A stretch of 59,204 bases of DNA from a virus, in IMG/VR virus record IMGVR_UViG_3300029448_000035, positions 1 to 59,204 of that record; one strand, written 5' to 3'. The notes beneath the pieces are model-generated. The model worked only from the letters and a program-made list of their open reading frames with translations, did not search any database and was not told the DNA's origin. The position numbers were made by a program, and so were the translations under genes. Positions within the stretch are counted from its first letter, which is position 1; the number at the start of each line of letters is the position of its first letter. Of this stretch, positions 1 to 59,204 are shown one piece after another.

Positions 1-175
1 AGTGGCCGCACTCACCGAGCAGGACGAAGGTGGCCCCGAAGGTCTCCCCGCCAAGCAGAGCTTTGCACTTACGCACAGCGGCGTTACGAGCGTGGACCAC
101 GTTGCCGCACCGCATTGAACTCTTGAGTTCCTTGCCGCAGTTCGTGGTGAGTGTGAGGGTGTAATTCTCCATCAT
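1..175 (-). CDS. Small early protein, C-terminus cut by window edge
   Basis: The reading frame is open to the left edge, giving at least 58 residues. It starts at a double ATG (positions 170-175) after an ACACAC-rich leader like those of the other early genes. The visible protein begins MMENYTLTLTTNCGKELKSS and has four cysteines (near residues 13, 23, 36 and 55), which could bind metal, though no standard zinc pattern is clear. It lies 25 nt downstream of the 201-824 gene, the same position that the 58,923-59,099 gene occupies relative to the copy of that gene's end at the right edge. Function unknown. Confidence 0.6.
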   Translation of the reverse strand, partial: MMENYTLTLTTNCGKELKSSMRCGNVVHARNAAVRKCKALLGGETFGATFVLLGECGH

Positions 176-200
176 TTGTCTGTGTGTTTGTGTGTGTGTA

Positions 201-276
201 TCAGAGGCAATCGTCCATGGAGATTTCGTCAGCAGGACAGCCGTAGCCATCCTGAAGGGCGGCCCAGCGGACAGCG
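201..276. repeat. 76-bp exact repeat, left copy
   Basis: This stretch is identical to 59,129-59,204, the last bases of the window. It encodes the C-terminal 24 codons and stop of the minus-strand gene at 201-824. Position 200 (a) and its partner 59,128 (c) differ, and the sequences before them are unrelated apart from a short TG run. An exact repeat ending at the contig end is typical of a circular assembly overlap; the different flanks imply a branch point. Confidence 0.9.
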
Positions 277-824
277 TCCTCCAACTCCAACCCCGCAGGA
301 ACTTCGGAGAAGTCGCACCAGGTCTTGCGGATGACGTGTGCCTTGGCTGGGTTCTTCACCTCAACCTCAACCTCCTTGCGGCGGTTGGTGGCCTCGTCCC
401 AGACCACGTCAACCTTGGGTGCGGTCTTCGCAGTGCGCTTCTGTGTGTTGGAGAGCGACTCCTTCTGAGCCTTGGCCTCCAACTTGCCGTTGCTGTCCTT
501 CGGACCTTTGCGGGCCTTGCGCTGAAGGGACTTGGCGGCGACCGACTTGGTCTTGGTCTCCATCGGCTTTGCCGCCATGCGGACCACAGGCTTGCTGTGT
601 GTCTGTGACACGGAGTCGTAGACAGCTTGGATGGAGGCCGCCTTGAGCTTGTCAGCCTTCTTGGCTACCTTGGTAGCCTTGCGCTCCTTCTTGTCTGTGT
701 ATGCCTTGAGAGCCTTGCGGTCCTCCTTCTCTGCGGCCCAAAGAGCCTTGTTGGCGGCCTTCCTGCCTTGCAGGGTGAGTGTCAGCTTCTGAGAAGCGGT
801 GAGGGTGTAGGTCATGTTTGCCAT
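201..824 (-). CDS. Lys/Ala-rich early protein (207 aa), function unknown
   Basis: The protein starts MANMTYTLTASQKLTLTLQG and is followed by a long Lys/Ala/Arg-rich, probably helical stretch to about residue 145, then a more ordered acidic C-terminus with WCDFSEVP and a final CPADEISMDDCL. A longer upstream frame exists to 899, but ATG 824 is preferred: it follows the CACTCACCTC leader shared by other early genes, and the promoter at 866-900 would otherwise lie inside the coding region. It is the first minus-strand gene beside the control region and so probably among the earliest expressed. The basic middle suggests nucleic-acid binding; this is inference only. Confidence 0.75.
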   Translation of the reverse strand: MANMTYTLTASQKLTLTLQGRKAANKALWAAEKEDRKALKAYTDKKERKATKVAKKADKLKAASIQAVYDSVSQTHSKPVVRMAAKPMETKTKSVAAKSLQRKARKGPKDSNGKLEAKAQKESLSNTQKRTAKTAPKVDVVWDEATNRRKEVEVEVKNPAKAHVIRKTWCDFSEVPAGLELEDAVRWAALQDGYGCPADEISMDDCL

Positions 825-865
825 GAGGTGAGTGTTTGAAGCCCCAGCGGCGTTGCTGAGGACCA

Positions 866-900
866 CAAAGGTATGGACAACTTCTCGGTAAATGAGCAAA
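866..900 (-). promoter_or_regulatory. Early minus-strand promoter
   Basis: On the minus strand the -7 box reads TACCTTTG (866-873), matching TAnnTTTG, with TTTG (897-900) 23 nt upstream. The spacing is slightly longer than in the other early promoters. It lies 42 nt upstream of ATG 824. Confidence 0.6.
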
Positions 901-932
901 ATTGAGATGACAATCTGGTGCGCGATTTCTCC

Positions 933-946
933 TGCGCATTATGCGT
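933..946. promoter_or_regulatory. Near-palindromic site TGCGCATTATGCGT, copy 1
   Basis: The core CGCAT-T-ATGCG is a 5-bp inverted repeat around one T. An identical 14-mer lies at 1313-1326, and ATTATGCGCA at 1103-1112 overlaps the motif as a shifted half site. Repeated palindromes in a divergent control region suggest an operator or origin-binding site. Confidence 0.5.
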
Positions 947-993
947 GGGGAAACAGGCGAAGATTCGCATGAGGCAGACACACACGCATGAGG

Positions 994-1015
994 CCCTGAT
1001 TCGACCCTGATTCGA
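994..1015 (+). repeat. Tandem 11-bp repeat CCCTGATTCGA
   Basis: Two perfect head-to-tail copies (994-1004 and 1005-1015). Eleven bases is close to one helical turn, as in iterons, but two copies is few. Confidence 0.75.
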
Positions 1016-1154
1016 TGGGATGTTTGGAGGGCAAATGAAGCTGGATTGACGAAGCCCTCGCGAAGCGGAGCTTCCTGCATGGAACGGCATGGTTCCGAGT
1101 GTATTATGCGCACCGAACTGTAGGGTTCCGTGAAGCGGAGTGTCCAATCGGCTT

Positions 1155-1236
1155 TGAGGTCAAGTCGGTAAGCAAAGCTTAGGGGGTGTGGTTGTCCCCT
1201 CGGAGTCTCTGCGTAAGCAGAGGGCTAAGCCTCAAC
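1155..1236. ncRNA. Possible structured RNA or multi-branched DNA element
   Basis: Nested complementary segments are visible: TTGAGG near 1155-1160 with CCTCAA at 1231-1236; GCTTAG (1177-1182) with CTAAGC (1225-1230); GGGG (1183-1186) with CCCC (1196-1199); and a perfect 6-bp hairpin CTCTGC/GCAGAG (1207-1222) closed by a GTAA tetraloop. Together they make an outer helix enclosing two hairpins. No coding frame explains it. It could be a small RNA, a leader or an origin fold; strand is unknown. Confidence 0.4.
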
Positions 1237-1312
1237 CAGTCCTTGAACCAGACCAGTCTAACAAGCTGAACCAGAGCAGTTTATGGCAGAATGCTGAATG
1301 TTTTGCCGACTG

Positions 1313-1326
1313 TGCGCATTATGCGT
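1313..1326. promoter_or_regulatory. Near-palindromic site, copy 2
   Basis: Identical 14-mer to 933-946, in the same orientation, 380 bp away, on the far side of the structured element. Confidence 0.5.
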
Positions 1327-1630
1327 AGGGTCGGGGTCTGCGGATGCGTTTCGGGTGTACGTGTGCGTGTGTTGCTATATGTGTGAATCCCCAGGATCTG
1401 TATTACTCACCCCATTTTCTAAGCGGGTACTCTGTTCTAACACAACAAATTAGCTTGGATTCGTTATAATCTGCTTGAAGACTTGCATATGTCAAAAATA
1501 CCCTGTAACTTCGCCAAGCAGCTCAGCGCGATGATGGACATCCGAGTTGCGATAAGCTTCCCAAAAGGTTTTTTGAGTTGGACGAAAGTCTGGAAGCTGT
1601 TTTGCTGTGCTGGCGCAAGGACTATCTTGT

Positions 1631-1638
1631 TATATTTG
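1631..1638 (+). promoter_or_regulatory. Late promoter -7 box TATATTTG
   Basis: Exact TAnnTTTG element ending 4 nt before ATG 1643. Transcription would start at or next to the start codon, giving an essentially leaderless mRNA. No TTTG is seen 19-21 nt upstream. Confidence 0.75.
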
Positions 1639-1642
1639 CGTC

Positions 1643-1870
1643 ATGAGAGCCAAGAAAAGGAAGATCAAGAAGAAGGGTACTTACGACGTTGAGGTTGACG
1701 GTAAGACCTACCAGGTAAAAGGAAAGAAGGTAGAGAAGCGCGGGGGTCGTGTAACGAAGTTCAAAGCCAAAGGTGAAGGGGACGGCTTCAAGATTAAGAT
1801 CAAGGACAAACTCAAGAAGAGCAAGAGCGGCCTGGTCAAGAAGGATAAGAAACAGAGTAAGTACAAGTAA
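1643..1870 (+). CDS. Small Lys-rich basic protein (75 aa)
   Basis: First gene of the late arm. It begins MRAKKRKIKKKGTYDVEVDG and is about one third lysine, with a GGR segment in the middle and a basic C-terminus ending QSKYK. ATG 1643 is chosen over an upstream start at 1607 because the promoter box lies between them. It ends in a TAATG overlap with the next gene. Function unknown; basic charge suggests DNA or nucleoprotein binding in the virion or a link to the other small basic late proteins. Confidence 0.7.
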   Translation: MRAKKRKIKKKGTYDVEVDGKTYQVKGKKVEKRGGRVTKFKAKGEGDGFKIKIKDKLKKSKSGLVKKDKKQSKYK

Positions 1871-2445
1871 TGCTAGGATTAGGAACATCAATAACTACAG
1901 GCTCTGTGAAGGCTAACCCCTATCCAAGTAAAGTTCTTTTTGAGAGAAGCGGGAATTGGACTTCTGATGACACAAGTCTAACTACATATAGAGCCAACCT
2001 GTCTGTTGGCACTACAGAGGTTGCAGGAATCAGCAACTATCTAGTCATTGAAATGACTTACTCAGGCGCCAGCGACGAAAGCGTAACGGACCCTAGGCTT
2101 AGAATTAGAGAGTCTGATTTATCAGGAGGTCTTTCTGACTACTTCGACAACAACGTTGGGGGAGACTATAAAATCACTGCGAAAGCGTTGTGGCCTTCAA
2201 GCAACAGTGGGACTATCGGAAACTCTTCTGTGCAGCCTGTAATTGGAGGTGTAGGTAGCGGACAAGCTTTTGGAACTGCCGATACTTGGGTTACAAGGTC
2301 AAACACAGAAGCGACAGAAGACAACGACATTTCAAACGATACATTTCCCTTTCAAGTGTTTTTCTTAGATAGTGACGTGGGTGAAATTCTAGATGGAGAC
2401 AAGATGTATTTGACTGATCTGAAGATAGAGTTTATCGCTGACTAA
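1870..2445 (+). CDS. Predicted beta-sandwich virion protein (191 aa)
   Basis: It starts MLGLGTSITTG, a beginning I remember from small virion proteins of Bacteroidota phages, and continues with alternating beta-type segments rich in Ser/Thr/Asp (for example NYLVIEMTYSG and TFPFQVFFLDSDVGEILDGD). No signal peptide or membrane segment. The composition fits a carbohydrate-binding jelly roll on a fibre or capsid decoration. It is coupled to the preceding gene by TAATG and followed by a new promoter. The role is inferred from composition and context. Confidence 0.6.
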   Translation: MLGLGTSITTGSVKANPYPSKVLFERSGNWTSDDTSLTTYRANLSVGTTEVAGISNYLVIEMTYSGASDESVTDPRLRIRESDLSGGLSDYFDNNVGGDYKITAKALWPSSNSGTIGNSSVQPVIGGVGSGQAFGTADTWVTRSNTEATEDNDISNDTFPFQVFFLDSDVGEILDGDKMYLTDLKIEFIAD

Positions 2446-2452
2446 TAATAAC

Positions 2453-2460
2453 TATATTTG
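2453..2460 (+). promoter_or_regulatory. Late promoter -7 box TATATTTG
   Basis: Exact box 4 nt before ATG 2465. A TTTA lies about 18 nt upstream but no TTTG. Confidence 0.75.
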
Positions 2461-2464
2461 CCTC

Positions 2465-2731
2465 ATGGATACTACTCTTATTGATACCATCCCCGCCGTG
2501 ATCGATACCGTCACCGCCGTGATGGACAACCCCGAAGTCGTCATAGACGCTGTCGAAGAAGGCAGTGCCGTCTGGGACTTTATCGTCACGAACATTGGAG
2601 AGCTGGCTATCGGAATCCTTGCTTTCATTAAAATCATCGTCAACATCACCCCTACGGAAAAAGACAACAAAGTGTTTGGATGGCTCGATAGCCTCGTCAA
2701 CATGATCGTTTCAGACAGAAAGAAGAACTAA
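2465..2731 (+). CDS. Small membrane protein, holin-like (88 aa)
   Basis: An acidic N-terminal half (residues 1-45) precedes one hydrophobic segment, ELAIGILAFIKIIVNITP (about 46-63), then a tail reading TEKDNKVFGWLDSLVNMIV and ending in basic residues. This layout recurs in small membrane proteins of Bacteroidota phages often noted as possible holins. It lies close to the M15 endolysin at 4,321, which supports a lysis role, but a clearer multi-segment holin candidate is at 42,981. It may instead be an antiholin or virion membrane protein. Confidence 0.5.
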   Translation: MDTTLIDTIPAVIDTVTAVMDNPEVVIDAVEEGSAVWDFIVTNIGELAIGILAFIKIIVNITPTEKDNKVFGWLDSLVNMIVSDRKKN

Positions 2732-3186
2732 TGGTGAAAGCTAAGAAGACATACAAGAAGGGTGGAAAAATGAAACCCAAAACCACGGCAACCGCAAGGG
2801 GTGGATCTGTGGACGGAATGGCTAGAAAGAACTTCATGAAAGCCAGGAATAAAGCCGCTGAGCACATGAGAGGTTCTGCTCAGATGGCTGGTAAGGACGA
2901 TAAGCCTTCTGATTCTCTTAGGAAGAGAAAATACAAGAAGGGCGGTAAGGTCGTCGCTCAGGGTGCAGACAAGAAGGACGTCCGCCGAGAGAAGAAGCAA
3001 GACAGGGTAGCAGCTAGAGCCGCCAAGAAGGCCAAGCGTGTTGGAGACCGCAACTTCAAGCGTGACGTAAAGTCTGGTAAACTCAAAAAAAATTACGGTC
3101 ATGGCGGTAAGGTTGTTGCACAGGGTGCTGTCAAAAAGGCCGTGCGCCGCAAAACCAAAGGTATTGACCCAAAAGGAGGATCCTAA
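2731..3186 (+). CDS. Basic KGG-repeat protein (151 aa)
   Basis: Three KGG-type modules are visible: KTYKKGGKMK at the N-terminus (about 6-15), RKYKKGGKVVAQGA in the middle and NYGHGGKVVAQGA near the C-terminus, the last two sharing KVVAQGA. Between them are Arg/Lys/Ala-rich helices. It is coupled to both neighbours (TAATG at the start; ATG 3186 shares the stop). Related KGG modules occur at 3,186, 19,341, 20,100 and 20,472. Function unknown; abundant small virion or nucleoid protein is plausible. Confidence 0.65.
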   Translation: MVKAKKTYKKGGKMKPKTTATARGGSVDGMARKNFMKARNKAAEHMRGSAQMAGKDDKPSDSLRKRKYKKGGKVVAQGADKKDVRREKKQDRVAARAAKKAKRVGDRNFKRDVKSGKLKKNYGHGGKVVAQGAVKKAVRRKTKGIDPKGGS

Positions 3187-3812
3187 TGATGCAGAATAGT
3201 ACAATGTCTGACATGATCAGACAAATGATGGAGCAGAAGCAGGGTGGTCAGCGCGTTCGTCGCGACAAAGACATGCCCGAAGAAATGATGATGGGGCAGG
3301 ACGCCTCTACCGTAAGGCAGGAGCAGGCCCCTGACGGGAGCATGCGGGAGTTCGTGTGGTACACCCCAGAAGGTGACGGCCCCATGTATGACGCTCCCGA
3401 CTCTGAATGGGAGAGCCAGACTGGTGCTATCAAAATCTACGGTAATTGGAACGAGTACGCCCAGGGTCAAGACGACCAGGGTGTCATGTTCCTCCCTGAC
3501 GATCAGTTCCCCTACAGACAGGGAGAGAACGGAGAGTTCATGCTCGACGAGTCCGTGAAAGAAGGGTCTATGCAATCCCCCCAGTTTGAGGAGACCATGC
3601 GCGGAAGAGAAGAGGGTGCCGAAATGGGCAGGAACCTCGGTGGTCCTGGGGCGTCCAAAATGGAAGACCTCATGCAGAAGCTTGCTGACAGGAACAGGAA
3701 GATGGGGATGGGGGGTAAGATTTACCGAAAGGGAGGTAAGTTCCCAGATCTCACTGGAGACGGAAGAGTCACCTTTGCAGACATCCTTAAAGGAAGAGGA
3801 GTAAAGCGATGA
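3186..3812 (+). CDS. KGG-module protein with C-terminal dockerin/EF-hand-like tail (208 aa)
   Basis: A Met/Gln/Asp-rich N-terminus is followed by an ordered region with EFVWYTPEGDGPMYDAPDSE and GEFMLDESVKEGS. The C-terminus carries GGKIYRKGGKF, then PDLTGDGRVTFADILKGRGV. The D-x-T-G-D-G-x-V-T-x-x-D spacing resembles the calcium loop of dockerin or EF-hand repeats. The same order (KGG then DLxxDGxVTxADxLxGRG) is familiar from small marine phage proteins. A virion accessory role is likely, with the C-terminal loop as a docking device; this is inference. Confidence 0.6.
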   Translation: MMQNSTMSDMIRQMMEQKQGGQRVRRDKDMPEEMMMGQDASTVRQEQAPDGSMREFVWYTPEGDGPMYDAPDSEWESQTGAIKIYGNWNEYAQGQDDQGVMFLPDDQFPYRQGENGEFMLDESVKEGSMQSPQFEETMRGREEGAEMGRNLGGPGASKMEDLMQKLADRNRKMGMGGKIYRKGGKFPDLTGDGRVTFADILKGRGVKR

Positions 3813-4030
3813 AAGCAAAAAAGAACCCCAGAAAGGTCGCTAGGCAGGCCAGGAAAGAAGATAAGTATACGGCTCGCAATAAAAGGATGCCTGATCCCAG
3901 GACTCCTGAGCAGAAGGCATCTGCATACCGCAAGCGCCGCAACAAGCGTCTCGTAAGAGGAGCGGCAGGGCTTATTACTGGCGCTGTCGTAGGAGGCGGA
4001 GAGTACAACGTCAGGCAGCGCAAGTCATGA
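3809..4030 (+). CDS. Small basic protein (73 aa)
   Basis: Begins MKAKKNPRKVARQARKEDKY and stays strongly basic to about residue 50 (RMPDPRTPEQKASAYRKRRN), then has a short glycine-rich hydrophobic stretch, GAAGLITGAVVGGGEY, and ends in basic residues. The hydrophobic segment could be a weak membrane segment. ATGA overlap with the previous gene. Function unknown. Confidence 0.55.
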   Translation: MKAKKNPRKVARQARKEDKYTARNKRMPDPRTPEQKASAYRKRRNKRLVRGAAGLITGAVVGGGEYNVRQRKS

Positions 4031-4260
4031 CGGGGGGCGACGACAAGAAAAAAAGAGGTGCAGCCGCACCGTCATCCGCTAACCTCTATGGGGGAACCCT
4101 TAGGCAGCGGAAGCCGAAGCCCGCAAAGGCAAAGAAGAAAAAGGTCAAAACCGTTTCGGGTAGAAGCGGAAAAGGCTTTTCCAGACGCAGGACAGGCGGA
4201 ATAAACTTTGGTAGAGGTGGAGGAAGAGGAATGAGGACGTCCAGGTCCTGTAGAAACTGA
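4027..4260 (+). CDS. Arg/Gly-rich basic protein (77 aa)
   Basis: Starts MTGGDDKKKRGAAAPSSANL, then a Lys-rich stretch and an Arg/Gly C-terminus (INFGRGGGRGMRTSRSCRN) resembling RGG-type nucleic-acid-binding tails. ATGA overlap with the gene before and TGATG overlap with the next small frame. Function unknown. Confidence 0.5.
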   Translation: MTGGDDKKKRGAAAPSSANLYGGTLRQRKPKPAKAKKKKVKTVSGRSGKGFSRRRTGGINFGRGGGRGMRTSRSCRN

Positions 4261-4421
4261 TGGGAAGCAAGGGTTACTTCAACCCACGAATGAAATCAAA
4301 AGACTTCAATAAGAAGAGGAATGAAACTGTCCAAAAATTTGACCCTAAGGGAATGCACAAGAAGCATAACAGCATCCAGAAAGGGAATCGACAATACTCC
4401 AAAAGAAAAGGAAATAGCTAA
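4260..4421 (+). CDS. Possible 53-aa basic protein overlapping the endolysin start
   Basis: The frame begins at a TGATG overlap with the preceding stop and reads MGSKGYFNPRMKSKDFNKKR, ending SKRKGNS. It shares the basic composition and coupled start of its upstream neighbours. Its last ~100 bases overlap, in another frame, the N-terminus of the endolysin at 4,321. The overlap leaves doubt, but without it the endolysin would be preceded by a 60-bp untranslated gap. Confidence 0.45.
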   Translation: MGSKGYFNPRMKSKDFNKKRNETVQKFDPKGMHKKHNSIQKGNRQYSKRKGNS

Positions 4422-4782
4422 TCTCAAGCAGATAGCTGAAAATGTCTTTCAACCTCTCAGAGATCACTTTGGAGTCCCGATCTACGTTTCGTCGGGATAC
4501 AGGTCACAGCAACTCAATAAAGCCGTGGGCGGCAGTAGCGTGTCTCAGCATTGTCAAGGCCGCGCTCTTGACTTGGATGCTGATGTCTTCGGTGGGGTAA
4601 CCAATGCGGAAATATTTCACTATATCAAAGACTGCTTGGACTTTGATCAGCTCATATGGGAACTCGGTGATGACACCAATCCCGCATGGGTTCATGTCAG
4701 TTACAACTCCCCCACTGAAAACAGAGGGAGGGTCTTGAGGGCTTCGAGGAGGTCTAGCGCAACCGTGTACTCCCCATGGTAA
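4321..4782 (+). CDS. Endolysin, peptidase M15 family (153 aa)
   Basis: Cleaves peptide cross-links in host peptidoglycan for lysis. The N-terminus MKLSKNLTLRECTRSITASR is typical of small single-domain M15 endolysins and supports this start. Zinc-site features: YRSQQLNKAVGGSSVSQH with H77, then D84 in GRALDLD; E114 in IWELGD; H125 in AWVHVSY. The order matches the D-Ala-D-Ala carboxypeptidase/hedgehog fold. No signal peptide, so release would need a holin (candidates at 2,465 and 42,981). It lies at the front of the late arm, far from the 42,981 candidate. Confidence 0.88.
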   Translation: MKLSKNLTLRECTRSITASRKGIDNTPKEKEIANLKQIAENVFQPLRDHFGVPIYVSSGYRSQQLNKAVGGSSVSQHCQGRALDLDADVFGGVTNAEIFHYIKDCLDFDQLIWELGDDTNPAWVHVSYNSPTENRGRVLRASRRSSATVYSPW

Positions 4783-5606
4783 AATTTACTCCAAGAACCT
4801 GTACATTTTTCATGGTGTACTACAAGCGTCCTGAGTTAACAAGGATGTCTATGTGGCACATGGCTAAGGCCATAAAGATGTTTAATGAGGCGGGCCACAA
4901 AACCAAAGGTATTGTAATTGGCTGCGGAAAATGCGAACCAAAAACCAAAGAGTACGCTGAGAAATTAGGGCTTCAGCACTTCGAAAAGCAAAACAATCCT
5001 CTGGGAAAGAAGTTTAGCTTTGCGTTCACTCAAGCTCTTTTACAAGAGACTGAATATATATGCTGGGTCGGAAGCAACAACTTTCATTCGAATGACTACT
5101 GGAAACACTGCATAAAGGTCATGGGGGGGCAAAGAGAAGTAAGCTTTGGGTCTAACAGGTTCTGCATCGTCAGTTCCGACCCTGAAAAACAAGAGACCTG
5201 TGTGTTTAAGACAAGAGAGAAAATGCATCTTTGTTCTTCGGGTCAGTTTTACTTAAACTACTCATTATCCAGGGCTGTAAACTTTAGGAGTATATACTCC
5301 GACAATCAGACGTGCAACTTTGACGGAAAGATCAACGGTGCAATATCTGGTCAATGGGATTCAAGTGTAATAAAGACAATACGTTCAGAAGAAAACGATT
5401 GCTTTGACGTAAAAAACGAAGAGAACATTCACTCTTACGAATCGTACATCAGGAAAAGAGGGGGAACTTATCCGCCCCACAAAGACAGAAAACAGCTTGT
5501 AGAGGAGTACGAAGAGATGAAGCTTTTAGATCTTGGATACTTCAAGCCAAGCTGCGATAAAATCGTTGAACCAGGAGCCGACCTTTCTGAGTTAGAGCGT
5601 ATCTAA
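4776..5606 (+). CDS. Putative glycosyltransferase, GT-A type (276 aa)
   Basis: The N-terminal FFMVYYKRPELTRMSMWHMA resembles the first strand and helix of family 2 glycosyltransferases, and YICWVGSNNFHSNDYW (about residues 89-104) takes the place of the usual DxD loop without a clear DxD. Cysteines are frequent. The start overlaps the endolysin stop by 7 nt. It may modify a virion protein or host surface polymer. Its last 65 bases overlap the 3' end of the antisense regulator gene. Confidence 0.55.
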   Translation: MVKFTPRTCTFFMVYYKRPELTRMSMWHMAKAIKMFNEAGHKTKGIVIGCGKCEPKTKEYAEKLGLQHFEKQNNPLGKKFSFAFTQALLQETEYICWVGSNNFHSNDYWKHCIKVMGGQREVSFGSNRFCIVSSDPEKQETCVFKTREKMHLCSSGQFYLNYSLSRAVNFRSIYSDNQTCNFDGKINGAISGQWDSSVIKTIRSEENDCFDVKNEENIHSYESYIRKRGGTYPPHKDRKQLVEEYEEMKLLDLGYFKPSCDKIVEPGADLSELERI

Positions 5607-5961
5607 CCCTGTAGTTGTATTTAGTCTCGTCTCTAAACAAGTGATCATCCATCTCTTGAGAGGGCGTGAGCTTGTCAAAATGCTTGTATAGCATCCCGTC
5701 GTTGACTAGCGGGTATATAACTCTGTTGGCTAGGTTGTCATGGTTCATTCCGTACTCCTGAGATGCATACGAGATGGTAAAGAACTCAAGATCGTAGGTC
5801 CAAATCAAGAACTCAAGATGACTCCAAGATATGTCGTTACTGTCGCAAAAAGAAAGCCTAACAGAATGTAGGTTCTTGAGGTGATTGTTTGCTACGTACC
5901 CCTCTCTTAAAAAAGAGAAGTCCCTAAACATGCGTTTCTTGGAGACTCTTGATCTGGGCAT
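5542..5961 (-). CDS. Winged-helix DNA-binding protein, MarR-like (139 aa)
   Basis: The only minus-strand gene inside the late arm. The middle (SWSHLEFLIWTYDLEFFTIS to ASQEYGMNHDNLANRVIYPLVNDGMLYKHF) fits a helix-turn-helix, and RVRYALTQKGRLLVQRFYRSL is the typical wing and last helix of MarR-type regulators (L-T-x-x-G-x-x-L). A basic N-terminus (MPRSRVSKKR) precedes it. Its start is 20 nt from the divergent gene at 5,981 whose promoter box lies between them, so self- or neighbour-regulation is likely. It is the best candidate for an activator or repressor of late promoters. Confidence 0.65.
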   Translation of the reverse strand: MPRSRVSKKRMFRDFSFLREGYVANNHLKNLHSVRLSFCDSNDISWSHLEFLIWTYDLEFFTISYASQEYGMNHDNLANRVIYPLVNDGMLYKHFDKLTPSQEMDDHLFRDETKYNYRVRYALTQKGRLLVQRFYRSLA

Positions 5962-5968
5962 TTATCTC

Positions 5969-5976
5969 TATCTTTG
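5969..5976 (+). promoter_or_regulatory. Promoter -7 box TATCTTTG
   Basis: Matches TAnnTTTG and ends 4 nt before ATG 5981, in the 19-nt gap between divergent genes. Confidence 0.65.
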
Positions 5977-5980
5977 ACAC

Positions 5981-6286
5981 ATGACCTCCAAGGACAAGGA
6001 ATTTATTTCAGAGGCCTACTCTTTGATTGTTCAGCTTGAAGAGCTAATCAAGAAGTACAACTACGAAGATAGGGTGATGTCGGCTCTTATGCTAGGGTTG
6101 ATTGACCTCGACCTGAGTAAGGACTACGAACAGGGCGACGAAGTAGAGCTTAAAAGCGTATTCAGCTACAATCTGGATAGCAAGCTAGAGCTGGAAATGG
6201 TGAAGGACATCATGACTCAGCAATTCCAAGACCCAGACGACGACCTGAGTTCACTGCTGGGAGACCTTGGAATATCCCTGAACTAA
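5981..6286 (+). CDS. Acidic hypothetical protein (101 aa)
   Basis: Helical, acidic protein: MTSKDKEFISEAYSLIVQLE to the end LSSLLGDLGISLN. Asp/Glu-rich in the second half. It is the first gene of a unit running to the co-chaperonin, beginning directly after a promoter and ending in a TAATG overlap. No recognised domain. Confidence 0.65.
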   Translation: MTSKDKEFISEAYSLIVQLEELIKKYNYEDRVMSALMLGLIDLDLSKDYEQGDEVELKSVFSYNLDSKLELEMVKDIMTQQFQDPDDDLSSLLGDLGISLN

Positions 6287-6522
6287 TGAACGGATTGATA
6301 AGGAAGATCGTTATCGGGAAAGACCCGAAAAACGGCATGGCTTATTTCGTCGGAATGAGAGCTGGTGACAAAAACGTGTCAGCTATTATCCCTGATCAAG
6401 AGCATCTCCACAAGTACGGCAAAAGCAGATACCTAGTGTACATAGGAGATGAAGGGGGCATTGTGCTGTGGAAGGCGATTGATGAGATGCCATGTATACT
6501 TGAGTTTGATCTAGACTTCTAA
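6286..6522 (+). CDS. Hypothetical protein (78 aa)
   Basis: Compact alpha/beta-looking sequence (IRKIVIGKDPKNGMAYFVGM, then YLVYIGDEGGIVLWKAI). It is coupled to the gene before (TAATG) and lies 4 nt before the co-chaperonin gene. No recognised family. Confidence 0.6.
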   Translation: MNGLIRKIVIGKDPKNGMAYFVGMRAGDKNVSAIIPDQEHLHKYGKSRYLVYIGDEGGIVLWKAIDEMPCILEFDLDF

Positions 6523-6526
6523 TATA

Positions 6527-7111
6527 ATGAAATCACCCCTAAACTTTATCGTAAAAATAGACAGCACCACAAACAACAAAATGAAGACCGAAAGCGGTCT
6601 GGAGCTGTACGTAGACACCAAGTTCAATGAGTTTGATCACAGAACTACAGAAGGCGAAGTCCTGGCTGTACCAGAAAAAAGAGACACTCCTGTGGAGGTT
6701 GGAGATACGCTATATTTTCATCACCATGTGGTGCTCAACGGTGGGATGCCGATTAGCGAACTGGATAAGTGGTATATGGTTATCTATAACCCGCACCAAG
6801 CTGCATATAATCAAGCGATCGCCTACAAGAGCAAAAAGACGGGGAAGGTCAACCCGATTAAAGGTTGGTGTTTATTGGAGCCTGATCAAGAAGATCGCGA
6901 AAGACCTATTGAGTCTAAACTAGAGATAGTGAAGCTTAAAAAATCTCCAGTAACTACAGGTGTGGTATCCTTTCCGTCCAAAGAACTTGATGACATCGGC
7001 GTCTCCGATGGAGATGTGGTTGGCTTCAAAAAGAACAGAGACTATAGAATTAAGATCAATGAAAAAGAATACTACAGGGTCGCGGTCACAGAGCTCCTCT
7101 ACAAAATTTGA
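6527..7111 (+). CDS. Tandem GroES-like co-chaperonin (194 aa)
   Basis: GroES-type proteins cap the GroEL cage; phages such as T4 (gp31) use one to fold their capsid protein. Two GroES-like units are visible. Unit 1 (about 1-95): NFIVKIDSTTNNKMKTESGL, GEVLAVPEKRDTPVEVGDTLYFHHHVV and DKWYMVIYNP. Unit 2 (about 105-194): NPIKGWCLLEPD, a second GVVSFPSKELDDIGVSDGDV element and EYYRVAVTELLYKI, a good match to the usual GroES ending. A typical GroES is ~95 residues, so this is double length. The best guess is folding of phage capsid protein with host GroEL. Confidence 0.68.
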   Translation: MKSPLNFIVKIDSTTNNKMKTESGLELYVDTKFNEFDHRTTEGEVLAVPEKRDTPVEVGDTLYFHHHVVLNGGMPISELDKWYMVIYNPHQAAYNQAIAYKSKKTGKVNPIKGWCLLEPDQEDRERPIESKLEIVKLKKSPVTTGVVSFPSKELDDIGVSDGDVVGFKKNRDYRIKINEKEYYRVAVTELLYKI

Positions 7112-7382
7112 CACGCTAGGGGCTGCGGTGAAGCTGATGAACGCGATGGCTATTGCCATTGACAACATGATCGAAGAGGTGAAAAAGCCAGTGGATCAGG
7201 ATGTTAACGGATCCGCGAGAAAGGCCGAACTTCAAGCCGTAAAACAAACCGCTGTAGACTGCAAGGAACTTATTAGGGAGAGGCAGTCTCTGGAGCAAAT
7301 GATAAAAGAGCTAAAAGAAAATGGAGAAGTCCAAGAAGAGAAAGACTACTCAGGAGGGTTTGCAGAGAAGTTCAGCAAGTAA
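7053..7382 (+). CDS. Coiled-coil protein, small-terminase candidate (110 aa)
   Basis: Residues from about 19 read KFDTLGAAVKLMNAMAIAID, then a long helix RKAELQAVKQTAVDCKELIR, ending in YSGGFAEKFSK. Start uncertain: ATG 7053 overlaps the co-chaperonin by 59 nt, whereas GTG 7128 or ATG 7137 avoid this but lose the KFDTLG segment. It lies in the block before terminase, so a small terminase subunit is possible, but no helix-turn-helix is clear. Confidence 0.5.
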   Translation, partial: RSMKKNTTGSRSQSSSTKFDTLGAAVKLMNAMAIAIDNMIEEVKKPVDQDVNGSARKAELQAVKQTAVDCKELIRERQSLEQMIKELKENGEVQEEKDYSGGFAEKFSK

Positions 7383-7479
7383 CCATACTCTGACAGACAA
7401 GCACTTTAATTGGGTATCTTCGTCCACGACAGATCACGTATATTTTAACGACGAGTGGAATGGCGAATACGAAGACTAG
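7321..7479 (+). CDS. Possible 52-aa protein bridging two overlaps
   Basis: Begins MEKSKKRKTTQEGLQRSS inside the end of the preceding gene and ends DHVYFNDEWNGEYED inside the start of the next, filling the 77-nt gap. The C-terminal half is aromatic and acidic and looks coding. Overlaps of 62 and 20 nt fit the coupled style of this genome. Confidence 0.4.
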   Translation: MEKSKKRKTTQEGLQRSSASNHTLTDKHFNWVSSSTTDHVYFNDEWNGEYED

Positions 7480-7687
7480 AGACTATGACAAAGAGTACAA
7501 AAAGTACGGGAAGTCCAGATCGGCGAAAAAGTATAGAGCTGAACTCAATAGGTATAACCGAAAGAAAGGGACGTATGGTAACGGGGATAAACTGGATGCG
7601 GCTCACGAAGGTGGTAAAATCAAAAGATTTGTTCGAGCTGCTGTAAACAGAGCAAACAATAGACCCTCACGCAGGGCAAGTAAATAA
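7460..7687 (+). CDS. Small basic protein resembling a degenerate HNH motif (75 aa)
   Basis: Begins MANTKTRDYDKEYKKYGKSR and ends RFVRAAVNRANNRPSRRASK. Marine phages carry a family of small basic proteins with a body like this followed by an HNH-type motif (D-x-D-H ... N ... N-x-R-x-x-x-x-x-x-N-R-S). Here DKLDAAH stands where the D-x-D-H would be and NRANNRPSR where the final Asn/Arg pair would be, so the metal site looks incomplete. A nuclease relic, or a DNA-binding packaging accessory, is possible given its place before terminase. Confidence 0.55.
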   Translation: MANTKTRDYDKEYKKYGKSRSAKKYRAELNRYNRKKGTYGNGDKLDAAHEGGKIKRFVRAAVNRANNRPSRRASK

Positions 7688-7731
7688 ATTTTCGACGAGA
7701 CGGCCCCCTACGCAAAAGGGGTTGATCAAAC

Positions 7732-7805
7732 TGGGGCGTAGTTCAGTTGGTTAGAGCGTCTGTCTTATACACAGAAGGTCGAGGGTTCGAACCCCTCCGC
7801 CCCAA
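7732..7805 (+). tRNA. tRNA-Ile (anticodon UAU)
   Basis: Acceptor pairing TGGGGCG/CGCCCCA, D stem GTTC/GAGC, anticodon stem TCTGT/ACAGA around loop CTTATAC, T stem GAGGG/CCCTC with loop TTCGAAC. The anticodon is TAT, reading AUA directly. CCA is not encoded. This anticodon is rare in bacteria, where AUA is normally read by a lysidine-modified CAU tRNA. AUA codons are frequent in the late genes. Confidence 0.9.
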
Positions 7806-7817
7806 CAATTAAATACA

Positions 7818-7949
7818 ATGGCAAAACAAAACAGCACTTACGAAGCGAAGAAGAAGGTCAGCAGGCCTGGCGTGCATGCCAAAACCAAATCGTCGAAAAA
7901 CAAGTCCTCTCAGAACTACAGGAAGGCCTACAGGGGACAGGGGAGGTAA
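7818..7949 (+). CDS. 43-aa basic protein between two tRNAs
   Basis: Translates as MAKQNSTYEAKKKVSRPG then VHAKTKSSKNKSSQNY and ends RKAYRGQGR. I remember similar tiny basic proteins with the same G-V-H-A-K-T-K and Y-R-G-Q-G-R elements in other Bacteroidota phages, which supports this as a real, conserved gene. It is too short for most gene callers. Function unknown. Confidence 0.65.
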   Translation: MAKQNSTYEAKKKVSRPGVHAKTKSSKNKSSQNYRKAYRGQGR

Positions 7950-7964
7950 CTCTTCCCTATCTTT

Positions 7965-8038
7965 GCCCCTGTAGCTCAGTTGGATAGAGCAACAGCCTTC
8001 TAAGCTGTGGGTCCCAGGTTCGAACCCTGGCGGGGGTA
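7965..8038 (+). tRNA. tRNA-Arg (anticodon UCU)
   Basis: Acceptor GCCCCTG/CGGGGGT (with a G-U pair), D stem GCTC/GAGC, anticodon stem ACAGC/GCTGT around CTTCTAA, T stem CCAGG/CCTGG with TTCGAAC. Anticodon TCT reads AGA. CCA not encoded. It ends 3 nt before ATG 8042. Confidence 0.92.
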
Positions 8039-8041
8039 CAA

Positions 8042-8719
8042 ATGAATGTTTATGCCACTATGTGTATGGTGCCTGACAGGTATCCTTCATCTCTGGATTG
8101 CGTCATGTCTTTAAAAGAGCAGGTTTCAAAAATATACTTGTGTCTGAACGGGTTTGATGAAGTACCAGAAGATCTAAAAGAGGACTGGATAGAGGTAATT
8201 CATATAGGAGAAAATCTTGGTGATGCGGCTCGATTTTTTAAGCTGCCTAGTATAGACGGCCATCTTATTTCGTGTGACGACGATCTTATATACCCTCATG
8301 GATATGTAGAGCAATTTTTGAAGTACAATTCTGTTTTTCCTGGATGTGTACTAACTCATCACGGAAAGCTGATGAGACCTGGAGGCTATGACATGAAGGT
8401 CATTGCTCACGCAATGGGAAACTCTCCAGACTCTGAAATGATAGACGTTCCAGGATCTGGGTGTTCGTTTCTCCCTTACAGGGTTATATCTGACAAGGAC
8501 TTTAAGTTCGGTGACCACACTGAGTTAAACATGTGTGACATACACCTGTTTGGTTTACTTAAATCTATGAGAGTCAACATAATTACGGTTCCTCATTTAA
8601 GAGGTTACTTTAAGTATGTCTCACCGCCTAAAGGCACTACTATATGGGAGACCGTTACTTCAAAAGAAGACTATAAGGAAAAGGTTAAATTGATATCTAA
8701 GTATTATTTAAATGTCTAA
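8042..8719 (+). CDS. Glycosyltransferase family 2-like protein (225 aa)
   Basis: N-terminal strand and helix YATMCMVPDRYPSSLDCVMS, then HLISCDDDLIYPHGYVEQFL (about 78-97) with the DDD acid cluster that binds nucleotide-sugar and metal in GT-A enzymes, followed by the acceptor-side segments VPGSGCSFLPYRVI and ELNMCDIHLFGLLK. Complete for a minimal GT2. Together with the 4,776 gene it makes two glycosyltransferases in the late arm, suggesting glycosylation of a virion protein or alteration of host surface sugars. Its end overlaps the next gene by 8 nt. Confidence 0.75.
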   Translation: MNVYATMCMVPDRYPSSLDCVMSLKEQVSKIYLCLNGFDEVPEDLKEDWIEVIHIGENLGDAARFFKLPSIDGHLISCDDDLIYPHGYVEQFLKYNSVFPGCVLTHHGKLMRPGGYDMKVIAHAMGNSPDSEMIDVPGSGCSFLPYRVISDKDFKFGDHTELNMCDIHLFGLLKSMRVNIITVPHLRGYFKYVSPPKGTTIWETVTSKEDYKEKVKLISKYYLNV

Positions 8720-8894
8720 GTATAAGTGTGAATGCGGAAAAACCGCAGATATAACAGGTAGTGTAACGATCAAAGCGATTGACGGAGAGGTACGCCATGA
8801 CGTAAAGTGTGATTGCGGAAAGTACATGACTCTTGTCGAAAAGCGTAAAGGCATGCCGTCTTTTAAAAGCAACCGTTATGGACAAGTCCGATGA
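8712..8894 (+). CDS. Small zinc-ribbon protein (60 aa)
   Basis: Two Cys pairs, KCECG at residues 4-8 and KCDCG at about 32-36, each C-x-C, with beta-type sequence between, as in a minimal zinc ribbon. A basic tail follows. It overlaps the glycosyltransferase end (8 nt) and the terminase start (17 nt). Location next to terminase suggests a packaging role, unproven. Confidence 0.6.
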   Translation: MSKYKCECGKTADITGSVTIKAIDGEVRHDVKCDCGKYMTLVEKRKGMPSFKSNRYGQVR

Positions 8895-10989
8895 GGTTAT
8901 TCGGCTGGACAGCGGAAGCGACATGGGCGAGGTTATTTCGCTCCACGGTCTTGACATTGCTCTTCCGAAAATTCCAAAGAAATCAGACATTCTATTCCAC
9001 GACCTACCTAAAAGAATGCAGATGTGGCGCCGCACCGATGTGCCACAGGAATTGTCGAGGATTAGAAGTATGGATGAGTGGTTCGAGAAGCCAGCCGAGT
9101 TTCGACGCGCCTTTTCTCCTTTCGTCGAGCAAGAGTTTGAGCGCAGGCGTAACGGTGTTTGGTTTTACAATAATGGTGTGCCTACGTACATTACGGGAAG
9201 ACACTATATGTTCCTCCAGTGGTCGAAGATCGATATTGGCTATCCTTCGTACCTTGCGTTCCAGCGTGAGATCTTTATCCACATGGCTGCGTGCGAGGCT
9301 GATAGCCGTTGTATCGGTCAGCTATATACTAAGTGTCGCCGTTCTGGCTACACTAATATCTGTGCCTCTGTACTTGTTGACGAGGCTACGCAGGTAAAAG
9401 ACAAGCTCCTGGGAATACAGTCTAAGACTGGTAAAGACTCTCAGGAGAACATATTCATGAAGAAGGTAATCCCGATGTTTCGGAGCTACCCGTTCTTCTT
9501 TAAACCTATTCAGGATGGAACGACGAACCCACGTATGGAACTCGCTTTTCGGGAACCATCGAAACGAATCACCAAGAAGAATAAGACGTCACAGAAGGGG
9601 GATGCACTCAACACCATCATCAACTGGAAAAACACCACCAACAACGCTTACGACGGAGAAAAGCTACATATGCTCTACCTCGACGAGGCTGGAAAGTGGG
9701 AAAAGCCCGTCGACATCAAGGAAGCATGGCGGATTGAGCGAACTTGTCTCATCGTTGGTAAGAAAGTCGTAGGCAAAGCCCTCGTCGGTTCTACAGTGAA
9801 CCCGATGGACAAGGGTGGAGAGGAATACAAGAATTTGTGGGAGGACTCTGATCCCACGGAGAGAAACGCCAATGGTAGGACCCGAAGCGGGCTCTATAGG
9901 ATCTTTATCCCAGCGGACCAGGCATTGGAAGGATTCTTCGATAAATACGGGAACGCGGTTACTGAAACTCCGACTAAACCCATAGAAGGAATAGATGAAG
10001 AGATTATAGATCAGGGAAGTAGAGAATATCTAAAAAACGAGCGGGATTCCTTGAAACACGACCCTTCTGAACTCAACGAGATTATACGACAGTTTCCTTT
10101 AACTGAAGACGAAGCTTTTCGTGACAGCATTGAAGGAAGCGTATTTAACATCGGAAAGATTTATCAGCAAATAGACTGGAACAGCAACATGTACCCCAAC
10201 CCAGTCGTTACAGGCAACTTCATCTGGAAGGTGAAGGATAAGGAGGTGATGTTCTCTCCAGATCCTAAGGGGAGGTTCCATGTTAGCTGGATGCCACCTA
10301 AGGATAGGAGAAACGTAATACACGAAGAAAGAGGCAAGAGGGTGGCTCCGTTTTATCAGTATGGGTGCGGTGGAGTTGACTCGTATGACCTAGACGAAAC
10401 TGTTGACGGAAGGGGCTCTAAGGGGGCTCTTCACCTGTACAATAAGTTCAATATGGATGACAAAACCCCAAGCAACATGTTTGTGCTTGAGTATGCGTCC
10501 AGGCCAGATCTAGCCAGTATATTTTACGAAGATGTTCTTATGGCTTCTGTCTTCTATGGGTACCCACTACTCATTGAGAACAACAAGTATGGTATTGTAA
10601 GATACTTTGAAAAAAGAGGTTGGGACGGATATGTATTGGATCGACCCAAGCACCTAACCCCCCCAGGATCTACGGTGAAGGTCAAGACAAAGGGGATACC
10701 GTCTAACTCCGTTGATGTAATCCAGGCTCACGCGCACGCTATCGAAGCGTACATTCACAGTCACGTAGGGGTAAAGCCAGAGACCGCAGACTTTGGAAAC
10801 ATGTATTTTAACAGAACCCTTGAGGACTGGATAGGCTATAAAATAAGCAACAGAACAAAATACGACCTTACTATTAGTTCGGGTCTTGCGCTTCTTGCGG
10901 CTCAAAAAGTTAAGCAAGAAAGAAAAACCTCAAACTTCGAGGGGAAGAGGTTTGTCAGAAAGGTAAAGCCAAAAGAATGGCACCGCTAA
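8878..10989 (+). CDS. terL: Large terminase subunit (703 aa)
   Basis: Packages DNA into the prohead as ATPase and nuclease. The ATPase has a Walker A-like segment TKCRRSGYTN (about 150-159, with Arg/Lys before Ser-Gly as in many terminases) and Walker B MLYLDEAG (about 265-272). The C-terminal nuclease has YGCGGVDSYDLDE (about 493-505), LLIENNKYG (about 563-571) and SVDVIQAHAH (about 608-617) holding acidic residues. ATG 8878 is preferred to 8833 because the product then starts MDKSDEVIRLDSG with a short overlap. The ~700-residue length matches crAss-like and Cellulophaga-type podovirus terminases. Confidence 0.88.
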   Translation: MDKSDEVIRLDSGSDMGEVISLHGLDIALPKIPKKSDILFHDLPKRMQMWRRTDVPQELSRIRSMDEWFEKPAEFRRAFSPFVEQEFERRRNGVWFYNNGVPTYITGRHYMFLQWSKIDIGYPSYLAFQREIFIHMAACEADSRCIGQLYTKCRRSGYTNICASVLVDEATQVKDKLLGIQSKTGKDSQENIFMKKVIPMFRSYPFFFKPIQDGTTNPRMELAFREPSKRITKKNKTSQKGDALNTIINWKNTTNNAYDGEKLHMLYLDEAGKWEKPVDIKEAWRIERTCLIVGKKVVGKALVGSTVNPMDKGGEEYKNLWEDSDPTERNANGRTRSGLYRIFIPADQALEGFFDKYGNAVTETPTKPIEGIDEEIIDQGSREYLKNERDSLKHDPSELNEIIRQFPLTEDEAFRDSIEGSVFNIGKIYQQIDWNSNMYPNPVVTGNFIWKVKDKEVMFSPDPKGRFHVSWMPPKDRRNVIHEERGKRVAPFYQYGCGGVDSYDLDETVDGRGSKGALHLYNKFNMDDKTPSNMFVLEYASRPDLASIFYEDVLMASVFYGYPLLIENNKYGIVRYFEKRGWDGYVLDRPKHLTPPGSTVKVKTKGIPSNSVDVIQAHAHAIEAYIHSHVGVKPETADFGNMYFNRTLEDWIGYKISNRTKYDLTISSGLALLAAQKVKQERKTSNFEGKRFVRKVKPKEWHR

Positions 10990-10995
10990 GTTTGT

Positions 10996-11003
10996 TATAT
11001 TTG
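10996..11003 (+). promoter_or_regulatory. Late promoter -7 box TATATTTG
   Basis: Exact box 7 nt before ATG 11011, between terminase and portal. No TTTG at -33. Confidence 0.75.
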
Positions 11004-13465
11004 CCGTTAGATGTACGGTAAGCAAGGAAAGAATACTGTAGGCTTTCCGAATCCGCTGGCAAACAAGGCGGAGAAGGAGGGCAAGGAGTACGGTCTGTCA
11101 TACGCGAAGGCCATTTCCTCGCAGTGGGGCGCCGTGGAGCGCGACAACTCTCTGTATAAAAAGAGGTCCAGGACCTTTGAAAGAAACAGAGCTTACGCTA
11201 ACGGAACGCAAGACACGAGCATCTATAGGCAGTTGTTGAACAGCCTCGACCCGTCGAACAATGACGGAAGCTTCTTGAACCTTGACTTTACCCCTGTGCC
11301 GATCCTCCCCAAGTTTGTCAGGATCGTGGTAAACAAGATACTATCAAGTGATCCGTATCCGAACTTAGAAGCCGTCGACCCCCTCTCAGCCTCTGAAAAA
11401 GACGCAGAAAGGAGAAAGGTAAAGATGCTAGTCCAGAACAAGGACAAGATCTCCCAGATTAAAGATAAGATTGGGGTTGACTTAGCTCAGGGTCAGGATA
11501 TACCTGAAACCCTTGAGGAGGCTGAGATCTTCCTGGAGACCAATATAAAGTCTGCATCAGAGGTTGCGGCTCAGGTAGCTACCAACATGACCTTGAAGTG
11601 GAATGACTTCAACGACTCTACTTACAGGAGGTGTGTCAACGATATCGCCACCCTGGGTATGGCGGTCACTAAGAGAAGCAATGACCCGAACTACGGTATT
11701 AAGGTTGACTACGTAGACCCCAAAAATTTTGTTCACAGCTATACTGAGGACCCTAATTTCGGCGATATCGTCTATGCTGGTCATGTCAAGAGAATCTCTT
11801 TGCAAGAACTTCGTAGGGTTGCTGGTGATCAGTTTACTGACGAAGAGTATGAGAAGATTGCCAAGACCGTAGCTAAGAGGTATCAGTACGATACCACATC
11901 GATGCGGGCCTACTTGAACGATAGTAAAGGAAGAAATGAGTACGATCAGTATATGGTCGACGTTTTGGACTTTGAGTTTCTCTCTGTGGACACGATGGTC
12001 TTCGAAGAGAAGCAGAGCAAGTACGGAAACGTTGGCTTCTATCAGAAAGGAGAAAACTACAAGGCGCCAACCAATTCTGTATACAAGAGGTCTGTAACTA
12101 AAATGCCGAACGTAGCTGTCTACGGAGGCTCATACATAATGGGCTGTGACAAGCTCTTCAGCTACGGTGTAAAAAAGAACGTACCTAAGAACGTTCATGA
12201 CCTTAGTCGCACTAACCTATCTTATTCTGTCGTTGCTACTAATCTTGACGGAAACATTCCGAAATCCATGGTAGACAGCTGCATTGGTTTTGCAGACCAG
12301 TTGCAGCTTACACACCTGAAGATTCAGCAGGCAATAGCAAAAGCAAAGCCCGATGGCATCATCATTGATATCGAGGGTTTGGAGAACGTTCAGCTCGGAA
12401 AAGGGGGTGAGCTCCAACCTCTCGAACTGCACGACATCTACGAACAAACGGGTGTCTTCTACTACCGCAGCAAAAATCCCGAAGGCGGTTTCCAGAACCC
12501 TCCCATCAGGGAAATCGGTAACAACATACGGAACATCAACGAGTTCATCAACCTCTACAATCACTACCTGAGGCTGATTAGGGATGCCACGGGAATCAAC
12601 GAGGCTATGGATGCCTCTACCCCGAAGGGAGATCAACTTGTGGGTGTTAGGCAGCAGGCTATCGCGGCTGGAAACAACGCCATCTACGACATCACGAACT
12701 CGTCTATGGTTCTCTTTAAGAAGGTTTGCTCTGACATTGTAAAGTGCCTTCAGGTTATACCCAGGGGAAGTATTCTGTACAGGGCGTATGAGAACGCCAT
12801 AGGCAAGGAGAACGTGTCTATGCTTAACACCTTCTCTGACCTCCCGATGTACAACTTCGGAGTTACGGTCGTTAAGGAGATGGAGGAGATTGAAAAGCAG
12901 TACCTCGAACAAAATATACAGGCGTCTCTGGCTCAGAAAGAATTAGACATCGAAGACGCCATAGCGATCAGGCAGCTCAAGGATGTAAATCAGGCCGAGC
13001 GCCTTTTGATCGTAAGAAGAAAAAAGCGGATTTCCAGGAATCAGCAGATGGCCCAGCAAAACGTTCAAGCTCAGTCACAGGCACAGATTCAGTCTGCTCA
13101 GGCGGCGTCACAGGCTAAGCAGCAAGAGATGCAGATGCAGGCTCAGATCGACGCTCAGGCTATGCAGTTGAAAGCTCAGCTTGAGTCCCAGCTTGAAGTC
13201 CTTCGTCATCAGCACAAAAAAGAGATTGAAACTATGAAGGCTCAGGCTACTCTTGGATTCAAGACCGACGACCAGGAGTTCAGAGAGAAGCTGGAGGTTT
13301 TCAAGGAAGACCGAAAGGATATGCGGGTTGGTAAGCAGACCGCAGATCAAAGTAAACTGATTTCACAGAGACAAGGAACAAGAGGAGAAGTAGGAGAGCC
13401 TCAGCCCATTCAGCAGCAAGAAGGGCCGATGACTCCCGACCAAATAATACAGCAAGCAATACAAA

Positions 13466-19158
<5,693 letters not shown>

Positions 19159-19162
<4 letters not shown>

Positions 19163-19326
19163 GCAGCAAAACTTTAAAAAAAATACCTGAAGACCTCACC
19201 ATCGAGGGGTATGTGAAAACAGACCCATTGGCAAGTGATGCGAGTCTATCAGAAGTGATCTCTACCCTCAACGAAGTCATCCAGAAGACTGAAGAGTTGA
19301 TAGAAATACTTATTGGCGAAAGCTGA
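19159..19326 (+). CDS. Small coiled-coil protein (55 aa)
   Basis: Starts at an ATGA overlap with the fibre gene and reads [20 protein letters not shown], ending in the heptad-like helix [20 protein letters not shown]. It fits a small trimerisation helix or fibre chaperone. It ends two bases before the next promoter box. Confidence 0.6.
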
Positions 19327-19327
19327 T

Positions 19328-19335
19328 TATATTTG
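19328..19335 (+). promoter_or_regulatory. Late promoter -7 box TATATTTG
   Basis: Exact box 5 nt before ATG 19341. Confidence 0.75.
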
Positions 19336-19340
19336 CATTT

Positions 19341-19634
19341 ATGAAAGCCCGCAAATCCTACAAAAAAGGAGGACGAGTCTCACTTAAAATGGGGAAGCAT
19401 AAGGACCGCAAAGGAGGTCTTACGCAGGCTGGAGTAGACAAGTACAACCGAGAGACGGGAAGTAACTTGAAGATGGCTGTTACGACCAAACCTTCTAAAC
19501 TAAAAAAAGGCAGCAAAGCCGCTAAAAGAAGAAAGAGTTTTTGTGCAAGGATGAGCGGCGTCAAAGGGCCCATGAAAAAGCCAAATGGAAAACCGACACG
19601 TAAAGCACTGGCTCTGAAAAAATGGAATTGTTAA
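19341..19634 (+). CDS. DUF6321-like KGG protein (97 aa)
   Basis: N-terminal KGG module MKARKSYKKGGRV, then GGLTQAGVDKYNRETGSNLK and the highly conserved RRKSFCARMSGVKGPMK and KALALKKWNC ending. The latter part matches my memory of the DUF6321 family, common in marine phages. Function of the family is unknown. Its first residues link it to the other KGG proteins here. Confidence 0.75.
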   Translation: MKARKSYKKGGRVSLKMGKHKDRKGGLTQAGVDKYNRETGSNLKMAVTTKPSKLKKGSKAAKRRKSFCARMSGVKGPMKKPNGKPTRKALALKKWNC

Positions 19635-19846
19635 AAGACATGGACACGCTCACGCAATTCGAACTCCTAGCTATTGCTGGTTCACTCATTGGGATGTGGA
19701 TCAAGTTTCAGACAGATTATACGGCCCTGAAGGCCAGAGTTCACGCCCTAGAAAGTGACAACGGAGAGCTGAAGCAAAACATAAAACAGCTTCTCCAAGA
19801 TATACAGGAGGTCAAACTTCTCTTAGCTAAAAACAAAGTAGTATGA
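19622..19846 (+). CDS. Membrane-anchored coiled-coil protein, spanin-like (74 aa)
   Basis: An N-terminal hydrophobic segment ELLAIAGSLIGMWIKF (about 14-29) is followed by heptads ALKARVHALESDNGELKQNI and a basic end. The architecture (N-terminal anchor plus coiled coil) fits inner-membrane spanins or small virion membrane proteins. ATG 19640 is an alternative start. ATGA-type overlap with the next gene. Confidence 0.55.
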   Translation: MELLKDMDTLTQFELLAIAGSLIGMWIKFQTDYTALKARVHALESDNGELKQNIKQLLQDIQEVKLLLAKNKVV

Positions 19847-20103
19847 AAAACACAGCCCTTACATCTTTTGGTCAGCACGGATACAAGTTGATCACTGACA
19901 CCACCGCAACAACTCCAGACACGGACACGAACTTCGTTGCCATAACTGTGCTCTCAGCGAGTACTACCGTCACGACCGAATCCTCCGACACGGACAGGTT
20001 CCCTAACATGTCTACTCAAGCCATCCCAAGCGGAGTCACTGTGTACGGAAGCTGGAGCAAAATTACCCTTGGCGCAGGTGCCGTCATAGCATACATGGCA
20101 TGA
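19843..20103 (+). CDS. Small beta-rich virion protein (86 aa)
   Basis: Ser/Thr-rich protein ending GVTVYGSWSKITLGAGAVIA, an ending I remember from small capsid- or fibre-associated proteins in marine phages. The ATG shares bases with the previous stop (ATGA). Likely a decoration or fibre-tip subunit. Confidence 0.5.
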   Translation: MKNTALTSFGQHGYKLITDTTATTPDTDTNFVAITVLSASTTVTTESSDTDRFPNMSTQAIPSGVTVYGSWSKITLGAGAVIAYMA

Positions 20104-20291
20104 AGGCAGTCAAGTATCAGAAGGGTGGAAAGCTGAAAGTGCTCAATAAGAAAGTGAGCATCGATCCTCCGAAGGGTTATCACTGGATGGAGGAGTCTGG
20201 ACGGTACTACCTCATGGAAGGGGATTACAAGCCTCACCCTGGAGCCGTTGCTAAAGCGTCATTTAAAACCGTGACCCATGGCAAAGGCTAA
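20100..20291 (+). CDS. KGG-module protein (63 aa)
   Basis: Begins MKAVKYQKGGKLKVLNKK, then an ordered, aromatic part (PPKGYHWMEESGRYYLMEGD) and a basic end. The N-terminus matches the KGG module of its neighbours while the rest is unique. Coupled by ATGA at its start. Confidence 0.6.
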   Translation: MKAVKYQKGGKLKVLNKKVSIDPPKGYHWMEESGRYYLMEGDYKPHPGAVAKASFKTVTHGKG

Positions 20292-20475
20292 AAAGTTTAA
20301 CCCAAAGTACACCACTGGCAGTGCTAACGTAGATGAAAGAAAAAAGCTGATGACTGAAATCAGCAACATTTATAAAAAGCACAGGGGAACGGCAGCGAAA
20401 AGAAAAAAGAAGGGGTTTCCTCCATCGGTGGAGGCAAGGCTCAAGTCGTTAATGAAAAGAAGAGACAAGATATGA
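20278..20475 (+). CDS. Small basic helical protein (65 aa)
   Basis: MAKAKKFNPKYTTGSANVDE, then a Lys/Arg-rich helical body ending SLMKRRDKI. Overlaps the previous gene by 14 nt and the next by 4 nt. It has no KGG module but the same size, charge and location as the KGG proteins. Confidence 0.55.
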   Translation: MAKAKKFNPKYTTGSANVDERKKLMTEISNIYKKHRGTAAKRKKKGFPPSVEARLKSLMKRRDKI

Positions 20476-20675
20476 AGCCAGTAAAAAAGTACAAAAAGGG
20501 AGGTATGGCGGGCCTTAGTGCGGCTCAGAAGGAGGTGTACAGAAGGGGGCTTGCAGCATACATGAGCTCTGGAAACAGGCCCAAAGTGTCTCAACACGCA
20601 TGGGCCATGGCCAGGGTAAAGAGCGATTTTGGTCGCAAAGAAGCGGCTAAAATAAGGGCTAAAAAAGGGAAGTAA
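20472..20675 (+). CDS. KGG-module protein (67 aa)
   Basis: N-terminus MKPVKKYKKGGMAGLSAAQK, then EVYRRGLAAYMSSGNRPKVS and HAWAMARVKSDFGRKEA. The AAYMSSGNRP...AWAMARV pattern is familiar from small marine phage proteins of unknown function. Last gene of the small-protein group before the scaffold. Confidence 0.6.
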   Translation: MKPVKKYKKGGMAGLSAAQKEVYRRGLAAYMSSGNRPKVSQHAWAMARVKSDFGRKEAAKIRAKKGK

Positions 20676-20683
20676 TCCCTAAC

Positions 20684-20691
20684 TATATTTG
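20684..20691 (+). promoter_or_regulatory. Late promoter -7 box TATATTTG
   Basis: Exact box 14 nt before ATG 20706, ahead of scaffold and capsid genes. Confidence 0.75.
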
Positions 20692-20705
20692 ATAAAATTT
20701 AATTC

Positions 20706-21773
20706 ATGGAGGAAAATACAATTCCTAACGATCAGCCGCAAGGGGAAGACCTGAGCAACTGGTCGTTTGCAGACGAAAGTGAAGTGCTGGAAGCCCAAAA
20801 GCAAGAAGGCCTGATAGATGAAGAACAGATTCCAGAAACCGAAACGGTAGAGGAAGAAGTCTACAAAGAGACCTCAACGGAGGATTCTCAGAGTGAATAT
20901 ATCGAAGACTACGACCAAGATGAACTGGAGGGTGCAGTTCTCGAATACATAAGCGAAAGGCTGGGGTTCGAGGTAGGCTCCCTTGAGGAACTCACGGAAG
21001 TAGAGCAGCAGCAAGCAGAGCTTGACGAAAGGATTGAGGTCATCATGGACTTTGTCGAACAGACGGGTCGAGACCCTCAAGACTGGTTTATCTACCAGCA
21101 GCTTAACCCCTCCGAAATGGATGACGTCACTGCAATTCAGGTTCAGCTGTCTAGTGACTACCCCAACCTGTCTCAGGATGAGGTCGTCACGCTGATGAAC
21201 AACAAGTACAAGCTCGATCCTGATCAGCACACAGATGATGAGGTGAAAGTTTCGCAGCTGCAGCTCAAGATCGATGCCCAGAATGCACGTCAGTCTATTG
21301 ACGAACTCAGAGAGCAGTACGCCGCCCCTGAAGTGCAGGAAGAAGCTGAAAGTCTTGGGAACCTTTTCGACGAGGATTGGTACGATGCCATGGAGGCTGA
21401 AACTGCCGCTCTAGACGCAGTCGAGTTTGATCTCGGTAACGGAATGAGCTTTACGTTCGGACTCAATGATGAGTATCGTAACGAGCTTGTCGACAAGAAC
21501 TCTCGCCTTGACGAGTACTTTGATCCCTACGTCCAACGGGATGGTAACTGGGACTACGACAAGCTGAATGTTCATAGGGCTGTGATTGACAATATGGAAG
21601 AGATTGTCCAAGCTGTATATAAGCAGGGAATGTCTGACGGTCAACGCGGTCTAGTGAATCAAGCAGCAAACGTTGGAGTCCCATCTCCGAATCAAGGTGG
21701 GCAACAACAGGAAGACAATCTTTCCAAGCAGCTTAGAGAAGCTCTTGGTGGTGACTCGACCTGGTCTTTTTAA
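20706..21773 (+). CDS. Putative scaffolding protein (355 aa)
   Basis: Very acidic: the first ~110 residues are Glu/Gln/Asp-rich (EEEVYKETSTEDSQSEYIED) and a long helical middle follows. It contains a more ordered segment, AVEFDLGNGMSFTFGLNDEYRNE, and ends LSKQLREALGGDSTWSF. The acidic helical nature, size and position directly upstream of the capsid gene fit a podovirus scaffold that guides prohead assembly. Confidence 0.68.
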   Translation: MEENTIPNDQPQGEDLSNWSFADESEVLEAQKQEGLIDEEQIPETETVEEEVYKETSTEDSQSEYIEDYDQDELEGAVLEYISERLGFEVGSLEELTEVEQQQAELDERIEVIMDFVEQTGRDPQDWFIYQQLNPSEMDDVTAIQVQLSSDYPNLSQDEVVTLMNNKYKLDPDQHTDDEVKVSQLQLKIDAQNARQSIDELREQYAAPEVQEEAESLGNLFDEDWYDAMEAETAALDAVEFDLGNGMSFTFGLNDEYRNELVDKNSRLDEYFDPYVQRDGNWDYDKLNVHRAVIDNMEEIVQAVYKQGMSDGQRGLVNQAANVGVPSPNQGGQQQEDNLSKQLREALGGDSTWSF

Positions 21774-21803
21774 AACCAACAACAACAAAACATATAAGCT
21801 ATT
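21774..21803 (+). promoter_or_regulatory. A/C-rich CAA-repeat leader of the capsid gene
   Basis: The 30 nt before the capsid ATG are almost free of G and contain several CAA units, then CATATAAGCTATT. No Shine-Dalgarno is present. In Bacteroidota, A-rich unstructured leaders promote translation, so this probably serves strong capsid synthesis. Confidence 0.45.
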
Positions 21804-23273
21804 ATGGCTACACAGAATCATACTGACGTCGGCAACTTGCTGAAGTCGTCGCCAGATAAATACATCTCCCTTGGGGAGTTGCTCAAGTACAACAAGCCTG
21901 ACAACAGGGACTTGTTGATCAAAACCTACGGTGACCAAGGTATCACTGGTTTCCTTCAACTGACGGGTGCTACCCGCTCTGCTGGTGTTCAGGACGAAGT
22001 CCAATACTGGGAGGAGGGTCGTCTCCACAGAAAGTTCGAGGGTTTCTTCGATGCTTCCGCTGGTAAGATCTATGTTAAAGAGAACTCTGCTACTGCTGGG
22101 GACTACTTTGACAACAAGGGTATTCCTTGCCGAGTGAACGACGTTCTCATGACCAGAGACGGCATCCGTCTCGTTGTTACGGGAACCTCTGCTGATGCCA
22201 ACCCTGCTACCGCTGGTACTCAGGATCAAGACGCTACGGTGACCGTTAAGCGCCTTGACGGAGCTAATATGTCTACTGACGCTGGTACTGGTCCTGCATC
22301 CACATCCGCTACTGGAAACCAGGCTGATGTTCCGTTCATAGTTATCGGTAACATCCACGCTCAGGGAACCAAGCAGCCGAACAAGTTCTACCAAACGGAC
22401 GTGACCAAGAGAACCAACCCCTTCCTCATCACGAAGGAGACGTACCACGTCAACGGTTCTCAGGCTACGAACATTGGCTGGATCAACATCGGCAACGGTG
22501 ACTACCGCTGGTATGTTAAGGGTGAGATGGACACGCGGAAGCGTTTCATGGATCAGAGGGAGATGATGATGCTGTTCTCCGAGAAGGTGTCCAGCGGAAA
22601 CATCTCCATCCCGAACAGCCCGACCGACACCTCTAACAGTGGTAAGATCACTGGTTCTGAGGGCTACTTCCAGGCTGTGGAGGATCGCGGTATCACCACT
22701 GATGGATTCGGTTCGACCACTACGTTCAGCGATATTGACAACATCATCTTCGAGCTCGACAAGCAGGGCGCTCCTAGCGAGTACGCCATGTACGTCGACA
22801 ACAAGACGAGCCTCAATATCGACGACATGTTGGCCGCTGGTATCAACGCAGGTTCAGGTGGCGACTCGATGACCGCTGGTCTGCCTGGTCAGTTCGGTGC
22901 GTTTAACAACGACCGCGACATGGCTGTTCAGCTCGGATTCAAGAGCTTCACCCGTGGTGGATACACCTTCCACAAGCACGACTGGAAGCTCCTGAACGAC
23001 CCGACCCTCTTGGGTGCATTCTCCACGAAGCCTTACAGAGGCGCCATGGTTCCGATGACTCAGGTCACGGACGCCAAGACTGGCACCAAGGCTCCTGCTC
23101 TGGAGATGAACTTCAAGGAGACCAACGGCTACAGCAGAGAGCTGGAGCACTGGGTTGAAGGCGGTGGTGTCCTCGGATTCAAGACGAATGACGAGGACGT
23201 GGCTAAGTTCCACTACCGTTCTGAGTGCAACCTGATCACCCGCGCTGCTAACCAGCACGTGGTGTTGAACTAA
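21804..23273 (+). CDS. Major capsid protein, HK97 fold (489 aa)
   Basis: Forms the icosahedral shell. Length and features match crAss-like capsid proteins: N-terminal SLGELLKYNKPDNRDLLIKT, the WYVKGEMDTRKRFMDQREMM segment (about 236-255) where the E-loop and spine helix meet, and C-terminal P-domain strands (GGYTFHKHDWKLLNDPTLLG and a final CNLITRAANQHVVLN). It is followed by a strong hairpin. Codon use is more C/G-ending than in neighbours, as expected for the most highly expressed gene. Confidence 0.83.
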   Translation: MATQNHTDVGNLLKSSPDKYISLGELLKYNKPDNRDLLIKTYGDQGITGFLQLTGATRSAGVQDEVQYWEEGRLHRKFEGFFDASAGKIYVKENSATAGDYFDNKGIPCRVNDVLMTRDGIRLVVTGTSADANPATAGTQDQDATVTVKRLDGANMSTDAGTGPASTSATGNQADVPFIVIGNIHAQGTKQPNKFYQTDVTKRTNPFLITKETYHVNGSQATNIGWINIGNGDYRWYVKGEMDTRKRFMDQREMMMLFSEKVSSGNISIPNSPTDTSNSGKITGSEGYFQAVEDRGITTDGFGSTTTFSDIDNIIFELDKQGAPSEYAMYVDNKTSLNIDDMLAAGINAGSGGDSMTAGLPGQFGAFNNDRDMAVQLGFKSFTRGGYTFHKHDWKLLNDPTLLGAFSTKPYRGAMVPMTQVTDAKTGTKAPALEMNFKETNGYSRELEHWVEGGGVLGFKTNDEDVAKFHYRSECNLITRAANQHVVLN

Positions 23274-23287
23274 GACGTATAGGTAAG

Positions 23288-23316
23288 GAGGGGGGAGGAG
23301 AACAGCTTCCCCCCTC
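23288..23316 (+). terminator. Strong GC hairpin after the capsid gene
   Basis: The segment from 23,288 pairs GAGGGGGGAGG with CTTCCCCCCTC (about 11 bp including one G-U pair) around a 7-nt loop. Only a loose pyrimidine run follows, so it may be a partial terminator or an mRNA-stabilising end that raises capsid transcript levels. Confidence 0.6.
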
Positions 23317-23346
23317 ACTTACTCTCTTTAATTAAACTGAAATTCA

Positions 23347-24168
23347 ATGAGTACTACAACTAAGAGGGGTCCAGGTCGGCCCGCTAAAACCACGACCAAA
23401 CCCGCTGCAAAAGCAACCACATCCAAGCCTAAGACACAGTTCAAAAGGCAAGAGAAAACAAACTCAATTCTTGAATACACCACCCTTAAAAAGAGAGGGG
23501 CTGTGTTTCTCATGAAGCAAGTAGGAACCACCGTTCACGACAAGGAGACAGATACGGTTAGAGAAATCCGATACTGCCCCAACGAAGGTTCTGTTTTTGT
23601 AGATGAGCAGTCCCAGTTCGCTGTAAACGAAGCGATTGTGTTCAATGATGGCAGGCTGTTTGTCCGCCCTGACCAACCGAACCTCAGGGACTACATGAAT
23701 ATACACCCAGGAAACGTGGCTAACGGTGGCTCTATGTTTAAGCTTGAGAACAAAGAGAAGAAGGCAGAGATCAAGGTTGATCAAGAATTCTTGATGGCTG
23801 ACGCTGTTTCTTTGGTTAGGGACAAGGATCTCAACGACTTGCTCGGCGTTGCCATCTCGTTCGGAATGAACGTTGATCGCCCAGTAAACGAAATCAAGCA
23901 TGACCTCCTTATCATGGCTAAAAAGAGCCCTAGGAAGTTCATTGACTCGTTCGATAACCCCGTTGTGGAAATGAAGGCTAAGCTTCGTCAGGCTGCCAAG
24001 ATGCAGATCATAAAGATGAGCCGTGACGGAGTTCGTTGGTACGACTCTAATCAGCTTATCGTATCTGTCCCTGCAGGTAAAGACCCCCTAGACGTGTTTG
24101 TGAGGTACTGCCTTACTGAGGCTGCAGTTCCTGTTGTTGAAGAGATAGACAAGCAACTGAACCGCTAA
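23347..24168 (+). CDS. Head protein with AT-hook-like N-terminus (273 aa)
   Basis: N-terminal KRGPGRPAKTTTKPAAKATT contains an AT-hook core (GRP flanked by basic residues), then a beta-rich domain (AVFLMKQVGTTVHDKE, IRYCPNEGSVFVDEQS) and a helical C-terminus ending EEIDKQLNR. A gene with this N-terminus often follows the capsid gene in Bacteroidota podoviruses. It may bind packaged DNA inside the head. A terminator directly follows. Confidence 0.6.
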   Translation: MSTTTKRGPGRPAKTTTKPAAKATTSKPKTQFKRQEKTNSILEYTTLKKRGAVFLMKQVGTTVHDKETDTVREIRYCPNEGSVFVDEQSQFAVNEAIVFNDGRLFVRPDQPNLRDYMNIHPGNVANGGSMFKLENKEKKAEIKVDQEFLMADAVSLVRDKDLNDLLGVAISFGMNVDRPVNEIKHDLLIMAKKSPRKFIDSFDNPVVEMKAKLRQAAKMQIIKMSRDGVRWYDSNQLIVSVPAGKDPLDVFVRYCLTEAAVPVVEEIDKQLNR

Positions 24169-24189
24169 CTCGCATCACAACCCACGGAA

Positions 24190-24219
24190 AGAGCCGCCTA
24201 GAGCGGCTTTTTCTTTTTG
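24190..24219 (+). terminator. Rho-independent terminator
   Basis: AGCCGC (24,192-24,197) pairs with GCGGCT (24,203-24,208) around CTAGA, followed by TTTTCTTTTT. It ends the capsid unit one base before a new promoter. Confidence 0.85.
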
Positions 24220-24227
24220 TATATTTG
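24220..24227 (+). promoter_or_regulatory. Late promoter -7 box TATATTTG
   Basis: Exact box 4 nt before ATG 24232. Its upstream region is the terminator's T tract, so no -33 box is possible. Confidence 0.75.
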
Positions 24228-24231
24228 CTGT

Positions 24232-24984
24232 ATGGCAAGCGTTCAAGCCGTATACAACACCCTTAAAGACGCCGTTAACAAAGAGCAGCGTGGATTCGTC
24301 ACGCCCGCCATGTTCAACAACTTTGCTCAGATCGCTCAGCTGAACGTCTACAATAGGCTCTTTCATGAGATGAAGGATGCTCACAGGAAGCAGAGAGCAG
24401 GCTTCAACCCTAAGGCTGACAAGTCCTACTTCAAAAGGGTAGAGGAGGACCTGGCCTACTTTTCTAGGTCAGCTACGATTACGAAAGCAAACGGGGTGTT
24501 CGACAAGGATCCCAATGACGACCTGTCTAGGATTATATCGGCCACGACATTCGGCACTATCATCATGGGCACGTCTACTCGTGTCCCGATCGAAATGGTG
24601 TACGACGAAAGCAAGATTGACAGGATACTGACCAGCGATCTCTTGGCTCCAAGCGAGTCGCACCCCGTTGCACTGGTAGGCGAGGATATTGAGGTGTTTC
24701 CGTCCAGTATACAAAGAATCCAGATGAGGTACTACAAGTATCCTCAGGGCAGGACTCTGGCTGGTGCAAGGAGTGCTAACCTCCCGAACTACGCAGTGAC
24801 GGCAATCGACGGCAACGACACGTTTGACCCCACGAACAGCATTGACTTCGAGCTTCCAGATCACTACCTCTCTGATCTGGTCTTTGAGGTGGCTCAACTG
24901 GCTGGCCTCTCAATAAGAGACAGCAACGTAATTAATTTGATGCAAACAGAAGAGGCTGAAAACCAAAGAGATAGAACCTTCTGA
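24232..24984 (+). CDS. Head-tail connector candidate (250 aa)
   Basis: Begins MASVQAVYNTLKDAVNKEQR with GFVTPAMFNNFAQIAQLNVY, a pattern I associate with the neck protein following the head genes in crAss-like phages. The C-terminal part has SIDFELPDHYLSDLVFEVAQ. ATG 24232 is chosen because the promoter lies between it and an upstream TTG. Likely an adaptor between portal and tail. Confidence 0.6.
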   Translation: MASVQAVYNTLKDAVNKEQRGFVTPAMFNNFAQIAQLNVYNRLFHEMKDAHRKQRAGFNPKADKSYFKRVEEDLAYFSRSATITKANGVFDKDPNDDLSRIISATTFGTIIMGTSTRVPIEMVYDESKIDRILTSDLLAPSESHPVALVGEDIEVFPSSIQRIQMRYYKYPQGRTLAGARSANLPNYAVTAIDGNDTFDPTNSIDFELPDHYLSDLVFEVAQLAGLSIRDSNVINLMQTEEAENQRDRTF

Positions 24985-25784
24985 TGGCAAAGAATTACGT
25001 AAAAGTTTCCGAGGTCATAAATGACTTCCTAATCACGCAAGACCACGACGACTACGCTGGCAGTGTCCCAGAGACGTCCATCAGGGCGCATGCCCTCAGG
25101 GGTGTAAGGGAGATGGGGTTTGACATGCTGCAAGTGGTGAGGTCCCTCAAGCTGTCTGTGAATGCCACTTCCGATTCTGTTGAACTGCCATGCGACTATG
25201 TGGACTGGACTAAGGTCGGGGTTGTCGGCAATGACGGGTTGGTCTACGTCCTGGGACACAATAAGAACATCAACTACTCTCAGAAGATGAAGGAGTGCGG
25301 TGAGTGCGAGGACAGAGAGGATTCCAAGACTGGCACGGCTGGGTTTTCTTCCGTTGGTGGTGATGGCATCAAAAGCGGATTTGACTCTCATATCTTCAGG
25401 AACTTCGTCTACCAGAACAACGAAGGTAGACTTTACGGCGTTGGTGGTGGGACTCTTTACGGGGAGTTTAGGATCAACTTAGATCAGAACAGAATCGAGC
25501 TCTCGGTAAACTCCGACATTACGGAGATTGTGCTAGAGTACATTGCTGATGAGGCCAGAGCAGAAGACCCCAGCGTTCACCTGTATGGAGAGCAGGCTCT
25601 CAGAAGTTACATATACTACAGAGCTATCGAAAGAAAGTCCTCTGTCCCAGCCAATGAAAAGGCCAGGGCCAGACAAGAGTACTACAACGAGCTCCGCAAG
25701 GCTAACGCTCGGATGAAATCCTTCACTAAGGAGGAGTTGCTCAAGACGATTAGAAAGAACTCCAAGCAATCACCTAAGCTCTAA
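24984..25784 (+). CDS. Neck or tail-tube-like protein (266 aa)
   Basis: Features: SIRAHALRGVREMGFDMLQV, VELPCDYVDWTKVGVVGNDG, YVLGHNKNINYSQKMK and a C-terminal helix rich in Arg/Lys (YYNELRKANARMKSFTKEEL). The 'VELPxDYVDWTKVG...NxxINY' pattern recurs in podovirus neck/tube proteins beside the stabilization protein. TAATG overlap with the next gene. Confidence 0.6.
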   Translation: MAKNYVKVSEVINDFLITQDHDDYAGSVPETSIRAHALRGVREMGFDMLQVVRSLKLSVNATSDSVELPCDYVDWTKVGVVGNDGLVYVLGHNKNINYSQKMKECGECEDREDSKTGTAGFSSVGGDGIKSGFDSHIFRNFVYQNNEGRLYGVGGGTLYGEFRINLDQNRIELSVNSDITEIVLEYIADEARAEDPSVHLYGEQALRSYIYYRAIERKSSVPANEKARARQEYYNELRKANARMKSFTKEELLKTIRKNSKQSPKL

Positions 25785-28700
25785 TGATTGACAAGTTTGT
25801 ACCTAGGCATCTTAATACAGACAGCGATCAGAGATACCTTGAAGAAGGTGACCTTGTAGACGCCGTCAACATTACATTAAATGAAGACGGCGCTAACAGC
25901 GCTATTGTTTTAAAGAACATAAGAGGGACTAGGTCATACACGTATGCCAACTATAACGATAGGGTTCCTGACTACCCTATGACCGTAATTGGATCTGTGT
26001 CTGACCCTCAAAGAAGCAGGGTGTATGTGTTTGCTGCTTCAGACACAGATAACGCGGATTATGACGACATCATATTCATGATCGACATGAATACGGATCA
26101 GTACAGCGTGGTCTTTAGAACTGCCTCAAGCGAGAACACGATTGGAGGTCTTAGGTTTGATCCCAACTCCTTCATAAAAGCTGACGTTCTAAACAGGGAT
26201 GTTCAAAGAAACGGCACCATCCAGTCTATACTTTACTTTACGGACAACGTAAACCTTCCCAGGAAGATAAACGTAGACAGAGCTTTGGCTGGAGAGTATG
26301 AACAATACACTGCAGATCAGTTGAGGTTTGTGATTAACTCTATTGTTCCTGCACCAACGAGAGAGCCTATCTTTACGTTTGAGACAGACACTAGCGTGAC
26401 AGACAATAACCTTCTAGGAAGGTGCTTTCAGTTTGCCACTCAGTTTGTCTTTAATGACGGCGAAGAGTCGGCGATATCACCTTATTCAAAACTGGCTTTT
26501 GTTGACGAGTCTCGAACGTCTGCTGTTGTATTTGATGCGAACTCACCAAACGAGCCTGCTATATTCTCTTCCCTCAGGGAGGAAAATAATGTGTGCGTTA
26601 TAGATACCAAGTTTGCGACTGGATTTGATCCCGACCTTGTTCTAAATGAAAGCGTAGAAACACCAGATGTAGAGAACATCAGAATACTCGCTAGAGAGGA
26701 TAATGATGGGGCCTGGTTTGTTGTAGATGAGGTGCCAGTCAATGAAACAACTACAAGAAATATAGCGGGAACAAGCGTTGCTGTGTTTAACCCGCAGTCT
26801 GGCCTGTACAGGTTCTACAATGACGCTGGGTATAGGACCGTATCGAGCTTGCAATCCGACAAGCTTTACGACAACGTTCCTAGAATAGCCAGGGGTCAGG
26901 CCATATCAGGAAACAGGCTGGCCTACTCAAACTACATAGAGGGATATAACAACGCTGCGACACTTCCATCCATAACTATAACTCCAGAATACATAGGCCC
27001 TGAAACCGCTGACGGGAACGGGGGAATAGACACATCTAACTTGGTTACGTTTGTAACTACAGGTGATGCTAATGTAGATGACGGGTCAATAAAGGTTGAC
27101 TGGACAGCTTTGTTCACCTCCGCATCGGACCAAACGTATGCGCTGGAAGAAGGGTCTCAGACCGTCCTTTCTTTTTCTTGGACACCTAGGGGTACGGTTC
27201 AAAATAATACAACCGCAAGTGACGATGAGGTTTTGATGCAGTTTGAGGGAACAGACTCGGATGGAAACAACGTGAGGTTTGGTGTCGGTTCTCCTGATCA
27301 AACAGATAACAGTATATTTATAGGCCCAGCTATTGACGCCAACGTCGAGGACAGCAACAGGTGGTTTGTCAACTACCAGTACGTTGCCGAAGAAGGAGAC
27401 ACGATACAGGATTTGGCCGATGACTTTGCCGTGTATATAGAGAACCTAACATGGCTTAATAGATTTGATTACCCATTGCCTGGACTCAATGTTGGTCAGA
27501 TCACTTCAGGTCAAGATATTCACCCTTCAAACAAAACGGGAGATACATCCACTATAGCCCCAACCAGCAGGAGCTTTGGTCAAGTTAAAATGAGGCAATC
27601 ATGGAAGTTTGTAACAGAGTCGACTGGAGGTGTTTCATACATACACCCCCACATATTTTATGCGGCTATTGAAGAAAATCCGCCAGACGAGGGTCAAATA
27701 TTTACTACATACGGAGGTGTAAATCCAGGTTTTGACCCTGGATCAAATCCAGGATCAAACTTCTGGAATCTTTCTTTTCAGAGAGAAAATTTTGGGACTG
27801 GGCAAGGCGCAGAAACATACGACTTTAGCGGTGCGGTCGGCAATAGCGGAACCGATGTAGGAAACATTGCAGCTGCATCTGAAGCAGCATCTACTCAGCT
27901 TTCTTTTAAGGCGGGGGCTCTTCATGAGTTCGGGATGATGTACTACGACAGGTGGAACAGAAACGGACCCCTGATCAAGCTCGGAAGCGTATATGCAAAA
28001 ACCATAGCTGAAAGGTCTGCTACAGGCCCTACAGCCCCAGTAGAGAGAAAGGGTGCCATCCATATGAATTTTAACATCAATGGCGATGTGGCCACCATCC
28101 CAGACTGGGCTAGAGGTTACCGAATTCTATACGCGGGGAACCCCTATGACTCGGTCTTTACTGGAACCGTATCCAATGCGTTTGTCCCAACTGATGCAGC
28201 AGAGCAGGGCGCTACAGGGGCTTCGGCCTCAACGTTTGATCCAGATAGAAGAGAGATATACGTATCAATAGAGGGGATAGAAAAGACCAAGCAGTTCATG
28301 TCTGTCAACAGGTCTTACAGCTTTGCTGAAGGAGACGTTCTCAGAGTCGTTCAATACTTTAAGGCGCTGAGTCCTAATCAAGGAGTTAACGCGCCTCTGT
28401 CCTCCACAAACACGCTAATTGAGTTTGACGTAGTTAGAACCGTTACTCTTGAGGACGACCTAAACAACCCCCTTAGGTCTGGAACGTACAGCTTCGGGGA
28501 TTTGACTGACGCTGGAAAGACGGGCAGGTTCCTTGTGCTGAGAGCCCCAGAGGTTGACGCTGGTGTTCAGAACTCAAACGGAGACTACACTAAGTACCCA
28601 GGATTTGACTGGTTTCATGTCGCAGCATCTCAGAATGGAAGCGTGACAGCTGACAACAGATACCCCTACGACTCAGACAGTGACGGCACAAACGACGAGC

Positions 28701-30403
28701 CAGACACAACGAACTTCTGGAAGCAAGAGTGCGTAGTCGAAATACTAAGTAGGAGAAAAAGAACGTCAGACGACATCTATTACGAAATATCTCCTTACAG
28801 GGGGCTCAGGATAAGAAGAGGTGGAGGATCAAACGTTTATGGCCCTGCTTTTACTGTAGACAACGGGGACATGTTCTTTAGACCAGTTTTGTCTACCCGA
28901 AACCTTTTTGAAAACAGCGCCTGGACTGACGACCCTAAAAAGTGGCAATACAAATCCATTGTCATGGAGTCTGAGAGGTATTCCGACAGAAGAACCAAAG
29001 CGGATTGGGGGCAAGGCAGGGCCCACTTGCCGCTTACAGAGCCTCAAGAAAGAAGGAGGTACAATAGCATCACATACAGTGAGGCCGATGTATCTGACCT
29101 AAACACTTTGTTATTGTCTTCGTTCGATAAAAACCTGTCTAACTTCGTTGACTTAAACCCCAACTTCGGCGCACTGAACTACATCGGGGCTATGGGGGAA
29201 CAGCTTATAGGCGTACAGGAAAACAAGGTTTCACGGCTTTCTGTAGACCGACAGGTCATACAGTCCGCACAGGGTGATGACGTAGCCTTGGCTCTTACCT
29301 CATCCCCTTACAACGTAGACATCTACTTCTCTGGGGACTATGGATGTGGAGATAACCCTGAGTCCGTGCTCATACAGGACAATCAGGTGTTCTTTGCTGA
29401 CGTGTCCAGGTCTGCTGTATGCAGGCTTGCATCGAGCCAGCTATACGCTATATCTGAGAAAAGGACATCGAACCTGTTCAACACGATATTTGACAACGTT
29501 CGAGCTGCTGCGAACCCAAGAATTGTTTCTGGGTACGACCCCGCCAACGACACGTATTACATAACGTTTGGAAATATGGGGGGCAACAACGAAACCGTGG
29601 GCTACAATGTCTTTGGTGGCCGTGGCGGTGACGGAGGGTGGATCAGCAGATATACTTTCTACCCAACGAATTACAGCAACCAAAACAACTCGATGCTGTC
29701 CATGTCTTACTACGACCCCGACAATACGTTGGAGTACGACCAGCAGCTCATGCACGTTCATGATGGCAACGCCTACAACACGTTCTATGGGGACTACGAT
29801 CAGTCTGACATTACATACGTGTCTAAGCCTGACCCCAGTATGGTCAAGACGTATGACGCTCTTTCTCACGAAGGCAACTCAGGCAACTGGGTTGTGCAGT
29901 CAATAAACACCAACCTCATGGGTGCTAACGACAACGCGGGGACGCTGAACTTTGTAGAGCGGGAGGGTAGTTACTATGCGTACATAACGAGGGATCCTGG
30001 GGGCAGCAAGCACTTGCGGTTCCTTGGTACGATTGCATCGTCTACCACGAACAGCATCACCTTTGACAACAAAATAAATAACCAGCCAGTTCCAGCAAAC
30101 GCGGAGATGATGGCTGTTGTGGGCGGCAATCTTGTTACTATGTCTACGACAGCTGGAGAGGCCCTCGTTCAGTCTGTTACTGGAGCTAGAACTCTGGGAA
30201 CTTTGACCGCAAACATAGATACAGCGGTGGCGACAGACGGCACTCAGGTCGTCCTTAGAACGCCCGCCGCGCTGGATAGCGATCCGATCCGAGGTCACTA
30301 CGCCACGATTAGAATGACAAACAACGCAACGGCTCAGTTTGAGCTATACTGCGTAAACACAGTACTTACCCCGTCCCAGTTGCACCACAATAGAGGACAA
30401 TAA
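25784..30403 (+). CDS. Virion stabilization/tail hub protein (1539 aa)
   Basis: The N-terminus FVPRHLNTDSDQRYLEEGDL then VDAVNITLNEDGANSAIVLK is a close match to the start of proteins called 'stabilization protein' (P22 gp10-like) in crAss-like phages. Beta-rich throughout, with repeated GxxxVYVF and DxxxNTL strands suggesting propeller or layered beta domains; YNSITYSEADVSDLNTLLLS lies near residue 1090. The length fits that family. It should cap the portal and form the tail hub. Confidence 0.7.
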   Translation: MIDKFVPRHLNTDSDQRYLEEGDLVDAVNITLNEDGANSAIVLKNIRGTRSYTYANYNDRVPDYPMTVIGSVSDPQRSRVYVFAASDTDNADYDDIIFMIDMNTDQYSVVFRTASSENTIGGLRFDPNSFIKADVLNRDVQRNGTIQSILYFTDNVNLPRKINVDRALAGEYEQYTADQLRFVINSIVPAPTREPIFTFETDTSVTDNNLLGRCFQFATQFVFNDGEESAISPYSKLAFVDESRTSAVVFDANSPNEPAIFSSLREENNVCVIDTKFATGFDPDLVLNESVETPDVENIRILAREDNDGAWFVVDEVPVNETTTRNIAGTSVAVFNPQSGLYRFYNDAGYRTVSSLQSDKLYDNVPRIARGQAISGNRLAYSNYIEGYNNAATLPSITITPEYIGPETADGNGGIDTSNLVTFVTTGDANVDDGSIKVDWTALFTSASDQTYALEEGSQTVLSFSWTPRGTVQNNTTASDDEVLMQFEGTDSDGNNVRFGVGSPDQTDNSIFIGPAIDANVEDSNRWFVNYQYVAEEGDTIQDLADDFAVYIENLTWLNRFDYPLPGLNVGQITSGQDIHPSNKTGDTSTIAPTSRSFGQVKMRQSWKFVTESTGGVSYIHPHIFYAAIEENPPDEGQIFTTYGGVNPGFDPGSNPGSNFWNLSFQRENFGTGQGAETYDFSGAVGNSGTDVGNIAAASEAASTQLSFKAGALHEFGMMYYDRWNRNGPLIKLGSVYAKTIAERSATGPTAPVERKGAIHMNFNINGDVATIPDWARGYRILYAGNPYDSVFTGTVSNAFVPTDAAEQGATGASASTFDPDRREIYVSIEGIEKTKQFMSVNRSYSFAEGDVLRVVQYFKALSPNQGVNAPLSSTNTLIEFDVVRTVTLEDDLNNPLRSGTYSFGDLTDAGKTGRFLVLRAPEVDAGVQNSNGDYTKYPGFDWFHVAASQNGSVTADNRYPYDSDSDGTNDEPDTTNFWKQECVVEILSRRKRTSDDIYYEISPYRGLRIRRGGGSNVYGPAFTVDNGDMFFRPVLSTRNLFENSAWTDDPKKWQYKSIVMESERYSDRRTKADWGQGRAHLPLTEPQERRRYNSITYSEADVSDLNTLLLSSFDKNLSNFVDLNPNFGALNYIGAMGEQLIGVQENKVSRLSVDRQVIQSAQGDDVALALTSSPYNVDIYFSGDYGCGDNPESVLIQDNQVFFADVSRSAVCRLASSQLYAISEKRTSNLFNTIFDNVRAAANPRIVSGYDPANDTYYITFGNMGGNNETVGYNVFGGRGGDGGWISRYTFYPTNYSNQNNSMLSMSYYDPDNTLEYDQQLMHVHDGNAYNTFYGDYDQSDITYVSKPDPSMVKTYDALSHEGNSGNWVVQSINTNLMGANDNAGTLNFVEREGSYYAYITRDPGGSKHLRFLGTIASSTTNSITFDNKINNQPVPANAEMMAVVGGNLVTMSTTAGEALVQSVTGARTLGTLTANIDTAVATDGTQVVLRTPAALDSDPIRGHYATIRMTNNATAQFELYCVNTVLTPSQLHHNRGQ

Positions 30404-30405
30404 AC

Positions 30406-30413
30406 TATATTTG
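30406..30413 (+). promoter_or_regulatory. Late promoter -7 box TATATTTG
   Basis: Exact box 4 nt before ATG 30418 and only 2 nt after the preceding stop codon. Confidence 0.75.
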
Positions 30414-30417
30414 TATA

Positions 30418-31389
30418 ATGCCACTACTCCTTCCATTGCTTGCGTCAGCTGGTTCTGCTTACCTCCAAAACAGGGGTCAGAAGAAGCAGCTTGAGCGTGA
30501 CGAAGCCAGAAACAAAGAACTACTCAATAAGAACAGGGCTGATGCCGCAAAGAGGCAAGCTCAAGTAGAGGGTAGTTTTGGTGTAAACAAGTATGCCCTA
30601 GAAGCTCTTGAACAAGCTAGAGGTAGGCAAGGCATTAAAGAAGCTCAGGATCAGTCGAACCTGTCGGCTGCAAACCAGATAGAGCTTGCCGCTAGGCTGG
30701 GGGCTAGGGGCGGGGTCAATGCCGCCGCCATCGAGAGAAGCAGACAGAACCAAGTCTTGCAGGCTGGTGCCGCACAGAGAAAAGAAGAGCGTGCCGCCTT
30801 GAACAAGGTTGGGTCAGAAAGAGCTAGGTTGGACGATGTCAAGAGATCACGAGACTCGCGATTGGAGTCCCAGGCCGCAGATACCGCCGCTAGAGCGCAG
30901 GAAAACCTGTTTAACGTAGAAGATCAAAAGTCTAACCTAAACAGGAACCTTGCCACCAACCTGATCAGCTCGGCCATGCCGCTGCTCGGAAGCATTGGTG
31001 GCGGGGGTGGCGGTGCAGGTGCTGGTGCCGCATCCACCTCAGGGTCTGGACTCAACTTAGGTGGGCAAATGGCGGGCAGCTTTAACGATTCTGGCGGATA
31101 TGAATTCCCAACTGGAGGATTTGGTTCCTACAACTTTGGAGCCACTGATGGTGGAGGTCTTCCACTCCCGTTTCGGCCTTTTCGAATGCGTCGATCTGGC
31201 AAGCACGGTATGAAGACGCCTGGTAAATTTAGCCATGAGTCTAACCCTATCAACCTGATGAAGGATGGAGCTAAGGTGGGTGAAGTCACTGGAGGTGAGT
31301 ACGTTGTAAATCCAGGTCAGGCGAAGAAGATCGCCGAGCAGAGCGCCTATGCAAGGATGCTATTTAAAAAGTTTGATAAAGAAGCGTAA
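30418..31389 (+). CDS. Internal virion protein with GGEYVVNP module (323 aa)
   Basis: A hydrophobic start MPLLLPLLASAGSAYLQNRG is followed by a long charged helix (about 20-190), a Gly/Ser-rich linker (about 196-225) and a C-terminal module with HESNPINLMKDGAKVGEVTG and GEYVVNPGQAKK. That module occurs at the ends of internal or tape-like proteins in Bacteroidota phages. The helical body resembles T7 gp14-type core proteins. It is probably ejected with DNA. Confidence 0.6.
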   Translation: MPLLLPLLASAGSAYLQNRGQKKQLERDEARNKELLNKNRADAAKRQAQVEGSFGVNKYALEALEQARGRQGIKEAQDQSNLSAANQIELAARLGARGGVNAAAIERSRQNQVLQAGAAQRKEERAALNKVGSERARLDDVKRSRDSRLESQAADTAARAQENLFNVEDQKSNLNRNLATNLISSAMPLLGSIGGGGGGAGAGAASTSGSGLNLGGQMAGSFNDSGGYEFPTGGFGSYNFGATDGGGLPLPFRPFRMRRSGKHGMKTPGKFSHESNPINLMKDGAKVGEVTGGEYVVNPGQAKKIAEQSAYARMLFKKFDKEA

Positions 31390-33407
31390 TGTCAATTTAC
31401 ACCAGAGGCGTTCGGGGGACAGCCCCGACCAGAGAAGAAAGTAGACCCATCGGCTCCAAGAGGCCGCTCGATGAGTTTAAGGAATTCTCTGAGCAGCACA
31501 TCAAGGAGAAGAAGGAGGCTGCCGCCCTGAAGGAGTCCGCTGAGTATCAGAGAAAGCAGCAAGAAGCAGCCAATCTAGAAGAAAGTAGGAAGCAAGCTGC
31601 GGAAATGCAGCAGGATGCAGAAAAGCAAGCAAAGGAGCAGAGAGAAAAAGAGCTAGAAATGTCTCAGGCCGCAAACGATGCGGGAAGGCCTGACACGACA
31701 TACATGTACAACAGCCACTATGACATGGTCAAGGAGTTTGCTGAGTACCTGTCTAATCCAGACACTATAAAACAGTATGCCTCTTCTCCAAAAGGTGAGA
31801 TGGAGTTTAATGGTCTGATCGACCAGCTGATGTCTATGACCAGCGACTTTGAGGCCTACTACAAAGAGACATATGGATCTCCTGAAGACGAAGACGAGAG
31901 GTACACGTTCATGGGGTCCGAGAACAGATTCAAACACGGAGTGTCTAACATCGGCGACCTTAACGTAAACACAAGTCACGAGGAGATGATGGCTAGGCTT
32001 ATGAAGCTAGACTCTCACCTTCATAAGGAGATGAAGATTGTAAATGGTAAAGCAGTCTTCGTTGGTGAGGACGGGGGGACGTTCAACCCCCAAGACTCTT
32101 TTGACATGGAGGTGTTTTATCCAGAGGTAGAAGAGAGGGCACCCGTAAGTGGAGATCAATATCTTAACTCCACATTCGATCCAAACTACTTTACTTCTAT
32201 AGAGTCTGTTGAGCGTCATGTTAGGTCGGCCTTGAATAACGACAAGGGGTTGCTCCGAGACACTATTAGAGGATATATTGAAAAAAGGCAAGACGAAGAC
32301 CCTGGCTTTAACGAGACTATAGAAAGCATTATTTCTCACGATCCAGAGCGACTGGAGGCTATAAAGCAAACCTTTATTGACGATGCAGTAAGGGCCTACG
32401 AAATCAAAACCCTGAAGCCAGAGGACGTTGAGATAAACATTGACGAGGAAGAAGAAGAGGCTCCTCAGGTATCTGAGCAAGCGGAAACTACAGAAGCTGC
32501 TGTTCAGGAGGACAATTCCGCTATTGAAGAGTCTACAGCTCAGCTAGAACAGGCTCTTGGAAGGACCCCTACAGAAGAGGAGATACAAATGTTGTTTGAG
32601 CCTGAAATGCAAGCCATGCTTAGGGCCATTGGCATTGACATGGATTTTTCCCCCGATGAACAGGCACCTGACGCTCAGTTTCAGAGTGCTGAAACTGAAC
32701 CCACACCAGCGGACTTACAGGACTTTGCTCAAGATATGGGACTAAACCTAAGGGACGTATCTATGGATATGTTCGAGCCAGACACGCCCCTTGGGGACGC
32801 CTTCAGGCAGTACAACATAGAAAGATCCAGGATTAGATCTCTAGTTGATGAGCAAAGAGCACTAAACGCTGAGAGAAACCAGACTATGGTTGACGACTTT
32901 GGAGATAAGTTTAGCGGCGACCTCCAAGAGGCACTGGCTAACTATGGTCAAACTCCAGAGGTTCAGACTCAACCGCAGGGAGATCCGTACTATGACTACG
33001 GAGACGAGAAGATCAACAAGATGATAAACGTCCCCGCCGCTTATACTACAGAGGGGTCTACCAGCACTAGAGGGTTTGAGGGGGACAATGTTAAACTAAA
33101 AACATCTCCAGATCCTAGTCAAGCGCCAAGCGACCTGATCGGAATGTCCTTTAATGCAGACGCAGGGGAGTTTGTAGTTACGCTTAGCGGTGACAGGCAG
33201 GTCAAGCTGTCTATTGATAGGGAAGGTAACATGCAGCTAGACCCCACTGACCTGTCTGGGTTCCTTGATGATGTGGGGAACAGAATACCCATAGGACTCA
33301 TTGTAATACAGGAGTTTAACAAGGTGTATGGTGACGGAGCATTCGGAGCTATAGCTGGAAGATTGCAGAACGAAGCCCTTAGGTCTGCTGGATTGCTGGT
33401 TGAATAA
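31389..33407 (+). CDS. Acidic helical internal virion protein (672 aa)
   Basis: Residues 35-105 form a Glu/Lys/Gln/Ala-rich coiled coil (EYQRKQQEAANLEESRKQAA). Then comes a mixed helical region, an acidic low-complexity stretch (IDEEEEEAPQVSEQAETTEA, about 345-380) and a C-terminal globular part with FVVTLSGDRQVKLSIDREGN. It lies between two likely ejection proteins, the position of T7 gp15-like core proteins. Function inferred from position and composition. Confidence 0.55.
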   Translation: MSIYTRGVRGTAPTREESRPIGSKRPLDEFKEFSEQHIKEKKEAAALKESAEYQRKQQEAANLEESRKQAAEMQQDAEKQAKEQREKELEMSQAANDAGRPDTTYMYNSHYDMVKEFAEYLSNPDTIKQYASSPKGEMEFNGLIDQLMSMTSDFEAYYKETYGSPEDEDERYTFMGSENRFKHGVSNIGDLNVNTSHEEMMARLMKLDSHLHKEMKIVNGKAVFVGEDGGTFNPQDSFDMEVFYPEVEERAPVSGDQYLNSTFDPNYFTSIESVERHVRSALNNDKGLLRDTIRGYIEKRQDEDPGFNETIESIISHDPERLEAIKQTFIDDAVRAYEIKTLKPEDVEINIDEEEEEAPQVSEQAETTEAAVQEDNSAIEESTAQLEQALGRTPTEEEIQMLFEPEMQAMLRAIGIDMDFSPDEQAPDAQFQSAETEPTPADLQDFAQDMGLNLRDVSMDMFEPDTPLGDAFRQYNIERSRIRSLVDEQRALNAERNQTMVDDFGDKFSGDLQEALANYGQTPEVQTQPQGDPYYDYGDEKINKMINVPAAYTTEGSTSTRGFEGDNVKLKTSPDPSQAPSDLIGMSFNADAGEFVVTLSGDRQVKLSIDREGNMQLDPTDLSGFLDDVGNRIPIGLIVIQEFNKVYGDGAFGAIAGRLQNEALRSAGLLVE

Positions 33408-33411
33408 TTGT

Positions 33412-33419
33412 TATATTTG
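33412..33419 (+). promoter_or_regulatory. Late promoter -7 box TATATTTG
   Basis: Exact box 17 nt before ATG 33437. The leader has a small CCTC/GAGG inverted repeat (33,420-33,435). Confidence 0.75.
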
Positions 33420-33436
33420 CCTCTACAACTTGAGGC

Positions 33437-36400
33437 ATGGACGAAAAGTACTTTAAAGTAGTAGACAAGATGGTTAGTCAGGGAAAATCCTCTGACTACA
33501 TTCTTCAGGTATTGAACATGCAGCAGGCTGGGGTTTCCGAGGGAGACCTCGCCGCGTACATGGAACTAAAAAAAAAAGATTCAGGGTCGGGCGGACAAGG
33601 TTCAACACCTGGACCTTCTACTGGATCCAGTTCGGTAGACGGAAATTCGGAATCTACTCTGGGGTTTTCTGAAGCCTTTCAGCTCTCTGGAGAGCAGGGG
33701 GTTAGGATGAACGAGGTGGTTCAGGAAAAAATAGAAGACGACCCCACTGGACCAAGCATTACTCCAGACGACCCCAGATTTGACGAAGCCAAAGAGAGGG
33801 CAGAAGAAGCAAAGAGGTCGGGGTCTCTAAACAGGACTACAGAAGAAAGGACTGGGCTTGATTACGAATCCTACTTTGAAGAAAGAAATCTAGAAGAAAA
33901 TGTCGTACTCAATGACATTTGGAACTGGACTGAGTCTAAGCTTAACGAGGTCATGCCTGAGACCTTCGATAAGCTTGTTAACAGCGGAGACCTTCAGCAA
34001 GAGGTCGCTAGAATAAAAGATAGGCCTGACCTTCAGATTGGACAAACCTTTATAGACTACGGAGAGGCGGACATGATTCGAGAGCCTGGTGCTCCGTTTC
34101 TTGTCCCCGACTCGGCCAATGCGCCTCAATTCTATGTAGATGCGGATTTTAGGGCGGACAAGGTTTCTGAACTAAGAAACTATTGGGTTCAGGAAAAAGC
34201 AAATCAGTTTCTCCAAACGGAGTTTAAGGATCAGGTAAAGGATTACGTAAAAGAAAAGCACCCCGATCTTTCAGAAGACGCCCTTGAAGCTCTTACTGAC
34301 AAGATGTACTATGACTTCGGCATCGATGTCGACCTCGACGACGACAACAAGATTAACGAACAACCATGGGTACAGGACTTCGTGAATAGCGCTGGATCGT
34401 CCACAAGAGACTTGTTTGTTGGGGCGGTTCAGCTTGTTGCTGGAGGCATTAACGAAGTCGCCAATATAAACGACAGGACAAGAGCAGCCAGAAACGCAAG
34501 ATTGATATCTGAGGCTGGGAATTTTGGACCAAGAAACACTACTGTGTTTACGGGTGACAAAGAAGGCATGCTTACCGCCTTTGGAAACGGAAACTACGGT
34601 GCAGGATTTTGGCAGCTTGGAACTGGTATCGGTGAGGTTATACCTCAGACTGCTGCTATCGTAGGGTCTACAATGGCTGGAATGCCCAACGTTGGACTTG
34701 GTCTTGTAGTTGCCGCTGGGGGTGGGGGCGCTTACGCTCAAGCCGCTCTTGATCCCAACTCAACAGGTTTTTCTAGACTCGCTTACGCGGGTAGCGCGAT
34801 GGGCATAGAGTTCGTTGGGGGTAGAATTCTGCAAGGAATCACTAAGGGTAGCTCCAAGTGGATGCTAGAGAACATATCAAGGCTTGAGAGAAGAGGGCTT
34901 AGCAGGCAGGTGCTTAACAGTGGAAGAAGGTCCTGGCTCCACCCTCAGGCTGTCAGGGGTGTGTCTAACGCAAGTCAGCTTAGGGGTAGTTCTTCTTGGT
35001 TTGCTCATTCTCGCGCACTACTAGATACATGGAAGGCAACCTCCATGAGGCTTGGAATGGGGTCTTCTACAGAGGCGGCAGAAGAGGGTATTGCTTATGC
35101 TTTTGACGAGTTGGTTTCAAAGCCCCTGATACTGGGGCAGGAGTCAGACTTCAACCTGATCGATCTGTTTGAGCAAAGTATTCTCGGAGGATTTGGAGGT
35201 GCCATGGCTGTAGGTGGGGGTTTCGCTCACGGAAACTCTGTGGCTGGAGCAAGAAGCAGGGCCAACGCCAACGCTTTAGACATAAGAAATCTGGAGAGAA
35301 GGGCTGATGAGCTTGAGGTTAAGGCTCAAGAGGCTATCAACGAAGCAGAGAAAAGGGGGTATCAGCGGATGGCCGACAGCAATAGACTGAGGGCTCATCG
35401 CATGACCGAGGCAAATGCTAGGTTCTACGACATGCTTCAACTGAGACACCCTCAGTTGTTTGAGGCCGTTCAGAAGTTGGATCAGGAGATCAATGCCATG
35501 TCCAACATGATTGATCAAAACCAGACTCCAGACACAAACGTAGACCTTGAGTCTGAACTCAACAAGGCTGTTCAGGAGAGACAAAAGCTGGTGAACAGCG
35601 TAGCCTCTGAGACCGTCACCCTGACCGATCAGGAAAACGAAACAAAGTTTGATGCCGCTGCAGAGGCACAGATGAGTCAGCTTGACTTGGATGTCGCTCA
35701 GGTTGAGGCCGCAGCAGACGACATGATGAGTAGGATGCAGCGAGGAGAAACTACTTCTGACGCTGTTGATCAAGCATTTAAAGTTGCAGAGCAGGCAAGG
35801 CAGAAGAGGTCTGAGGTCAAGGCTCTTATCGAACAGCACAACGAAATAAAGGAGCAGCTGAAGCAAGAGGACGTAGATCCAGAGGTTGCTGCGGACCTTC
35901 AAAATCAGCAAGAAGACATTAGGCAGGAGCTTTCTCAAAAGACTGGGGTTGCGGCGGAGGCCTTTGGGTCTGTGTCAGAAGCAGAGACTCAGATCGAAGG
36001 GGAGGCACGACTTACTCAAGAGTGGTTGGACGGAACCATACAGGGCCTAGAGAACTCCTCCCTTTCTTCCGATAGGGTTAGAGAGATACTCGATGGGGAG
36101 GGTGACTTCGCCATGCTTACTGCGGAGAACCCCAACGCAAAAACTGTAAGTGAGGGCAAGAACATTCAGTTCAACAGGATGGCTCTGAGGTGGCTTGTAA
36201 GCAGAGGGTACGAAGGGAAGATTCATCGTATCGTAGGTAAGTACGATGCGGGGGAGAACAGCTTCCTTGTGGAGGATATGACCATTGAGGATTCTATTGA
36301 GTTCGCCAAGAAGTTTGGTCAAGAGAGCGTAGCTCACAGGACGGGTCTTGTGCAGGCTGACGGCTCCATCAACCTGTTCGAGGGTAAGCCCGTATATCAC

Positions 36401-39400
36401 GAGACCAACCCAGACAACTTCTTCTCGGTCATCAAAGACACTGAAGGGAACCAGACCTCGTTCTCGTTTATTCCTTCTGACCAGTACATGGATGCTGACG
36501 GCAACACCATTACTGGAGAGGAGTACACCGAAAGGTCCAAGCAAAACGCTAGGGACTTTTCTGACATCGAGGCTGCCATTCAGGAGAATCCAGTGCAGGA
36601 AGAAGGGCAGACTGAGCAAAAGGAGGGTGTAAATGCGGCTGAAGATGGATACGTCACGGTTCGCACAAACTCAGATGGATCCTCTGCTGTAGTTGCGGGA
36701 CAAAACGGAGTCGAGACTGCGGCTGAAGCCAAGGCTATAAACAACCTCACCAAACTGGTCAAGGCTCTGTTCGGGGACAATGTGGAAGTTAGGATCTACC
36801 AGAGTCAAGATGCGGCAGACGCTGTCGAGGCTGGCTCTTGGGGTGGCCTATTCACAAAGTCAGACGGTAAGAGGGTGATACACATAAACCCTCAGGCGAT
36901 TAGAGATAACGCAAGGCTGGAAGGTGAGCAGTTCAGAGGAGCCCTTAGGGAGAAATCCTTTAAGGAAACTCTCCAAGAGGAGGTTATGCACTCCGTCATA
37001 GGTGCAAGCCTATTTAACCTCTACATGAAGTCCCCCAGGCTGGCCTCCAGGATGGAGAGCCTAGTCATGAAGCTTGCCGAAAAGGAGAACCTTGATGATG
37101 GAAGCCTTGGACTGAGAGAGAGAGTTGAGTCGAAGAAAGCTCAGTATGGGAGAGGAGCAATTACTCAGAAACAAAAGGCGGAGGTATTTGAAGAGACTGT
37201 CATTGAGTTTCTCTCTGCGTACGCGGCTAACCCAGACAGGTTCCAATTCTCTCAAGTAGACAAGTTCAGGATTGCACTGAACAAGATGCTTGTCGACCTG
37301 TACGGAGCTATGGGTAAGACGTTCCAGATTGATAGCGTCGATACCCTCTTGGAAATTGGAAAGAAGTTCTCTGCAGCTCAAGAAAGAGGTGAGACCTTTA
37401 GGTTCGATGTCGAGGAAGCTGGGGATCAGAGAGCGTCAGAAAGAATATCCCCCACCCGAATCCCGACGAACGAGAACGGCAAGATTACTGTCAAGATGAA
37501 GGAGACGTTCTATAGGTACGACATAGGATTCAAGAAGGACATTGGTAGTGAAGAGATCACTAGGGAGTTTAACGATGTATGGCACTTCATAAACTGGTGG
37601 AAGAAGTCCACCAAAATGGGTGAGGATCAACACTTCTTTTCATTCGAAACCACAGACGGAACCCCAATCGACGTCGAAAGAATCAAAAACTACAAGTCTA
37701 GAAGAAGTGATCGAATAACGTCTGTTGAGTCATCAAAGCAAATTAACAGCATGATCTCCGATGCTGTGTCTCAGAAGATCATATCCCCTGTGGTTGCCGC
37801 TAGGATTCGCAACAAGATAAAAAGGACTCTTAACAAGATGTCCGTTATGGAAAGAAACAACAGGGTTAACTCTGACAGATATAAGAGGGAGGTTGCGCTC
37901 GTAAGAAGATTTGAGGAAAATACTGAGCAGCTAATACAGAAAGAAGCGAGAGCAAAAGGAAAAGAGTTTATTAGGGGCGGAATGGATGACGTGTCCAGAG
38001 CCTCTCACTACCTAAGGCTTGACCTAATGGGTCGGCTTGGCGCTGATGAGTACATGACCCGCAGGGCCAAGATAAAAGACTCTATACAGAGCTTGACTGG
38101 AATCAATCTGAACAGAGTAAAGAATAAGCTTGAGGAGGAAATACTTATTCGTCAGGCAATCATGAACATGCCTGAACACGTTCCCCCTGGCTACTCTGCT
38201 GGTGAGTTTGGGAGGTACAATGACTTAGAGTCCGTTAATGCCTCTTCTAAATTGGCTGACCTTGCCATGTACTACACGGGAGAAAGGTCTTCGGAGGTAA
38301 TAAAAGAAGTTTTTGAAGGAGAGAACCCGATTAAGTTTTTTGAAAACTACCATGAGGCAGCGACTACTAGAGTAAAAGAACTGATTGAAAGTGGCCGCCT
38401 TGACGGCACTGTTCAGGATAACATGATGAGACTTCACTTCATCATGGCATTTACTTCTGCTCAAAATAGGGCCAACCCGAATGTAGAGGTTGCCATGCAA
38501 ATCCTTGAACTGGCGAACAAAGACAAGGGTAGAAGAGGGGCGCACCTGATTCTGCCTCAGGCTATGATCGACTCCATGAAAAAGAGGGGGACGTTTCCTG
38601 GATTTGACAAAAAGAACTTGATTCCAGGTCACACTCTCTTAGGTGCCAGAAACTCGTTCGACAAGCTTAACGCTCTGATACAGGGGGACTTGAGTGCGTA
38701 TAGCAACAAGCAGATACCAGCAACCGTAAAAGACGCTCTCGTTAGAGCAACTGGAACCAGAGGAAACTTTATTGATGACAACGGAAACGTTATGTGGGAT
38801 TCCGTTATGAAGTTTCTTTTGTCTCCTTACGAGGGCTCTAGAGTTAGAAAAACTGGAACTGTAATGGCTCAGGAGTTGTTCTCTGCGAAGCTGGGTGCGT
38901 GGGCGCTTAACCTATCTCAGTACAGCATGCCCGATCTAAGTGTCGCGGATACAAAGCTTTCAGACGTCCTCACTATAGACAGTCACGTCATGAGAACTAT
39001 GTCCATGCTGTTGGGGAGTAATTACGGATTGGACATTGAAATGCAGATTGAAGCCAACATAGAAAAGCTGGCTGGATGGCTTGTTGAAAACCTGCCCACT
39101 CAAGGTGAATTCGGAAAGAGAAGAAGGTCTTTGAAGAGCAATATGTCTTCATATGGTAGGATATACACCACCTTTCCTGTTTCTGACATTGCGAAAAGAA
39201 CAGGTGTTGCTGCCATAGACATTGCTAGAGACTATTTGTCTACGATCTCAGACGCAGACACAGCAACAAAGCTTGAGGGCTTGCTTTCTGAAGCCATTAA
39301 CCCAACTACAAAGTTCTATGCAGACGATCTTACGAGAACTAGGCAGTTGGTTACAGCTGTTTCCGATGGCGAAATGACACCATCTCAGTTTGGTCAGCTC

Positions 39401-42400
39401 TTGTTTGCAGATAGTCAGGTTTCCACGGCAGAGATACTGAAGGGTAAGGCTCTAACCAGCAAGTACGAGACATATGCGTCCGCTATAAAGGCTTTGCCAA
39501 AAGACGAGGTCAGAGCATCTTCAAGGCTTACTCGACCCCTTTCAAACGGAGACGCTACTGAGTCTCCACTATACAGGCAGAGAACCCTTGATGAGGCTTC
39601 GAAAGTGCGCCCCAACCTCACTATTGATGACGAGGCCGTAATGGAGGCCTTGAGTACAGACGCAACCTCAAGGAGAATCATGGCTAAGGATTCTCAAATA
39701 TCTGAAGGTCAGAAGGTTGGTGTTAGGCTCAACCTCAACGTAATGAAGAACACAGGGGTTCCCGTTCAGACCATGCATGACAAGACCGCATCGGGGGAGG
39801 CGCTTAGGTACGCTGCTGCCGTTACGGTGAAGAACCCTACACTGTATGTCAACCAGAACGCAAGGAGAAAGATCCTTACCTTCCAGGAAAACAAGTTCCC
39901 GATGGCTAGTGTCAACGGGGAGTTCCTCACTGACAAGTTGAATCAAACAGATTTCAACGGTGTGAAAGCATTCTTCAATCCCTTTAAGCACAACGTGTTT
40001 GTAGACGCTTCTGGAAGACCGATTAAGTCTGCTGATGAGGCTACGATTATAGGTAGCGTAGTCTACCTCAGGGGAAACATTGAGTACTACGACTTCAACG
40101 ACCCTATTCTTTTTGAAGGTAGGACTGAGACGGAAGCTCAGAAAGAGAAGAGAACCAAGAGAGGCCCCAAGTATGACAGGGCGCTCAAGCGGTTCGCTGC
40201 ATACTCTAGTAGAATGGGGGTAGAGTTCACCAATCAGGAGGACTTGATGGAGGCATACGACAACATGCCTATCGCCTCTCAAGTTGCGATGAGCGAAAGC
40301 GAAGTCGTAGACAACATGGAGGAGGCTCAGAAGAGGGCAAGCGTCAGGCTCAGGCTTAGGCAGACGGCTGGTCGTGCATCTAGAACGTACCAAGGTGAGA
40401 CCAGAAAAACCATCCTCAACAATCCAAACAACTACTTTACACCTCAGGTCCTCAAGCAGCTCAAGCAACAGCTGGGGAACAAGACAGATGCGGAGCTGAT
40501 CGACATCATGACTGATGACGGTCTTGGTAGGCTGTCTCAGCGCAACGACGACTTGGGTGTTTTGGCTGCAGCAGAGATGATCAACAGGGCTGTTGCGAAT
40601 GGTGACATGGACGCTATACCAGACCTCATCGAGGAGGCAGCTGCCATGGGTACTACAGCTGGTAGGATACTGCGACACCTCAGGGAACTCAGGGGAAGCA
40701 CACCCAGGGGGATTGAGATGGTCATCCTGAAGGAGGTTGAAAGAAGAGGCAACTCCCTGTCGGACGAACAGAAGTCCAGACTCCAAAAGATGGCGGCTGA
40801 GATATTCAGGCTGGGAGCAGAGCACGAGGAGCTCATGAAGCGAGCTATCGCTGGAGAGGATTTAGAGGCTGAGCTGAAAGCTAAGACAAAAGAATACAAA
40901 GAGGCTGAGAAAAATCTAGAGACATTCGCTAACGCAGTGATCGAAAGAGGTTGGGGGCAGATCGGAGGATTGCTGATACAGGGTAATCTTCTTACTCCTA
41001 TGTCTCAGATAACCAACGTGGGGGCGAACATGGTCAACGCATTGGGCAAGGTAGCGGTGGACGCATTGGCTCTCCCGATAGAAAGGCTAGTCAATGTCCT
41101 TGGCATAGACTCCCCGATGAAAAGAAACTACTCTATCAACGCCTACATACATGGTATGAGAAGGTTTGGGGTGGGATTCATGGAGGCTATAGACCAAATT
41201 AAAACTGGTCAGGAGGCTGATGTAACGGAGTGGAGAATGGCTAGGGGCTTTGCTCCATTCAGGTCGCTTATGTCCGCTATGGGTAAAGGAGACTTGCCGC
41301 TTGGTCCTGATGGTAAGGTTTCTCTGAACACTCGCGCTAAGCTGTTTGTTCAGGGTACTCTCGGTATTCCTGCTGAGATCATGTTCCGATTCCTGTCTCT
41401 CGGTGACACTCCATTTAGGAGGTATGTCGAGGGCATTGAGCTGTATCAAATAGGTAGGAATCAGGGTCTTGAGGGTGAGGCACTGAAGAACTTCTTGAAG
41501 TTTCCGACCAAGCAGGCCATGGAGATGGCAGAGGCGGAAGGAAAGAAGCTCACCTACCAAGAGGAGACCATTGCATCGAGGACGGCAGATGACTTTGTGA
41601 AATTTGTGGAGAGGATGACGGCTAGATTCTTCGATTGGATTCCAGGGACCGATGGTAACGCTATAGCTAGATTCTTGATTAGGTCTAACATTCCTTACAG
41701 AAGGACCCCAGCAAACATCTTGTACGACACCCTGACGTTCGCTACACCCTATGTGGCTATCCCAAGAATGATGTCAGAGCTTAGAAATGGTGACGCTCGT
41801 AGCGCATCACAAACCTTGGCTAAGTCCATGATCGGCGGAATGGCTACGCAGGTTACGCTAATGATGATCAGGGAAGGTCTCATATCTGGTGCCATCGAAT
41901 GGAATGAGGATGAGGAGAGAAACATGGCTTACGACCAGTTCCCCCCGAACAGCATCAACATAAGCGCCCTTAACAGGTGGATCAACGGAGAGTCTACAGC
42001 TAAACAGGAGGACGACTACTTCATCTCCTACATGAAGCTCGGAATCATAGGCACCGTGATGGGAAGTGTTGTGAAGGGTGTAGACAGAGGGGAGTTGAAG
42101 AAGAGAGACTACAGTGGAGACAAGTGGGCGTCTCATGTTGTGCAAGACGCATTCGGAATACAGGCGTTTAGTTCCATCGCCCACATGATGGATCAGAGCT
42201 TTGTTCAAGGAATGAACAACTTCATACAAGTGATCTCTACTGGAGACGAAAGGACTTGGGAGAACTGGCTGGGCACTACGTTCCAAGCTATGTCTGCAAC
42301 GGTCCTTCCGAACACCATGACTGCTTTCTACAGGGCAGAGAGGGATTACCTTCCTGACAGCAGGATAACAAAAGACATGGGATTTGCAGAGAGGATCCTG

Positions 42401-42994
42401 AAGAAGTTTGAGTACACGATTAAGTCCAGAACGTTTGGCCTCGGCGAACTGCCCATCAGGAGAAACTGGAAGGGAGAAAAGATCGAGCAAACACCGAGAG
42501 GCACAAACGGTATAGCTTACCAGCTGTTCGACATCACCAAGGCTAGACAAGGTGAAGCTGATGCAGTGTCCAACGAAATCTGGAGGCTGTACGAGCAGAC
42601 AGAGGACCTGACACAGGCGTGTGGAACCCCTGGGTACGCGCAGAAGAGAAAGATCAACGTGCCTAACATAAGAAAGAAGCATCTCAAGATGCTTGAAGAA
42701 GAGGGTCTGGAGTATACGTGGGTAAACGACGAGGAGTTCATGGCTGATGCGCTGTACCTAAACACCAATGACCTCAACAGACTGATGGAGGCTTCAGGTA
42801 AGGAGAGGTACATGGAGATAGAAAAATTGATGGCTACGGAGGAGTACAACGCAATGGATGACTTCGAGAAGGTTGAAGCTCTCAACGATCTAAACGGAGG
42901 GTTCAACGGTGCCGTCGAGATAAACAACGGGCAGTTTAGGAATCACACCACGGTCCTGTTCGATATCATGCAAGAGAAGTATGAGCAGAGATAA
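33437..42994 (+). CDS. Giant polyvalent internal virion protein (3185 aa)
   Basis: One sixth of the genome. Visible parts: short helical N-domain (1-45), Gly/Ser linker, a Gly/Ala-rich hydrophobic region (about 395-470), a coiled coil (about 615-860), a zincin-like segment LQEEVMHSVIGASLFNLYMK (about 1177-1196) with downstream EETVIEFLSAYA, a KLGAWALNLSQ...LTIDSHVMR element, a large-polyvalent-type domain starting GQKVGVRLNLNV (about 2095) through NPFKHNVFVDASGRPIKSAD, and amphipathic C-terminal helices (NLLTPMSQITNVGANMVNAL). Polyvalent proteins of this kind are packed in the head and ejected first to condition the cell. The zincin motif lacks the first His of HExxH, so peptidase activity is doubtful. 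No RNA polymerase motif seen. Confidence 0.72.
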   Translation: MDEKYFKVVDKMVSQGKSSDYILQVLNMQQAGVSEGDLAAYMELKKKDSGSGGQGSTPGPSTGSSSVDGNSESTLGFSEAFQLSGEQGVRMNEVVQEKIEDDPTGPSITPDDPRFDEAKERAEEAKRSGSLNRTTEERTGLDYESYFEERNLEENVVLNDIWNWTESKLNEVMPETFDKLVNSGDLQQEVARIKDRPDLQIGQTFIDYGEADMIREPGAPFLVPDSANAPQFYVDADFRADKVSELRNYWVQEKANQFLQTEFKDQVKDYVKEKHPDLSEDALEALTDKMYYDFGIDVDLDDDNKINEQPWVQDFVNSAGSSTRDLFVGAVQLVAGGINEVANINDRTRAARNARLISEAGNFGPRNTTVFTGDKEGMLTAFGNGNYGAGFWQLGTGIGEVIPQTAAIVGSTMAGMPNVGLGLVVAAGGGGAYAQAALDPNSTGFSRLAYAGSAMGIEFVGGRILQGITKGSSKWMLENISRLERRGLSRQVLNSGRRSWLHPQAVRGVSNASQLRGSSSWFAHSRALLDTWKATSMRLGMGSSTEAAEEGIAYAFDELVSKPLILGQESDFNLIDLFEQSILGGFGGAMAVGGGFAHGNSVAGARSRANANALDIRNLERRADELEVKAQEAINEAEKRGYQRMADSNRLRAHRMTEANARFYDMLQLRHPQLFEAVQKLDQEINAMSNMIDQNQTPDTNVDLESELNKAVQERQKLVNSVASETVTLTDQENETKFDAAAEAQMSQLDLDVAQVEAAADDMMSRMQRGETTSDAVDQAFKVAEQARQKRSEVKALIEQHNEIKEQLKQEDVDPEVAADLQNQQEDIRQELSQKTGVAAEAFGSVSEAETQIEGEARLTQEWLDGTIQGLENSSLSSDRVREILDGEGDFAMLTAENPNAKTVSEGKNIQFNRMALRWLVSRGYEGKIHRIVGKYDAGENSFLVEDMTIEDSIEFAKKFGQESVAHRTGLVQADGSINLFEGKPVYHETNPDNFFSVIKDTEGNQTSFSFIPSDQYMDADGNTITGEEYTERSKQNARDFSDIEAAIQENPVQEEGQTEQKEGVNAAEDGYVTVRTNSDGSSAVVAGQNGVETAAEAKAINNLTKLVKALFGDNVEVRIYQSQDAADAVEAGSWGGLFTKSDGKRVIHINPQAIRDNARLEGEQFRGALREKSFKETLQEEVMHSVIGASLFNLYMKSPRLASRMESLVMKLAEKENLDDGSLGLRERVESKKAQYGRGAITQKQKAEVFEETVIEFLSAYAANPDRFQFSQVDKFRIALNKMLVDLYGAMGKTFQIDSVDTLLEIGKKFSAAQERGETFRFDVEEAGDQRASERISPTRIPTNENGKITVKMKETFYRYDIGFKKDIGSEEITREFNDVWHFINWWKKSTKMGEDQHFFSFETTDGTPIDVERIKNYKSRRSDRITSVESSKQINSMISDAVSQKIISPVVAARIRNKIKRTLNKMSVMERNNRVNSDRYKREVALVRRFEENTEQLIQKEARAKGKEFIRGGMDDVSRASHYLRLDLMGRLGADEYMTRRAKIKDSIQSLTGINLNRVKNKLEEEILIRQAIMNMPEHVPPGYSAGEFGRYNDLESVNASSKLADLAMYYTGERSSEVIKEVFEGENPIKFFENYHEAATTRVKELIESGRLDGTVQDNMMRLHFIMAFTSAQNRANPNVEVAMQILELANKDKGRRGAHLILPQAMIDSMKKRGTFPGFDKKNLIPGHTLLGARNSFDKLNALIQGDLSAYSNKQIPATVKDALVRATGTRGNFIDDNGNVMWDSVMKFLLSPYEGSRVRKTGTVMAQELFSAKLGAWALNLSQYSMPDLSVADTKLSDVLTIDSHVMRTMSMLLGSNYGLDIEMQIEANIEKLAGWLVENLPTQGEFGKRRRSLKSNMSSYGRIYTTFPVSDIAKRTGVAAIDIARDYLSTISDADTATKLEGLLSEAINPTTKFYADDLTRTRQLVTAVSDGEMTPSQFGQLLFADSQVSTAEILKGKALTSKYETYASAIKALPKDEVRASSRLTRPLSNGDATESPLYRQRTLDEASKVRPNLTIDDEAVMEALSTDATSRRIMAKDSQISEGQKVGVRLNLNVMKNTGVPVQTMHDKTASGEALRYAAAVTVKNPTLYVNQNARRKILTFQENKFPMASVNGEFLTDKLNQTDFNGVKAFFNPFKHNVFVDASGRPIKSADEATIIGSVVYLRGNIEYYDFNDPILFEGRTETEAQKEKRTKRGPKYDRALKRFAAYSSRMGVEFTNQEDLMEAYDNMPIASQVAMSESEVVDNMEEAQKRASVRLRLRQTAGRASRTYQGETRKTILNNPNNYFTPQVLKQLKQQLGNKTDAELIDIMTDDGLGRLSQRNDDLGVLAAAEMINRAVANGDMDAIPDLIEEAAAMGTTAGRILRHLRELRGSTPRGIEMVILKEVERRGNSLSDEQKSRLQKMAAEIFRLGAEHEELMKRAIAGEDLEAELKAKTKEYKEAEKNLETFANAVIERGWGQIGGLLIQGNLLTPMSQITNVGANMVNALGKVAVDALALPIERLVNVLGIDSPMKRNYSINAYIHGMRRFGVGFMEAIDQIKTGQEADVTEWRMARGFAPFRSLMSAMGKGDLPLGPDGKVSLNTRAKLFVQGTLGIPAEIMFRFLSLGDTPFRRYVEGIELYQIGRNQGLEGEALKNFLKFPTKQAMEMAEAEGKKLTYQEETIASRTADDFVKFVERMTARFFDWIPGTDGNAIARFLIRSNIPYRRTPANILYDTLTFATPYVAIPRMMSELRNGDARSASQTLAKSMIGGMATQVTLMMIREGLISGAIEWNEDEERNMAYDQFPPNSINISALNRWINGESTAKQEDDYFISYMKLGIIGTVMGSVVKGVDRGELKKRDYSGDKWASHVVQDAFGIQAFSSIAHMMDQSFVQGMNNFIQVISTGDERTWENWLGTTFQAMSATVLPNTMTAFYRAERDYLPDSRITKDMGFAERILKKFEYTIKSRTFGLGELPIRRNWKGEKIEQTPRGTNGIAYQLFDITKARQGEADAVSNEIWRLYEQTEDLTQACGTPGYAQKRKINVPNIRKKHLKMLEEEGLEYTWVNDEEFMADALYLNTNDLNRLMEASGKERYMEIEKLMATEEYNAMDDFEKVEALNDLNGGFNGAVEINNGQFRNHTTVLFDIMQEKYEQR

Positions 42995-43427
42995 AAAATT
43001 CAAGGACACCAAGGTTGGGAAGTGGGTGGCTGAAAAGCTTCCCGATGTGGCGGACACTCTCGGAGGCGTGCTTCCTGATCAGGGCGTACTCGGTATCGTC
43101 AAGCGAGTGGTCGCGGGTGACCCTGGATTATCGGCAGAGGACAAGATGGAGTTTGAAAGACTGGCCGCTGAAGAAGAGATGAACGCACAAGAGCAAGTGA
43201 CTAGAAGATGGGAGGCGGATGCAAAGGGTGACGTCAAGCTTGCTAAGTATATAAGGCCTGTCACGTTGATTACGCTGACTTTGTTCTTCATGATTATCAT
43301 GGTGTGGGATGGCCTTGATGTGACATTCATGCCCCCAGAGAACTACATAAACCTACTTGAAATTCTGATGCTTACCGTCTTCGGGGCGTATTTCGCGGGT
43401 AGGACGATAGAAAAGGTTAGAAAGTGA
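42981..43427 (+). CDS. Holin, 3TM-family-like (148 aa)
   Basis: A basic, polar N-terminal half is followed by two clear membrane segments: YIRPVTLITLTLFFMIIMVW (about 90-109) and YINLLEILMLTVFGAYFAGR (about 123-142). The A-K-Y-x-R-P-V-T motif before the first segment is characteristic of phage '3TMs' holins. It starts inside the end of the giant protein gene (14-nt overlap) and ends in a GTGA overlap with the next gene. It should release the M15 endolysin. Confidence 0.72.
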   Translation: MSRDKKFKDTKVGKWVAEKLPDVADTLGGVLPDQGVLGIVKRVVAGDPGLSAEDKMEFERLAAEEEMNAQEQVTRRWEADAKGDVKLAKYIRPVTLITLTLFFMIIMVWDGLDVTFMPPENYINLLEILMLTVFGAYFAGRTIEKVRK

Positions 43428-44161
43428 AAACAATAATATTTGTAGCAGTAATTATGATTGGGCTTGGATTAGGATGTACTAGGTTTCAAAAACCAATATC
43501 GACGCTAGAGCCGTACAGTTTCACGTTTGACTTCACGTCTGCACCAGACCCATTGAATTCTGGCGGAGACGGAGACGATTGGTTGTTTGCAGCTGATAAT
43601 GGGGTTGGGTTTACTTCAGGAGCTCAAGTCTACAACACCTCTTACAACCAAGAGGTTGGTGGTAGGGTCGGTGTGGTGAAGTACACGCGCATACCTGGAA
43701 GCCCTGAAAGAGGTGGACTGTGGTACGCTACCGCTCCTGAAGCTCATACAGGTGAATCATGGTATAAGGAGCTAGGAAGAGTCAATAGCTTCCCAGACAA
43801 CTATAAGGATTACTCAACGTGGAGGTTAAGAACAGATATCTATCTATCTGGTCTCAATGAAGCCGCTTCTACTTTTCGGTCGGGAGGTCTTCGTGCGGGT
43901 CTTGGGATTTTTGGGTCCCAAGACTACATAAGATTCGTTGAGGACGGACTAAGCCCCTCTTCTTACGACATTGTAGAAGATCAATGGGTGACATGGGATA
44001 CTGGGGAACAGACTCTAGATCCTAGTACGTTTCAGTTCCCTCCTGAAGGTAACTGGTTTAGACTATACATCGACAGGCGATCAGGCGAAGATGAATTCAT
44101 TTTTAACACTGATCAATCTGTCATAGCCCTTGACAACTTTACAATAAGCTTTACACCATAA
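43424..44161 (+). CDS. Secreted or lipoprotein-like beta-sandwich protein (245 aa)
   Basis: GTG start (GTGA overlap with holin) gives MKTIIFVAVIMIGLGLGCTR, a short signal sequence with Cys at 18; the LGLGC site is only a rough lipobox. The rest is aromatic and beta-rich (TFDFTSAPDPLNSGGDGDDW, WRLRTDIYLSGLNEA, NWFRLYIDRRSGEDEF), like a concanavalin or carbohydrate-binding sandwich. Last gene of the late arm, next to a holin: an outer spanin-like protein, a polysaccharide-binding lysis factor or an exclusion lipoprotein are options. Using ATG 43454 instead would remove the signal. Confidence 0.55.
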   Translation: MKTIIFVAVIMIGLGLGCTRFQKPISTLEPYSFTFDFTSAPDPLNSGGDGDDWLFAADNGVGFTSGAQVYNTSYNQEVGGRVGVVKYTRIPGSPERGGLWYATAPEAHTGESWYKELGRVNSFPDNYKDYSTWRLRTDIYLSGLNEAASTFRSGGLRAGLGIFGSQDYIRFVEDGLSPSSYDIVEDQWVTWDTGEQTLDPSTFQFPPEGNWFRLYIDRRSGEDEFIFNTDQSVIALDNFTISFTP

Positions 44162-44166
44162 AGAAC

Positions 44167-44188
44167 GAGGGGCCCCGAAGGGCCCCTC
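44167..44188. terminator. GC-rich hairpin between convergent arms
   Basis: GAGGGGCCC (44,167-44,175) pairs perfectly with GGGCCCCTC (44,180-44,188) around a CGAA tetraloop. It lies just after the last late stop and before the end of the minus-strand arm. No T run follows, but the symmetrical stem could stop transcription from both sides. The rest of the gap to 44,265 shows nothing I recognise. Confidence 0.7.
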
Positions 44189-44265
44189 TAAGGTTAGCGA
44201 AATTACCCCGCACTATGTCGGTGTAACGGTGCTAAGATAGTACAACTGGCTGACCCAGCATTCGC

Positions 44266-46170
44266 TTATCGGACGGGACATGCTCCAGTATCGCAGTTGT
44301 CGATCTCGATATCGTCAAGCGAGAGCTTGTCCAAAGACGTGATCGGGGTGACACCAGCTTTCATCTCCTCGTACTTCTCCTTCGTAATCTCTTCCAGCGG
44401 AGCCTGATCGAAACCATGATCACTATGGAGGAGGAAGGAAACAGACTTTGTATCGACGTAGTGGTCGTGAAGCCACCATCGGATAGCCTCCAGCTCTTCC
44501 TTACGGTAGTAGATGGTGACGCTAACGCTGTTGTCTGACCACTCAGCCTGCAGCCTTCGGATCACGTCCAGTTGATCGCATGCACTCATGTCGTCAGCGA
44601 ACTGAGTGCCTTCAGGGAATGAGCAAGGAAAAGATACAACCACCGTGCTGTGGTCCTCTGTACCGTCGAAGTTGCGGACGTATTCTACGTGATACCCGTT
44701 AGCCCTAGCAACTCGTGCAAGCTCGCTATCTGTAGCCATTCGGATTCTCCTAATGTAATATTGGGAGTATCCAGGGTGAGCCCCTGGTGTAACACCAGCA
44801 AGTAGAGACAGCGTTCCAGAGGGTTTAACTGTAGTAAGCTTAATGGAAGGAGGGAACCCATGTTGTTCAGAGTATTCTTTGTCGTATGCGCGAAGATACG
44901 TATAGGCTTTGTCTAGCCAAGACTTTTGTTCTTCAGAAGCCTGAAGGTATCCAGTGACACCAATACCCATCCGCATGTTGCGGTGTACGATGTCCTCGGT
45001 TTCCTTAATGGAACACGGGATGGCAAGGCTGTGCTTGTTTACCCTGTACAGGTATCGAAGGACCTTCCTAAGTTCATCGTAGGTTTCGATGTTTGGGAGG
45101 TACACCTCAGCCAGACAGCAGGTCTCAAAGTTTTCAAGACTCTGTTCGGCACAGGGGTTGTAGCCCTGAACGTTAGGATCGGGATACTGTGTGTCTCCAG
45201 TCCTACCCATGGCACGAGAAGCTTTCAGGTTGATCAAGCCGTAAGGCTCTCCGTTACCCTTGTACCCCTCCCAGAACTCCTCTGGAAGCTTGGAGATGTC
45301 GTCACACACAACAGAGTTGTTGGACATGGCTCTCCAGTTCGGGATGTTACCGAGGTCCCAACGCTTGGCACGCAGGAAATCCATATCGTCGTAGTCACCC
45401 AGAGCAATCTGAGCAGACCTTCTGACGTTACCAGCCACCACGATCTTGCCAATGATGTTCATGATATCGAGGCAGTCCACGCTGGACAGGCGACGACCAG
45501 CCTTAGAGTTCAGGATCTTGTTAATCTCCATCATGCCCCAGACCAGGTCTTCGCTACCGCTGGCGGTACCACCGAACCCTTTGATCTTTGCACCCTTAGG
45601 ACGGATGAGGTGAGTGGCAAACGTAAAATCCTCACAGGACCCGTCCTGCCAGAAGTGAGATTCAATGACCCGCTCAAGAAGCTGGACCCATCCCTCACGA
45701 GAATCAGGAACGATGAAGTCTGCGTCATTGACATCAGCCCTCGTAATCTCGACTTTCTGGTTCCCGACCTTTGGGAGCTGGTAGATGTTTTCTCTCTGAA
45801 TGTTGAATCCAACTCCGCTACCCAACATTAACATTTCGAATGCCCACGTAAATGGGCGAACAGGCTCGTCCACAACAACGAACGCGCAGTTCTGAAGGGA
45901 TGGGAGCCCCAGTTTATCTACGGTCTTGGTTCCGAGTTGCCACAGGAATCGGCCAGCTACGGTACCTTTCAGGTCCAGCATGATGTTTCTCAACTCCTCT
46001 TGATCGACTTCGTTGAAGTTGCAACCAAGTTGGTCGTTGCATGCCTTGACTACGCGCTCGACCGTATCAGGCCACTCTTCTGTCTTGCCATCTTCGGTAG
46101 GTCGAGAGTACGTTCTCTTGAACGTGGGGTATCCTACCTCACCCCATGGAGTAAGTTTTTCTGTGCTCAT
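44266..46170 (-). CDS. Ribonucleotide reductase, class II monomeric type (634 aa)
   Basis: Converts ribonucleoside triphosphates to deoxy forms using adenosylcobalamin. Visible: GTVAGRFLWQLGTKTVDKLG near residue 70, SLQNCAFVVVDEP with the first active-site Cys, YNPCAEQSLENFETCCL (about 335-351) with the radical Cys and Glu, and the C-terminal CDTGAC redox pair. Length and sequence style match the monomeric RTPR of Lactobacillus leichmannii rather than class I. No small subunit or activase is nearby, as expected for class II. It follows an A-rich leader (T run 46,171-46,180 on the plus strand) at the end of the replication operon. Confidence 0.88.
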   Translation of the reverse strand: MSTEKLTPWGEVGYPTFKRTYSRPTEDGKTEEWPDTVERVVKACNDQLGCNFNEVDQEELRNIMLDLKGTVAGRFLWQLGTKTVDKLGLPSLQNCAFVVVDEPVRPFTWAFEMLMLGSGVGFNIQRENIYQLPKVGNQKVEITRADVNDADFIVPDSREGWVQLLERVIESHFWQDGSCEDFTFATHLIRPKGAKIKGFGGTASGSEDLVWGMMEINKILNSKAGRRLSSVDCLDIMNIIGKIVVAGNVRRSAQIALGDYDDMDFLRAKRWDLGNIPNWRAMSNNSVVCDDISKLPEEFWEGYKGNGEPYGLINLKASRAMGRTGDTQYPDPNVQGYNPCAEQSLENFETCCLAEVYLPNIETYDELRKVLRYLYRVNKHSLAIPCSIKETEDIVHRNMRMGIGVTGYLQASEEQKSWLDKAYTYLRAYDKEYSEQHGFPPSIKLTTVKPSGTLSLLAGVTPGAHPGYSQYYIRRIRMATDSELARVARANGYHVEYVRNFDGTEDHSTVVVSFPCSFPEGTQFADDMSACDQLDVIRRLQAEWSDNSVSVTIYYRKEELEAIRWWLHDHYVDTKSVSFLLHSDHGFDQAPLEEITKEKYEEMKAGVTPITSLDKLSLDDIEIDNCDTGACPVR

Positions 46171-46200
46171 GTTTTTTTTTCGGAAAGGCCTACAAGATAC

Positions 46201-46701
46201 TCAGAATTCTTTTGAATACCTCCATATTCGGTAGGTATCTAAAGACCTGATGTCGTGTAAGTTAAGTTTAGTGATTAGATCTTGGCGGTCCTTCCTGCGA
46301 TACTTCTGCTTGTATGCGTCACGTTTGTTCGCGACCATAACAGCATCCCTGAGTTCATCCTCAGTGTAATGCACGAGCTCCGCCCGATCCACGATTGAGA
46401 ATCCACCTTCTTCTGGCATGTCGAAAGCGATTATCTTGGCGCCCCCATACAACCATCCAGCATTCCCTTGTACGTTCTTCAGCTCCACCCAAATCTCGTC
46501 GGGCAGATTGTTCCCTTTTACATCTACACCCCAGCGACCCATGTTGTTATGGGCCAACCAGTAGTCTACATGCTCATGTATGTCCTCAGTGTGTGAGGAC
46601 TTCTTTACGTCCAGTCCTAACTCCTCTGCCGCTCTCACAAACCGAACCTCAGCCACCCTTCCCGTCGAGCCCGAATAGGCCCTCCGCTTTTGGCTCACCA
46701 T
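46201..46701 (-). CDS. PD-(D/E)XK nuclease-like protein (166 aa)
   Basis: GRWGVDVKGNNLPDEIWVEL then KNVQGNAGWLYGGA places D60 and E73-x-K75 in the D...E-x-K order of restriction-type nucleases, with E19 as a possible fourth residue. Similar small proteins occur in T4-like and other marine phages. A DNA-processing role beside the resolvase is likely. It lies between the 87-aa gene and ribonucleotide reductase in the same operon. Confidence 0.6.
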   Translation of the reverse strand: MVSQKRRAYSGSTGRVAEVRFVRAAEELGLDVKKSSHTEDIHEHVDYWLAHNNMGRWGVDVKGNNLPDEIWVELKNVQGNAGWLYGGAKIIAFDMPEEGGFSIVDRAELVHYTEDELRDAVMVANKRDAYKQKYRRKDRQDLITKLNLHDIRSLDTYRIWRYSKEF

Positions 46702-46912
46702 GAGCTTCGTAAAATTGGTTAGAGGCTTCTCTTACGAGGTCGAGTTCGTAGTTAATCTGCTGTCTCACTTTCTGTGTCAGCTCCACTACGTACCCTGGGT
46801 GTCTCTTCGGATCGCCCTCCCTGTTGAACAGGTCCTCGTAGAAGTTCGCTATCAGGCGGTGCATCCTTTCGGTTGCTACGCCGTAGCTTTTTCCCACGTC
46901 TTCTTTTGTCAT
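46649..46912 (-). CDS. Small helical protein overlapping two nuclease genes (87 aa)
   Basis: Starts MTKEDVGKSYGVATERMHRL and contains the helix HPGYVVELTQKVRQQINYEL. The sequence looks like a real helical protein. Its first 161 nt overlap, in another frame, the 3' end of the upstream resolvase gene, and its last 53 nt overlap the next nuclease gene. Function unknown. Confidence 0.55.
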   Translation of the reverse strand: MTKEDVGKSYGVATERMHRLIANFYEDLFNREGDPKRHPGYVVELTQKVRQQINYELDLVREASNQFYEAHGEPKAEGLFGLDGKGG

Positions 46913-47363
46913 CTGGTATGTTGTCTTTGATTATACTTATAGCTTGTTCGACCTGCTGTCGATTCTTACAAATAAACAGCATAGGTAGCGGTTTTCCAAG
47001 TTCGGTTAAGTATTTCATAAACAACTTCCATCGCATAGGGAAGTCGTGATGAGAATGAAGAAAACCCTTCGTCTCTATGATCCAGCTCTCGTCCTTCGCA
47101 ACGAAGTCGGGCTTGTAACGTATCGGGAGTGCGATGCTGTCGCTCCGATCGGTCATGTCTTTCTTCTTCGAGGTCATCTTCCAGTACACACCCTCGTATC
47201 GGAACTTGTCCATGAGTGTATACTCGTGCTCCTCATAGGAGAAAGGTATCCCAGATTCAGCGAGAAGGTCAGCGCAGGCTTTCTCAAGCCCGCTCTTATA
47301 CCTCCCCAACTCCCTTTTCTTAGCGGACTTCCTCTTAGGAGTCTGTCCTCTCTTTCGCTTCAC
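46752..47363 (-). CDS. T7 endonuclease I-like Holliday junction resolvase (203 aa)
   Basis: Cuts branched DNA during recombination and packaging. Catalytic pattern matches T7 gp3: YKSGLEKACADLLAESGIPF with E27, then YKPDFVAKDESWIIETKGFL with D86, E97 and K99. Core ends near residue 150; the remaining ~50 residues are Arg/Ser/Glu/Pro-rich and overlap the 87-aa gene, so they may be a late extension through loss of a stop. A ~15-residue insertion (about 60-77) separates the first Glu from the Asp. Confidence 0.8.
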   Translation of the reverse strand: MKRKRGQTPKRKSAKKRELGRYKSGLEKACADLLAESGIPFSYEEHEYTLMDKFRYEGVYWKMTSKKKDMTDRSDSIALPIRYKPDFVAKDESWIIETKGFLHSHHDFPMRWKLFMKYLTELGKPLPMLFICKNRQQVEQAISIIKDNIPDDKRRRGKKLRRSNRKDAPPDSELLRGPVQQGGRSEETPRVRSGADTESETAD

Positions 47364-47379
47364 ATGGGAAAGTTACAGC

Positions 47380-49185
47380 TCAAATCGATGCGAAGGTCTC
47401 ATTTGGGGACATCTTAAAAGTTTTGTAGTTTTTGAACTCAGAACCAATAGGTTGGAACAGCTTGTCCTGTGTGTAATTCGACCTGAAGGCCGTCATGGAG
47501 CTGTCCATCGTAAAGGTTAGGGGCTCGTCAATCGACGTTGGGATACCTCCCGTCTCTACATCTCGAACCTTCCTGACATGAAGCTCAGTGGTTTTCTTGA
47601 TGTTGTGGTCGGGGGCCTGGACCTTACGGTGGATCGTCAGGAAGCAGTCAGCTCGGTTGACGAACTTACCACCGCCCTCGGTGTCCTCAGCATACGGGGC
47701 TACAGGCAGACCATCGTCACCCTTGCGGCGTTGCGCTTCGGTTACAGCGTGCATGTTGAGCCATACGGCTACGTCATTGGCGTTGGAGAACGTAAGGAAC
47801 TCCGAAGCCGCTTGGTAGTGGTAGTCATGACTGTTTCCCTGCCCGCTCAGCTCCAGCTTGAGGCTGTTGTACGGGTCTACCAGAACTGCGTCGAACTTCT
47901 GCTGACGATAAATCTTCTCAAGGAAGATGATGATGTCGCTGTAGCTGTACACCTGCTTGTTGCTGATGACTGTAAAGTGGTCGTTCACCCACTTGTATGC
48001 CGCCTTCCGCTGGTCGTAAGTCATGTCCCCAATCTTGCGGTTGGTTGCAAACTGCATGAGTGTCATCTTGAGTGAGGCCGTGCGATTCTCTGAGGAGTAC
48101 ACTACCCACTTCCAGTTGTGCCGACGAGCGGCGTTCACCATCAGGTACAGCATCATGGTTGTCTTGCCCACGTTGCTGTGTCCGTTGACGATAACGAACT
48201 CCTTCTTGTATCTGAAGTGCTCGTCCAGCTTTGCGTCACCCGTATCGAGTCCGACCTGGATGCGTCCGTTGGCGTAGTCATCAATCCACCTGAAGTCTTC
48301 GTCGTCAGAGGAGATGAAGGACATATCGCCGTCACTGATGAGGAGCTCACGCTGGGCGTTCTGCTCTGCACCGATGACATCCACCAGAGGGTCTTGCTTA
48401 CCTCGCTCCAATCCTTCTCGGATGGTTTTCTTGGCGTGGTCCTCAGAGTCGATGTCTCGCTTGGAAATCTCCCTGAGCAAAATCCTAGCGGCCTCTTCCT
48501 CTTCGATCCTGCCAGCGGATACAAACCCACCGAGCAGTCGAGCGGCGTTCCTAAGTGCGGCATGCTTCTCCCCATCCTCCGCCTGACGAATCATTCGGCA
48601 CGCGAGGTTCAGCTTCATGTAGTCCGTGAACTCACCAGCCTTAGCCTCTTGAACCTGTTCGCTTCGCTCGGATGCAAACGCCCCGAACTTTTGCGCCCCA
48701 GGATTGAGGATAAGGTCAGGGTCGTAGGACTCAAAGCAAGCGCGAGACTCGTTGACGCCAGACTCATCGACCTCAAGGTCGTATTGCTTGTTGAAGTAGT
48801 TCTTGAGGGCGCGGAAGTGATCGCGATGCCGCTCTGGGTTGGTTACACGGATGAGCGCCTTGAGCCCGTCACCCGATGGAGAAACCCAACAGGAATAGAC
48901 GTAATCGTCAGTAGCCAGTACCGTCTTGGATTTCTCAACGTCGATGTGATCGAAGTCCAGTACAATAAGTCCGCTGTGGTCAAACAGACCTTCGTCACTG
49001 CGGTCCGAGAACTCCCCGCTAAAGCAGACAATTGGGAGCTTCTTCTTTGCATCCTTATCGCCATCACGAACAGCCTCAATCGTGATTTTCGATTGGCCCT
49101 CTCGGATCCTCCCAAGGGCAGTATGGATGTCCACATGGTGCGGGCTGTCCTTGTCGTACAGATTCTTGAAGAAGGTTACTTTCAT
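47380..49185 (-). CDS. Primase (BT4734-like) and DnaB-type helicase fusion (601 aa)
   Basis: The N-terminal region (about 45-165) has GLIVLDFDHIDVEKSKTVLA (acidic pair D77/D79) and CWVSPSGDGLKALIRVTNPE, the pattern of BT4734/VirE N-like archaeo-eukaryotic-type primases. The C-terminal region (about 305-560) is a RecA-fold helicase: Walker A GHSNVGKTT (about 334-342), Walker B AVLVDPYNS (about 432-440), WLNMHAVTEAQRR as motif H3-like. One protein would unwind and prime at the fork. No separate DNA polymerase is visible in the window, so the host enzyme is probably used. Confidence 0.78.
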   Translation of the reverse strand: MKVTFFKNLYDKDSPHHVDIHTALGRIREGQSKITIEAVRDGDKDAKKKLPIVCFSGEFSDRSDEGLFDHSGLIVLDFDHIDVEKSKTVLATDDYVYSCWVSPSGDGLKALIRVTNPERHRDHFRALKNYFNKQYDLEVDESGVNESRACFESYDPDLILNPGAQKFGAFASERSEQVQEAKAGEFTDYMKLNLACRMIRQAEDGEKHAALRNAARLLGGFVSAGRIEEEEAARILLREISKRDIDSEDHAKKTIREGLERGKQDPLVDVIGAEQNAQRELLISDGDMSFISSDDEDFRWIDDYANGRIQVGLDTGDAKLDEHFRYKKEFVIVNGHSNVGKTTMMLYLMVNAARRHNWKWVVYSSENRTASLKMTLMQFATNRKIGDMTYDQRKAAYKWVNDHFTVISNKQVYSYSDIIIFLEKIYRQQKFDAVLVDPYNSLKLELSGQGNSHDYHYQAASEFLTFSNANDVAVWLNMHAVTEAQRRKGDDGLPVAPYAEDTEGGGKFVNRADCFLTIHRKVQAPDHNIKKTTELHVRKVRDVETGGIPTSIDEPLTFTMDSSMTAFRSNYTQDKLFQPIGSEFKNYKTFKMSPNETFASI

Positions 49186-49366
49186 CGGTGTATTGATCTT
49201 TAATTATGAATTGCAGGTACTCAATAGCTTTTAGGATGTCCTGCTTACCACCCTTGTTTTTGTGTCTACACACATACTTGATTACGTTAGCCTCCAAGAA
49301 CGGGATGTCATTTTCTACAATGAACTCCACTGGAGGAATCTTCATGTCATAGTGTTTAGGCTTCAT
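49076..49366 (-). CDS. DUF3310 protein (96 aa)
   Basis: MKPKHYDMKIPPVEFIVEND then FLEANVIKYVCRHKNKGGKQ and ILKAIEYLQFIIKDQ are the hallmark of DUF3310, common in phage replication modules and noted as 'nucleotide kinase-like', though the activity is unproven. ATG 49366 is chosen because it gives an ATGA overlap with the upstream gene; longer frames add an unrelated N-terminus. The last 110 nt overlap the start of the primase-helicase gene, encoding a Cys/Pro-rich tail. Confidence 0.8.
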   Translation of the reverse strand: MKPKHYDMKIPPVEFIVENDIPFLEANVIKYVCRHKNKGGKQDILKAIEYLQFIIKDQYTDESNLLQESVRQGQPAPCGHPYCPWEDPRGPIENHD

Positions 49367-49590
49367 ATTGCGTTGCTGTTTACGTATCCATGGGTTTTGA
49401 TGTCCTTGCACTCCCTGATGATGATGCGCTTCTCACCCTTGAACTTCTTGCCGTAGCACTCTTGTGCCAGCCTTTCCATCGTTCGGTTGCAATGCTTCAT
49501 GATGTCAGCAGGGGTGCAGTATCGGGACACCGCCCAGGATTCTTTCTTTCTGGTAGCCTTGTTCTTCTTGTAGGCCACCTCAAGAGTCAT
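49363..49590 (-). CDS. Small basic hypothetical protein (75 aa)
   Basis: MTLEVAYKKNKATRKKESWA to DIKTHGYVNSNAI. Lys/Arg-rich with mixed helix and strand; two Cys. Start at ATG 49590 overlaps the preceding gene by 11 nt, like other joints here. Function unknown. Confidence 0.6.
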   Translation of the reverse strand: MTLEVAYKKNKATRKKESWAVSRYCTPADIMKHCNRTMERLAQECYGKKFKGEKRIIIRECKDIKTHGYVNSNAI

Positions 49591-49933
49591 GGAGTATATC
49601 TGGGGCCTTGAGGTTTGCATTCCACTTGCGCTTTAGTTTCTTGGACATCCATACCATGTCTACCCTCTGTCCGATCTTCTCCCACGAATCTTGTCGAGTC
49701 AGGATGACGCAGTTATCACCCTCTTTGTTCGGAATGAACAGGAGCAGGAAGTCGGTGTCGAATTTAGGGACGGATACCGTGAAGTCTTTGTCGTAGTTCT
49801 CCGCGTGAACGTAGAAGGACATGCGCCTTCCGTTCTTACAGGCAGAGAAAGTTTGGGGGCTGAGAAACTCGATGTCCCTCAACCCCCATTCCATCATGGC
49901 GTATAGCCCAAACCCCTTAGAAAGGAAGGTCAT
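49580..49933 (-). CDS. Hypothetical protein (117 aa)
   Basis: MTFLSKGFGLYAMMEWGLRD to the end KAPDILHDS. Central beta-type strands (RMSFYVHAENYDKDFTVSVP, DFLLLFIPNKEGDNCVILTR) suggest a small nuclease- or OB-like domain, but no motif is complete. ATG 49933 overlaps the SSB-like stop by 17 nt; ATG 49894 (MMEWG) is an alternative. The operon position argues for a DNA-related role. Confidence 0.6.
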   Translation of the reverse strand: MTFLSKGFGLYAMMEWGLRDIEFLSPQTFSACKNGRRMSFYVHAENYDKDFTVSVPKFDTDFLLLFIPNKEGDNCVILTRQDSWEKIGQRVDMVWMSKKLKRKWNANLKAPDILHDS

Positions 49934-50222
49934 CCTGAGCCACTTGCTGGCTGGCGGCCTTAGCCTCGCGCTTCTCCTTGGCAGCTTCGCTGTTCGGATT
50001 GAAGACACGGGCACAGGCCTTGCCGTTTTTACTCATGAAGAGAGTGAGGTATACGTTACCTCCTCGCCCTTCTTCATCACGGCGTGTAACGTACTGGTCA
50101 AGCATGTCCTTGAGTTCGTTGTCCTTGAGTCGGACGGACCATGCGATCAGCTCGTTATTGTCATTGTACTTGGGGTCGTCAGCCCAGCCGACGAGAACGG
50201 AGTCATACTTAGTATCGCTCAT
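49917..50222 (-). CDS. SSB-like protein with DDLPF tail (101 aa)
   Basis: Begins MSDTKYDSVLVGWADDPKYN and ends QQVAQDDLPF. The acidic tail ending D-D-L-P-F matches the conserved C-terminal tip of bacterial single-stranded DNA-binding proteins that recruits partner enzymes. The body has beta segments (GGNVYLTLFMSKNGKACARV) fitting a compact OB fold. ATG 50222 gives an ATGA overlap with the upstream micro-gene; the longer in-frame start at 50312 is rejected for that reason. It sits amid recombination genes. Confidence 0.7.
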   Translation of the reverse strand: MSDTKYDSVLVGWADDPKYNDNNELIAWSVRLKDNELKDMLDQYVTRRDEEGRGGNVYLTLFMSKNGKACARVFNPNSEAAKEKREAKAASQQVAQDDLPF

Positions 50223-50356
50223 AATAGTGTATTGATTAGAATTGAAAAAATTGAGATTACGGTTGTGTAGATGAGTACCATGACGCCCCCTATAAGGAGC
50301 GGAGTACCCCATTCAGATTTTAAGTTGGAGATAATCCGATGAAGGTTGGGAGTCAT
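50219..50356 (-). CDS. Micro membrane protein (45 aa)
   Basis: Reads MTPNLHRIISNLKSEWGTPL, then the hydrophobic stretch LIGGVMVLIYTTVISIFSIL to the end. A single membrane-spanning segment is obvious. The start lies inside the exonuclease end (44-nt overlap) and the stop makes an ATGA overlap with the SSB-like gene, filling what would otherwise be a 90-nt gap. Function unknown. Confidence 0.55.
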   Translation of the reverse strand: MTPNLHRIISNLKSEWGTPLLIGGVMVLIYTTVISIFSILINTLL

Positions 50357-51101
50357 TAATGAGGAATGATTGAATTTTACTTACTGCATCGTTGAACTTC
50401 ATTTCCCCAGAAAAGAGAGTTTCTTCGGAGCACTCAATAATTGCGGGAAGATACGGCGAGGTCTTTTCTTGGGCAAGCCAATAGAACCTGTCAATATCGA
50501 ACACCTTTGTGTAGATGTAGGCCTGAATGTCGTAGCTGAAGTCACGGACGCTGTACCTAAACTTAGAGATGGACTTGGTCGACTTAGAGTCTACAATAAA
50601 CCCATCACCCAAGCAATCCAAGAAGCCTTTCACCTTGACAGGGCCAAGCATCTCGTTAAACTCTACCTGATACTGCCCGTCAGACAAGTACATAGAGGAT
50701 AGTCCACATGCATCAAGCCTCCCGATCATGTCGTTAGCCATCTTCCAGTCCTCAGGAGACACGAGCTTATTCCCGTTGGATTCAGCCTCCTCTACGAGCT
50801 CCTTCTTGCGCTTCTTGAACTCGGCTGACATAGTGGGCCGTTTCATCTGCCTTACAGCGGATGTACACATGTCCAGGATCTTGTCGTCAGAAACAACCGT
50901 GTACAGATCCATGGCCTTTTCACGCTCAAACAGGAGCATGTCGTAAAGAGTTCCGAAATCCAATGCAGGGGACTCAAACTTGAGTTCACGCTTCATGTAC
51001 AGGTCGAACTTAGCCATGTCGTCAAGCGCAACCTTGAGAGAGGAGTACGACAAGTGTGCCTTGCCGTACCTCTCTTCGAGGGCAGATGGAATATCAATCA
51101 T
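50313..51101 (-). CDS. PD-(D/E)XK exonuclease, RecE/RecB-like (262 aa)
   Basis: Motifs in order: HLSYSSLKVAL (about 16-26), E149, GFLDCLGDGFIVDSKSTKS giving D162, D171 and K173, and DIQAYIY (about 191-197) with the Q-x-x-x-Y of RecB-family nucleases. Such phage exonucleases resect double-strand ends to produce 3' tails for a single-strand annealing protein; the likely partner is encoded at 51,243. All catalytic positions appear intact. Confidence 0.78.
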   Translation of the reverse strand: MIDIPSALEERYGKAHLSYSSLKVALDDMAKFDLYMKRELKFESPALDFGTLYDMLLFEREKAMDLYTVVSDDKILDMCTSAVRQMKRPTMSAEFKKRKKELVEEAESNGNKLVSPEDWKMANDMIGRLDACGLSSMYLSDGQYQVEFNEMLGPVKVKGFLDCLGDGFIVDSKSTKSISKFRYSVRDFSYDIQAYIYTKVFDIDRFYWLAQEKTSPYLPAIIECSEETLFSGEMKFNDAVSKIQSFLINDSQPSSDYLQLKI

Positions 51102-51246
51102 TGAAATAGGGGTGAAGTGATAATGCAGTTGGACACCAGATACCTACGTACAGGGAGGCCATTTGACTCCCCGTAAACCAAAGGGTTAGGGAGAGTGTCA
51201 TCGAAGCCAGCGCAAAGGCCAGCAGGAATTTCTGTGTATTGTTCAT
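51094..51246 (-). CDS. Micro membrane protein (50 aa)
   Basis: MNNTQKFLLAFALASMTLSL is followed by TLWFTGSQMASLYVGIWCPT, giving one or two hydrophobic segments. The start makes an ATGA overlap with the upstream annealing-protein gene and the stop overlaps the exonuclease start by 8 nt. Function unknown; one of several tiny membrane proteins in this operon. Confidence 0.55.
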   Translation of the reverse strand: MNNTQKFLLAFALASMTLSLTLWFTGSQMASLYVGIWCPTALSLHPYFND

Positions 51247-51788
51247 CGCACAAACTTTTTAAGTCCAGTCTTCTGCTTGTCAGTCAGCTGGTCACCATAC
51301 TTGGTAATGATGCTGTCGAAAGCCTTTTTCTTGTCAACCGCACCCTTGATGTAGGTCACGGCCTTGTCCATGATCGAGACCTCGTCTTTCTTGGACTTGG
51401 CTGTCGTCGCAGGCTTATCGGGGGCTGAGTCCTGCTTAGCAATCGCATCTTGCACCTCATTCGCAGAAGCGATAGAAGCATCAATACCGATACCAAGCAT
51501 AGCCAGAGCACGCCCTACAGCTGAGGTCTCGCAGTTCTCTACGTAGCTCGTCTTGTTGATGTTGCTTGCGGTCTTCACCTCGTGGGCATGTCCCACTGCA
51601 ATCGTGTGTCCGTCTGCGTCGACGATGGAAGCTCGGCAAAGGCACTCGGCATCGGTGAGCATGGGAAACTCAGTATGGATGCCCCAGTTCTTGTACTGGT
51701 CCTCTTGACGAAAAAACTTGATACGCTCGTTGACTTCGACGTACTGCTTGCCACGGATGTTCGTGGTCTTGAACTTGTAATTACTCAT
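51243..51788 (-). CDS. Putative single-strand annealing/recombination protein (181 aa)
   Basis: Core YVEVNERIKFFRQEDQYKNW, CLCRASIVDADGHTIAVGHA and NKTSYVENCETSAVGRALAM resembles ERF/Rad52-type phage annealing proteins, which have a 'SAxGRALA' helix at the end of the beta-beta-alpha core. A Lys-rich linker then leads to a C-terminal small domain (ITKYGDQLTDKQKTGLKKFV). It lies just upstream of an exonuclease, the classic pairing. Family assignment is from pattern memory. Confidence 0.6.
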   Translation of the reverse strand: MSNYKFKTTNIRGKQYVEVNERIKFFRQEDQYKNWGIHTEFPMLTDAECLCRASIVDADGHTIAVGHAHEVKTASNINKTSYVENCETSAVGRALAMLGIGIDASIASANEVQDAIAKQDSAPDKPATTAKSKKDEVSIMDKAVTYIKGAVDKKKAFDSIITKYGDQLTDKQKTGLKKFVR

Positions 51789-52207
51789 TTGTTTTCAGTT
51801 TGCGGGATTGGGATTGAGTCGAGTTCGTTGCGGAGCACTGCGCACTCCTGTTCTAAAATGTAGATTTGATTTGTGAGGTTAGCAAGGCGGTCTGCTTTGC
51901 TGGTTGCTGAAAGCCGATTGTCTACGATAAGTTTCGCTTTCTCGTATAGGTCTTGATAACCCTTCCAGAACTGAAGGTTATCCATGTGATTGATGGTCAT
52001 GTGTGCTATGGTCGATCGGTCTCGTCTGAGCACCTCTGCGACTTCTTGCTGATTGTCTGCCCAATGAGACAGGGCTACGCCGATGGCGTTACGCGCTTTG
52101 ACTTGGTCTGCCCGCCGACTATCGTCGGGGAGCATGCCAATCGCCGCGTAATAAGTCTCGATGGCTGATAGCATCAAGAGCTTGCGATTGTGTGGGTTGA
52201 ATTTCAT
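51785..52207 (-). CDS. DnaA-domain-IV-like HTH protein (140 aa)
   Basis: DNQQEVAEVLRRDRSTIAHM (about 51-70) resembles the helix-turn-helix of DnaA domain IV, where R-D-R-S-T-I stands for the G-R-D-H-S-T DNA-contact signature. A C-terminal coiled coil (ANLTNQIYILEQECAVLRNE) follows. It could recognise the phage origin or regulate replication genes. No ATPase domain. ATGA overlap with the annealing-protein gene. Confidence 0.62.
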   Translation of the reverse strand: MKFNPHNRKLLMLSAIETYYAAIGMLPDDSRRADQVKARNAIGVALSHWADNQQEVAEVLRRDRSTIAHMTINHMDNLQFWKGYQDLYEKAKLIVDNRLSATSKADRLANLTNQIYILEQECAVLRNELDSIPIPQTENK

Positions 52208-52325
52208 TTGGGATGTGAATTTAGTGTGTTATTGTCTAATCCGCAAGGAAAAAGCGGACTTTGTTTCTTCGGGCTACTCACGGCCTGTCACGGGCTCTCC
52301 CCGCGCACCATACGTCCGCCCTGGG
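52208..52325. other. Short intergenic gap with weak hairpin
   Basis: No gene is evident. A TCCGC/GCGGA inverted repeat (52,240-52,258) is followed on the plus strand by CTTTGTTT. No promoter box was recognised. Confidence 0.4.
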
Positions 52326-52667
52326 TCAGCGTTCTGACTCCGATTCCTTGGTGACTGACTCGTGGATAGCGGCGTACTTAATCATGGAGATGATGACAGA
52401 CTCCATCTTATCGCGCAGGTTGTGCATCTCGATCTTTACGCCATCGTCGTATCCGAAGATGTCGCAACGCTCGTCGATAAACTTCGAGGCAATGCTGTTG
52501 TTGTGTTCGATGAACTGGTGGAGGTGTGCCGATGTGGGAACAGAAGTCCACAGCATTACATCATCTTCCAAGATGTCCTCACAGGCAAACACCTTGGCGA
52601 CAACGTCTTCCTTGGTGTTCTCTGCGGTCATCTCCGCTACGATGCGGATGGCTCGCTCATTTGTCAT
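52326..52667 (-). CDS. Acidic hypothetical protein (113 aa)
   Basis: MTNERAIRIVAEMTAENTKE to the end HESVTKESESER; helical with two Cys and an acidic patch (CDIFGYDDG). Coupled by an 11-nt overlap to the 48-aa gene upstream. No recognised domain. Confidence 0.65.
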   Translation of the reverse strand: MTNERAIRIVAEMTAENTKEDVVAKVFACEDILEDDVMLWTSVPTSAHLHQFIEHNNSIASKFIDERCDIFGYDDGVKIEMHNLRDKMESVIISMIKYAAIHESVTKESESER

Positions 52668-52803
52668 TTGGTCGGTGGTGGATTAGAACTGGGTCACCAG
52701 TGCCGCGCTGGTCGGCAAATTCCCAGTCGGGGGTTACACAAATTTCTCCAGTGCTGAGCTTGTATGCCCAGATGCACTCGTCTTGGGGGTCGGTCACTAT
52801 CAT
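52657..52803 (-). CDS. Small hypothetical protein (48 aa)
   Basis: Reads MIVTDPQDECIWAYKLSTGE then ICVTPDWEFADQRGTGDPVL to HHRPNDK. The aromatic, beta-type sequence looks coding, and it fills the gap exactly, with a TGATG coupling to the upstream stop and an 11-nt overlap downstream. Function unknown. Confidence 0.6.
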   Translation of the reverse strand: MIVTDPQDECIWAYKLSTGEICVTPDWEFADQRGTGDPVLIHHRPNDK

Positions 52804-53036
52804 CAGTCTTTGTTTTCGATTTTGTAGTATTTGTCTGCGAGCTCGTGGTGCGACATGTCCGTCGACATATACTGGTCGAGGAGCTTAGCCTTGTCTCTGT
52901 ATTTGAGTAGTCTGTTCAGCTTAACGCGGGAGTACGCCTCGGCTGAGCGTTCCCTTTTGAGTTCTACGACTGTCTGTACTGCCATAGAGACAGCCGCCGC
53001 CGAAACAAAGAGGACTGCAATTAATGATGTATCCAT
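52803..53036 (-). CDS. Membrane-anchored small protein (77 aa)
   Basis: One N-terminal membrane segment, LIAVLFVSAAAVSMAVQTVV (about 5-24), then a cytoplasmic-type basic helix ERSAEAYSRVKLNRLLKYRD and a C-terminal helix. Single-pass, probably N-out/C-in by the positive-inside rule. Coupled on both sides. Function unknown. Confidence 0.65.
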   Translation of the reverse strand: MDTSLIAVLFVSAAAVSMAVQTVVELKRERSAEAYSRVKLNRLLKYRDKAKLLDQYMSTDMSHHELADKYYKIENKD

Positions 53037-53083
53037 TATCCGATTGTTTTTCCGTAAATCTTTTCTTCTCGCTTCTGGTTCAT
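53036..53083 (-). CDS. Possible 15-aa peptide or leader frame
   Basis: MNQKREEKIYGKTIG, starting at an ATGA overlap with the upstream stop and ending in a TAATG overlap with the next start. It may be a tiny gene or just a coupling frame that carries ribosomes between the two membrane-protein genes. Confidence 0.3.
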   Translation of the reverse strand: MNQKREEKIYGKTIG

Positions 53084-53172
53084 GGTGACACGTATAAGGC
53101 GGCTATAGAAAGTGCGAGTAGGGCGATGGCGGTGTACGCCAGTAGCACCCAGAAACTTGGGCTATCCTTCAT
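53080..53172 (-). CDS. Micro membrane protein (30 aa)
   Basis: MKDSPSFWVLLAYTAIALLA then LSIAALYVSP: nearly the whole peptide is one membrane helix. ATG 53172 overlaps the upstream 52-aa gene by 11 nt, the standard joint size here, and the stop is coupled by ATGA. It resembles small single-pass regulators of membrane enzymes in form only. Confidence 0.55.
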   Translation of the reverse strand: MKDSPSFWVLLAYTAIALLALSIAALYVSP

Positions 53173-53320
53173 CTTGAGTTTTGAGTTTGAGTTTTGCTTC
53201 GTATCCATTGACCATGGCTTCCAGCATGATGACGTACCTGCGGTCGCCAGTCTCTTCGAGACGATCCGTCAGGTGTTCAATCATGGAGAGCATGTCGTTC
53301 ATGTATTCATCGGTTATCAT
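53162..53320 (-). CDS. Small helical protein (52 aa)
   Basis: MITDEYMNDMLSMIEHLTDR then LEETGDRRYVIMLEAMVNGY ending AKLKLKTQDEG. Amphipathic helix pair. It overlaps its upstream neighbour by 14 nt and downstream by 11 nt. Function unknown. Confidence 0.55.
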   Translation of the reverse strand: MITDEYMNDMLSMIEHLTDRLEETGDRRYVIMLEAMVNGYEAKLKLKTQDEG

Positions 53321-53927
53321 GTGCGGCTAATAGTTGGCGTTCAAGTGACGCGATGGTTGCTTTTAGGATGTCAATTTCCTTCTTGAGTTCGATCTTGTCT
53401 ACGAGGTGGTTCGCCGCCTCTTCATCCACAGTATTGAAGTCGGATTGCAACTGGTCCAACCGCTCTTTCCACTCGTCGATAGCGGCAAGGGCCTCGACGT
53501 ATCGCGCATGCAGAGAGTTGCATGAGGAGGTGATGGCGGCCATCTCGTCACCCACGGTGTCGAGGAAGACACCGATGTATTCGAGATTGTTAGCCATGGT
53601 GCGCAACGAAGACAGGGATAGTGTAGAGTCAAGTTTACCCACTTCCTCAAGGAGCCATTCGTTCCATTCGATGCAATCGATGATGCGCTTGTTTGCGCCT
53701 TCGATAGTGGTTTCCATAACGGGTGTGTTCTTGCTCATCTTGGGTTGGACAGGGATGTTCGGGAGTGTACCCACCAGGAACGCCTTGATTACCGTTGCGT
53801 CCTCGAAGTCATCGTCCTCTACGTTTTCAGACCAGAGCAGTCGGTTGACCGCTTCGATAGCCTGTGCCGCCGTGAACGTCTCGTTCGGGAGCGGGTTGTC
53901 GATGTTGTTCAGTTCTTCTTTAATCAT
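53307..53927 (-). CDS. Coiled-coil hypothetical protein (206 aa)
   Basis: Acidic N-terminus (NVEDDDFEDATVIKAFLVGT), helical middle (ANKRIIDCIEWNEWLLEEVG) and a long C-terminal coiled coil (about 150-206; ELKKEIDILKATIASLERQL). No recognised domain. It lies between early small genes and the recombination block. Confidence 0.62.
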   Translation of the reverse strand: MIKEELNNIDNPLPNETFTAAQAIEAVNRLLWSENVEDDDFEDATVIKAFLVGTLPNIPVQPKMSKNTPVMETTIEGANKRIIDCIEWNEWLLEEVGKLDSTLSLSSLRTMANNLEYIGVFLDTVGDEMAAITSSCNSLHARYVEALAAIDEWKERLDQLQSDFNTVDEEAANHLVDKIELKKEIDILKATIASLERQLLAAHDNR

Positions 53928-53940
53928 TGCGTGAGGATGT

Positions 53941-54114
53941 TCATGATTGTGAGTTTAGCCATTCGTCGGCGCGGAAGATGATTTCCGCATCGGAGATTTC
54001 TACATAGACATCGTTACCTACGTGAACGTAGACAGACGAGTCGTCATCTTGGTATGCGTTTACGTCGATTGACTCGAAGTGCTTGAGGCAGTCCTCGATA
54101 GTTGACTTGTTCAT
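53941..54114 (-). CDS. Small acidic protein (57 aa)
   Basis: MNKSTIEDCLKHFESIDVNA, then SSVYVHVGNDVYVEISDAEI and FRADEWLNSQS. A beta hairpin (VYVHVGNDVYVEI) flanked by helices. Similar 'VYxxxDVDDIVFRI' style appears in the early protein at 58,395, so they may be distant relatives. ATGA coupling with the upstream gene. Confidence 0.58.
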   Translation of the reverse strand: MNKSTIEDCLKHFESIDVNAYQDDDSSVYVHVGNDVYVEISDAEIIFRADEWLNSQS

Positions 54115-54359
54115 TGGTTCTTGTATCGTTGGATGAGTTCTTTCTTCGGGTTGTCGTAGAAGTCTTGCATTAACTTCATCTCGTTGAACCTGTCCCCATC
54201 GCGCAGGGCGTTGGCGAGTTCGTCCAGCCAGTCACGTTCGTACTCGATAACCCACTTGTTGAAGCGGAGGTCAAGGATAATCATTGCAATTTCTTGCAGG
54301 CTCTTGCGCTCAATCTCACGGACTACTCCGTCGATGCGTTCTTGTTTGAATGTGTTCAT
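54111..54359 (-). CDS. Small helical protein (82 aa)
   Basis: MNTFKQERIDGVVREIERKS and WVIEYERDWLDELANALRDG, helical and charged throughout, ending KKELIQRYKNQ. The AAACACTCACAACC leader directly precedes its ATG. First gene downstream of tRNA-Arg(CCU). Function unknown. Confidence 0.65.
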   Translation of the reverse strand: MNTFKQERIDGVVREIERKSLQEIAMIILDLRFNKWVIEYERDWLDELANALRDGDRFNEMKLMQDFYDNPKKELIQRYKNQ

Positions 54360-54382
54360 GGTTGTGAGTGTTTAAATGTTTG

Positions 54383-54454
54383 TACCCCCAAGAGGAATCG
54401 AACCTCTATCTGCGGTTTAGGAAACCGATGCTCTATCCGTTGAGCTATGGGGGC
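54383..54454 (-). tRNA. tRNA-Arg (anticodon CCU)
   Basis: On the minus strand: acceptor GCCCCCA/TGGGGGT (first pair G-U), D stem GCTC/GAGC, anticodon stem TCGGT/ACCGC (outer pair mismatched) around TTCCTAA, T stem AGAGG/CCTCT with loop TTCGATT. Anticodon CCT reads AGG. CCA not encoded. It complements tRNA-Arg(UCU) at 7,965. Confidence 0.88.
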
Positions 54455-54462
54455 GGGGGAGC

Positions 54463-55068
54463 TTACTCCCACTCATCCATTTCGTCCATGCCTTCCTGCC
54501 AAGTAAAGCCCGTCATGGAGTCCTTTTCGGTAGGGTCCGTACCCTTCTCGGACGTGAAGCCGAGGTCGTGGAACAGAATCGCCGCGTTCGCCTCTTCCAA
54601 TCTGCGGCCCTCTTCGTCCTGTGGCTGAGGGGTGCGACCCTCTGCGTCGAGGTAGACACGCTTGTTCTCTTGGTTGCGTCCAAACTCGGTGATGCTCGAC
54701 GGGCATTGCACCTCATCGTTCTCTGCCATGTCCAAGGCTCGGCTCTTCATGTACTCGACACGGACCAGGTTTAGGTAGATGCACCCACGTCCGTGGTTGT
54801 AGGTCATCATGATGCCGTAGGTGGCAGGGTCTTGGTCGTACCGCTCAGCGAGAGCCTGAGCCTCGCGCAGTTCACCAGCCCAGTACGAGTACGCCCCCTC
54901 AGGATCCGTGGGTGAGATGACGGTGGCTTCCGCATCATTAGCGTAGTAGTAGAACCCATAGGATTGCGGGTTGAGGAGTGCGTCACAGGTGACGATGCTC
55001 TGACCGAAGGCGATGGCGCGACCGAGAGACTCGGCGAAGGCGCGGGTGTTGGTGTTATTGTTCAGCAT
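54463..55068 (-). CDS. Early hypothetical protein (201 aa)
   Basis: The N-terminus has AFAESLGRAIAFGQSIVTCD, similar in spacing to LIAESFGRTLADGGDTILLT in the 57,898 gene, suggesting distant kinship. Middle: SYGFYYYANDAEATVISPTD and YGIMMTYNHGRGCIYLNLVR; acidic C-terminus ending GMDEMDEWE. Probably a host-modulating early protein; no known domain. Confidence 0.62.
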   Translation of the reverse strand: MLNNNTNTRAFAESLGRAIAFGQSIVTCDALLNPQSYGFYYYANDAEATVISPTDPEGAYSYWAGELREAQALAERYDQDPATYGIMMTYNHGRGCIYLNLVRVEYMKSRALDMAENDEVQCPSSITEFGRNQENKRVYLDAEGRTPQPQDEEGRRLEEANAAILFHDLGFTSEKGTDPTEKDSMTGFTWQEGMDEMDEWE

Positions 55069-55174
55069 TGTTCTTGTGCTTTTTCTTTCGTGTGTACTTG
55101 GACTTGTCTTTGTGTACTCGGTTAGCGGGTTGCTTGAAGTACTTGCCGTCAGGCAGGGTCTTGTTCAAACTCAT
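55055..55174 (-). CDS. Small basic protein (39 aa)
   Basis: MSLNKTLPDGKYFKQPANRV, then a Lys-rich HKDKSKYTRKKKHKN stretch. It overlaps the preceding gene's end by 26 nt and the next start by 14 nt, filling an otherwise empty 80-nt gap. Likely nucleic-acid binding if real. Confidence 0.5.
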   Translation of the reverse strand: MSLNKTLPDGKYFKQPANRVHKDKSKYTRKKKHKNNAEQ

Positions 55175-55451
55175 TGGGCAAGGTTCCGAAGGTTTCGTAG
55201 TTCAGGTGCGGGTTCCACTCCTTCATGTCCTCCACAATCTCGCGGGCTTTCATGAGTGAGTAGTCTCGCTTCTGCGTCTCCGTCCCTGTACGCTGTGGTG
55301 AGGGGAGACCGATGTACTTCAGCCAGCTACACCCTTCCTCGGTGTCGTACACGTCGATGCTGTACTTCTCTTCTCCGTTACGGATGGAGCGGGCGATTGA
55401 GTTGACGTAGCCTTCTACTGCGTCGAGGTATGCGATTAGTTTGCGATTCAT
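55149..55451 (-). CDS. Early hypothetical protein (100 aa)
   Basis: MNRKLIAYLDAVEGYVNSIA then EKYSIDVYDTEEGCSWLKYI and a helical, acidic C-terminus. The leader before its ATG reads AAACACTCACAGAC, the strongest version of the shared early leader. Function unknown. Confidence 0.65.
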   Translation of the reverse strand: MNRKLIAYLDAVEGYVNSIARSIRNGEEKYSIDVYDTEEGCSWLKYIGLPSPQRTGTETQKRDYSLMKAREIVEDMKEWNPHLNYETFGTLPNEFEQDPA

Positions 55452-55463
55452 GTCTGTGAGTGT

Positions 55464-55679
55464 TTAGAGTTTTTCTTCGTACATATCCATCAGGCCTTCC
55501 ATGATGTCCAGCAAGTCTTGGCGGGTGTAGTCCCACCAGTTGACGAACGGGTCCATCTCGTCAATCCAGTCCCGCATCATTCTCATGAAGCAGAGGTGGG
55601 TGTGGATGGCAACGTCTGGGTGAACCTTGTCTTTGTTCAGGTCGGCGATGTGCGCCTCGGTGGATGAGGGTTGATTCAT
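55464..55679 (-). CDS. Early hypothetical protein (71 aa)
   Basis: MNQPSSTEAHIADLNKDKVH then FMRMMRDWIDEMDPFVNWWD and DLLDIMEGLMDMYEEKL; helical, acidic, Trp/Met-rich. ATG 55679 is chosen over 55709 because the promoter box at 55,707-55,714 lies between them. First gene of its transcription unit. Confidence 0.68.
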   Translation of the reverse strand: MNQPSSTEAHIADLNKDKVHPDVAIHTHLCFMRMMRDWIDEMDPFVNWWDYTRQDLLDIMEGLMDMYEEKL

Positions 55680-55706
55680 GTGTTGTGAGGTTTGAATTAT
55701 CGTGGA

Positions 55707-55738
55707 CAAAGTTACAACGATTGTTCCTTATTTCCAAA
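55707..55738 (-). promoter_or_regulatory. Early minus-strand promoter, complete
   Basis: On the minus strand TTTG (55,735-55,738), 20-nt spacer, TAACTTTG (55,707-55,714), then TCCACG. This matches the full Bacteroidota consensus. ATG 55679 follows 27 nt downstream of the box. Confidence 0.82.
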
Positions 55739-55739
55739 T

Positions 55740-55985
55740 TTATTTTACCTCCTCTTTAGAGGAGAGTTCTTGTGCGTTCATGTTTGCTTGTGCGAGGATC
55801 CGCCCCATCGTCCACGTGTCGTAGTTTGGCTCCCTAATGCCCTCAAGCTGGGCGGCCACGGCGTACCAAGTCCGTGATTGAAGCGGGTCGGACACGTCCC
55901 TCCAGTTCTGGATGGACATGTCGATGAGTTGCTCGACCATGGCTTTGTGTGTGCGGTTCACGTCCGCTTCTGTGTACTTGTTCAT
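55740..55985 (-). CDS. Early hypothetical protein (81 aa)
   Basis: MNKYTEADVNRTHKAMVEQL, SRTWYAVAAQLEGIREPNYD and a C-terminal helix ending SSKEEVK. ATGA overlap with the upstream gene. A promoter for the next unit begins just after its stop. Function unknown. Confidence 0.65.
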   Translation of the reverse strand: MNKYTEADVNRTHKAMVEQLIDMSIQNWRDVSDPLQSRTWYAVAAQLEGIREPNYDTWTMGRILAQANMNAQELSSKEEVK

Positions 55986-56680
55986 AATGTTGTGATTCGG
56001 TTGTCGTTCGTGTAGACCATCTGCTTCATAGCTTGGATGGGGAGGTAGTGGGTGCAGGTGTCGTCGATGTCCACCATGACATCCTGCGGATACTCAAGGT
56101 CACGCACCACCTCAGCGAGGCAGTCGTAAGCGTAGATGAGGTTGGTGACGTAGCCGTTGCGGACGAGCGGGGTGTCTTTGTCGTCTCGCAACCGAGTCTT
56201 GATGCGCCCCACGTCGAGGGAGATAGTCTCCTCTGCCATGCGGATGGCGGTGGACTTGCGTGTGATGGTGAGGACCATGTCATCCATCTGGTCGTACACA
56301 ACCACGCCGTCACCGAGCATGACCCCGTCATACACCTGGATGAAGAGGGTGTGGGCAGACTCGAAGTCCACTTGCCCTGCAAGTTCAGGGGAGAAGTGGT
56401 CAGGTGCGAAGCAGACCCTGTGCCACCCGCCGTGCTTGCACTGGTCGTGGATGACTTTGATGTGCTTGATGTCGACACCAAGCTCGTCACACAGGCCAGA
56501 GTAGTACTCGTGTGTGCTGTGAATCCACTGGTCGATGTACTCCTCGACCATAGCCTTGGCGAGGCCAGGAGCCTTCACATCCTCGATGCGGCGGCAGGTG
56601 GTGTCTGAGTATCCCTCGTTCATGCCTCCGATGGAGTCGATGACGAAGTAGTGAGGGGCAATGCGTAGTGCAGTGTTCAT
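55982..56680 (-). CDS. Early hypothetical protein (232 aa)
   Basis: MNTALRIAPHYFVIDSIGGM, then HKVIHDQC-like Cys/His-containing segment (KHIKVIHDQCKHGGWHRVCF), beta strands (HTLFIQVYDGVMLGDGVVVY) and NGYVTNLIYAYDCLAEVVRD. The Cys/His residues near 85-98 could bind metal. Largest of the early small-gene group. Function unknown. Confidence 0.66.
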   Translation of the reverse strand: MNTALRIAPHYFVIDSIGGMNEGYSDTTCRRIEDVKAPGLAKAMVEEYIDQWIHSTHEYYSGLCDELGVDIKHIKVIHDQCKHGGWHRVCFAPDHFSPELAGQVDFESAHTLFIQVYDGVMLGDGVVVYDQMDDMVLTITRKSTAIRMAEETISLDVGRIKTRLRDDKDTPLVRNGYVTNLIYAYDCLAEVVRDLEYPQDVMVDIDDTCTHYLPIQAMKQMVYTNDNRITTL

Positions 56681-56720
56681 GAGTGTGAGTTTTGAATGTC
56701 GTTGGCTGAATTGCCGTGGA

Positions 56721-56752
56721 CAAAGTTAAGGCAAATGTTCCTATCTACCAAA
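56721..56752 (-). promoter_or_regulatory. Early minus-strand promoter, complete
   Basis: TTTG (56,749-56,752), 20-nt spacer, TAACTTTG (56,721-56,728), followed by TCCACGG. It shares with the 55,707 promoter the flanks AAAATAAATTTGG and TAACTTTGTCCACG. The box is 40 nt upstream of ATG 56680. Confidence 0.82.
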
Positions 56753-56775
56753 TTTATTTTCTAAGTGGCTGACTT

Positions 56776-57051
56776 TCAGCACTCTTTGCTTCTGACGAGC
56801 AGGTCGGTGAACCTGTCGTCCTCTCCGTCTGTACGCTCCAGCGCCCAGTCAAGGACAGCATCGAACCCGTAAATGGTCTCGTTGGGGCGGCGATTCCGCT
56901 CAAGGTCCTTTTCACGCACCCACCGCTGTACACGGATGGGGCGACCAAGGTCCATGGCGTGGTCGAGGTGGTCCGCAAGGTCGTCGAGGATGTTGCCATC
57001 GTTGCGCTGATAGATGTCGCCGTTGGCGGCGTGGATGAGATACGTCTGCAT
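56776..57051 (-). CDS. Early hypothetical protein (91 aa)
   Basis: MQTYLIHAANGDIYQRNDGN then ILDDLADHLDHAMDLGRPIR and a C-terminal acidic region. The first 15 residues look like a beta hairpin, followed by helices. The start shares bases with the upstream stop (TAATG). Function unknown. Confidence 0.64.
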   Translation of the reverse strand: MQTYLIHAANGDIYQRNDGNILDDLADHLDHAMDLGRPIRVQRWVREKDLERNRRPNETIYGFDAVLDWALERTDGEDDRFTDLLVRSKEC

Positions 57052-57206
57052 TAGTCCGTGTACTTGAGGGTGATACCGACAGCCTCGCTCAGCACCTTGC
57101 CGAGCGGATTACCCATCTTCTCGATGGTGTCGATGGGGGTGGCGATGAAGAACATCTCCGCCAACATGAGTGCCTGTTGCACCTTTTGGATTTCGTCTTG
57201 CGTCAT
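57051..57206 (-). CDS. Early small protein (51 aa)
   Basis: MTQDEIQKVQQALMLAEMFF and IATPIDTIEKMGNPLGKVLS. Helical with a hydrophobic stretch that is too short and polar to be a sure membrane segment. ATG 57206 chosen; the frame further upstream is Thr-rich translation of the neighbour's 3' end. Function unknown. Confidence 0.55.
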   Translation of the reverse strand: MTQDEIQKVQQALMLAEMFFIATPIDTIEKMGNPLGKVLSEAVGITLKYTD

Positions 57207-57213
57207 GTCTGTA

Positions 57214-57432
57214 TTATTCGTCGTTGAAGTGGTAGTTGTACATCTCGTCAATCTGTGCGTCTGTGTCACCACTGAGTGACTCTTCGATGGATTCGTAGAC
57301 GTAGTGGTACATGGCTTTCCAATCCATGCCTTCGATAACGCTTTCGATGTAGCGTTGAATTTTCTCTTCTCGTGTCATGCTTGTCTGTTTGGGCAGGACA
57401 GGGAATCCTGCGTGTGGGTTTGTGTCTGTCAT
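57214..57432 (-). CDS. Early small acidic protein (72 aa, or 54 from an inner start)
   Basis: MTDTNPHAGFPVLPKQTSMT, then REEKIQRYIESVIEGMDWKA and an acidic end EMYNYHFNDE. Two in-frame starts both carry an early-type leader: ATG 57432 after GACACAGAC, and ATG 57378 after CAAACAGACAAGC, which matches the leader at 58,398. Either or both may be used. Confidence 0.55.
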   Translation of the reverse strand: MTDTNPHAGFPVLPKQTSMTREEKIQRYIESVIEGMDWKAMYHYVYESIEESLSGDTDAQIDEMYNYHFNDE

Positions 57433-57439
57433 GTCTGTG

Positions 57440-57721
57440 TCAGTTGAAGCAGTATCCGCACTCGTTGCAGAAGGGGTGAACGTCCGTGTACTCTTGATAC
57501 TGGTCATCGAAGGTGACGTTGCCGCAGTCAGGGCAATCGACCTTGTACACGCACACAAGATCCGCGAACTCTGTAGTGCCTCGCCTGTCTGACTCGTCCT
57601 TGGGGAGGTACTCGTCGAGGGCCTTCATGACCTTGTCTACAGGGAGGCCTGTGTCAGGGTGGTAACCGAGGCGGCGGAGGATGCGGACCGCAAGGTCACG
57701 CTTGTAGTCTTCGTAGTTCAT
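57440..57721 (-). CDS. Zinc-ribbon early protein (93 aa)
   Basis: N-terminal helices (MNYEDYKRDLAVRILRRLGY) precede a C-terminal ribbon: VYKVDCPDCGNVTFDDQYQE and FCNECGYCFN, giving C-x-x-C pairs about 20 residues apart, enough for one zinc ion. It may bind nucleic acid or a host factor; early phage zinc-ribbon proteins often target transcription, but that is only analogy. Confidence 0.65.
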   Translation of the reverse strand: MNYEDYKRDLAVRILRRLGYHPDTGLPVDKVMKALDEYLPKDESDRRGTTEFADLVCVYKVDCPDCGNVTFDDQYQEYTDVHPFCNECGYCFN

Positions 57722-57724
57722 GTC

Positions 57725-57886
57725 TTAGAAGTGTTTGTGGATGAGGGTGTGCAGGAGGAGTTGGTTCTCAATCTTGGGAATGAGGAGGTCGGCCTTGAGC
57801 AGGTCCACCACTTCGTCGACCTCGACCACGAGGTTCGGGTCAACTTCGCACTCCGTGCAGATACCGAGGAAATCGTTCTTGGTCAT
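57725..57886 (-). CDS. Early small protein (53 aa)
   Basis: MTKNDFLGICTECEVDPNLV then VEVDEVVDLLKADLLIPKIE and a C-terminal helix ending IHKHF. It has a C-x-x-C near residue 10 and an acidic Val-rich middle. Leader ACAGACACACATG precedes it. It fills the gap between annotated neighbours with short spacers on both sides. Confidence 0.6.
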   Translation of the reverse strand: MTKNDFLGICTECEVDPNLVVEVDEVVDLLKADLLIPKIENQLLLHTLIHKHF

Positions 57887-57897
57887 GTGTGTCTGTA

Positions 57898-58398
57898 TTA
57901 GAGGGTGATTTCTTTGCTGTTCTCGATGCTGTAGATGGCCTTCTCTTCGCGCATCCTGCCGAGTGCCTTTGCCACGGAGAGGTCCTCCACGAGGGTGGTG
58001 ACATCGAAGACAATGTCCTCACCATCCACCCATGTGCCGACACACAGGGGGTGCTGGGGCATCCATCCGTGTTCGTAGGCGGCGTGCCAAGTCTGCTCGA
58101 AGAGCCGCTTGAACTCCTTAAACAGGACCTGTGGGTGCTTAGAGTCGAGGTAGCCCTCGGCGATGTCCTCCCGAAGCTCCACCATGGACAGGCGAGCCTC
58201 AGGGACACAGCCACCGACTGCGTGACCCCAACAGGGACGCCATGGGTCGGTTGGGAGGTCGTCGTAGTTGAGGGTCCCAGACTTGAACGTGTAGCGTGGG
58301 TGTCCAGGGGTGAGCAGAATGGTGTCTCCGCCGTCAGCGAGGGTGCGACCGAAGGATTCGGCGATGAGTTGGAAGTGGGGGTATTCGTAGGTCTTCAT
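57898..58398 (-). CDS. Early hypothetical protein (166 aa)
   Basis: MKTYEYPHFQLIAESFGRTL, ADGGDTILLTPGHPRYTFKS, then helices and strands ending SIENSKEITL. N-terminal resemblance to the 54,463 protein (AES[FL]GR followed by a beta strand). Ends before a new leader. Function unknown. Confidence 0.65.
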   Translation of the reverse strand: MKTYEYPHFQLIAESFGRTLADGGDTILLTPGHPRYTFKSGTLNYDDLPTDPWRPCWGHAVGGCVPEARLSMVELREDIAEGYLDSKHPQVLFKEFKRLFEQTWHAAYEHGWMPQHPLCVGTWVDGEDIVFDVTTLVEDLSVAKALGRMREEKAIYSIENSKEITL

Positions 58399-58601
58399 GC
58401 TTGTGTGTTTGCGAGGTTGGTGAAGTAGAGGTCGTAGCTCTGTGCGAGGTACTCTACCTCGTTTTCGTGGATGCGGAACACGATGTCATCTACGTCTGTG
58501 GAGATGTACACCATGTCGTCGTTGATTCCTGCGATTTCTGCTTCGGTCATTCCGCAAGCAATGTCGTTGACGTAGGCAACTGCCTTTTCGTACTTCGTCA
58601 T
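58395..58601 (-). CDS. Early small protein (68 aa)
   Basis: MTKYEKAVAYVNDIACGMTE then AEIAGINDDMVYISTDVDDI and VFRIHENEVEYLAQSYDLYF. A helix, a beta hairpin and a helix. ATG 58601 follows the AAACACTCACAGAC leader; the longer frame from 58,655 is rejected. ATGA overlap with the next gene. Confidence 0.65.
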   Translation of the reverse strand: MTKYEKAVAYVNDIACGMTEAEIAGINDDMVYISTDVDDIVFRIHENEVEYLAQSYDLYFTNLANTQA

Positions 58602-58630
58602 GTCTGTGAGTGTTTGAATGTGTGTGTCTG

Positions 58631-58831
58631 TCAGAGCATCATTGAGACGCTCCACGCATTGATGAAGTCGGGGATGTCGTCGAAGGAGAGGGCGTACACC
58701 TCCCCATCCTCCTTGAAGGTGACGAAGTTGTCATAGGTTGACATGTACTCCATGTGTGGACCCGTCACTGACGTGTCGATGACGTGGATGAGGCTCTTGA
58801 GTTGGGTGATGAGGTTCTCCATGTGTGTCAT
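58631..58831 (-). CDS. Early small protein (66 aa)
   Basis: MTHMENLITQLKSLIHVIDT, then YDNFVTFKEDGEVYALSFDD and FINAWSVSMML. Same helix/hairpin/helix style as the 58,395 and 53,941 proteins. It follows an AAACACTCACACCAC leader and the 58,881 promoter; ATG 58822 is an alternative start. Confidence 0.62.
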   Translation of the reverse strand: MTHMENLITQLKSLIHVIDTSVTGPHMEYMSTYDNFVTFKEDGEVYALSFDDIPDFINAWSVSMML

Positions 58832-58880
58832 GTGGTGTGAGTGTTTGAATGTTCGATTGAGGTGGTGTCGAATCGGACCG

Positions 58881-58913
58881 CTAAGTTAAGCACATCGAAT
58901 CCACATTTCCAAA
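58881..58913 (-). promoter_or_regulatory. Early minus-strand promoter, -7 box variant
   Basis: TTTG (58,910-58,913), 21-nt spacer, TAACTTAG (58,881-58,888), one mismatch from TAnnTTTG. Flanks (GATTTGGAAAT) resemble the two other early promoters, so it is the third member of that set. Confidence 0.65.
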
Positions 58914-58922
58914 TCTAATTTC

Positions 58923-59099
58923 TTACCCTTTAGGGTAGATTGCTTCGAAGGCCTCTTGCTGGCGGGCCATCTGTGCCACTTCCGTGTTTGTGTACATCAC
59001 GCAATCGCCACACGATAGGCGGAACACGGAGGCGCCGTGGGAGGTGAACAGGGGTTCTGCGTTGAGGTAGGCCGCCGCCTTCAGAGTGTCAATCATCAT
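58923..59099 (-). CDS. Early small protein (58-59 aa)
   Basis: MMIDTLKAAAYLNAEPLFTS then HGASVFRLSCGDCVMYTNTE and a C-terminal helix ending IYPKG. Double ATG start, as in the 1-175 gene. A Cys pair (C-G-D-C) lies in a beta hairpin. It lies downstream of the right-hand copy of the 76-bp repeat, where the 1-175 gene lies in the left-hand arrangement. Function unknown. Confidence 0.62.
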   Translation of the reverse strand: MMIDTLKAAAYLNAEPLFTSHGASVFRLSCGDCVMYTNTEVAQMARQQEAFEAIYPKG

Positions 59100-59128
59100 G
59101 TGTGGTCGATCTTGTGTGTGTGTGTGTC

Positions 59129-59204
59129 TCAGAGGCAATCGTCCATGGAGATTTCGTCAGCAGGACAGCCGTAGCCATCCTGAAGGGCGGCCCAGCGGAC
59201 AGCG
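59129..59204. repeat. 76-bp exact repeat, right copy
   Basis: Identical to 201-276; contains the stop codon and last 24 codons of a copy of the 201-824 gene, cut by the window end. See the left copy. Confidence 0.9.

Follow-up and report, generated by a model that had tools for sequence, protein, structure and literature searches.

The recombination gene block

The window, by which we mean the whole stretch of 59,204 nucleotides analysed here, is a 59-kb virus record with a recombination block on the minus strand of its right arm. In the direction of transcription the block comprises small genes, a 113-aa gene, a gene resembling DnaA domain IV, the gene for a single-strand annealing-type protein (SSAP), a RecE-type exonuclease gene, an SSB-like gene and, 3' of the last, a primase-helicase gene that matches phrog_18375. 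The original prediction had claimed four small frames in this region and, by coordinates and ORF calls, all four exist as given, on the minus strand. They are listed below with their neighbours and the basis for each assignment.

49917..50222, minus strand: SSB-like protein (acidic tail with a PF tip; alignment of 17 relatives)
50219..50356, minus strand: 45-aa micropeptide gene, predicted single-pass (ORF, coupling geometry, same-frame equivalents, pN/pS)
50313..51101, minus strand: RecE/exonuclease VIII-type PD-(D/E)XK exonuclease (PF12684, phrog_412)
51094..51246, minus strand: 50-aa gene, probable two-helix membrane hairpin (SLTLWFTG..LYVGIWCPT family alignment, pN/pS, AlphaFold2)
51243..51788, minus strand: SSAP (phrog_11717, an annotated relative, gene order)
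51785..52207, minus strand: small DNA-binding protein similar to domain IV of DnaA (motif in a homologue, annotated equivalent)
52803..53036, minus strand: 77-aa protein, predicted N-terminal membrane helix and cytoplasmic tail (conserved in L002; homologue in L009)
53080..53172, minus strand: putative 30-aa single-pass micropeptide (homologues in relatives)

The exonuclease matches PF12684 with 74.9 bits, against a gathering threshold of 26, and phrog_412 (exonuclease VIII) at 6.9e-40. When the SSAP was tested as a Rad52/Erf-type protein, it matched only PHROGs of unknown function, including phrog_11717 (9.8e-35), and one relative, in MW202512, that is annotated as mgM101-like. For the SSB-like gene, the alignment of relatives places the start at 50222 (MSDTKYDS...) and not at the ORF start, 50312, and the acidic tail of the protein ends in DDLPF, of which P100 and F101 do not vary among 17 relatives. 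Its presumptive identity as an SSB rests on this PF-ended acidic tail and on gene order; profile searches gave no SSB confirmation, and a fold search with its AlphaFold2 model (pLDDT 77) listed no SSB and nothing convincing, a result with which an OB fold is still compatible. The DnaA-like protein has no Pfam match above cut-off; its homologue in L026 carries the motif GRDHSTVIHH, and the equivalent gene of MW202828 is annotated dnaA.

The SSAP-exonuclease-SSB order was found again in approximately 140 IMG/VR loci, and the relatives used for comparison (L numbers) are metagenomic contigs. Since the nearest isolates by terminase and primase-helicase are phages of Flavobacterium, Cellulophaga and Maribacter, at an identity of about 40% or less, the window phage likely has a Bacteroidota host; the top terminase match overall is the uncultured MW202828, at 47%.

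Transmembrane character was judged by hydropathy and one AlphaFold2 model. Within the minus-strand block from 44 kb on, no ATG ORFs shorter than 130 aa other than the 45-, 50-, 77- and 30-aa frames show a strong hydropathy peak. By itself, hydropathy is poor evidence, because 24 of the 233 ATG ORFs of 28-80 aa in the six frames of the window pass a similar threshold, a count that would suit chance hydrophobic ORFs in T-rich intergenic DNA; that these genes are real rests instead on their conservation.

A micropeptide gene in the exonuclease/SSB joint

The 45-aa frame opens 44 nt inside the end of the exonuclease gene and encodes a peptide with a basic N side and a helix at its extreme C-terminus. 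Its TGA stop overlaps the ATG of the SSB-like gene as ATGA, given that the latter starts at 50222. Among 98 distinct exonuclease/SSB joints, 86 have an ORF of 24-59 aa whose hydropathy peak reaches 1.6 or more and which stops at the start of the SSB gene or close to it. Under stricter placement rules a same-frame ORF is present in 82 of 93 distinct joints, against 6.5 ± 2.3 expected from shuffles of the intergenic bases only, with dinucleotides preserved. Thresholds were chosen after a first look at the data, and the effect far exceeds any threshold choice. Joints that lack the micropeptide exist, for example in L135 and L139, and in a looser sample, picked by SSB similarity, only 19 of 35 joints were above the hydropathy cut, with many others borderline; the exact frequency of the micropeptide therefore depends on threshold and clade.

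Selection on the frame was measured in 23 independent pairs, using only the sequence downstream of the exonuclease stop. There, pN/pS is 0.29 in the micropeptide frame versus 0.72 and 1.04 in the other two (Fisher p 4e-20). The window and L002 differ at four positions downstream of the exonuclease stop, all of them synonymous in the micropeptide frame, and the peptide is identical there; the N-terminal overlap region differs even between these two. Conservation of the frames in relatives, whose absence the original prediction had named as a refutation, held: besides the same-frame ORFs of these joints, pN/pS for the 45-, 50- and 77-aa frames is 0.11-0.29. Both the shuffles and the frame-specific selection argue against chance ORFs, which we consider vanishingly improbable, and one or both of these tests rule them out for the 45-, 50- and 77-aa frames. 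As judged from the sequences, these comparisons establish that the exonuclease/SSB joint holds a near-core micropeptide under purifying selection.

Across 78 distinct peptides the architecture is constant and the turnover of sequence is fast. Mean net charge is +2.9 before the helix and +0.2 after it, the peptides stop approximately two residues past the helix, and 57 have an Asn within the last eight residues. All 78 share one frame, +1 with respect to the exonuclease, as would suit a +1 frameshift at the end of that gene that fuses the helix to the enzyme and yields a membrane-anchored isoform. However, the overlap by itself locks the frame, the start codon is ATG in 73 of 82 micropeptide ORFs, and an in-frame stop lies no more than 30 nt upstream in 67 of 82. 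Since ATG starts and nearby upstream stops favour independent initiation, such a fusion is very unlikely. Overlap of the ATGA type with the SSB start, found in 40 of the 78, would in turn accord with a role in cis, in which the SSB gene is translated by termination-reinitiation at a rate that translation of the ORF and its stop determine, the peptide as such being of little importance. A pure leader, however, would not keep a hydrophobic helix at a pN/pS of 0.29, nor would it exceed shuffles that keep the T-rich composition, and we regard a role of this kind as unlikely. The size and charge pattern of the peptides are also those of an early small membrane toxin, whether holin-like or type I toxin-like, but the linkage is to replication genes and not to lysis genes, and the NCBIfam toxin models, which cover few families, gave no match for window or relative peptides; we hold a toxin to be quite unlikely.

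A cassette site in the SSAP/exonuclease joint

The 50-aa gene belongs to a family with 12 aligned members, 18 invariant columns and a pN/pS of 0.11-0.13. A family search of IMG/VR found the gene at 15 loci, and it adjoins the SSAP in 14 of the 14 at which the upstream flank could be judged. AlphaFold2 places helices at residues 3-25 and 28-43 (pLDDT 78.6), and the modelled protein is probably a two-helix hairpin; the description of all four products as single-pass is thus not supported for this one. In the window the gene is coupled to the SSAP stop by ATGA and overlaps the exonuclease gene by 8 nt. Of the overlaps originally predicted, that of 8-14 nt is borne out for the 50-aa gene but not for the 45-aa gene, with its 44-nt overlap of the exonuclease; the broader claim of translational-coupling geometry with the recombination genes is supported, ATGA being present at both the SSB start and the SSAP stop. 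That the membrane micropeptide genes are real and translationally coupled is, on this genomic evidence, close to certain.

Among 101 distinct relatives, the SSAP/exonuclease joint is empty in 17 and holds one or two small genes in 84, and an ATGA on the SSAP stop opens 78 of these 84 cassettes. The first cassette protein is of membrane type in 21 and soluble in 63; as so many cassettes start with a soluble protein and 17 joints are empty, a membrane protein at this position is dispensable. The 21 membrane-first cassettes include six TM-HTH proteins, one hairpin-HTH fusion, aligned with the hairpin family and found in a single contig (L075), and one TM-alphaCTD protein (L109), in which an RNA polymerase alpha-CTD-like domain lies behind the membrane helix (PF03118, 2.6e-12). 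The TM-HTH proteins match HTH_IclR/HTH_7, with HTH_IclR at 1e-8 in L017, and in L097 and L138, two nearly identical sequences, a TM-HTH gene comes directly after a hairpin gene. We conclude that the joint is a cassette site, the 50-aa hairpin gene being one of several interchangeable, ATGA-coupled small genes.

Three further observations concern this joint and its surroundings. A soluble family of 90-115 aa (GLYFIKHKDF...AEYHINSKGK.FW....THWAEIETYEY), which may be a DUF551-like domain, is very common in it (L014, L020, L024-L032, L070, L104, L132). An alpha-CTD-like domain without a polymerase subunit occurs in small phage proteins at 2429-2749 of L109 and, by eye, near 2460-2880 of L038. Lastly, in a hairpin-carrying group (L146-L152, L156) the exonuclease gene contains an out-of-frame hydrophobic ORF with a basic tail, for example at 3340-3504 of L156, which is probably passive.

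The 77-aa and 30-aa frames

The 77-aa and 30-aa ORFs precede the DnaA-like gene, from which the 113-aa gene separates them, and are outside the SSAP-exonuclease-SSB block. The placement first proposed, in the joints of the SSB-exonuclease-SSAP-DnaA series, is thus correct for the 45- and 50-aa genes and incorrect for these two. Between the window and L002 the 77-aa frame has a pN/pS of 0.14. The tail of its product gives a weak alignment with the HTH region in the TM-HTH proteins, and we claim no HTH for it because the recognition helix is absent. The 30-aa ORF would be 42 aa long from an upstream ATG at 53208; a start at 53172 is likely, since 35-aa homologues start at the equivalent Met. These homologues (L004, L088, L090) lie elsewhere within the same gene block, and the peptide is also similar to the N-terminal part of a 108-aa L074 protein; the case for a putative 30-aa gene is made entirely by such homologues. 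In L074 the 108-aa protein is encoded at 3525-3851, and the preceding gene encodes what is probably a lipoprotein, in which the lipobox (LLMGC) is clear.

Database and literature searches

For the four ORFs, searches of Pfam, PHROGs, NCBIfam and PADLOC gave nothing above weak noise; the Pfam, NCBIfam and PADLOC collections contain few micropeptides. The 50-aa, SSB-like and TM-HTH proteins had no tblastn match among isolate phages, none of those searched having these genes, and PDB searches with SSAP, SSB, hairpin and exonuclease queries returned nothing usable. When distant exonuclease/SSAP loci were examined, MW202828 had no hydrophobic ORF at the exonuclease end. SSAP relatives from bacterial genomes are distant; in eight of their loci that were scanned, no matching membrane peptide adjoins the SSAP gene. 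A search of the literature for phage membrane micropeptides adjoining SSB or exonuclease genes found nothing specific.

Possible functions of the micropeptides

Of the functions considered, the best fit, as a tentative reading of the gene arrangement, is that the micropeptides tether recombination and replication by linking membrane and DNA. They would sit in the inner membrane, their N-termini facing the cytoplasm, and would be made together with the exonuclease, the annealing protein and the SSB-like protein; the membrane would thereby serve to hold or organise recombination-dependent replication. Some relatives would have the DNA tether built in, as TM-HTH, hairpin-HTH or TM-alphaCTD proteins; the hairpin of the window would act with a separate DNA-binding partner, which may be the DnaA-like protein, the SSAP or the SSB-like protein. 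Tethering had been offered as an option in the original prediction, and the argument for it is mainly that, in the SSAP/exonuclease joint of relatives, a membrane segment is fused to or lies beside a DNA-binding domain, a circumstantial link from which we infer the mechanism. Against it, hardly any soluble portion of the exonuclease/SSB micropeptide is conserved that could bind a partner, the membrane protein of the SSAP/exonuclease joint is dispensable, the hairpin-HTH fusion is confined to one contig and the fold search did not confirm the SSB identity. A broader proposal, that the exonuclease/SSB micropeptides and the SSAP-linked hairpin and TM-HTH proteins form a membrane platform for recombination-dependent replication, clade-wide in uncultured phages, is possible if rather doubtful; were it true, these would be among the smallest replication-organising proteins known.

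The main rival, which we judge nearly as likely as tethering, is that the micropeptides act on a protein of the host inner membrane, such as a transporter, a protease or an anti-phage membrane effector, regulating or inhibiting it through helix-helix contacts, and that they are expressed with the recombination genes since both are required early. The very short, helix-only build of the phage peptides, with a polar Asn near the C-terminus (57 of 78), is like that of bacterial micropeptides that bind membrane proteins, and quick sequence turnover within a constant architecture suits a changing target. However, PADLOC, NCBIfam and Pfam, in which micropeptides are few, gave no match, and a near-fixed place beside the SSB gene in divergent phages exceeds the needs of early expression. 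For inhibition of a host membrane nuclease or defence sensor, the other option of the original prediction, the lack of a PADLOC match speaks neither for nor against.

Membrane tethering invites comparison with phage phi29, whose p16.7 consists of a membrane helix joined to a DNA-binding domain. By hydropathy only, the TM-HTH relatives and the 77-aa protein of the window likewise have an N-terminal membrane segment. The phi29 proteins p1 and p16.7 are membrane-associated (PMC4974454, PMC11476376) and have been proposed to anchor phage replication at the membrane (PMC4974454); the common ground is that both sets are small, early membrane proteins of phages with a link to DNA replication. However, a DNA-binding domain is found in the relatives only, and because the 45- and 50-aa proteins of the window are without one, we place the window proteins outside the p16.7 family. 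Furthermore, the HTH of the TM-HTH relatives is of the resolvase/IclR type, and the replication mode here is that of exonuclease, SSAP and SSB. A TM-HTH profile run against PDB chains listed no p16.7 chain at E values up to 1.

Small accessory genes beside phage recombination genes are also known from P22, where Arf and Abc1 are accessory proteins of the Erf recombination operon and Arf is small, acidic and a suspected DNA mimic (PMC9836394); the peptides described here are, in contrast, basic or hydrophobic membrane peptides. As in operons that pair a RecE/exonuclease VIII (PF12684) with an annealing protein, the exonuclease adjoins an annealing-type protein, but in the window membrane genes intervene. 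Small phage genes were catalogued by Fremin et al. 2022 (cited in PMC11364881), and those of the window resemble them, as far as that catalogue is described there, in being unannotated and conserved; what we add is a fixed operon position, a coupling geometry and fusions to DNA-binding domains.

A phage recombination operon can thus contain tiny membrane genes as an almost constant feature, and these are readily missed, being short and overlapping with adjacent genes. If tethering is true, they offer a simple, testable system for the site of phage recombination; if they block a host membrane protein, they would lead to a host target as yet unknown. More small phage effectors may also be readily found in the cassette site that adjoins the annealing gene.

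Other features of the window

A tRNA-Arg (CCT) gene lies at 54382-54454, inside the minus-strand gene block, and tRNA-Ile (TAT) and tRNA-Arg (TCT) genes lie at 7732-8039 of the window. On the plus strand, an ORF of 3185 aa extends over 33437-42994.
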